DNA from: a virus
DNA length: 21,955 bases
Strand: one strand, 5' to 3'
IMG/VR virus record: IMGVR_UViG_3300017971_000811
Location: 1 to 21,955 of that record
The translations under genes were made by a program, and so were the position numbers. Each line of letters begins with the position of its first letter. Position 1 is the stretch's first letter. Positions 1 to 21,955 of this stretch are shown here, one piece after another. The notes under the pieces were generated by a model, which was not told where the DNA came from, searched no databases, and saw only the letters and a list, made by a program, of their open reading frames with translations.

Positions 1-387
1 AAGAATGACCCTCAGGCCATCGGACAAATTATCACGTATTTTCGTCGCTATAGCCTCGGCGCAATGCTAGGCATTGTAACCGAAGAAGATACGGATGCTG
101 AGATTGGACAGCATAAGCAGGACAAGCCCAAGCAACCCCCTCCCCGGGAACCCGACACTGGCGACCTAATGACTGATAAACAACGCAAGATGTTGTGGGC
201 TAAAACGATGGGCAAAGGCGTCAATCGGGAGGAAGCTGAAACCTTTGCGTCATGGCTGAAGGATAAATACGGCGTCGAAAAGTTGACGAAAAAGAACGCT
301 TCGGATATTTTCGACAAGTTTGATGAGTTGTTCGAGGAGTTTTCGACCTTTTATCTGGAAGGGCCTCCAGACGAGATAGAGATATGA
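1..387 (+). CDS. ERF-family single-strand annealing protein, C-terminal part
   Basis: The frame is open from base 1, so the N-terminal part lies outside the window. The first residues carry the ERF-family signature ITYFRRYSLGAMLGIVTEED, close to the family pattern of an aromatic/arginine YxRRY followed by LGIV and acidic residues. ERF proteins bind single-stranded DNA and anneal complementary strands in phage recombination and genome circularisation. A proline- and lysine-rich linker follows (about residues 38-52). The tail, about 75 residues, resembles the small C-terminal domain often attached to phage annealing proteins (MTDKQRKMLWAKTMGKG...). The RusA-like resolvase downstream fits a recombination module. 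The stop (TGA, 385-387) overlaps a possible ATG at 384. The family call is good; the exact subgroup is not certain. Confidence 0.85.
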   Translation, partial: KNDPQAIGQIITYFRRYSLGAMLGIVTEEDTDAEIGQHKQDKPKQPPPREPDTGDLMTDKQRKMLWAKTMGKGVNREEAETFASWLKDKYGVEKLTKKNASDIFDKFDELFEEFSTFYLEGPPDEIEI

Positions 388-523
388 TATATAACTGCAT
401 CCTTCGAAACATAAGTCCCATGATCCAAAAGGAAACAGAGTTGGGCGATTCGGGGAAGGCGGTTTGTTGGCAGGGCAACTTATCAACCTAATTAGCCTCT
501 CTTTAAAAAGGAACGATGCAAAA

Positions 524-605
524 GGGAACTGGAAGTTTAGATTTTGCGGAAGTGTTGCGTGTAGAGGCGAATTTGTCCGTGAATCGGTTCCTACTTCCAG
601 TTCCC
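524..605 (+). repeat. Perfect 13-bp inverted repeat flanking a 56-nt loop in a noncoding leader
   Basis: GGGAACTGGAAGT (524-536) is exactly reverse-complementary to ACTTCCAGTTCCC (593-605). The right arm ends just before the SD of the 622 gene (AAAGGAG, 607-613). The arms could form a long RNA stem in the leader. The loop has no open gene. An alternative short pairing of AGGAAC (509-514) with GTTCCT (587-592) would interleave with this stem as a pseudoknot, but six bases can match by chance. No T-run follows, so this is not a standard terminator. It could control translation of the downstream gene or be a protein-binding palindrome. The rest of the 388-621 gap shows no gene I trust. Confidence 0.55.
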
Positions 606-621
606 GAAAGGAGATTTGGTA

Positions 622-861
622 ATGCCGACAAAAATCCCAACCAATCATTACTGGTCAACGAAAAATGAACTGACTTATATTGACAAACTAGTCGATGGAT
701 CTGTATTCGAAAAAAGAGCTTCGAATATTCCGACAGAGCAGCTGCTTAGAAACTATATCAAGTCAGCAAAGATGCGGAAACGGCTTGGAACATTTGGAGA
801 AAATATTGACGTAAACGAGGTTATCCTCTACGCTCAGAGGCAATTGTTGAGGTTTGAATGA
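622..861 (+). CDS. Small phage protein of unknown function, shares its first six residues with the next gene
   Basis: A 79-residue protein, mostly helical and basic in the middle (KSAKMRKRLG). The start is ATG 622, with AAAGGAG about nine bases upstream; a TTG six bases earlier is less likely. I do not recognise the family. The first six residues, MPTKIP, are the same as those of the DUF5131 gene at 885, and the DNA matches at 17 of 18 bases over the first six codons. The rest of the two proteins is unrelated. This suggests that a translation start was duplicated or shared when one gene was inserted before the other. The gene ends 23 bases before the next start, so the two are probably co-transcribed. 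Confidence 0.7.
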   Translation: MPTKIPTNHYWSTKNELTYIDKLVDGSVFEKRASNIPTEQLLRNYIKSAKMRKRLGTFGENIDVNEVILYAQRQLLRFE

Positions 862-884
862 TAAAACCATTTTGGAGGTGAAAA

Positions 885-1673
885 ATGCCGACAAAAATTC
901 CATATCTCGATGAAATCTGGAATCCCATAACAGGCTGTAGTAGTAAAGGCTGCAAGGTTCGCTATAATTGTTGGGCGCGGTCTATGGTCAAACGATTTAA
1001 GCAAATTCATGGAGCTATTCCCACCGGATTGGGGACCGATTGCGATGATTTTAAAGCTATAGATTTTAATCAAGTCCAATTCCATCCCGACCGTCTTGAA
1101 AAACCACTTCATTGGCGAAAGCCACGACGGATAGGCGTTTGCTTTACGGGGGATTTTTTTGATGGGCAAGTACCATGGGAATGGCGAATTCGAACTATTG
1201 CAATGATCCGTCACTGTCCACAACATCAATTCTTTTTTCTCACAAAACATCCCGAAAACATGATCGCAGAAATGTTTGACAGAATAATATTTGACAATTT
1301 ATGGTATGGCATCTCCATCACCGATCAAGACGACGCAGACCGAATGATACCTGAGATTTTGAAGATACCTGGAAAACATTGGATAAGTATTGAACCTATG
1401 CTTTCTGCAATTAATTTGGATTCAACATGTCCCGGGAAACTTATTGAAAATGGGTGGTGTTGGAGAAGTGATTTTGATTGGGTTGTTATAGGTGCTGAAT
1501 CAGGCTCCCATCGTCGTCCCTGCAAAATCGAATGGATAGAGAGTATAGTTAAACAATGCAAGACTGCCAAGGTTCCAGTGTTTGTAAAGCAGATCCAGGA
1601 CGAAAAAGGCCGAGTCATACATGACATCAAGCAATTTCCTAAAAGCATTCAGGTGCAAGAGTTTAGTCTTTAG
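885..1673 (+). CDS. DUF5131 (phage Gp37/Gp68 family) cysteine protein
   Basis: 262 residues. The N-terminus IWNPITGC, followed by further cysteines and a CWA motif (C18, C23, C29), matches the phage Gp37/Gp68 family, which usually reads WNPxTGC...GCxxCYA. Further family-type segments are GVCFTGDFFD, FFLTKHPENM, WYGISITDQ, ISIEPML, VVIGAESG and PVFVKQI. The layout (N-terminal cysteines and repeated beta strands ending in polar residues) recalls a radical-SAM-like barrel. The spacing here, CX4CX5C, is not the classical CX3CX2C, so iron-sulfur chemistry is only an inference. No substrate is established for this family to my knowledge. The start is ATG 885 with GGAGGTG upstream. The 3' end overlaps a small membrane ORF. 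Confidence 0.85.
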   Translation: MPTKIPYLDEIWNPITGCSSKGCKVRYNCWARSMVKRFKQIHGAIPTGLGTDCDDFKAIDFNQVQFHPDRLEKPLHWRKPRRIGVCFTGDFFDGQVPWEWRIRTIAMIRHCPQHQFFFLTKHPENMIAEMFDRIIFDNLWYGISITDQDDADRMIPEILKIPGKHWISIEPMLSAINLDSTCPGKLIENGWCWRSDFDWVVIGAESGSHRRPCKIEWIESIVKQCKTAKVPVFVKQIQDEKGRVIHDIKQFPKSIQVQEFSL

Positions 1674-1770
1674 GTTTCTTGAATGGCTATCCTGGACGTG
1701 GGTAATCTATATTGCAGTGCCCTTCATCCTTATCTATGGTGTAGTATGGGAATTGTCGAAAAGAAACTAA
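1621..1770 (+). CDS. Small single-pass membrane protein overlapping the DUF5131 gene
   Basis: A 49-codon frame starts at ATG 1621 and overlaps the last 53 bases of the upstream gene in another frame. The N-terminus is basic (LKAFRCKS). A long hydrophobic stretch follows, containing WVIYIAVPFILIYGVVW (about residues 29-45), then a short charged tail, ELSKRN. This charge/hydrophobic/charge layout is what a real one-pass membrane peptide looks like and is unlikely in random sequence. A purine-rich GAAAAAGG lies about ten bases before the start, a weak SD. Function is unknown; small phage membrane proteins can be holins, lysis regulators or superinfection factors, and nothing here decides between these. 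Confidence 0.5.
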   Translation: MTSSNFLKAFRCKSLVFRFLEWLSWTWVIYIAVPFILIYGVVWELSKRN

Positions 1771-1792
1771 CTATATAACTTCTTGTTATCAC

Positions 1793-1820
1793 TTAAAATG
1801 GCAATAAATACTCATATAAT
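1793..1820 (+). promoter_or_regulatory. Candidate sigma70-type promoter before the 1867 gene
   Basis: A perfect TATAAT (1815-1820) lies 16 bases downstream of TTAAAA (1793-1798; 4 of 6 to TTGACA) in a very AT-rich stretch (1771-1850). Next to it, ATCGA (1819-1823) and TCGAT (1834-1838) form a loose inverted repeat that could be an operator. It would drive the 1867 gene and the genes after it. Confidence 0.4.
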
Positions 1821-1866
1821 CGATAAATATATTTCGATAATTGATTCTTATTTTCGGAGGCAAGTT

Positions 1867-2076
1867 ATGATCAAACCTTGGATAGAAAATCCAGATGAAG
1901 AAAGCATGATCATAGGACGGACGCAGGCATGTGAATTTATTGGTCAGTTAGAAGGTCATTTTAAACAGCTTGCGGATGCTAATCGCAAATACGGACATAA
2001 ACAGGTAGCGGATACATTTGATGAATGTGCTCGCATGCTGGAATCAAAGATCGAAGACTTTGCACAAACAAAATGA
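1867..2076 (+). CDS. Small helical protein, unknown function
   Basis: 69 residues from ATG 1867, chosen because CGGAGG lies six bases upstream. An in-frame TTG at 1783 has no SD and would translate the AT-rich promoter region. The chain (SMIIGRTQACEFIGQLEGHF and on to the end) looks fully helical, with alternating charged and hydrophobic residues. I recognise no motif. The position between a candidate promoter and a hairpin (2084-2108) suggests a short separate transcript or the first gene of the following run. A DNA- or protein-binding adaptor is possible but not shown. Confidence 0.7.
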   Translation: MIKPWIENPDEESMIIGRTQACEFIGQLEGHFKQLADANRKYGHKQVADTFDECARMLESKIEDFAQTK

Positions 2077-2083
2077 CAACCAG

Positions 2084-2108
2084 CAGTTGCAGTTGACTAA
2101 CGCAACTG
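2084..2108. repeat. Inverted repeat CAGTTGC/GCAACTG between genes
   Basis: CAGTTGC (2084-2090) and GCAACTG (2102-2108) are perfect 7-bp arms around an 11-base spacer that contains TTGACT. No T-run follows on either strand, so an operator over a promoter is as likely as an RNA hairpin. Confidence 0.4.
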
Positions 2109-2136
2109 AACTGTAGGTTATACACTATGGTGAAAT

Positions 2137-2463
2137 ATGAAAGAAATTAAAAAACGCTATTATTCAACGTCTACCAAATATAAGTGTGAAGTGTGCGAAA
2201 AAATATTTTGTAGTGCCAAACGCGCGCTTGATTGTGAAAAATCACATACTTGCAAACATGAACCCGTTTATGAGTTTGACGATGCGAGTTATGATGCGTG
2301 GTATTTTAATGTAAAAGGGATTTCTGCTACTTGCAATAAATGTAACATGAGCTTAGGGGGGTTTAACTTTGAGGATATATCCGATTCGCAGAAAATTATG
2401 GAAAAAATCTACCGATTGGTAGACGAGTATATGGCGGAGGAAAAGTCGGATAAGAACCAATGA
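2137..2463 (+). CDS. Small zinc-binding protein with two cysteine clusters
   Basis: 108 residues. The N-terminal half carries C17-x2-C20, C25, C33, H37, C39 and H41 (YKCEVCEKIFCSAKRALDCE), a C2H2-like or treble-clef type arrangement. A second pair, C66-x2-C69, follows in the middle of the chain. The C-terminal half is an acidic helix. Such proteins are common in phage early regions, where they bind nucleic acid or host proteins; no specific role can be assigned. The start at ATG 2137 has only a weak GGTGA upstream. The end overlaps the RusA gene start by four bases (ATGA), so translation is probably coupled. Confidence 0.75.
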   Translation: MKEIKKRYYSTSTKYKCEVCEKIFCSAKRALDCEKSHTCKHEPVYEFDDASYDAWYFNVKGISATCNKCNMSLGGFNFEDISDSQKIMEKIYRLVDEYMAEEKSDKNQ

Positions 2464-2846
2464 AAGAATACACCTTTTTTATTCCTGGCCCCTTACCTGG
2501 ACTCAATGAGATTATCAATTTGAGCAAAAGACATTGGGCTGCGTATTATGTCAAAAAAGTGAAATTGACGCAGGATATTGCCATGATTGCAAGTATTAAA
2601 GTCCCCCAGTGCCGCAATAAAATTTGGGTTGATTTCGAATGGCACGAAGAGGGCCGATTGAGAGACATGGACAATATCGCATTTGCAAAGAAGTTCATTC
2701 TTGACGGACTCGTCGAAGCTGGCCGGATCCCTGACGATGGATGGAATTGGATTTCCGGGTTTTCAGACTCTTTTAAGCGGGTTGAGGCGGGATGGTCCGG
2801 GGTTTGCGTCACAGTGAAAGAAATCGATGAAGGAGGGGAAGCATAG
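2460..2846 (+). CDS. rusA: RusA-family Holliday junction resolvase
   Basis: 128 residues, the usual RusA length (about 120). The N-terminus FFIPGPLPGLNEIINLSKRH fits the family opening, which has P..P..N near a beta strand. The catalytic block is RDMDN (D69, D71), lysines at 77-78, then LDGLVEAGRIPDDGW (D82, D92, D93), matching the RusA pattern DxDNxxK...DxLxxxGxxxDD. The enzyme cleaves four-way DNA junctions, metal-dependently, as a dimer, resolving recombination intermediates and branched phage DNA before packaging. The ERF annealing protein at the window's left edge would supply the joint molecules. The gene is coupled to its upstream neighbour by ATGA. Confidence 0.88.
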   Translation: MKEYTFFIPGPLPGLNEIINLSKRHWAAYYVKKVKLTQDIAMIASIKVPQCRNKIWVDFEWHEEGRLRDMDNIAFAKKFILDGLVEAGRIPDDGWNWISGFSDSFKRVEAGWSGVCVTVKEIDEGGEA

Positions 2847-2851
2847 AGGGT

Positions 2852-3031
2852 ATGGATAAAAACATGACGTGTGACCGATGTGGCAGGCAAGAATACGGGT
2901 TTTGGCAAGGCAAGTTTAGGATGGCAAAACACCCGACTTTCAAGGGCATGAAAGTTAATACGTTCACCTGCTCTGATTGTGTGCAGGAATTGTTACGGAC
3001 TATATCAAAAAATCCCCCTGTGAGGCCCTGA
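2852..3031 (+). CDS. Small zinc-ribbon protein
   Basis: 59 residues from ATG 2852. It has two CxxC knuckles, MTCDRCG (C7, C10) and FTCSDCV (C40, C43), about 30 residues apart: a typical four-cysteine zinc ribbon with a basic loop between. AGGAGGGG lies about 12 bases upstream of the start, and a second AGAGGG sits closer. The gene begins five bases after the RusA stop and is likely co-expressed with it. Proteins of this size and layout are common between phage recombination genes; function is unknown. Confidence 0.7.
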   Translation: MDKNMTCDRCGRQEYGFWQGKFRMAKHPTFKGMKVNTFTCSDCVQELLRTISKNPPVRP

Positions 3032-3100
3032 GAGGGACGAGGTGAAGACTTTATTAAAAAAAGGCACCCAACCACATGTATGGCATAAAGGAGGATTATA

Positions 3101-3310
3101 ATGTTGCCCGAATTTTTATCTTTCCCCTCAATGGTAGCAACTTATTTCGTAATTCTATGGTTATTTAGGGCTCCCCATGAGACTTGGCAAAGTTTAACAT
3201 TTAAAAACGAAGATGGTGTAATGGGGCATTTAATTAGTTTCGTGACTATTCTGTATTTCGTAGGCTTTTTAAACTTTTTATTTTTCCTTTTTAAAAAGTT
3301 TGCAAATTAA
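3101..3310 (+). CDS. Small two-pass membrane protein
   Basis: 69 residues. There are two hydrophobic segments, about residues 10-23 (SMVATYFVILWLFR) and 45-64 (ISFVTILYFVGFLNFLFFLF), split by a polar loop (HETWQSLTFKNEDG), with a basic end KKFAN. The layout resembles class II holins in length and number of segments, but no endolysin gene lies nearby, so a holin role is only a possibility. Start ATG 3101 has an excellent AAAGGAGG seven bases upstream. The preceding gap (3032-3100) contains nothing longer than a 19-codon frame. Confidence 0.75.
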   Translation: MLPEFLSFPSMVATYFVILWLFRAPHETWQSLTFKNEDGVMGHLISFVTILYFVGFLNFLFFLFKKFAN

Positions 3311-3313
3311 AAA

Positions 3314-3652
3314 ATGGTATATAAGCAAATATATCCTGAAGAAGACTCCCCCATAATTGAACTCACACAGAGTAAAAATGGTAAAACCCATTACGCTTAT
3401 TTAAGGGCCCTTGAGAGGGCTAGGGAACTGTCTCGACAGCAAAAGGTTGAGCGCCTATCTGTTCGGACCTGGCTGGAGCATTTTTCTAGCCGTGGTGAGA
3501 GTGCTTGGCGTTTTGCTCCCAAATTGGGTATTTCGCATAATTGTGCTCGGAGGTGGATGGCCGTGTGCGGGATTGATTACGAAAAAAAGGATAGTGCGGC
3601 GACGTGGCGGGAGCTATATTGCAGCAAACGATATCCTGAAAGGAAAGGATAA
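3314..3652 (+). CDS. Basic HTH-like protein, possible DNA binder
   Basis: 112 residues, highly basic. The segment SAWRFAPKLGISHNCARRWM (about residues 63-82) has the shape of a helix-turn-helix with the turn at LGIS and a recognition helix rich in arginine. This is inference from pattern alone. It starts three bases after the previous stop with no clear SD (AAATTAAAAA), so it may rely on re-initiation by ribosomes from the upstream gene. Late-transcription activators of some phages are small basic HTH proteins at the end of an early operon; this gene sits in such a place, but identity is not shown. Confidence 0.65.
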   Translation: MVYKQIYPEEDSPIIELTQSKNGKTHYAYLRALERARELSRQQKVERLSVRTWLEHFSSRGESAWRFAPKLGISHNCARRWMAVCGIDYEKKDSAATWRELYCSKRYPERKG

Positions 3653-3655
3653 GCT

Positions 3656-3928
3656 ATGGACGAAATTCTGACCATGCAAGAAGTTGCACGATTGCTTAGA
3701 TTACACCCCTTGACTGTCGTTGCGCGTGTCAAAGAAGGCACGTTGCCAGGGTATAAGCTGGGGAGTCAGTACAGGTTTACTAGGCGGGATATTGAGAAGT
3801 TTTTAGGCAGGAAAAAATACAAATGTGAACTATGTAATGACACGGGCTGGTATGGTGATAACGGTCCTGGAATAGCAGGCAATCGTGAATATATCCCCTG
3901 TGAATGCAGGAAAAAGCCCCCGGAGTGA
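3656..3928 (+). CDS. Excisionase-like HTH domain fused to a cysteine knuckle
   Basis: 90 residues in two parts. Residues 1-52 (ILTMQEVARLLRLHPLTVVA, then GTLPGYKLGSQYRFTRRDIEKFL) match the winged HTH of the MerR-like/excisionase DNA-binding family. Residues 55-84 carry C57-x2-C60 and C82-x-C84 around a glycine-rich loop, like a DnaJ-type or phage zinc knuckle. It is three bases downstream of the previous gene, with AAAGGA before the start. It probably binds DNA as a regulator or recombination directionality factor; no integrase is in view to support the latter. It is the last gene of the rightward block and its stop lies inside the terminator hairpin. Confidence 0.8.
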   Translation: MDEILTMQEVARLLRLHPLTVVARVKEGTLPGYKLGSQYRFTRRDIEKFLGRKKYKCELCNDTGWYGDNGPGIAGNREYIPCECRKKPPE

Positions 3929-3937
3929 ACCGGGGGC
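3911..3937 (-). terminator. Intrinsic terminator of the leftward operon
   Basis: GCCCCCGG (3916-3923) and CCGGGGGC (3930-3937) form an 8-bp GC-rich stem with a six-base loop. On the minus strand the stem is followed at once by TTTTT (plus-strand A run at 3911-3915), a textbook rho-independent terminator for the genes at 3946-6204. On the plus strand no T-run follows, so termination of the rightward operon is less sure. It overlaps the last codons of the 3656 gene. Confidence 0.85.
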
Positions 3938-3945
3938 AGTGTGGG

Positions 3946-4131
3946 TTAGTTTGTTATTCTCTCTATTTCTTTTTCGCTTTCTTCGATAAATCTTTTTACA
4001 GTGAGATATAATCCTAATGGGGTTTTATCACCCCAAGTCGTATTATACCTACCGTTGGACCTTTTCTTTTTGAGTTGTAATAATTCACCTAATGCGACAC
4101 CTCTCATTGATTCTGCCTCAAATCTTTCCAT
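3946..4131 (-). CDS. Small phage protein, unknown function, last gene of leftward operon
   Basis: 61 residues. Start ATG 4131 is chosen because GGAGGTG lies six bases upstream; an in-frame ATG at 4161 has no SD. The core NGRYNTTWGDKTPLGLYLTV, followed by a charged helix, resembles a small protein type I have seen as hypothetical in several phages, but no function is known to me. Its SD also contains the stop codon of the 27-residue ORF just upstream, so the two are probably translationally coupled. It ends eight bases before the terminator. Confidence 0.7.
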   Translation of the reverse strand: MERFEAESMRGVALGELLQLKKKRSNGRYNTTWGDKTPLGLYLTVKRFIEESEKEIERITN

Positions 4132-4136
4132 TTCTC

Positions 4137-4220
4137 TCACCTCCATAACTTGCTCCGCCATCCAAGGCGGGTTAAAATGTTGTTAATCAGGTCATCGCCG
4201 GCAAGAAATAAGTATGTCAT
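4137..4220 (-). CDS. 27-residue ORF in the leftward operon
   Basis: ATG 4220 to TGA 4137 encodes a 27-residue peptide beginning MTYLFLAGDDLINNI and ending in a basic WRSKLWR. AAGGAG stands a few bases upstream of the ATG. The start overlaps the stop of the 4217 gene as ATGA, and its own TGA lies within the SD of the next gene. It fills the only otherwise empty slot in a densely packed operon. That is good contextual evidence for translation, though the peptide may mainly serve to couple its neighbours. Confidence 0.5.
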   Translation of the reverse strand: MTYLFLAGDDLINNILTRLGWRSKLWR

Positions 4221-4504
4221 TTTTTCTCCTTGTTGGTTGTCGGTCTTGGATTTGGATGCTGTATTCGTTCAGTGTAACGGCACCCTTTTGACCAACCATT
4301 ACACTGAACAGATTTTATTGCCCAACCTCCCGGGTCTAATTCGTAAAATTCTGTTTTTGACAGTTCGCAAGATTTTTCTTTTATCTTGCGAAAGCCTTCC
4401 CCTCGCAAAATTTTTGATTCACGGGTTGATGCGGCGAAGTTATCACCACTGCGGCCGTTTTTTAAAATAAAATACTTATTTTTTGTGTAAAAATCTATTT
4501 TCAT
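4217..4504 (-). CDS. Small protein of unknown function
   Basis: 95 residues. Start ATG 4504 has AAGGAGAGG upstream and overlaps the previous gene's stop as ATGA; a longer in-frame start at 4603 would overlap that gene entirely and is rejected. The protein is basic, with a C-terminal half containing QCNGWSKGCR and a low-complexity proline/lysine tail. The reading frame contains an almost perfect 13-base inverted repeat (4268-4308). I see no family motif. Dense packing supports it being a real gene. Confidence 0.6.
   Translation of the reverse strand: MKIDFYTKNKYFILKNGRSGDNFAASTRESKILRGEGFRKIKEKSCELSKTEFYELDPGGWAIKSVQCNGWSKGCRYTERIQHPNPRPTTNKEKK
4268..4308. repeat. 13-bp inverted repeat inside a coding region
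   Basis: TTCAGTGTAACGG (4268-4280) and CCATTACACTGAA (4296-4308) are complementary except for one position that can form G-U in one transcript sense. The spacer is 15 bases. A stem this long inside a gene is unusual and could be a protein-binding site or an mRNA structure. Confidence 0.45.
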
Positions 4505-4674
4505 GGCTTCCTCTCCTTTCCAAATGAGATTGTGACCTCCTGGGAATTCTCGTCGATCCCTGGGAAGCGTTTCCACCACGGGACAAAGCCCCGGGCTTTC
4601 CAATACTCCTCAATCTCCTCTCGACGAAGGATGTATCGGTCGAGAGGGATCCTGACAATGAATCTCTCAATCAT
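4501..4674 (-). CDS. Small basic protein, unknown function
   Basis: 57 residues from ATG 4674, with AAGGAGG six bases upstream. The longer in-frame start at 4728 lacks an SD and would overlap the 4667 gene more deeply. The chain is basic and aromatic (IVRIPLDRYILRREEIEEYW, WKARGFVPWWKRF) and ends in a strand-like VTISFG. The start overlaps the end of the 4667 gene by eight bases and the stop overlaps the next start as ATGA. No recognised family; strand order suggests a small alpha/beta fold. Confidence 0.65.
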   Translation of the reverse strand: MIERFIVRIPLDRYILRREEIEEYWKARGFVPWWKRFPGIDENSQEVTISFGKERKP

Positions 4675-4978
4675 GATTTGCCTCCTTGTCGCAGTTTTTT
4701 TTCTTCCAATTTTCTCCCCCATATCCACCTCTTTCTATTTTTTTCTTTGCCCATTCCGGCAACTCGTTGTACCAAATCTGTTGCCAATTTTTATCAAGAC
4801 CAGTCCTGATAAAGGTTGGACTACCCGCAAAAGTATGAGATTCCTCTTCATCCTCATAATGATACGAGAATGAATTCACCACCTTATCACGGACAAATTT
4901 TGGATTCCTGACAACACATACAATTGTCTTGTCAGAACCAAACAACTCATCAAAATTCCTATAAATATAATATTTCAT
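4667..4978 (-). CDS. Hypothetical protein, 103 residues
   Basis: Start ATG 4978 follows AAGGAGG with an eight-base spacer, directly downstream of the hairpin at 4998-5017. The N-terminal half looks like a small alpha/beta domain (KTIVCVVRNPKFVRDKVVNS). An acidic loop with YHYEDEEE follows, then an amphipathic helix with NELPEWAKKKIERGG and a lysine-rich end. No motif I can name. It overlaps the next gene by eight bases. Confidence 0.7.
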   Translation of the reverse strand: MKYYIYRNFDELFGSDKTIVCVVRNPKFVRDKVVNSFSYHYEDEEESHTFAGSPTFIRTGLDKNWQQIWYNELPEWAKKKIERGGYGGENWKKKNCDKEANHD

Positions 4979-4987
4979 GTTACTTGC

Positions 4988-5022
4988 CTCCTTTGTGCCC
5001 GGCTTGGTTACCGGGCTGGGAA
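4988..5022 (-). repeat. Hairpin-plus-SD leader element, copy 1
   Basis: GCCCGG (4998-5003) and CCGGGC (5012-5017) form a 6-bp stem with loop CTTGGTTA. On the minus strand it lies just upstream of the AAGGAGG of the 4667 gene. Including the SD, this stretch is nearly identical over about 34 bases to the one at 5220-5252 (one C/T change plus single-base length differences). Confidence 0.75.
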
Positions 5023-5028
5023 TGGGGT

Positions 5029-5214
5029 TTATCCTCTCCAGATTACGCCCCGAACTTGCTCATACAGCGCAGGGTCCTCAGGATGAATTCTAATTTTTTG
5101 TGCGCCAAGGCGTATTTTCGCCTGTCGCACGAACTCCCGAGACGGATGGCGCGGGTTGTCTATCTCTGCTTCAATTTGACCGATGGTTCCTTCTCCTGTG
5201 ATATAGACTTTCAT
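5029..5214 (-). CDS. Small alpha/beta protein, unknown function
   Basis: 61 residues from ATG 5214, with AAGGAGG directly upstream (five-base spacer); the GTG at 5220 is inside the SD and is rejected. The protein alternates strands and helices (MKVYITGEGTIGQIEAEI, FVRQAKIRLGAQKIRIH), suggesting a compact alpha/beta fold. No motif recognised. Hairpin repeats lie on both sides: copy 2 before its start, and copy 1 between its stop and the next gene. Confidence 0.65.
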   Translation of the reverse strand: MKVYITGEGTIGQIEAEIDNPRHPSREFVRQAKIRLGAQKIRIHPEDPALYEQVRGVIWRG

Positions 5215-5219
5215 TTTCA

Positions 5220-5252
5220 CCTCCTTGTGCCCGGCCTGGTTACCGGGCTGGA
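5220..5252 (-). repeat. Hairpin-plus-SD leader element, copy 2
   Basis: GCCCGG (5229-5234) and CCGGGC (5243-5248) with loop CCTGGTTA sit directly upstream of the SD of the 5029 gene on the minus strand. It is the near-duplicate of the element at 4988-5022. Confidence 0.75.
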
Positions 5253-5258
5253 ATGTTT

Positions 5259-5747
5259 TTAAGCCACTGCTTCAAAGGGTTCCGTTTCAAGTTCATCAGA
5301 GCCATATGTGGCTCTAATTTCTTCCATAGTGAATATACGCTTACTCCGTTTGCGATAACCGGCGGGTCTCCAGTACCATTGATGTTTTTTAGGAGCATAT
5401 CGTAGCCCAGCTTCTTTTAAATAGTCTTTAACTGGGCGCGTGTTTCCGCTCACCCATAGCCATGTTCCGCAAATTTCAAGACTAATATCCCTAAAATGTT
5501 TGATCTTGTTGATTATCCCTTGCAATACTTCGTCAATTGGGATATCATCATTGACTTGTTGATAATGCCACTTGTGGATATGTTTCTTTAAAAATTCATA
5601 AGCGGCGTTTATCAGCTTCATCAATTCCAATCCATCGGGATTCACGTCAGGATGATATCGCTTGCAAGCTATCCTGTATGCCCTTTTTAGGTCATCGTCC
5701 GTGTTTCCCGATGGTCTCAAAATGTTTAAAGCCTTTTGTAATGTCAT
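5259..5747 (-). CDS. DnaJ-like protein (J domain plus phage-type C-terminal domain)
   Basis: 162 residues from ATG 5747 (GGGAGGT seven bases upstream; a TTG at 5768 is rejected). Residues about 3-55 form a J domain: helix II DDLKRAYRIACKRY, the HPD motif (H32-P33-D34) in YHPDVNPDG, then helix III LMKLINAAYEFLKK. HPD contacts Hsp70 (DnaK) and stimulates its ATPase, so this protein can recruit host DnaK. The G/F and zinc-finger parts of true DnaJ are absent. The C-terminal part, with ICGTWLWVSGNTRPVKDYLK and KHQWYWRPAGY, is a domain I associate with J proteins on mobile elements. A role in replication or virion assembly is inferred. Confidence 0.85.
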   Translation of the reverse strand: MTLQKALNILRPSGNTDDDLKRAYRIACKRYHPDVNPDGLELMKLINAAYEFLKKHIHKWHYQQVNDDIPIDEVLQGIINKIKHFRDISLEICGTWLWVSGNTRPVKDYLKEAGLRYAPKKHQWYWRPAGYRKRSKRIFTMEEIRATYGSDELETEPFEAVA

Positions 5748-5773
5748 ATTGCACCTCCCTTTGAACAAAATTT

Positions 5774-5959
5774 TTATTCGTCAGTTGAGTAAAGGACTTT
5801 GCATCCCGCAAAATAGGTGTCAAGGTCAATCGCATTAGCTACGTGATAATCGTTGCCGGGAATTTCGTATAAATCCCGATCCAATACCACAAAATACTCT
5901 CTTTTCCTTTTTTTGGCCCACTGACGAGCCAACATTTCAGCTTGCCTTTGTGATTTCAT
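5774..5959 (-). CDS. Small basic protein, unknown function
   Basis: 61 residues from ATG 5959, eight bases after CGGAGG; the in-frame GTG at 5968 overlaps the SD. The N-terminal helix is very basic (QRQAEMLARQWAKKRKREYF) and may touch nucleic acid. The C-terminal part is acidic with a single cysteine (DTYFAGCKVLYSTDE). No family recognised. A GC-rich hairpin with a cUCCGg loop (5975-5990) sits just upstream of the SD. Confidence 0.65.
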   Translation of the reverse strand: MKSQRQAEMLARQWAKKRKREYFVVLDRDLYEIPGNDYHVANAIDLDTYFAGCKVLYSTDE

Positions 5960-5974
5960 GTCACTCACCTCCGT

Positions 5975-5990
5975 GCGCCCCGGAGGGCGC
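5975..5990 (-). repeat. GC-rich hairpin with UNCG-type loop upstream of an SD
   Basis: GCGCCC (5975-5980) and GGGCGC (5985-5990) close a four-base loop that reads UCCG in the leftward transcript, with a C-G closing pair: the especially stable cUNCGg tetraloop. It lies four bases from the CGGAGG of the 5774 gene. There is no T-run, so it is more likely an mRNA-processing or stability element than a terminator. Confidence 0.65.
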
Positions 5991-6000
5991 GGGTTAGGGA

Positions 6001-6204
6001 TTAACTTGCTCCTGTCATAATCCCAGTTTCTGTAGCCAGGATTTCTTTTTCCTCGTCGGATACCAGGGATATCTTATTGATACCCTTATAATACTCTTCC
6101 GGGGAATCATATTCATTTCCCTGGTCATCGTAGCCCTCTGAGTTTAACCATTCGATGGATACTTTTCGCTTTTCTTCAGTGGTCAATTGGTGCCATTTTT
6201 TCAT
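6001..6204 (-). CDS. Small acidic protein, first intact gene of the leftward operon
   Basis: 67 residues from ATG 6204, with CAGGAGGTGAGTAAG directly upstream. The in-frame ATG at 6297 has no SD and is rejected, although the 31 residues it would add begin with a hydrophobic stretch. The chain is acidic and helical (TTEEKRKVSIEWL, SPEEYYKGI, SDEEKEILATE); no motif recognised. Its translation start region (AGGAGGTGAGTAAGATG) is repeated with one change at 6609-6625, 407 bases upstream. Confidence 0.65.
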   Translation of the reverse strand: MKKWHQLTTEEKRKVSIEWLNSEGYDDQGNEYDSPEEYYKGINKISLVSDEEKEILATETGIMTGAS

Positions 6205-6421
6205 CTTACTCACCTCCTGTTTGATTTTACCCTTATCTATTGCATGAGACATGCCATCCCATAAAATATATAAGCAAAAAATGAATATTGCCCTCATATC
6301 AGCTATTTATAGCAGCACAAAAACACATGCTACGCAATCTGTAGCATTTGTGACACCATCCATAGCACCAAAACGTAAAACATACCGACATTTAATACCC
6401 AAAAATAGCCATAAATCAGGG

Positions 6422-6436
6422 ATAACATATTGTTAT
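6422..6436. promoter_or_regulatory. Operator-like palindrome, copy 1
   Basis: ATAACA-TAT-TGTTAT, with 6-bp perfect arms and a 3-bp centre. It shares ATAAC-N5-GTTAT with the site at 6502-6516, 80 bases on, close to a whole number of helical turns (about 7.6 at 10.5 bp per turn). Confidence 0.5.
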
Positions 6437-6471
6437 GAGGGCGTAATCCAGATATCGTAAAGAATATCGAC

Positions 6472-6485
6472 GTTTCACATGAAAC
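6472..6485. promoter_or_regulatory. parS-like palindrome
   Basis: GTTTCACATGAAAC has 6-bp perfect arms. It differs from the 14-base core of the bacterial chromosomal parS site (GTTTCACGTGAAAC) at one central base. Flanking bases (C before, C after) do not match the outer T and A of the 16-base parS. It abuts the second iteron. A ParB/Noc-type or other symmetric DNA-binding protein may bind here; no ParB gene is in the window. Confidence 0.5.
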
Positions 6486-6501
6486 CAGGGCTAAAATAGC
6501 C

Positions 6502-6516
6502 ATAACTCACAGTTAT
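6502..6516. promoter_or_regulatory. Operator-like palindrome, copy 2
   Basis: ATAACT-CAC-AGTTAT, with 6-bp perfect arms and a 3-bp centre, the partner of the site at 6422-6436. It overlaps the second AAAATAGCC repeat. Confidence 0.5.
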
Positions 6517-6602
6517 AACAGCATAAATCGCATGGGCAGGAATCGTAAACCATCCCGACAATTCACAATGGTTGACAAGGCTAGACAGGATATGGCATCA
6601 TA

Positions 6603-6625
6603 TTATTGCATCTTACTTACCTCCT
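6603..6625 (-). other. Duplicated translation start leading to a two-codon ORF
   Basis: On the minus strand AGGAGGTAAGTAAGATG (6625-6609) matches the start region of the 6001 gene at 16 of 17 bases, but the ATG is followed by CAA and then TAA (6605-6603). No leftward reading frame of any length follows. This is either a minigene of the kind that traps ribosomes and tRNA, or the scar of a deleted first gene of the operon. Confidence 0.5.
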
Positions 6626-6633
6626 AAGCGGTC

Positions 6634-6662
6634 GAGGGCAGGGCAAGATGGGGCCTGCCCTC
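6634..6662. repeat. 9-bp GC-rich hairpin between divergent starts
   Basis: GAGGGCAGG (6634-6642) pairs with CCTGCCCTC (6654-6662), 11-base loop. In the leftward sense it stands eight bases before AGGAGG (6620-6625), the same hairpin-SD order as at 4998, 5229 and 5975. In the rightward sense it precedes the GAGG of the 6686 gene. Confidence 0.65.
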
Positions 6663-6685
6663 ATTATCAAACGAGGATAACATGA

Positions 6686-7171
6686 ATGACAATTCAAGAT
6701 AGTTCACGTAAAACCATCATACGTAAAGCCCATAATAAAGAGAATCCTTACGCCCAAATATCAAGACGCCTCTTACAGGATAAATCATTGTCATGGAAAG
6801 CCACCGGTATGTTGGCTTACCTTCTATCACTCCCCGATAATTGGCAGATAAATACCACGGACCTTTGGAGGCGGAAGAAAGATGGTAGACAGTCAACCCG
6901 TACCATCCTAAATGAACTAATCAAACATGGATACGTCAAAAAGACAATCAAACGGGACGATAAAGGCAAGTTTCTCCGCTTCGAGTACATAGTCCACGAA
7001 ACCAAGTCTTATCCATTGTCCAGTTTCCGGAAAATGGACACTAATAAAGATACAGTACCTTCTTTCTCACATCATGACCTGCAATACGAACAGGCAATGA
7101 AACAAGACATCGAAGCTGCCGGCCTAACCTACACTCAATCCCAGATGGCCAGCCATCCAAATAAGATCTAA
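6686..7171 (+). CDS. Replication-type helix-turn-helix protein
   Basis: 161 residues. The N-terminal 95 residues (NPYAQISRRLLQDKSLSWKA, MLAYLLSLPDNWQINTTDLW, then a recognition-type helix in QSTRTILNELIKHGYVKK) match the winged-helix domain found at the start of phage and plasmid replication initiators and DnaD-like proteins. The C-terminal part is short and has no helicase-loader motif, so this may be a regulator rather than a full initiator. Start ATG 6686 is downstream of CGAGG; an ATG at 6682 stops after six codons. It borders the iteron-like repeats, which fits self-regulation or origin binding (inference). Confidence 0.75.
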   Translation: MTIQDSSRKTIIRKAHNKENPYAQISRRLLQDKSLSWKATGMLAYLLSLPDNWQINTTDLWRRKKDGRQSTRTILNELIKHGYVKKTIKRDDKGKFLRFEYIVHETKSYPLSSFRKMDTNKDTVPSFSHHDLQYEQAMKQDIEAAGLTYTQSQMASHPNKI

Positions 7172-7711
7172 ATGCCAAATAAAAAGCAAGATAAACCACT
7201 AACCTACAAACAACAACTGTTCGTCGACGCCTACGCCGGCAATGCAGCTGAAGCAGCAAGAATAGCCGGGTATAAACAACCGCAAGTCATAGGTTCCCGA
7301 TTGTTCCGGAAAGTTGAAATCAAAGAAGCCATCCGAAAACGAGATAACGGAAACGGGAAAAGAAGGAATAAAACGCTTGAAAAGATTATGACGCAAGAAG
7401 AGATACGTGCAGCATACTCAGACATTGCCCGTGACCCTGACCATAAAGACCGGCTAAAGGCCCTAGACTCCCTCGCTAGGTGTTATGCTATGTTTAGCGA
7501 TAATGTCAATATATCCGGGCAGATAGAGCACCTATCAGATACCCAGCTTACCCGCAAACTAACAGCTGCACTTATCATGCTGGGAGTCAAACAACACACA
7601 ATCGATCAACACATCGCCGGGCTCTTGACGCAGCCGCAAGACGTAAAACCACTAGATGTAGATGGCACGGTAGAGAGTGAGCCATCCAATGGGCACACAA
7701 GTGATAAGTAG
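7172..7711 (+). CDS. terS: Terminase small subunit
   Basis: 179 residues. Residues 9-55, with LTYKQQLFVDAYAGNAAEAA, IAGY and the GSRLFRKVEIKEAIRKR segment, match the N-terminal DNA-binding HTH of the Terminase_2 family (LTxKQxxFVxxYxxxxNAxxAAxxAGY...GSxLLxxxxI). TerS recognises the packaging site and delivers phage DNA to the large subunit. The central segment (MTQEEIRAAYSDIARDPDHK, LKALDSLARCYAMF) fits the oligomerisation helices. The start ATG follows the upstream stop with no gap, suggesting coupling. The large subunit gene is not adjacent: 1.5 kb containing two other genes intervenes. Confidence 0.88.
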   Translation: MPNKKQDKPLTYKQQLFVDAYAGNAAEAARIAGYKQPQVIGSRLFRKVEIKEAIRKRDNGNGKRRNKTLEKIMTQEEIRAAYSDIARDPDHKDRLKALDSLARCYAMFSDNVNISGQIEHLSDTQLTRKLTAALIMLGVKQHTIDQHIAGLLTQPQDVKPLDVDGTVESEPSNGHTSDK

Positions 7712-7967
7712 CTGTTTTCATGGACATTCTAACAAGTGTTTAGTTTACATAATGGTTTTATATCAGACATCAGACATTATCTCATTGTGCCCGGGTTTCC
7801 TGGACCATCGATGGGGGGGGGAGGGGGCGCTTTTTCCTGCGTTTTGCGATGGGACTCCGACTTACCCTTTAATGTTGCAAAAGTTTTCGATAGCAGGTAA
7901 TATATGAAGCCCTTAAATGAGCGAAACTGTATTGTTATTAATCGTTTAGGTATGGAGGTATGGAAAG
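7712..7967 (+). other. Intergenic region with a G9 tract
   Basis: I support no gene here. It includes a tandem CAGACAT repeat, and a G-rich block of nine Gs (7813-7821), one A and five Gs, followed by CGCTTTTT. A candidate promoter lies at 7875-7903. A 26-codon frame (7904-7984) ends inside the next gene in another frame; it may be a leader peptide but its SD is poor. Confidence 0.5.
7875..7903 (+). promoter_or_regulatory. Candidate promoter upstream of the sqdB-like gene
   Basis: TTGCAA (7875-7880) and TAATAT (7898-7903) are separated by 17 bases; each matches 4 of 6 consensus positions. It is the best sigma70-like pair in the gap and would drive the 7968 ORF, the sqdB homologue and possibly the head genes. 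Confidence 0.35.
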
Positions 7968-8108
7968 ATGGAATGGAAGTTTGAAAATGGTGTGACCATA
8001 GGATTTATTGATGATGGAAGTGAAGAATTTATAGGATGCCAAAATCCCATATTTTTTGAAGAACTTCCGAAGGAATTGGTAGTGGGTGAAGGCCAAGAAG
8101 GTAGATAG
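7968..8108 (+). CDS. Small acidic protein, unknown function
   Basis: 46 residues from ATG 7968; GGAGGT lies eight bases upstream. The sequence begins MEWKFENGVTIGFIDDGSEE and ends in EELPKELVVGEGQEGR: a short beta-rich acidic peptide. It ends 11 bases before the sqdB-like gene and shares its style of codons, so both may have arrived together. An alternative is that it continues the overlapping 7904 frame by frameshift, since that frame ends in a similar phrase (MEVWKDGMEV). Confidence 0.5.
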   Translation: MEWKFENGVTIGFIDDGSEEFIGCQNPIFFEELPKELVVGEGQEGR

Positions 8109-8119
8109 GAGATAGAGAC

Positions 8120-9208
8120 ATGAAGGTATTAATTTTAGGTAGTTCTGGTTATTTAGGTTATCCGACGTGTTGTTATTTGAGTGAGCGTGGGCATGAGATA
8201 TGCGGTATGGATGACATGAGCAAGGAGAAGTTTGAGGGGTTACTGGGAGGATTTCCGTTATTTAGGCCTGAGAGCAATTATTTTACCTATGATTATTTTA
8301 GTACGACTGATTTTTGGAATTTATCCAGGTTATTTGAGAGTTATCGGCCGGAGGTGATCATTCATTATGCTGAGATGCCGAGTGCTCCATTTTCGATGAA
8401 GAATCAATTGCATAGTTATCAGACGATGGAGAGCAATGTATTGGGGACTTTGAATGTTTTATGGGCTATGAGGTTGAACTGTCCTGAAGCTCATTTGATC
8501 AAGTTGGGGACGATGGGGGAATATGGAGCGCCGGACATTGATATAGAGGAGGGGTATTTAAATATCGAGCATAATGGTAGGAAAGACAGGATATTATATC
8601 CGAAGAGTGGGGGTTCATTTTATCATCTTTCCAAGATACATGATTCTCATAACATTGAATTTGCGTGCCGGGTGTGGGGTTTGAGGTCTACTGATTTAAA
8701 CCAGGGGATTGTGTATGGTGTAAAGACAGATGAGGCGGATCGGCTTAGTTTTCATTATGATGAGATATTTGGTACTGTTTTGAACAGGTTTTGTACGCAG
8801 GTGGTTGCCGGTGTTCCTTTGACTGTGTATGGTGGTGGTGGTCAGAAGAAGTCATTTTTAAACGTAAGGGATACGATGAGATGCGTTGAACTGGCTATGT
8901 TAAATCCTCCTGAGAGTGGAGAATATCGTGTATTCAACCAATTTACTCAAGTATTTAGTTTAAAAGACTTGGCTGAATTGGTTGTAAGTGTATATCCTAA
9001 AGGTGGAGATGTTCAATTTTTGAACAACCCCAGAGGTGATGAGAGAGAGGACGGGTTTTATAATCCCAAGAATGATAAATTTAAGAATTTGGGTTTGGAG
9101 CCTCATTTGCTGTCTGATGTGTTACTTGAAGAAATGTTTGAAATGATTGAACGATATCGGAAAAATATTGACGAGAGCGTTATTTTGCCGAAAATAGACT
9201 GGAATTAG
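8120..9208 (+). CDS. sqdB: UDP-sulfoquinovose synthase homologue (SQD1/SqdB type)
   Basis: 362 residues, extended short-chain dehydrogenase fold. The NAD-binding GxxGxxG is G7-G10-G13 (ILGSSGYLG). The catalytic set is T131 in LGTMGEYG and Y168-x3-K172 in FYHLSK. Several long segments follow the SQD1 family closely, not just generic epimerases: IDIEEGY, SFYHLSKIHDSHNI, TDLNQGIVYGVKTDE, FGTVLNRFCTQ, PLTVYGGGGQ, VFNQFTQVFS. SQD1 enzymes convert UDP-glucose and sulfite to UDP-sulfoquinovose, the head-group donor for sulfolipid or sulfonated glycans. Length is close to the bacterial enzymes. Codons favour TTA/TTG and GAG more than the terminase gene beside it, a sign of separate origin. A related sugar substrate remains possible. 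Confidence 0.88.
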   Translation: MKVLILGSSGYLGYPTCCYLSERGHEICGMDDMSKEKFEGLLGGFPLFRPESNYFTYDYFSTTDFWNLSRLFESYRPEVIIHYAEMPSAPFSMKNQLHSYQTMESNVLGTLNVLWAMRLNCPEAHLIKLGTMGEYGAPDIDIEEGYLNIEHNGRKDRILYPKSGGSFYHLSKIHDSHNIEFACRVWGLRSTDLNQGIVYGVKTDEADRLSFHYDEIFGTVLNRFCTQVVAGVPLTVYGGGGQKKSFLNVRDTMRCVELAMLNPPESGEYRVFNQFTQVFSLKDLAELVVSVYPKGGDVQFLNNPRGDEREDGFYNPKNDKFKNLGLEPHLLSDVLLEEMFEMIERYRKNIDESVILPKIDWN

Positions 9209-9210
9209 AT

Positions 9211-10743
9211 GTGCCTACGCAGGAAGAATTAAGAGAAGCGGCTCAAACTGTTATCAAGATTTCGGAAGAGATCAAGAGGCGGCATAAGCACAGAAAATTA
9301 TATTCTCTTTTTCCTGACAAGGGTCCGCTTCGTCGGGAGCTTTACAAGCCCCATATTTACTTTTTGAAAGCCGGTAAGGATTATTTTGAGCGCTGTATTA
9401 TTGCCGCAAACAGAGTTGGTAAGAGCATTTTGGGAGGATATGAGATTGCTCTTCATGCCACGGGCCTTTATCCTTACTGGTGGGAGGGAAAAAGATTTAA
9501 TCATCCTACCAGGCTTTGGGCTTGTGGTGCTTCATTTCAGACTGTTAGGGATATTGGTCAAGAAATTCTTTTAGGTCCTGTTGGATCTTGGGGAACAGGT
9601 CTTATCCCGGGTGATCTTATCAAGGATATCCGGCGCAGGGCAGGCAGTATCCCTAATTCTGTTGAGCAAATCACGGTTAAACATAAAACCGGTGGTCTTA
9701 GTGTTATCGGATTTAAAGCCTATGAACAAAAGCGTCAATCTTTTGAAGGCACGTCCATGCACGGTATATGGCTTGATGAAGAATGCCCGATGGATATTTA
9801 CGGTGAATGTATTATCCGGGCCATGACGGTTAATGAAGATGAGATGGGAACTGTTTTTTTGACATTTACGCCTCTAATGGGTTTAACAGAGGTTGTGCTG
9901 AAATTTGAACCGAACGGCGCCATGCCCGAAGGCAGGGCACCTTTTATAGATGATCCAAATATTATTCATGGCGTTAAGGAGTCCAAGTTTGTCATCAATG
10001 CCACATGGGATGATGCCCCCCATTTGACAGAAGAACAGAAAAAGAATATCATAGAGGGCACCCCGCTTTATCTTAGGGATGCAAGAGCTAAAGGAATTCC
10101 ACAACTTGGCGCTGGAGCCATCTATCCTATATTAGAGGATGATATAACGATAGAGGATTTCGAGATTCCGCCATGGTACAGACGGTGCTTTGGTCTTGAT
10201 ACGGGCTGGAAGGCAACAGCGGCATTGTGGGGGGCGATAGATCCAGAATCAGACGTTCTTTATTTGTACAGTTGTTATAAGCAAGGTCATGCTGAACCAG
10301 AAACCCATGTCAGGGCCGTGAAAAGCAGGGGCTATTGGATTCCCGGTGTCGGTGATTATGCCGGAACCAACCAACTAGATGGAAAGAAAGTCATTGAAGA
10401 ATATATGGCTCTTGGTTTGAACATCAGTTTTCCAGATAAGCATGTTGAGGCCGGGATTTTTGCGGTCTGGGAAAGAATGGTATCTGGAAGGCTGAAAATT
10501 TTTAAATCAGCTTGTATTCCCTTGATAAATGAGATCAGGATTTACAGACGAAACGACAAAGGCAAGGTTGCTGTTGAACAGGACGACCATTTGTGCGATT
10601 GCATGAGATATATCGTCATGACGGGCATCTTTATCGCAACCATAGCACCATTTGAAGACGAAGAATACTTTATTGGTCAACAATCAATGCGTTCATCCAT
10701 AGGGCGTATGCCGGGGCCGGGGTACTTTGGTGGAATATATTGA
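9211..10743 (+). CDS. terL: Terminase large subunit
   Basis: 510 residues, starting at GTG 9211, two bases after the sqdB stop (an ATG at 9209 is out of frame). Walker A is ANRVGKS (66-72), Walker B with catalytic glutamate is IWLDEE (186-191), and the coupling motif is LTFTP (217-221). The nuclease half opens with FGLDTGW (D330), has GDYAG (about 381-385) and ends with DDHLCD (D458, D459), the acidic triad of the RNase H-like nuclease. The protein pumps DNA into the prohead using ATP and cuts it. The SD is weak, so translation may depend on read-on from sqdB, tying their expression together. It overlaps the portal start. Confidence 0.93.
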   Translation: MPTQEELREAAQTVIKISEEIKRRHKHRKLYSLFPDKGPLRRELYKPHIYFLKAGKDYFERCIIAANRVGKSILGGYEIALHATGLYPYWWEGKRFNHPTRLWACGASFQTVRDIGQEILLGPVGSWGTGLIPGDLIKDIRRRAGSIPNSVEQITVKHKTGGLSVIGFKAYEQKRQSFEGTSMHGIWLDEECPMDIYGECIIRAMTVNEDEMGTVFLTFTPLMGLTEVVLKFEPNGAMPEGRAPFIDDPNIIHGVKESKFVINATWDDAPHLTEEQKKNIIEGTPLYLRDARAKGIPQLGAGAIYPILEDDITIEDFEIPPWYRRCFGLDTGWKATAALWGAIDPESDVLYLYSCYKQGHAEPETHVRAVKSRGYWIPGVGDYAGTNQLDGKKVIEEYMALGLNISFPDKHVEAGIFAVWERMVSGRLKIFKSACIPLINEIRIYRRNDKGKVAVEQDDHLCDCMRYIVMTGIFIATIAPFEDEEYFIGQQSMRSSIGRMPGPGYFGGIY

Positions 10744-12640
10744 AAATTTACAATATTTTGTGGACAGCCGGAATGTCGCTGAATTACTTGATTCCGATAT
10801 CTTGCAACGTATCGGAGAAAAAGTCTACGAAGAGTATGAAATAGACGAGGATAGCCGGACAGAATGGCTCGAAAAGAACGAAAAAGCCATGAAACTTGCT
10901 ACTCAAGCGGTTGAAGCGAAAAATGAGCCGTTTGAGGGCGCTGCAAATATAAAATTTCCTACTCTAAGCATGGCTGCTGTGCAGTTCGCAGCCAGGGCCT
11001 ATGGTCAGATCATAAATGAGGGGAATATTGTCAAGACCAAAGTAATAGGGAGTGATCCTCAAGGCTTTAAAGCCAGTCGTGGACAACGAATATCCACTCA
11101 TATGAATTACCAGTTGTCAGAAGAACTGCTCGAATGGGAAGATGAAACCGATTCTTTATTGGTGGCTCTGCCAATCGAAGGTTGTGAATTCAAAAAAACG
11201 TATTTTAATAGCGCGTTAAAAAGACCTGTCTCTGAATGGATACGCCCTGAAAACCTCGTAGTTCATTACAAGGCCAAATCACTTGAGCTTGCCCCAAGAT
11301 ATACTCACATCATAAATCTCTACCCTAACGATATCATAACAAGAATCAGGTCCGGTATGTTTTTGGATCTTGAGGAAATCCAGCGACCGGCCAACGTGGA
11401 CCCGGGGGATGATTACGACACCAGAGACGATGATTCCCCCCATAAATTTCTTGAGCAATACAGGTTTTGGGATCTTGATAACGACGGATACAAGGAACCC
11501 TATATTGTCACCATCCACAAGGATTCTAAAAAGGTCGTCAGGATAGTTGCCCGGTACGATATCGAACAGATTAAAACAAACAATAAAAATCAGATCGTTC
11601 ATGTCGAACCGATTCATTATATAACCAAGTATCTTTTCATGCCCTCCCCGGATGGGGGCTTCTACGGTTTGGGTTTCGGGTCTCTGCTGTCACCTATCAA
11701 TGTCAGCATTAACATGACCTTGAATCAAATCCATGACGCCGGGACGTTAGCCAATACGCAAGGCGGTTTTATAGGGAAAAGCACGTCGTTTCAACAAAAC
11801 CGTAGTGGCGGGGACGTGCGATTCAAAATGGGCGAGTTTAAACAGATAAATTATTCCGGCGACGACATCAAAAAAGCGATTATGCCCCTACCATTCAAGC
11901 CGCCGGACATGATATTGTTTCAAGTTTTGGGACTACTTATCAATGCCGGTGAAAAACTAGGGAATGTAGTAGACCCGCTTGTTGGAGAATCCCCAGGAGC
12001 TAATGTCCCCGCAACCACTACGCTTGCTCTCATAGAACAGGGATTGAAAGTATTTGGTTCAGTATCAAAGCGCATATATCGCTCATTAAAGTCGGAACTC
12101 AAAAAGTTGTATCGCCTAAACAGCATGTTTTTGGATGATCAACACTACTTTACCGTTTTGGATGACCAAAAAGCAGTTGCGAGGGGGGACTATAAAGCAA
12201 ATGATTGTGACGTAGTGCCTGTAGCCGACCCTGCACAGGTATCAAATACGCAAAAATTATTGACGGCGCAAGCATTATTCGGGTTAATGGGTATGGGATT
12301 GAACGATGATGAGATAAAACGTCGTTACCTTGAGGCTTTGAACGTGCCGGACATTGAAAAATTGTTCCCAGAAGAAGGCACAAAACCACCTATCGACCCA
12401 AAAACAATGATGGAACTACAAAAACTGGAATTGGAACGTGATAAATTCGAGCTTGAATTATTCAAAGCGCAATTCGACATTTTAAAAATTCAAGCAGACG
12501 CTATCAAGTCTATCGCCCAAGCGGAAGCCGCAGAAATAGGACCCCAGGTGGAACAATACAAAGCGCAACTCAGTTTAATTATGGAAGGCATGAAAACGAG
12601 AGCGCAGGAGAAACAGCGTGGAACAACTTCAAAAACATGA
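10730..12640 (+). CDS. Portal protein
   Basis: About 636 residues. It starts at GTG 10730 (or TTG 10727), overlapping the terL end. Features typical of P22-like portals are: an N-terminal helix-rich region with FEGAANIKFPTLS, a clip/stem region with the acidic FWDLDNDGYKEPYIVTIHKD, the FYGLGFGSLLSPINVSINM segment with TLNQIHDAGTLANTQGG, and a long C-terminal coiled coil (LQKLELERDKFELELFKAQF onward). Twelve copies form the ring at the capsid vertex through which DNA enters. Order after terL is standard. No truncation is seen. Confidence 0.88.
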   Translation: MEYIENLQYFVDSRNVAELLDSDILQRIGEKVYEEYEIDEDSRTEWLEKNEKAMKLATQAVEAKNEPFEGAANIKFPTLSMAAVQFAARAYGQIINEGNIVKTKVIGSDPQGFKASRGQRISTHMNYQLSEELLEWEDETDSLLVALPIEGCEFKKTYFNSALKRPVSEWIRPENLVVHYKAKSLELAPRYTHIINLYPNDIITRIRSGMFLDLEEIQRPANVDPGDDYDTRDDDSPHKFLEQYRFWDLDNDGYKEPYIVTIHKDSKKVVRIVARYDIEQIKTNNKNQIVHVEPIHYITKYLFMPSPDGGFYGLGFGSLLSPINVSINMTLNQIHDAGTLANTQGGFIGKSTSFQQNRSGGDVRFKMGEFKQINYSGDDIKKAIMPLPFKPPDMILFQVLGLLINAGEKLGNVVDPLVGESPGANVPATTTLALIEQGLKVFGSVSKRIYRSLKSELKKLYRLNSMFLDDQHYFTVLDDQKAVARGDYKANDCDVVPVADPAQVSNTQKLLTAQALFGLMGMGLNDDEIKRRYLEALNVPDIEKLFPEEGTKPPIDPKTMMELQKLELERDKFELELFKAQFDILKIQADAIKSIAQAEAAEIGPQVEQYKAQLSLIMEGMKTRAQEKQRGTTSKT

Positions 12641-12818
12641 GTTTAATAACTGGCTGAAAGAACCTGTTACCAAAAAAGTGAGAGAAGCTGTTTTAATGGA
12701 ATGCAACTTTATTCGAGAAGAATGGGCACAAGGACGGTTTAAAGACGATCAGATCGAGAATGCCTATCAGAGAGGCCGTATAAATGGCATGATGGAAGTT
12801 TTTCAGTTAGAAATATAA
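12618..12818 (+). CDS. Small helical phage protein after the portal
   Basis: 66 residues from GTG 12618, with CAGGAG upstream; it overlaps the portal end by 23 bases. The chain is helical with alternating charges (VREAVLMECNFIREEWAQGR, ENAYQRGRINGMMEVFQLE). Small proteins of this type commonly follow portal genes in podovirus-like head clusters, function unknown to me. A hairpin and a terminator follow within 30 bases. Confidence 0.7.
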   Translation: MEQLQKHEFNNWLKEPVTKKVREAVLMECNFIREEWAQGRFKDDQIENAYQRGRINGMMEVFQLEI

Positions 12819-12827
12819 TAGATATCG

Positions 12828-12843
12828 TGTAGGGAAACCTACA
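12828..12843 (+). repeat. GNRA-type hairpin after the portal operon
   Basis: TGTAGG (12828-12833) and CCTACA (12838-12843) close a GAAA loop: a 6-bp stem with a stable GNRA tetraloop in the rightward RNA, just ahead of the terminator. Confidence 0.55.
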
Positions 12844-12857
12844 TAGGCAATAATTAA

Positions 12858-12895
12858 AGGCCATGCGGGGCCGCATACTCGTATGGTCTTTTTTT
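12858..12895 (+). terminator. Intrinsic terminator between portal and GroES genes
   Basis: AGGCCATGCG (12858-12867) pairs with CGTATGGTCT (12880-12889), allowing two G-U pairs, and is followed by a run of seven Ts (12889-12895). It likely reduces or ends the terminase-portal transcript before the co-chaperonin/scaffold/capsid set. No clear new promoter is visible right after it, so read-through must feed the head genes unless one is hidden. Confidence 0.75.
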
Positions 12896-12916
12896 ATTGC
12901 AAGGAGGCAGAAAAAC

Positions 12917-13291
12917 ATGGACAACAAATCAGGATTAAGACCGGTGGAAGATAAGGTGCTTTTAAAACCGGATAAGGTTAGTGACATGGCTGGAACGTAT
13001 CTCGTAAAACCTGAAATTGTCAGAGCCCAGGAACAAATGGCACAAGTGAGGGCTTATTTGATTGAGCATGGTCCAAATGCTTTTGAGGATTGGAGCGAAC
13101 CAAAACCGAAAGCGGGTGATAGGGTTTATGTTTGCAAGTATGCTGGCATTGACGGGATCCGGGGAGCAGATGGAGATACTTATAAGATATGCTCGGACAA
13201 GGATATTACGGCCATTATAGAAAGTGACCCCGAAGTTGATGAATTTTTGGGTACTAGAAAACCTTTAGGCAGGAGTTTAGCTGATGAGTGA
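12917..13291 (+). CDS. GroES-like co-chaperonin
   Basis: 124 residues from ATG 12917 (AAGGAGG nine bases upstream; the in-frame start at 12863 lies in the terminator). The start LRPVEDKVLLKPDKV and later AGDRVYVCKYAG and GDTYKICSDKDITAII fit the Cpn10 fold opening (LRPLxDRVLVK) and closing (xYxIxxExDILAII) strands. The middle has an insert (VKPEIVRAQEQMAQ) where the GroEL-binding mobile loop and roof would be. It probably caps host GroEL to fold the capsid protein, as T4 gp31 and similar proteins do. Its place directly before scaffold and capsid supports this. The stop overlaps the scaffold start. Confidence 0.85.
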   Translation: MDNKSGLRPVEDKVLLKPDKVSDMAGTYLVKPEIVRAQEQMAQVRAYLIEHGPNAFEDWSEPKPKAGDRVYVCKYAGIDGIRGADGDTYKICSDKDITAIIESDPEVDEFLGTRKPLGRSLADE

Positions 13292-14066
13292 AAATGAGGA
13301 AAGAGCAAGACGTATGGGATGGGTTCCCCAGGAAGAATTCAAAGGTGATCCCGAAAAATGGGTAGATGCCGACAAGTTTGTCGAACGCGGCGAAAACGTC
13401 ATGCCTGTTCTTAAAGAAAATCTATCCAGAATGGAATCTAAGTTTGAAGATTATCAAAAAAATTCCGAGCAAAAGATAGAGAAACTCAACAAAACCTTGG
13501 AACGGGTTGTGGCATTGTCAAAAACCGCTTCGGAAAGAGCTTATCAAAAAGCCCTGCGTGATCTGAAAAACCAGCAAAGAAAAGCCGCAGCCGATGGTGA
13601 TGTCCAAACTTATGATGCTATTGAAAAACAAATTATTGATCTTGGAGAAGACACTGAAGAACCTAAACCACCAGAAAACAAGGACCAAATAAACCCTGAC
13701 TTCGAGCCATGGCAAAAACAGAACTTTTGGTACGGAGCGGATAAAGAATTGACTGCGTTTGCGAATGGTTTGGCCCCTATTGTCGGACAAGAAATGCCCA
13801 ATGTTGACGGAAAAACCTTTTTTGATGAAATAACCAAAAGGGTAAAATCGGCGTTTCCACACAAATTCGAAAATCCGAATAGGGGGAAGGCCGATGCTGT
13901 AGAAGGTGAAAGTTTTGCGGCCAATGAAGGAAAGTCCGGCAGAAAAAAAACCTTTAATGATTTGCCCAATGACGCCAAAGAAGCCTGTAAGTCTTTTGTT
14001 TCACAAGGTCTTTTTAAAAACAACCAGGAATATGTTGATGAGTATTTTGCCGAGGAGGAAGTATAA
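13284..14066 (+). CDS. Scaffolding protein
   Basis: 260 residues, acidic and coiled-coil rich. The N-terminus RRMGWVPQEEFKGDPEKWVD, then AFVERGE-like DKFVERGENVMPVLKENLSR, is a pattern I know from podovirus scaffold proteins. Residues about 40-115 form a long helix (heptad-like K/E/L). The C-terminal part has basic KSGRKK and an acidic end YVDEYFAEEEV; scaffold C-termini often bind the coat protein. It would line the inside of the prohead and leave before packaging. It is placed just upstream of the capsid genes, as usual, with AGGAG eight bases before the ATG. Confidence 0.82.
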   Translation: MSENEERARRMGWVPQEEFKGDPEKWVDADKFVERGENVMPVLKENLSRMESKFEDYQKNSEQKIEKLNKTLERVVALSKTASERAYQKALRDLKNQQRKAAADGDVQTYDAIEKQIIDLGEDTEEPKPPENKDQINPDFEPWQKQNFWYGADKELTAFANGLAPIVGQEMPNVDGKTFFDEITKRVKSAFPHKFENPNRGKADAVEGESFAANEGKSGRKKTFNDLPNDAKEACKSFVSQGLFKNNQEYVDEYFAEEEV

Positions 14067-14666
14067 ATGGATAAACCTGTTGAGGAAATGACTAGAAAAG
14101 AATTATTGCAAGCCGCTAAAGATGATGCGGCTAAACAAGGTTTGGTTGCTCCATTTGGTGCTAAAAACAAAGAACTGCGCGCGATGCTAAAGGGTGAAAA
14201 GCCATATATTGAGTCAGCCGAAAGACGCAAACGAAAGGGCAGGGTACCGCTGGGAACCATGAGGTCCAAACTGGATGTCAGCGGTTACGATATTCCAAAA
14301 AACAAGGTTCCGAGATGGATAAATGATCATCCTGGCCGGTTGCTTGCAGCCCAGGAGGGTTCCTATCAATTTGTCGAAGATCCAAATGTCGTTGTGGGGG
14401 AAGAACCTTTGTCCGGCAGGGATAATCTCGAAACAAAAGTGTCAAGGGTAGTTGGGAAAAAAGAAGACGGCACACCACTCAAAGCCTACCTGATGGTTAT
14501 TGACAAAGACATTTACGACGAAGACCAGAGAGAAAAACAAAAAATTAACGACGAGATAATGAGCCAGATCGACAAAGGAAAATTTGCAAGTTCTGAGACA
14601 GGAGTTGATGTTCATCGAACTTATGTCCCGAAAGAGGGCATAACTATTGAATCTAAATTGGAATAG
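14067..14666 (+). CDS. Head-region protein, unknown function
   Basis: 199 residues. The N-terminal 40 residues resemble a SAP/HeH-like helical region (EEMTRKELLQAAKDDAAKQG followed by GAKNKELRAML), which in phages often binds nucleic acid; the rest is basic, with DIPKNKVPRWINDHPGRL and a charged C-terminus. The ATG directly follows the scaffold stop and GAGGAGG lies upstream. Position between scaffold and capsid suggests a virion component, not proven. Confidence 0.7.
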   Translation: MDKPVEEMTRKELLQAAKDDAAKQGLVAPFGAKNKELRAMLKGEKPYIESAERRKRKGRVPLGTMRSKLDVSGYDIPKNKVPRWINDHPGRLLAAQEGSYQFVEDPNVVVGEEPLSGRDNLETKVSRVVGKKEDGTPLKAYLMVIDKDIYDEDQREKQKINDEIMSQIDKGKFASSETGVDVHRTYVPKEGITIESKLE

Positions 14667-14681
14667 GAGGTCGTTAAGAAA

Positions 14682-15245
14682 ATGTCTTCATCGACTCAAG
14701 CCTTTGGGCTTCGTCCCATAAGGCATCGTAACGGTGCTCCGTATAATGGTGCTTTTAGTTGGTATTGTGTGCCTTCCACCGATTCCACCGCCCTATATAT
14801 TGGCGATGCAGTTGTGAGGGCCACATATAACGCTTACAGTCCGGACGGATATCCGTATGTTAAACAGCATACCGCCGCTGATACAACCACCGTTGGTGTG
14901 GTTGTCGGGTTCGCTGAGCCTGTGTTCAGTGATGAAGTCTATAGAGTGGCGAGTACGCAAAGAATGGTAATGGTAGCCGATGACCCGGATCTCATCTTTG
15001 AGATCCTGTCCAGTGCTTCCATGTCTGCGACTCAGACAGGGAATCATGGTGACATCGTTGTCGGTACGGCAAGCACCATCACGGGGCTTTCCGGCATGAC
15101 TTATAACGCTTCAGACGGTACAGGACGTGCCACGTTGAAATTTGAGAGGCTAAAACCCGCCCCTGATAATCAGTGGGGCAATAATGATGCGCACATGCTT
15201 CTCGAAGTTTCCATCGTTGAGCATCTCCAACGTACCGTAACATAA
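14682..15245 (+). CDS. Probable capsid decoration protein
   Basis: 187 residues. It opens with AFGLRPIRHRNGAPYNGAFS, a start common to phage structural proteins encoded directly upstream of capsid genes. The rest is beta-rich with many small and hydroxyl residues (GDIVVGTASTITGLSGMTYN). No signal peptide or membrane segment. AGGAGG lies about 12 bases upstream. I infer an outer-surface or head-stabilising role; this should be read as virion-structural by context. Confidence 0.7.
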   Translation: MSSSTQAFGLRPIRHRNGAPYNGAFSWYCVPSTDSTALYIGDAVVRATYNAYSPDGYPYVKQHTAADTTTVGVVVGFAEPVFSDEVYRVASTQRMVMVADDPDLIFEILSSASMSATQTGNHGDIVVGTASTITGLSGMTYNASDGTGRATLKFERLKPAPDNQWGNNDAHMLLEVSIVEHLQRTVT

Positions 15246-15259
15246 GGGGGTGAATAATT

Positions 15260-16165
15260 ATGGCTATAACAACAGGTAATCACCCCAAGGCACTTTGGCC
15301 CGGTGTAAAAGCATGGTGGGGTCGTGCATACGATGAACATGCTGTTGAGTACACCGATTTGTTTGATATGGACACATCCTCTCAAGCCTATGAAGAGGAT
15401 GTCGGCCTCACAGGTTTTGGTCTTGCCAGTGTTAAACCGCAAGGTATGTCCATCGAATACGACACTGAATCACAGGGTTATACTTCAAGGTATTATCATG
15501 TGACGTATGCCTTGGGTTATATCGTAACGATGGAAGAGCTCATGGATAACCTTTATGCTGTGGTTTCCAAAAGACGGGCAAGGGCGAACGCCTTTAGTAT
15601 GCGTCAGACCAAGGAAAATGTGGCCGCGAATATCATAAATCGTGCTTTCAATGCAAGTTATACGCACGGTGACGGCCAAGTTTTGATTTGTAGCACACAT
15701 CCTACCAAGTCGGGCAACCAGAGTAACTTACTCACTACGGCTGCTGATTTGAGTGAAGCGTCTATTGAAGACCTCATCATTCAAATGATGGGCGCGGTTA
15801 ATGAGAGGAACCTGAAAATCAACCTGATGCCTAAATCACTTCATGTCGCGCGTCAGGAATGGTTCGAAGCTAACCGTATCCTGAAAAGCACTCTTCAAGT
15901 ACACACCGGAGACAATACAGTTAATGTTTTGAAAATGACCAATGCCCTCCCAGGCGGCATCAAGGTGAATCATTATTTCACCGATTCAGATGCTTGGTTC
16001 ATCAAGAGTAATTGCCCTGATGGTCTCAAGGGCTATCAAAGAATGGCAATTCAGTTCGACCAAGACAATGATTTTGACACAAAAAATGCAAAGGCAGCCT
16101 CAATTGAAAGATATAAATTTGGAGTCACGGATTGGCGGTCTATCTGGGGAACCCCCGGAGCATAG
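15260..16165 (+). CDS. Major capsid protein
   Basis: 301 residues. It has features of the HK97-fold coat of the Mu gpT-like group: an N-terminal arm (GVKAWWGRAYDEHAVEYTDL), a long spine-helix region with TMEELMDNLYAVVSKRRARA, then VAANIINRAFNASYTHGDGQ, ICSTHPTKSGNQSNL and a C-terminal FGVTDWRSIWGTPGA. Size, position after scaffold and the GGGGGTGA SD (AAGGGGGTG) fit a highly made coat. The 3' end (A6 run at 16081-16086) overlaps a different-frame gene. Confidence 0.87.
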   Translation: MAITTGNHPKALWPGVKAWWGRAYDEHAVEYTDLFDMDTSSQAYEEDVGLTGFGLASVKPQGMSIEYDTESQGYTSRYYHVTYALGYIVTMEELMDNLYAVVSKRRARANAFSMRQTKENVAANIINRAFNASYTHGDGQVLICSTHPTKSGNQSNLLTTAADLSEASIEDLIIQMMGAVNERNLKINLMPKSLHVARQEWFEANRILKSTLQVHTGDNTVNVLKMTNALPGGIKVNHYFTDSDAWFIKSNCPDGLKGYQRMAIQFDQDNDFDTKNAKAASIERYKFGVTDWRSIWGTPGA

Positions 16166-16829
16166 ACCGGATCATTTCGGGCGAGATATCCCCGAATCTG
16201 TTGCAATAGTGGCGATGGGGATATCCCGATTTGATTACGTCACCATTGCCTGTAACAAGGGTAGTGGGGCTGGAATAGCCCAGGAGACATGGGCAATCAA
16301 TAAGATGGGCGGCATTATTTTCAATGATATTTGTTTTCGCATGGATGATTTGGTTGAAAACAGACAATATATGAAACAACCCATGGTAGATTGGTTGAAA
16401 GCCCATCCATTGATTGTGACGTCTACGGCATATCCTGACGAGTTTCCAGGGAGTGTGGAGTATCCGCTTGAGAAAGTGATAAATTGTATAGGCGTACCCT
16501 ATTTTAACACGACACCGGCTTATGCTCTGGCATATGCAATATATTTGGGGATTCCTCATATTCATATCTATGGGTGTGATTATACCTACCCGGATAGAGG
16601 ACCCGCAGAAGAAGGCCGAGGATGTTTTGAGTTTATGATGGGTATTGCCTTTGAGCGAAAACTTATGATCCATATATCCCAACACACGTCCTTGTTGGAC
16701 ACCTGTTTTCCACTTGAAAGCAGGCTTTACGGTTACAACTGTGAGTTTGACATGCAGGGCGTGAACGGGAAATGGAAAGTTAATCGTAGAGAAAAGAAAG
16801 AAAATGGCGAGAAAAAAACCACCGATTGA
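16119..16829 (+). CDS. Rossmann-like protein of MptE/DUF115 type, paralogue 1
   Basis: About 236 residues from TTG 16119; the N-terminus is uncertain, because no ATG/GTG with a good SD precedes the first strand, and the frame stays open back to 15990 inside the capsid gene. The motif set is SVAIVAMGIS (nucleotide-binding-type turn), ETWAINKMGGI, CFRMDDL, IVTSTAYPDEFPGSVEYPLE, TTPAYALAYAIYLGI and HIYGCDYTYPDRG. The last block resembles the GxD/Y motif of MptE-like and Maf-type (DUF115) domains, some of which are sugar transferases. This is a fold-level guess. It overlaps the cysteine-cluster gene by 26 bases and has a homologue at 19291. Confidence 0.75.
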   Translation: MESRIGGLSGEPPEHRPDHFGRDIPESVAIVAMGISRFDYVTIACNKGSGAGIAQETWAINKMGGIIFNDICFRMDDLVENRQYMKQPMVDWLKAHPLIVTSTAYPDEFPGSVEYPLEKVINCIGVPYFNTTPAYALAYAIYLGIPHIHIYGCDYTYPDRGPAEEGRGCFEFMMGIAFERKLMIHISQHTSLLDTCFPLESRLYGYNCEFDMQGVNGKWKVNRREKKENGEKKTTD

Positions 16830-17379
16830 CGAAAGATACATGGATCAGAGCTGGTTTATCGAAAGCCATACCATATGCAGTGAACTTCGTGAAGCCTATG
16901 CTGTCATAGACAATGACTACGCCAAAAAAAAGTTGCGTATCGCCGTCACGATGGCAAAGGCAATGGCTAATAAACTAAGTCGATTGAGAGAAGGAAAAGA
17001 CGTGACCTGGAAATGCGAGAAGTGCGGCAATTGTTGCAAGGGTTTTGCCCTTGATGTTAAACCGTATGCGTTTGTGCTGGAAGACATAACACTGATGGAA
17101 ATCCACGATGTCCCTATTAAAGAAGGGTTTTCTCTGTTTATTCCGCATAGATGCAAACACCTCACGAAAGATAACCTGTGCGATATCTGGGACAATCGCC
17201 CACAGGTTTGCAGGAATTACTTTTGTGAGGGTAAAAAAGACGGTCAACATCATACGATAAAAACCGCACTTAGCGACGATTATGAAAAACCTGATAATTA
17301 CAAAACATTGTCTTATGATGATTCCCATGCTCAAGGAGTGTCCTCCGATGAGGATGTGGGAAAGGAGATTGAAAAATGA
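16804..17379 (+). CDS. YkgJ-type cysteine-cluster protein, paralogue 1
   Basis: 191 residues. The metal-binding set of the CxxCxxCC family is C71, C74, C77, C78 (KCEKCGNCCKG), then C117 (HRCKHL), C126 (LCDIWDNRPQVC), C136 and C141. Family members are called zinc- or iron-chelating; the lysine methylase FliB of flagellin shares this cysteine pattern. A 70-residue helical N-terminal extension with YAKKKLRIAVTMAKAM and an acidic C-terminal tail are extra compared with the second copy at 18139. The gene overlaps its upstream and downstream neighbours (ATGA at 17376), so it belongs to the same transcript. Substrate unknown. Confidence 0.82.
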   Translation: MARKKPPIDERYMDQSWFIESHTICSELREAYAVIDNDYAKKKLRIAVTMAKAMANKLSRLREGKDVTWKCEKCGNCCKGFALDVKPYAFVLEDITLMEIHDVPIKEGFSLFIPHRCKHLTKDNLCDIWDNRPQVCRNYFCEGKKDGQHHTIKTALSDDYEKPDNYKTLSYDDSHAQGVSSDEDVGKEIEK

Positions 17380-18164
17380 CTACTCGACATACAATTTCTC
17401 ATGCAGATGAACTTTATGCAGGACAGGCTTACAATGATGGGGATTCCCCTGATGGTCGTAGAGGAATCAAAATGCCTCACATATACGTGAGGGAATACGG
17501 GGCTATTTTAGCGAAAGATCATGACGGTTTGTTCGCAAGCGTATTGGCAACCAAAACCGGAAACCTTGTACTGTTATGTACCGGCGCATGGGCTTCCATT
17601 GTTTCAGGTGCCTGCCCGACAGGTACTATTACAAACAGTGCATCTTCCGGCACTATTGTATTGGATACCCCCAGAAACATTTGCTGGAAGGATGACAAGG
17701 ATTCGTCCGGTTTAAAGCTGCTTGTCAAGGGCAAGGATGAATATGATAACGTGATGTGGGAAAAGATTTCAGGGCCAAGTAACACCACGGTTCATGGCGT
17801 GAAAGCATTCAAGAAAATCAATTCCATGACCATCACGGGCAATTCGGCGTCTCTTGTTTGTATCGGCTATTCAAACAGGATTGGCTTGCCGTACCACCTT
17901 TCAAGCAAAGGGCGTTTTCTTGGTCTTGTGATTGATGGCATAAATCTGTGTACGCAATCAGCGACACATGCTTATACATTGACTACTGGACTTGCCCTTG
18001 CTACAGATGCAACAAGCACGGTTCGGAATCCCGATGTTCGCGGGTTGATTCATTTGTCTCAGGCGAACCGTATACCGGACGGGTCAAAGACGTTTACGGC
18101 TATTATGCTGGTTGATCACAGCACAAGAGACAAGGCTTATGGAAACGTCCAGGCAACCGCCTAG
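17376..18164 (+). CDS. Probable virion structural protein
   Basis: 262 residues, beta-rich and glycine/serine/threonine-rich, with few charged clusters. Segments such as TGNLVLLCTGAWASIVSGAC and SMTITGNSASLVCIGYSNRIG suggest a capsid-surface or fibre-like protein with a repeated strand pattern. No enzyme motif. It lies between the two Rossmann/cysteine-cluster modules; it might be their substrate, since such modifying proteins are often encoded beside their target (inference). ATGA links it to the gene before. Confidence 0.6.
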   Translation: MTTRHTISHADELYAGQAYNDGDSPDGRRGIKMPHIYVREYGAILAKDHDGLFASVLATKTGNLVLLCTGAWASIVSGACPTGTITNSASSGTIVLDTPRNICWKDDKDSSGLKLLVKGKDEYDNVMWEKISGPSNTTVHGVKAFKKINSMTITGNSASLVCIGYSNRIGLPYHLSSKGRFLGLVIDGINLCTQSATHAYTLTTGLALATDATSTVRNPDVRGLIHLSQANRIPDGSKTFTAIMLVDHSTRDKAYGNVQATA

Positions 18165-18456
18165 TGATGACGGTTGGGAGTGTAAACGGTGCGGCAATTG
18201 CTGCCGCACCATCGTTCTTCCCGTAACGGCTGTTAAAGATAATATTATTAGCGGATTGTTTGAAGCACATGGGCTTCCGCTGAATCAGACATTTAAGATA
18301 ACCTTGTTTCATGAATGCCGACACCTTGTTACATATAAAGATGGGAAAACATACTGTGACATTTATGAAAACAGACCAAATATTTGTAGAACTTTTACCT
18401 GTAAAGGCAAAGGGTCTGATTATCATTTAGAAATAGAGAGAATGCAATATGCCTGA
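18139..18456 (+). CDS. YkgJ-type cysteine-cluster protein, paralogue 2
   Basis: 105 residues, start ATG 18139, overlapping the previous gene by 26 bases; a TTG at 18112 is less likely. It is the minimal form of the family: C15, C18, C21, C22 (ECKRCGNCCR), C60 (HECRHLV), C73, C83 (CDIYENRPNIC) and C88. All eight cysteines line up with those of the 16804 protein, and CGNCC plus NRPxxCR are the same. The N-terminal extension of the first copy is absent. It couples to the methyltransferase-like gene by an eight-base overlap. Confidence 0.82.
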   Translation: METSRQPPSDDGWECKRCGNCCRTIVLPVTAVKDNIISGLFEAHGLPLNQTFKITLFHECRHLVTYKDGKTYCDIYENRPNICRTFTCKGKGSDYHLEIERMQYA

Positions 18457-19279
18457 ATCATTGCCTCATGACGACCCGAAATTTATAGAGATAAAAGAGA
18501 ATTTTGCCCGGGTCGTTAAGATAATAAGACAGGAATTCAAACAGGCAGATGAATGGTTGAGAGAACATCGTCTTCACCGGGGACAGATGAATGCAGTCGG
18601 CAGTAACGAGTTAAAAAAAGCCGATGTATGGGATTTTATAACAAAAGTCGCCCATTATCATAAGTCAACCGGCTGTAATATCGGACTAATGTATGTTTTA
18701 TGGAATTACATCGAGAAAAATACGCCACAATATTTTATCGAGTGCGGCACAGGAGTATCGACTCATTTGATTGCGGAGGCCATGAACAGGTTTTGCTACA
18801 AAAAATATAATGGAGACATTAAACTTGTTTCCATGGAAGGCAGTCCGAAATGGTATCAGGAAGCCCTCAGGCATCCTATTGCATACGATTTCGTTGATAT
18901 CGTCTTATCCCCAATTCAAACAACGGAATACGGGATGTTCATATCCAGGGGCTATGAAAAAATACCGGAATACCCATATGACACCATGTTCGTTGATGGT
19001 CCATGCCAGGATACATACACAAATTTGGATGTGTTAAGAGTCGCGTCCAGGATTGATAACAATATTGTTGCCATAATAGATAGCAGAATTCAAACCATTC
19101 TTGCCCTTTTACTTTTATATGGACCTAGCTTTTTGTGCATGCTTGGTAAAACATTTTTGTTTGGCCCAATTAACAAAAACACCTTGAGTAAATATCATAA
19201 AGATTGTGATATCCATGAAGTTTTACAAGAAAGAATTGCGCAGTTAATATTGCCTCATATTTACAGTGGCATAGAGTGA
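18449..19279 (+). CDS. Class I SAM-dependent methyltransferase-like protein
   Basis: 276 residues. Motif I is FIECGTGVSTH (E98, G100, G102), a Rossmann SAM-binding loop. An acidic residue follows in LVSMEGSPKWY (E130), and a DTMFVDGPCQ segment (D178, D183) fits the post-I/motif II region of class I methyltransferases. The N-terminal 75 residues are helical and charged; the C-terminal part is hydrophobic (ILALLLLYGPSFLCML) and not typical of a core MTase. Substrate cannot be read from the sequence; neighbours suggest a sugar, lipid or protein of the virion or cell surface. An FkbM-like member is also possible. Confidence 0.7.
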   Translation: MPESLPHDDPKFIEIKENFARVVKIIRQEFKQADEWLREHRLHRGQMNAVGSNELKKADVWDFITKVAHYHKSTGCNIGLMYVLWNYIEKNTPQYFIECGTGVSTHLIAEAMNRFCYKKYNGDIKLVSMEGSPKWYQEALRHPIAYDFVDIVLSPIQTTEYGMFISRGYEKIPEYPYDTMFVDGPCQDTYTNLDVLRVASRIDNNIVAIIDSRIQTILALLLLYGPSFLCMLGKTFLFGPINKNTLSKYHKDCDIHEVLQERIAQLILPHIYSGIE

Positions 19280-19290
19280 GGAGAGTAAAT

Positions 19291-20265
19291 ATGGAGATAT
19301 TGAAAAGTAAGCCAGTGCCGGGAGTCGTTGCAATTGTTGCAATGGGGGATTCCCGTGTGCAGTATGAGTCCGAAGCCATAAAATCCGGTAGCCGTTATGG
19401 TGTAGCAGATGAGACATGGGTAATAAACAAGCTTGCAGAGGTATACCATCATGACATTCTGTTCAGGATGGACGATCTTAGACAAGTCAGGCTGTGCAAT
19501 GAGGGGATAATTCGGGATAAGGATAATATTTCCATACATGAACGATTTGACAAGGTTTTGCGGAATCATGACAAGCCGATTATTACGTCTACCGCTTACC
19601 CGGAGTATCCGACGTCCGTATCATACCCGCTTGAGGAAGTTATCAATTTTATGGGAACAAGTTATTTTCAAACCTGTCCTGCATATGCCGTGGCGTTTGC
19701 GGCATACATTGGCGTAAAGAGAATAAAGATGTATGGATGTGATTACACTTATCGGCAGGTTACTCATAGCACTGAAACAGGCCGGGCTAACCTGGAGCAT
19801 ATGCTGACAATGGCTATGAATAAAGGTGTCCAAGTAGAGGTTGCCAGGAAGTCCACGTTATTAAACACCAATTGTCCCCCTGACGAATATTTTTACGGGT
19901 ACGGTGGAAGAATTATTGAAGTTATGCCTGATCCTGAAAATAAAAACCGAATGAAGATTCGACATAGAGAAGATCTGGACACGATAGAAGAAATAAAAAC
20001 ACAAAAAATTGAGCTGAGAAAAATGTATGATTACATGGAGAAATTCAAAGATATCCTTGAGCCAGGAAATCCGCAACTTATAAAAACATACCGGGAGAAA
20101 ATTCTTAAAGCCGGTGAAATGCTTGTGGAAAAGCAAGACGCACTACAAGCACAGATTGACGAAAAATACGGAAACGGGGTTTATCAAAAACCACCTGAAC
20201 CAAAACAAAATCCTAAGTCGCCCCAAAAAGGGCGTTCTAAAAAAAGAACGACGAAAGGAAAATAA
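19291..20265 (+). CDS. Rossmann-like protein of MptE/DUF115 type, paralogue 2, with basic tail
   Basis: 324 residues from ATG 19291 (GAGGAGAG seven to eight bases upstream). Residues 10-210 align by eye with the 16119 protein: VVAIVAMGDSR, DETWVINKLAEV, FRMDDL, IITSTAYPEYPTSVSYPLEE, CPAYAVAFAAYIGV, IKMYGCDYTYRQ, STLLNTNCP and YGYGG. Identical key words make common descent certain. A C-terminal extension of about 100 residues has a coiled-coil region (TIEEIKTQKIELRKMYDYME, then KILKAGEMLVEKQDALQAQI) and ends in a proline/lysine-rich tail (KSPQKGRSKKRTTKGK). This tail may anchor it to other proteins or nucleic acid. Function unknown. Confidence 0.75.
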   Translation: MEILKSKPVPGVVAIVAMGDSRVQYESEAIKSGSRYGVADETWVINKLAEVYHHDILFRMDDLRQVRLCNEGIIRDKDNISIHERFDKVLRNHDKPIITSTAYPEYPTSVSYPLEEVINFMGTSYFQTCPAYAVAFAAYIGVKRIKMYGCDYTYRQVTHSTETGRANLEHMLTMAMNKGVQVEVARKSTLLNTNCPPDEYFYGYGGRIIEVMPDPENKNRMKIRHREDLDTIEEIKTQKIELRKMYDYMEKFKDILEPGNPQLIKTYREKILKAGEMLVEKQDALQAQIDEKYGNGVYQKPPEPKQNPKSPQKGRSKKRTTKGK

Positions 20266-20268
20266 AAA

Positions 20269-21027
20269 ATGCCTACACCTAAAAGGTTTTCAAAAGGCGT
20301 AACGAATGTTGCGTCCGATAAAACAATGGGGAACTTGATTGTTCCAGACCCAACTTCCGTTGTGACTTATATGGAAGATTTTTTCAAATTTGATCCTGGT
20401 GAATGGATTACAACCAGGGTTGCAACGCCCACAGCATATAATACGGCCGGTGGTCATGTCGAAGGATATGAACAAATAACAGATGCCACAGATGGTGTTT
20501 TGGCGGTGGTTACCACGGCAGGTGATGATGATTATTGCTTTTTCCAGTATGGAGGAGCTGACTATGATTCTTCAAGCGATGGCCCGAGAGAAACCTTTAC
20601 AATGATTGTCGGAAATAAACTGTGGTTTAAGGCCAGGTTGAAATGCAACGATGTGGACGCCGCTGATTTTTATGTGGGCTTGTTTGTAACCGATACAAGC
20701 CCGGTCGCAAGCGCTCCATCAGATGGTCTTTGGTTTATATCCGATGACGGTGATGCCTATTTGGACGCGCATCTTTACAGTTCCAGTGCGTCTCAGTTGT
20801 CCAGGACCGCAATTCAAAGCGTTTCAGATGATACTTACTTTACTGTCGGGGCATATTGGGATGGCGTAAATACTGTTCAAATATTCTCTAATGACATCAA
20901 GAGAGCTGAAGGAACCGGCATTACTCCAACGACAACTCAACTTGCCGTGTCTTTCGGTATTCAAAACGGATCCGCAGCCGCAAGTACATTGAGCTTGGAT
21001 TATCTTTGCGTTATCCGTGAACGATAA
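20269..21027 (+). CDS. Probable virion structural protein, jelly-roll-like
   Basis: 252 residues, beta-rich. The order of segments (EDFFKFDPGEWITTR, CFFQYGGADYDSSSDGPRET, KLWFKARLKCNDVDAADFYV, then TQLAVSFGIQNGSAAASTLS) is like a concanavalin/jelly-roll sheet fold found in phage head or fibre surface proteins. Aspartate-rich loops may bind calcium. No enzyme motif. AAAGGA lies upstream of ATG 20269; the gene begins three bases after the paralogue-2 stop. Confidence 0.65.
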   Translation: MPTPKRFSKGVTNVASDKTMGNLIVPDPTSVVTYMEDFFKFDPGEWITTRVATPTAYNTAGGHVEGYEQITDATDGVLAVVTTAGDDDYCFFQYGGADYDSSSDGPRETFTMIVGNKLWFKARLKCNDVDAADFYVGLFVTDTSPVASAPSDGLWFISDDGDAYLDAHLYSSSASQLSRTAIQSVSDDTYFTVGAYWDGVNTVQIFSNDIKRAEGTGITPTTTQLAVSFGIQNGSAAASTLSLDYLCVIRER

Positions 21028-21039
21028 AGGAGGTTTAAA

Positions 21040-21525
21040 ATGGCTCATACCTTAACGGAGCATTATGTATATCCTCCTGATTATGAAAACATGAACGCCG
21101 ATCAAAAGGTCGGCACAAAACGTGCGTGCATTCATATTACCGGGTTGTGCGACGGTTCCACAGGTGAATTAACAGACAGAATAATCGTGAATTTGTCTGA
21201 TTTTCGATCGACGGGTGGAAAAACAAAAAGTTTAAGAATAGCCGTTGATAGAATAGATTACGCCACGGCAGGAACCGCCGTTAGATTGGAATGGGATAGA
21301 GCAGAAAATACGACTATTGCTCTCATTCCAACAGATCAGACCGGGTTTATGGATTGGTACAAATATGGCGGAAAAGTCGATCCCAGTGATGGGTTGGATG
21401 ATAGAACGGGGGATATTCTACTGACGACCATTGGTTTCGGCACATCGAATGACACTTACGATATAACTATTCATTTCAGGATAAAAGACAGTTATCCTGC
21501 TCCTGTAGATTACGGAGATGAATAG
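21040..21525 (+). CDS. Probable virion protein, unknown function
   Basis: 161 residues from ATG 21040; AAAGGAGG lies seven bases upstream. The protein is beta-rich (DRIIVNLSDFRSTGGKTKSL, TYDITIHFRIKDSY) and acidic at the end. In phage head gene clusters a protein of this composition is often found near capsid and tail-connector genes. No known family comes to mind. The stop overlaps the next start (ATG at 21518). Confidence 0.7.
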   Translation: MAHTLTEHYVYPPDYENMNADQKVGTKRACIHITGLCDGSTGELTDRIIVNLSDFRSTGGKTKSLRIAVDRIDYATAGTAVRLEWDRAENTTIALIPTDQTGFMDWYKYGGKVDPSDGLDDRTGDILLTTIGFGTSNDTYDITIHFRIKDSYPAPVDYGDE

Positions 21526-21955
21526 GAAACCTCAATATAAGCCTGGTGACTGGCTTGTCAAATGCGATCAATGTGGAACAACTCGTTACGCATCTGAGTG
21601 CGCTTTAACTTGGCAGAACCTTTTTGTATGTGCTGACAGGTGTTGGGAGCCAAGGCACCCACAGGATTTTGTTAGGGGCAAACTTGACAGAACCAGGGTG
21701 CCTATTTCCCGGCCAGACACCCAAACCATGCAAAACTCTACCACTCTTTCTTCTGCTGCTAGTAAACATGCCATAACAGTTGATCTAACAAGTGTGACCT
21801 ATGCCAAGCAATACAGGAGCATAGGCATTACTCTTGACAGCGGCACCGTTCAATGGACATATATTTCTAGCGTTTCTGGAAGCACGATAACGCTGAATAA
21901 TACCTTGGATGGGGCCGCTGCAAGTGGAAACACGGTATATCTTGCTTATGGTGAT
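21518..21955 (+). CDS. Virion protein with N-terminal zinc knuckle, C-terminus cut off by the window
   Basis: 146 codons are open to the last base, so the end is outside the window. The first 50 residues carry KCDQCGTTRYASE (C16, C19) and VCADRCWEPRHPQDFVRG (C38, C42), with the WEPRHPQDF phrase that I know from many podovirus-like structural proteins (CDQCG...CWEPRHPQD). The following segment is beta-rich with serine and threonine (TLSSAASKHAITVDLTSV). The start overlaps the end of the 21040 gene by eight bases; GGAG lies right before it. Confidence 0.72.
   Translation, partial: MNRKPQYKPGDWLVKCDQCGTTRYASECALTWQNLFVCADRCWEPRHPQDFVRGKLDRTRVPISRPDTQTMQNSTTLSSAASKHAITVDLTSVTYAKQYRSIGITLDSGTVQWTYISSVSGSTITLNNTLDGAAASGNTVYLAYGD

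Follow-up and report, generated by a model that had tools for sequence, protein, structure and literature searches.

Results and Discussion

The window, by which we mean the whole stretch of DNA analysed (a 21,955-base IMG/VR virus record), carries an SQD1-like gene, sqd, a piece of phage cargo that lies immediately ahead of the gene for the large terminase subunit (terL), in a slot whose content varies. To judge from its active-site residues and the neighbours of its relatives, it is probably not the gene of a sulfolipid enzyme; on balance we favour a phage sugar-nucleotide enzyme, probably sulfite-using, that would feed nonulosonic-acid (NulO) or surface-glycan synthesis. The substrate, the use of sulfite, the product and the benefit to the phage are all points that we infer. 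The gene and its surroundings are as follows.

7172–7711, + strand: terminase small subunit (TerS); PF03592, E 5e-14, phrog_51
7712–9210, + strand: block most simply read as inserted between terS and terL; terS/terL overlap in named relatives, base skew
8107–8112, + strand: AGGAGA ribosome-binding site for sqd, 7 bases before the ATG; sequence
8120–9208, + strand: SQD1-like (R101P type) NAD-dependent UDP-sugar enzyme; profile, PDB, alignment, fold model
9211–10743, + strand: terminase large subunit (TerL); PF03237, E 2e-21, phrog_2, phrog_5653
10727–12640, + strand: portal protein, used to find relatives in the phage lineage; phrog_1216

Identity and fold of the SQD1-like protein

The window sequence at 8120–9208 (+) is an intact open reading frame of 362 amino acids with an ATG start. 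Every motif quoted for its product in the initial annotation (LGTMGEYG, SFYHLSKIHDSHNI, TDLNQGIVYGVKTDE and FGTVLNRFCTQ) was found in the protein, as were all three of the GxxGxxG, [ST]MG and YxxxK motifs. In a phmmer search against the PDB, residues 2–361 matched SQD1 (1qrr, 1i24) with an E-value of about 4e-111, the next-best family reaching 3e-11, and the NCBIfam profile UDPsulfquin_syn matched over its full length (358 bits, E 7e-107), compared with only 3e-11 for galE. The identity to Arabidopsis SQD1 is 45%, and the AlphaFold model (pLDDT 91) superposed on 1qrr with a TM-score of 0.97 in Foldseek, against approximately 0.7 for GalE-type enzymes. Because the full-length PDB match and the modelled fold far exceed those for epimerases, the initial annotation was correct in assigning the protein to the SQD1/SqdB family rather than to the generic epimerases; SQD1 is clearly ahead of the ordinary epimerases in both sequence and fold.

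Among annotated phage records we found only distant epimerases, 22–31% identical to the protein, and an exact-DNA scan of IMG/VR gave no further copies of the window gene. At least 94 IMG/VR contigs nevertheless encode an SQD1-like gene, and a putative UDP-sulfoquinovose (UDP-SQ) synthase was reported in 2020 in a virus of a different, Mu-like type from the Cariaco Basin (PMC7785012), so the earlier belief that no phage sqdB had been described does not hold.

The slot between terS and terL

The terS–sqd–terL order noted initially is borne out by the profile matches to both terminase subunits. The sqd stop codon (9206–9208) is followed two bases on by the TerL GTG start (9211), which has a weak ribosome site, again as first described. 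Contrary to the initial suggestion, TerL requires no translation of sqd in particular, since in the relatives terL follows neuC, neuA, a methyltransferase gene or the TerS gene. Positions 7712–8119 gave no confident gene assignment; after TerL come the portal, GroES-like and capsid genes. The GroES-like co-chaperonin gene (12863–13291; Cpn10, E 2e-6) recurs in the window's phage lineage, and in L118, L156, L102 and L110 (loci are given L numbers throughout) the TerL reading frames reach 800–850 amino acids rather than the usual ~500, possibly through inteins or fusions.

Since terS and terL overlap in EBPR podovirus 1 and in Chlorobiaceae phage CV-1-33, an insertion is the simplest explanation of the 1.5 kb between them here. 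The region 7.7–9.2 kb would thus be an inserted cassette: base skew over about 7.75–9.25 kb is unlike that elsewhere in the window, and sqd, with only 9% C at third codon positions, deviates in codon usage more than any other window gene tested (0.253, compared with at most 0.148 in equal-size random samples). What occupies this place varies among the relatives, which were compared chiefly from the terL side, the profile having recognised TerS in few of them. The closest phage relative, L003 (portal 71%, TerL 55% and SQD 53% identical), has sqd-neuB-neuC-terL, its neuC matching NeuC_NnaA above the cut-off, and L101 has neuB-sqd-neuC-neuA (cytidylyltransferase)-methyltransferase-terL. The end of a hydroxyacid dehydrogenase gene and neuA precede terL in L084, and in L056 a neuB-sqd-neuC-neuA cassette lies between the portal gene and groES. 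It is highly improbable that the arrangement in the window is an assembly artefact in which a bacterial sqd was wrongly joined to phage DNA: the deviant codon usage would fit such a join, and L082, a second contig of the window phage, does not span the junction, but sqd likewise lies upstream of terL in L003 and L101, related phages whose contigs come from other metagenomes.

Active-site residues and the Arg and Pro types

In Sulfolobus Agl3, replacement of His95, Arg101, Met145, Tyr182 or Lys186 by alanine gives an inactive enzyme, and the mutagenesis primer places Arg101 in the sequence AEQ[R]SAP (PMC4388408). The window protein reads AEM[P]SAP, with P87 at the Arg101 position, and this was the sole change among the catalytic residues examined; H82, E85, T131, M132, E134, Y135, Y168 and K172 are all kept. 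The codons concerned are given below.

8378–8380, + strand: codon for P87, at the SQD1/Agl3 Arg101 position; alignment, Agl3 R101A inactive (PMC4388408)
8510–8524, + strand: T131-M132-G133-E134-Y135, the [ST]MG dehydratase fingerprint, conserved; alignment
8621–8635, + strand: Y168-xxx-K172 catalytic motif, conserved; alignment
8747–8755, + strand: S210-F-H212, where SQD1 has R229/D231, a mark of the neu-linked subgroup; residue comparison

We compared 82 viral and 80 bacterial homologues. Proline occupies the Arg101 position in 79 of the 81 viral proteins in which the residue could be read, and in 39 of the 80 bacterial ones. Arginine was found in 41 homologues (39 bacterial, two viral) and in Arabidopsis SQD1; the plant, cyanobacterial and Agl3 enzymes all retain it, and the residue that is invariant in the plant/cyanobacterial clade is P87 in the window protein. 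In a tree of 142 proteins the Arg/Pro split needs a single change, the Arg side being one branch (96*) that contains Arabidopsis SQD1 and the cyanobacterial proteins, and the window protein falls outside it. Its nearest neighbours by path are L172 (Falkowbacteria; 58% identical), L003, L200 and L175, all four neu-linked, with the reservation that its own branch is long (1.01) and its exact position weakly supported.

These results bear on whether the protein is an ordinary UDP-sulfoquinovose synthase, using UDP-glucose and sulfite to supply sulfoquinovose for host glycans or sulfolipid. Its 45% identity and TM-score of 0.97 to Arabidopsis SQD1, and its otherwise intact catalytic residues, are what such an enzyme would show. 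We nevertheless consider this unlikely, because proline replaces the very arginine whose alanine mutant is inactive in Agl3, and because the Arg-type enzymes occupy one side of a single branch with the plant and cyanobacterial proteins. The NCBIfam equivalog cut-off (NF041015, 575 bits) is uninformative on type, because cyanobacterial SqdB-like proteins of the Arg type also score below it (474–488 bits), as do the Pro-type proteins (442–489 bits) and the window protein (358 bits); an argument against synthase function from this cut-off was accordingly dropped, and the inability of the profile to split the types leaves ordinary synthase function compatible with it. As curated, the cut-off would miss standard members of the family, such as the cyanobacterial proteins.

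Linkage of Pro-type genes to neu genes

The neighbourhoods of the two types differ. A neuA, neuB or neuC gene lies within 6 kb of 15 viral and 11 bacterial Pro-type genes whose residue could be read, 26 in all, and of none of the 41 Arg-type genes, which argues further against an ordinary synthase. At the six positions that separate the Arg-type from the neu-linked proteins, the window protein matches the neu-linked group in every case (K35/E39/P87/S210/H212/N248, or KEPSHN). Of the 32 proteins of the P-S-H type, 19 are neu-linked, compared with eight of the 131 others (Fisher p about 1e-10, kinship ignored), these counts coming from loci that are not phylogenetically independent. As the bacterial homologues were selected for their similarity to the window protein, the rates do not amount to a census. 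By its KEPSHN signature the window protein would belong to what we propose as a NulO-cluster SQD1-like subgroup. Its assignment to the SQD1 family stands, whereas the proposed product, UDP-sulfoquinovose for sulfolipid, is weakened by the Pro type and by the frequent occurrence of signature-sharing relatives in nonulosonic-acid clusters.

Linkage is not general among the viral genes: linked neuA/B/C are present in L003, L101 and L056, but for the majority of viral homologues, 64 of them Pro-type, the 6-kb neighbourhood contains no neu gene, many being located among genes of DNA metabolism, and neuA, neuB and neuC were not found among the assigned genes of the window, a 22-kb virus fragment. 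The other viral copies have neighbourhoods rich in glycosyltransferase and methyltransferase genes. The comparison also took in 140 viral loci that lack sqd. Those with neu genes are L084 and L105, together with L252 and L253, which are alternative cuts of the contigs of L105 and L101; all are of the window's phage lineage and have the neu genes directly before terL or its methyltransferase neighbour. A D-2-hydroxyacid dehydrogenase gene recurs next to or near neuA in the phage cassettes of L004, L005, L013, L021 and L084. A separate large phage group (L034, L029, L054, L073, L081 and their kin) has a Pro-type SQD1-like gene and no neu genes, the gene lying among those for dCMP deaminase, a ParB-methyltransferase, Sak4 and DNA polymerase.

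That sqd stands alone where L003 has sqd-neuB-neuC, and that the window protein has a long branch, could mean that the gene is a decaying, functionless remnant of a larger neu cassette. This seems improbable for a full-length protein with a confident fold, a good ribosome site and, apart from the subgroup-wide proline, all of its catalytic residues.

Sulfite-supply genes beside sqd

PAPS reductase is a source of sulfite. Genes for proteins with a PAPS-reductase domain by Pfam (cysH) adjoin sqd in L185 and lie immediately upstream of it in the phages L019 and L024/L025, and in L172 the order is neuC-methyltransferase-neuA-cysH-cysD-cysN-sqd-neuB, cysD and cysN being named by sequence likeness. 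The link is seen in two lineages of phages and at two or three loci in bacteria, and the viral loci that lack sqd yielded no cysH. The presence of cysH beside some Pro-type sqd genes points to continued use of sulfite by at least some enzymes of this type.

SQD1 and Agl3 behave as 5,6-dehydratases when sulfite is absent (PMC8987622), and the Pro-type enzymes might, in the manner of Pen or TunA, have become UDP-sugar 5,6-dehydratases that have lost the use of sulfite and supply a deoxy- or epimerised NulO pathway. The loss of Arg101 would agree with this, as would Pen itself, a UDP-GlcNAc 5,6-dehydratase of a pseudaminic-acid pathway (by the title of reference 117 in PMC8987622). We regard it as quite doubtful, given that in L172, L185, L019 and L024 the Pro-type sqd has genes for PAPS reductase or CysDN next to it, and given phage cassettes in which no aminotransferase typical of Pse/Leg was noted.

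Other genes of the window

The genes at 19276–20265 and 15990–16829 are paralogues from a phage family with the motif AYA.AYAI..GVK.I..YGCDYTYP and a weak MptE-like match, a relative of which sits between neuA and sqd in phage L004. A sialyltransferase or Maf-like role for 19276–20265 was not supported: the Pfam MptE-like match reaches only E 0.05, there is no PDB sequence match, the model is poor (pLDDT 69) and has no significant fold match, and the family is widespread in phages without sqd. A DUF5131 protein weakly similar to a radical-SAM family is encoded at 885–1673, and a minus-strand reading frame at 5259–5768 has a DnaJ domain (E 1.5e-9). The products of 16804–17379 and 18112–18456 match phrog_32498, the former having a CxxCxxCC metal-binding domain.

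Proposed function

Because viral and bacterial relatives adjoin sialic-acid-type sugar genes, a change in surface sugars is a more likely role for the enzyme than sulfolipid production. As a functional-looking SQD1-fold enzyme of a distinct Pro101 subfamily, the protein would take up NAD and a UDP-hexose, with oxidation at C4 followed by elimination of water at C5/C6, and sulfite would most likely be added at C6 to give a UDP-6-sulfo-sugar. In the closest relatives this sugar would enter the NulO pathway, in which NeuC would hydrolyse and epimerise the UDP-HexNAc, NeuB condense the product with PEP and NeuA activate it with CMP. NeuC-type enzymes act on UDP-HexNAc, and UDP-GlcNAc is for that reason a more plausible substrate than UDP-glucose. 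The partner genes of the window phage would lie outside the 22-kb fragment or in the host, and in the course of infection the product would change a glycan of the host surface or of the virion; of the effects proposed initially, one on the envelope or virion glycans is plausible.

A more specific possibility, which we put forward tentatively, is that Pro-type enzymes, both of phages and of bacteria such as the Patescibacteria and Rhodospirillales, join sulfite to UDP-GlcNAc as the first step towards sulfonated sialic-acid-like sugars, and that the cassette beside the packaging genes re-dresses host or virion glycans. The papers that we found contain no description of such sugars and, in a limited library where absence is not proof, nothing linking SQD1-like enzymes to NulO synthesis. 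If true, the proposal would add to the acidic surface sugars a new class whose pathway is carried by phages. More generally, viral and many bacterial annotations as 'UDP-sulfoquinovose synthase' may not mean sulfoquinovose production, and reading such genes as sulfolipid or sulfur-cycle genes could mislead.

Comparison with known systems

The window protein has in common with Arabidopsis SQD1 (1qrr, 1i24) and Sulfolobus Agl3 the fold (as judged against SQD1), the NAD site, TMGEY and YxxxK, but differs from them in Arg101 to Pro, R229 to S and D231 to H, and its Pro-type subfamily, which has NulO-linked members, is set apart from both. The Cariaco Basin virus likewise has a phage-borne gene annotated as a UDP-SQ synthase; its authors proposed N-glycosylation, and the available part of their report describes no neu linkage, subgroup or terS–terL position (PMC7785012). 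Acinetobacter phages encode NulO-modifying enzymes, namely EpaA/EpaB (PMC12053666) and O-acetyltransferases (PMC6586298), and these, as proposed here, are phage genes that alter host-surface nonulosonic acids. The Acinetobacter enzymes, however, modify existing host NulO, whereas the relatives described here carry neuA/B/C together with an SQD1-like enzyme.

Follow-up and report, generated by a model that had tools for sequence, protein, structure and literature searches.

The window, a 21,955-nucleotide stretch of IMG/VR record IMGVR_UViG_3300017971_000811 in which all positions below are counted, comes from an uncultivated bacterial virus, and those of its genes that are discussed here lie on its + strand. 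The large terminase subunit gene (terL, 9211-10743) is identified by its matches to PHROG terL families, while the major capsid protein gene (MCP, 15260-16165) gives weak matches to PHROG head proteins. Directly behind the capsid gene, between 16119 and 20265, lies the cassette that is our subject. It encodes, in order, MPT1 (16119-16829), CYS1 (16804-17379), a probable virion structural protein (17376-18164), CYS2 (18139-18456), a probable class I SAM methyltransferase (18449-19279) and MPT2 (19291-20265). As the initial annotation had described, the genes are tightly packed: MCP and MPT1 overlap by 47 bp, and overlaps of 26, 4, 26 and 8 bp follow along the cassette. The placing of the region among late virion genes is likewise supported.

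MPT1 and MPT2 share 43% identity over 200 amino acids (BLASTP, E=1e-49), and their local alignment score of 378 may be compared with a mean of 32 and a maximum of 51 for shuffled sequences. They had been proposed as MptE/DUF115-like paralogues, and all of the shared motifs quoted in support of that proposal are indeed present. MPT1 begins with a TTG codon inside the capsid gene, an uncertain start given that in-frame ATG codons further upstream are possible; MPT2 has a C-terminal extension that is helical and basic, and an in-frame GTG is found at 19276.

The fold was assessed through an AlphaFold (AF2) model of MPT (pLDDT 89.7). Its structural matches are headed by Maf (Z 11.3), MptE (11.2), CstII (10.4) and SteA (10.3), followed by ST8SiaIII (about 8), TPPK (7.2) and one entry at 6.2, with the remainder below 5. 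With Z scores of 10.3-11.3, well above those of unrelated entries, the modelled MPT is a member of the Maf/MptE/GT42/SteA fold superfamily, and the MptE/DUF115/Maf-type fold earlier suggested for these Rossmann proteins is thereby supported. Among PDB sequences an MPT profile found no match. The curated cut-off of PF01973 (MptE-like) is 34.6 bits, against which MPT2 scores 13.7 bits and MPT1 has no match; across the wider family, 16 of 24 members resemble PF01973 (best E=7.6e-5), the sole Pfam family to be matched recurrently, and three have weak matches to PHROG sialyltransferases. The family is represented in 80+ viral contigs. In its alignment 18 columns are invariant, among them G, N, D, Y and E residues and the positions N61 and D76; since MPT is also repeatedly fused to methyltransferases, catalysis is suggested.

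CYS1 and CYS2 are 38% identical (E=4e-21) and score 36.8 and 31.4 bits, respectively, against a PF03692 cut-off of 23. Both contain the CxxCxxCC motif and downstream cysteines, and the eight cysteines that they have in common bear out their description in the initial annotation as a pair of YkgJ-type proteins. In CYS1 the PF03692 domain occupies 17011-17223 and a ninth Cys lies in an additional N-terminal domain, which is missing from the 105-residue CYS2. Seven cysteines are invariant across 15 phage members of PF03692. The AF2 model of the CYS domain (mean pLDDT 61) gave no fold match, and a profile search of PDB sequences yielded an insignificant match only. The domain is found in many phage head/packaging modules without MPT and is therefore not specific to the cassette. 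The initial annotation had staked its proposal on the two kinds of gene being found together in other genomes, and here it survives narrowly: among 50 MPT-bearing records, CYS accompanies MPT in a diverged phage, L084, and in 0 of the 49 others.

The additional domain of CYS1, for which we coin the name TIC, comprises the N-terminal 65 residues (about 16804-17000) and is a separate small helical phage domain, seen elsewhere as free-standing ORFs or in glycosyltransferase (GT) fusions. TIC was traced independently, via a DNA pattern, and 18 of the contigs bearing it fall outside the present lineage. In 12 of these 18 unrelated viral contigs a GT2 gene is fused to TIC or lies no more than 750 bp away on the same strand. 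Many TIC contigs also contain a methyltransferase, GT29-like or sugar-nucleotide gene; Methyltransf_24, KdsA/KdsB and PseC-like genes are among those seen. Proteins of the CYS type were seen in two TIC records, one above the PF03692 cut-off (L117) and the other a sub-threshold CxxCxxCC protein (L128).

The TIC domain and two genes, at 18449 and 8120, are additions to the initial annotation. The 18449 product matches Methyltransf_24 at E=0.005 and its L084 orthologue at E=0.009, both below the cut-off; it conserves the SAM motif ExGTGVST (general form ExGTGxST) along with FVDGP, and is probably a class I SAM methyltransferase. A motif scan placed its relatives in the present lineage and L084 only, a profile search of PDB sequences gave no match, and profile comparison (hhalign) gave no significant match to other methyltransferases of phages. 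The other gene (8120-9208) lies immediately upstream of terL, 7 kb from the cassette, and encodes an SDR enzyme of the SQD1 type. Its product matches NCBIfam NF041015 over the full length (E=6.6e-107, 358 bits, below the equivalog cut-off of 575 bits) and SQD1 itself (PDB 1qrr, E=4e-111, also full length), and it retains the TMGEYG and YxxxK motifs; it is UDP-sulfoquinovose-synthase-like and possibly supplies a sugar nucleotide. In one TIC contig KdsA/KdsB precede terL in the same manner.

The cassette is retained in L084, with one CYS gene instead of two, in the order MPT1 - structural - TIC - TIC - CYS - methyltransferase - MPT2. The MCPs of the two phages are 85% identical and the cassette proteins 38-60%, so that the cassette is evolving fast relative to the capsid. 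MPT2 has its own orthologue in L084 (clade support 100/99), as does the 17376 product (54% identity). The latter also weakly matches a 416-residue virion-module protein of L084, and its earlier description as structural-type rests on such weak similarity to other virion-module proteins. The two modules that the initial annotation placed on either side of this gene, with the probable methyltransferase between them, are evident in the present phage but not in L084, where the gene order differs. The L084 contig begins after terL, and the place that an SQD1-like gene would occupy falls outside it.

Other relatives were sought in several ways. Searches with single window proteins returned only a near-identical contig (3300028840_005636). 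With the queries tried, neither MPT nor TIC had a match in 50,697 phage records, nor any convincing PHROG match, so that both families would be missed by standard annotation. In tblastn searches against isolate phages MPT gave nothing significant (the limit was E 1e-5 for three queries, and a fourth query with a loose limit reached a best E of 0.02), and nor did CYS1, TIC or the SQD1-like protein. Among uncultivated viruses the context of MPT is recurrent: 20 of 87 contigs carry it as a fusion with a class I methyltransferase, and in L007, L008 and L020 it adjoins a different methyltransferase. In about 25 contigs it lies within a few genes of the PF05065 capsid gene, and its place is often directly behind the capsid gene. 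GT2 genes occur in 5 of 50 MPT records and are thus no general feature of phages with MPT. The link to glycosylation raised in the initial annotation thus gains support from neighbours that it had not listed, namely the TIC-GT2 associations, the fusions of MPT to methyltransferases, and the SQD1-like gene.

We consider that this fast-evolving gene set, placed directly after the shell-protein gene, most likely decorates the virus's own particle. More specifically, we put at about one half the probability that 16119-20265 is a cassette that works late and in the cytoplasm, transferring glycosyl and methyl groups to a virion protein. MPT1 and MPT2 would be cytoplasmic transferases of the Maf/MptE/GT42 fold using a nucleotide-activated sugar, which the SQD1-like enzyme may furnish. 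The acceptor would itself belong to the virion, with the capsid protein and the 17376 product as the likeliest candidates; it would be modified before or during assembly, and the 18449 protein would probably cap or methylate the same product. TIC would probably be an adaptor recruiting the enzyme or enzymes to their acceptor, with the CxxCxxCC domain probably as a metal or Fe-S accessory. It is rather doubtful that the system goes further and forms an undescribed class of virion modification, wide in uncultivated phages, in which Maf/GT42-fold transferases, duplicated or methyltransferase-fused and recruited by TIC, put a methylated sugar, possibly sulfonated (sulfoquinovose) or of nonulosonate type, on capsid proteins with the CxxCxxCC metalloprotein as an essential partner.

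The glycosyl/methyl-transfer signature would also suit late modification of a host surface glycan or protein, serving superinfection exclusion or masking of released progeny. SQD1-like enzymes feed both lipid and surface glycan pathways, and a viral UDP-sulfoquinovose gene from the Cariaco Basin has been interpreted as acting on host N-glycosylation (PMC7785012). We nevertheless regard a host target as rather unlikely, since none of the cassette genes was recognised as encoding a membrane glycosyltransferase, a flippase or a polyprenyl-phosphate enzyme, and in several phage groups the run of capsid-connector genes encloses the cassette. The cysteine proteins had also been linked to FliB, whose own cluster accompanies methylation of flagellin lysines (PMC8598068), and a probable methyltransferase gene does adjoin CYS2. 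That link fails: the FliB motif is CX4CX3CC (PMC8598068) as against CX2CX2CC in CYS1 and CYS2, CYS2 leaves scant room for a catalytic domain, and PF03692 occurs in 9 of 14 control genomes, indicating broad roles. Protein methylation of the FliB type built on CYS is thus very improbable, and as the main function it was rejected on the cysteine spacing and the presence of CYS outside the cassette.

Two further possibilities arise from the fold itself, which in the model is common also to a pyrophosphokinase, MptE, and to a cell division regulator, SteA. MPT might be a true MptE-like pyrophosphokinase or nucleotide-processing enzyme, working with the methyltransferase and CYS on nucleotide, cofactor or DNA modification; MptE is tied as best structural match, and no Pfam family except the MptE-like one is matched by a majority of MPT members, but the linked domains indicate sugars rather than pterins or bases and the neighbours are late virion rather than replication genes, making this unlikely. 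It is similarly improbable that MPT is a non-catalytic scaffold, as SteA may be in reusing the fold, with CYS and TIC as assembly factors and the sugar link incidental. The recurrence of CYS and MPT near head genes, each without the other, would fit such a role, whereas the invariant columns and methyltransferase fusions speak for catalysis.

Phage particles are usually taken to be bare protein, and virus self-decoration is already known. If modification of a virion protein is the true function, capsid self-decoration would reach beyond mycobacteriophages into a wide range of uncultivated phages, a transferase fold of the bacterial flagellin type would be used for it, and the MPT family and TIC domain would become sequence markers for predicting virion modification from genomes. 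The protein families of the cassette, and their combination, appear undescribed.

Comparison with known systems defines the resemblance further. Residues 10-195 of MPT share the fold of the Magnetospirillum flagellin glycosyltransferase Maf (5mu5), and both would act in the cytoplasm, their genes lying beside those of a large polymeric protein. However, Maf has 632 residues with extra domains, compared with about 240 in MPT, the two are 13% identical, and MPT is found in phage head modules, often fused to a methyltransferase. The likeness to the GT42 sialyltransferases CstII and Cst-I of Campylobacter jejuni (Z 9.6-10.4) is one of fold only, at 14-18% identity. From MptE, the 6-hydroxymethylpterin diphosphokinase of M. 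jannaschii (8sd5), MPT differs in falling below the PF01973 cut-off and in having no pterin pathway context. As in the mycobacteriophages Che8, Corndog and Myrna, in which the glycosylation of capsid or tail proteins by transferases of the phage is established (cited in PMC12363180), the putative transferases of the present phage are encoded by the virus and would modify virion proteins; by description, a Maf/GT42-type fold and the company of a methyltransferase, TIC and CxxCxxCC proteins set it apart. The Mu-like virus of the Cariaco Basin likewise encodes a UDP-sulfoquinovose synthase (PMC7785012), again a likeness by description, whereas here the SQD1-type gene immediately precedes terL and is accompanied in the phage by a transferase cassette.

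The window, an entire IMG/VR viral record of 21,955 bp, carries genes for terL (9211), the portal (10727) and a capsid protein (15260). From the capsid gene as far as 20265, consecutive genes abut or overlap. The two Rossmann-type proteins encoded there, MPT1 (16119-16829) and MPT2 (19291-20265), are true paralogues, as the initial annotation had proposed, sharing 43% identity (E=1e-49; alignment score 378, with shuffled sequences reaching at most 51). The same is true of the two cysteine proteins, CYS1 (16804-17379) and CYS2 (18139-18456), which exceed the PF03692 cut-off, are 38% identical (E=4e-21) and have eight cysteines in common. An opposite-strand gene block with reversed GC skew (3946-6297) separates the early region from the late operon.

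A diverged phage, L084 (3300017971_001524), carries the cassette (16119-20265) in the order capsid protein, MPT1, orthologue of the probable structural protein at 17376, two separate small ORFs each corresponding to the N-terminal domain of CYS1 (here TIC), a CYS gene, orthologue of the 18449 protein, MPT2, and orthologues of 20269 and 21040. Identity is 60% for MPT1, 54% for the 17376 protein, 49% for MPT2, 47-49% for CYS and 38% for the 18449 protein; by this comparison the cassette is retained as a whole while its component proteins diverge quickly. Across 15260-20265 the cassette (38-60% identity) evolves much faster than the capsid protein (85%). The single CYS gene of L084 does not preserve the two-module symmetry seen in the initial annotation. 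Among the contigs compared, MPT duplication is confined to these two lineages, and since MPT1 and MPT2 each group with their own L084 counterpart (support 94/85 and 100/99, respectively; 92/89 for all four together), the duplication is placed by the tree before the divergence of the two phages.

The AlphaFold2 model of MPT1 (pLDDT 89.7, pTM 0.85) most closely matches the Maf flagellin glycosyltransferase (Z 11.3) and Methanocaldococcus jannaschii MptE (11.2), followed by SteA (10.3), the sialyltransferases CstII and Cst-I (about 10), ST8SiaIII (about 8) and thiamin pyrophosphokinase (7.2), with later matches at 6.2 and then below 5. The fold originally assigned was thus correct. Weak matches to PF01973 (MptE-like) were found in 16 of 24 members, for which PHROGs gave no significant match, only faint ones to a sialyltransferase family. 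By itself, the modelled fold cannot tell sugar transfer from pyrophosphoryl transfer or a non-catalytic role. The family's invariant residues, including E56, W58, N61, D76, Y128, Y135, D154, E171 and YGY204-206, suggest an active site.

An alignment profile search found 106 MPT relatives encoded in viral contigs, of which 80 were kept, and only five contigs in the bacterial and archaeal genome collection. Four contigs with MPT genes, binned as Planctomycetaceae, Sterolibacterium, Herbaspirillum and Bauldia (L102-L105), are possible prophages and host clues. No match was obtained by tblastn of three different members against 50,697 phage records at E 1e-5, and a fourth member, at a loose limit, gave a best E of only 0.02. 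In our searches MPT and TIC were confined to metagenomic viral contigs, plus a handful of bacterial genome contigs for MPT. In about 25 contigs the MPT gene closely follows a PF05065 capsid gene, often separated from it by one small gene; another group of contigs has it in the connector region. In 20 of 87 contigs MPT forms a fusion protein with a class I methyltransferase (Methyltransf_23/11) at its N-terminus; in L007, L008 and L020 a separate, different methyltransferase gene precedes it. The 18449 protein is itself probably a class I methyltransferase, with modest support: matches to Methyltransf_24 fall under the cut-off (E=0.005; 0.009 for the L084 orthologue), ExGTGVST and FVDGP motifs are conserved, and its profile reached no significance against other phage methyltransferases.

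TIC (CYS1 residues 1-65) falls outside PF03692. A DNA pattern from its conserved TICQxLRD..Y stretch retrieved 22 contigs, most confirmed by profile. In 12 of the 18 TIC-bearing contigs outside the window lineage, a GT2 glycosyltransferase is fused to TIC or encoded on the same strand no more than 750 bp away, in most cases with an overlap; because the contigs were chosen by the TIC pattern alone, this linkage is no selection effect. L121 (8126-10348) and L128 (504-2735) encode single 740-residue GT2-methyltransferase-TIC chains, and L124, L108 and L113 resemble further GT2-TIC cases, without Pfam confirmation. In L109-L130, TIC is a helical phage protein of 65-75 residues without Pfam or PHROG family, GT2-adjacent or GT2-fused in most contigs, and in tandem copies in L110, L117 and L120. 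Nearby genes include Methyltransf_24 (L109, L122, L129), GT29 (sialyltransferase)-like genes (L114, L127, L129) and, in L117, which also carries a PF03692 gene, a PseC-like aminotransferase and a sugar dehydrogenase. The GT29-like genes (L114 6564-7154, L127 5095-5622, L129 1304-1888) lie upstream of GT2-TIC pairs, inside tail/head gene runs. L128 has KdsA- and KdsB-type genes for Kdo synthesis and activation (6930-8356 and 4588-4995) directly before terL and a CxxCxxCC protein after it.

PF03692 proteins recur without MPT in head/packaging gene runs of other phages and are therefore a looser partner of the cassette. In unrelated phages, small PF03692-like CxxCxxCC proteins occur repeatedly among the genes for terL, portal, capsid and connector (L085, L086, L088, L090-L094, L097-L101), which suggests a general role in head assembly or packaging. 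Their structure predictions were of low quality, and the FliB comparison made initially does not hold, the FliB cysteine motif being different (PMC8598068). Directly before terL, 8120-9208 encodes a full-length SQD1-type (UDP-sulfoquinovose synthase-like) enzyme (E=4e-111 to solved SQD1) retaining TMGEYG and YxxxK and scoring under the NCBIfam equivalog cut-off; a search of isolate phage records at E 1e-20 gave no relative. A UDP-sulfoquinovose synthase carried by a virus was described previously (PMC7785012).

The cassette is real and conserved, and is built from two families, MPT and TIC. It is probably a new form of virion modification in phages, with the fold and the linkage demonstrated and the substrate and chemistry putative. 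We favour a mechanism in which MPT1 and MPT2 would transfer sugar in the cytoplasm to a virion protein encoded beside them, methylation would follow, TIC would provide targeting and CYS would assist in a metal-dependent way; here the donor, the acceptor and the TIC and CYS steps are what we infer. A lipid-linked host-surface pathway is argued against by the cassette genes, among which no membrane glycan machinery was recognised. The analogy for the MPT mechanism is Maf, which glycosylates flagellin. Among phages, glycosylation of capsid and tail is described as established in mycobacteriophages (PMC12363180).
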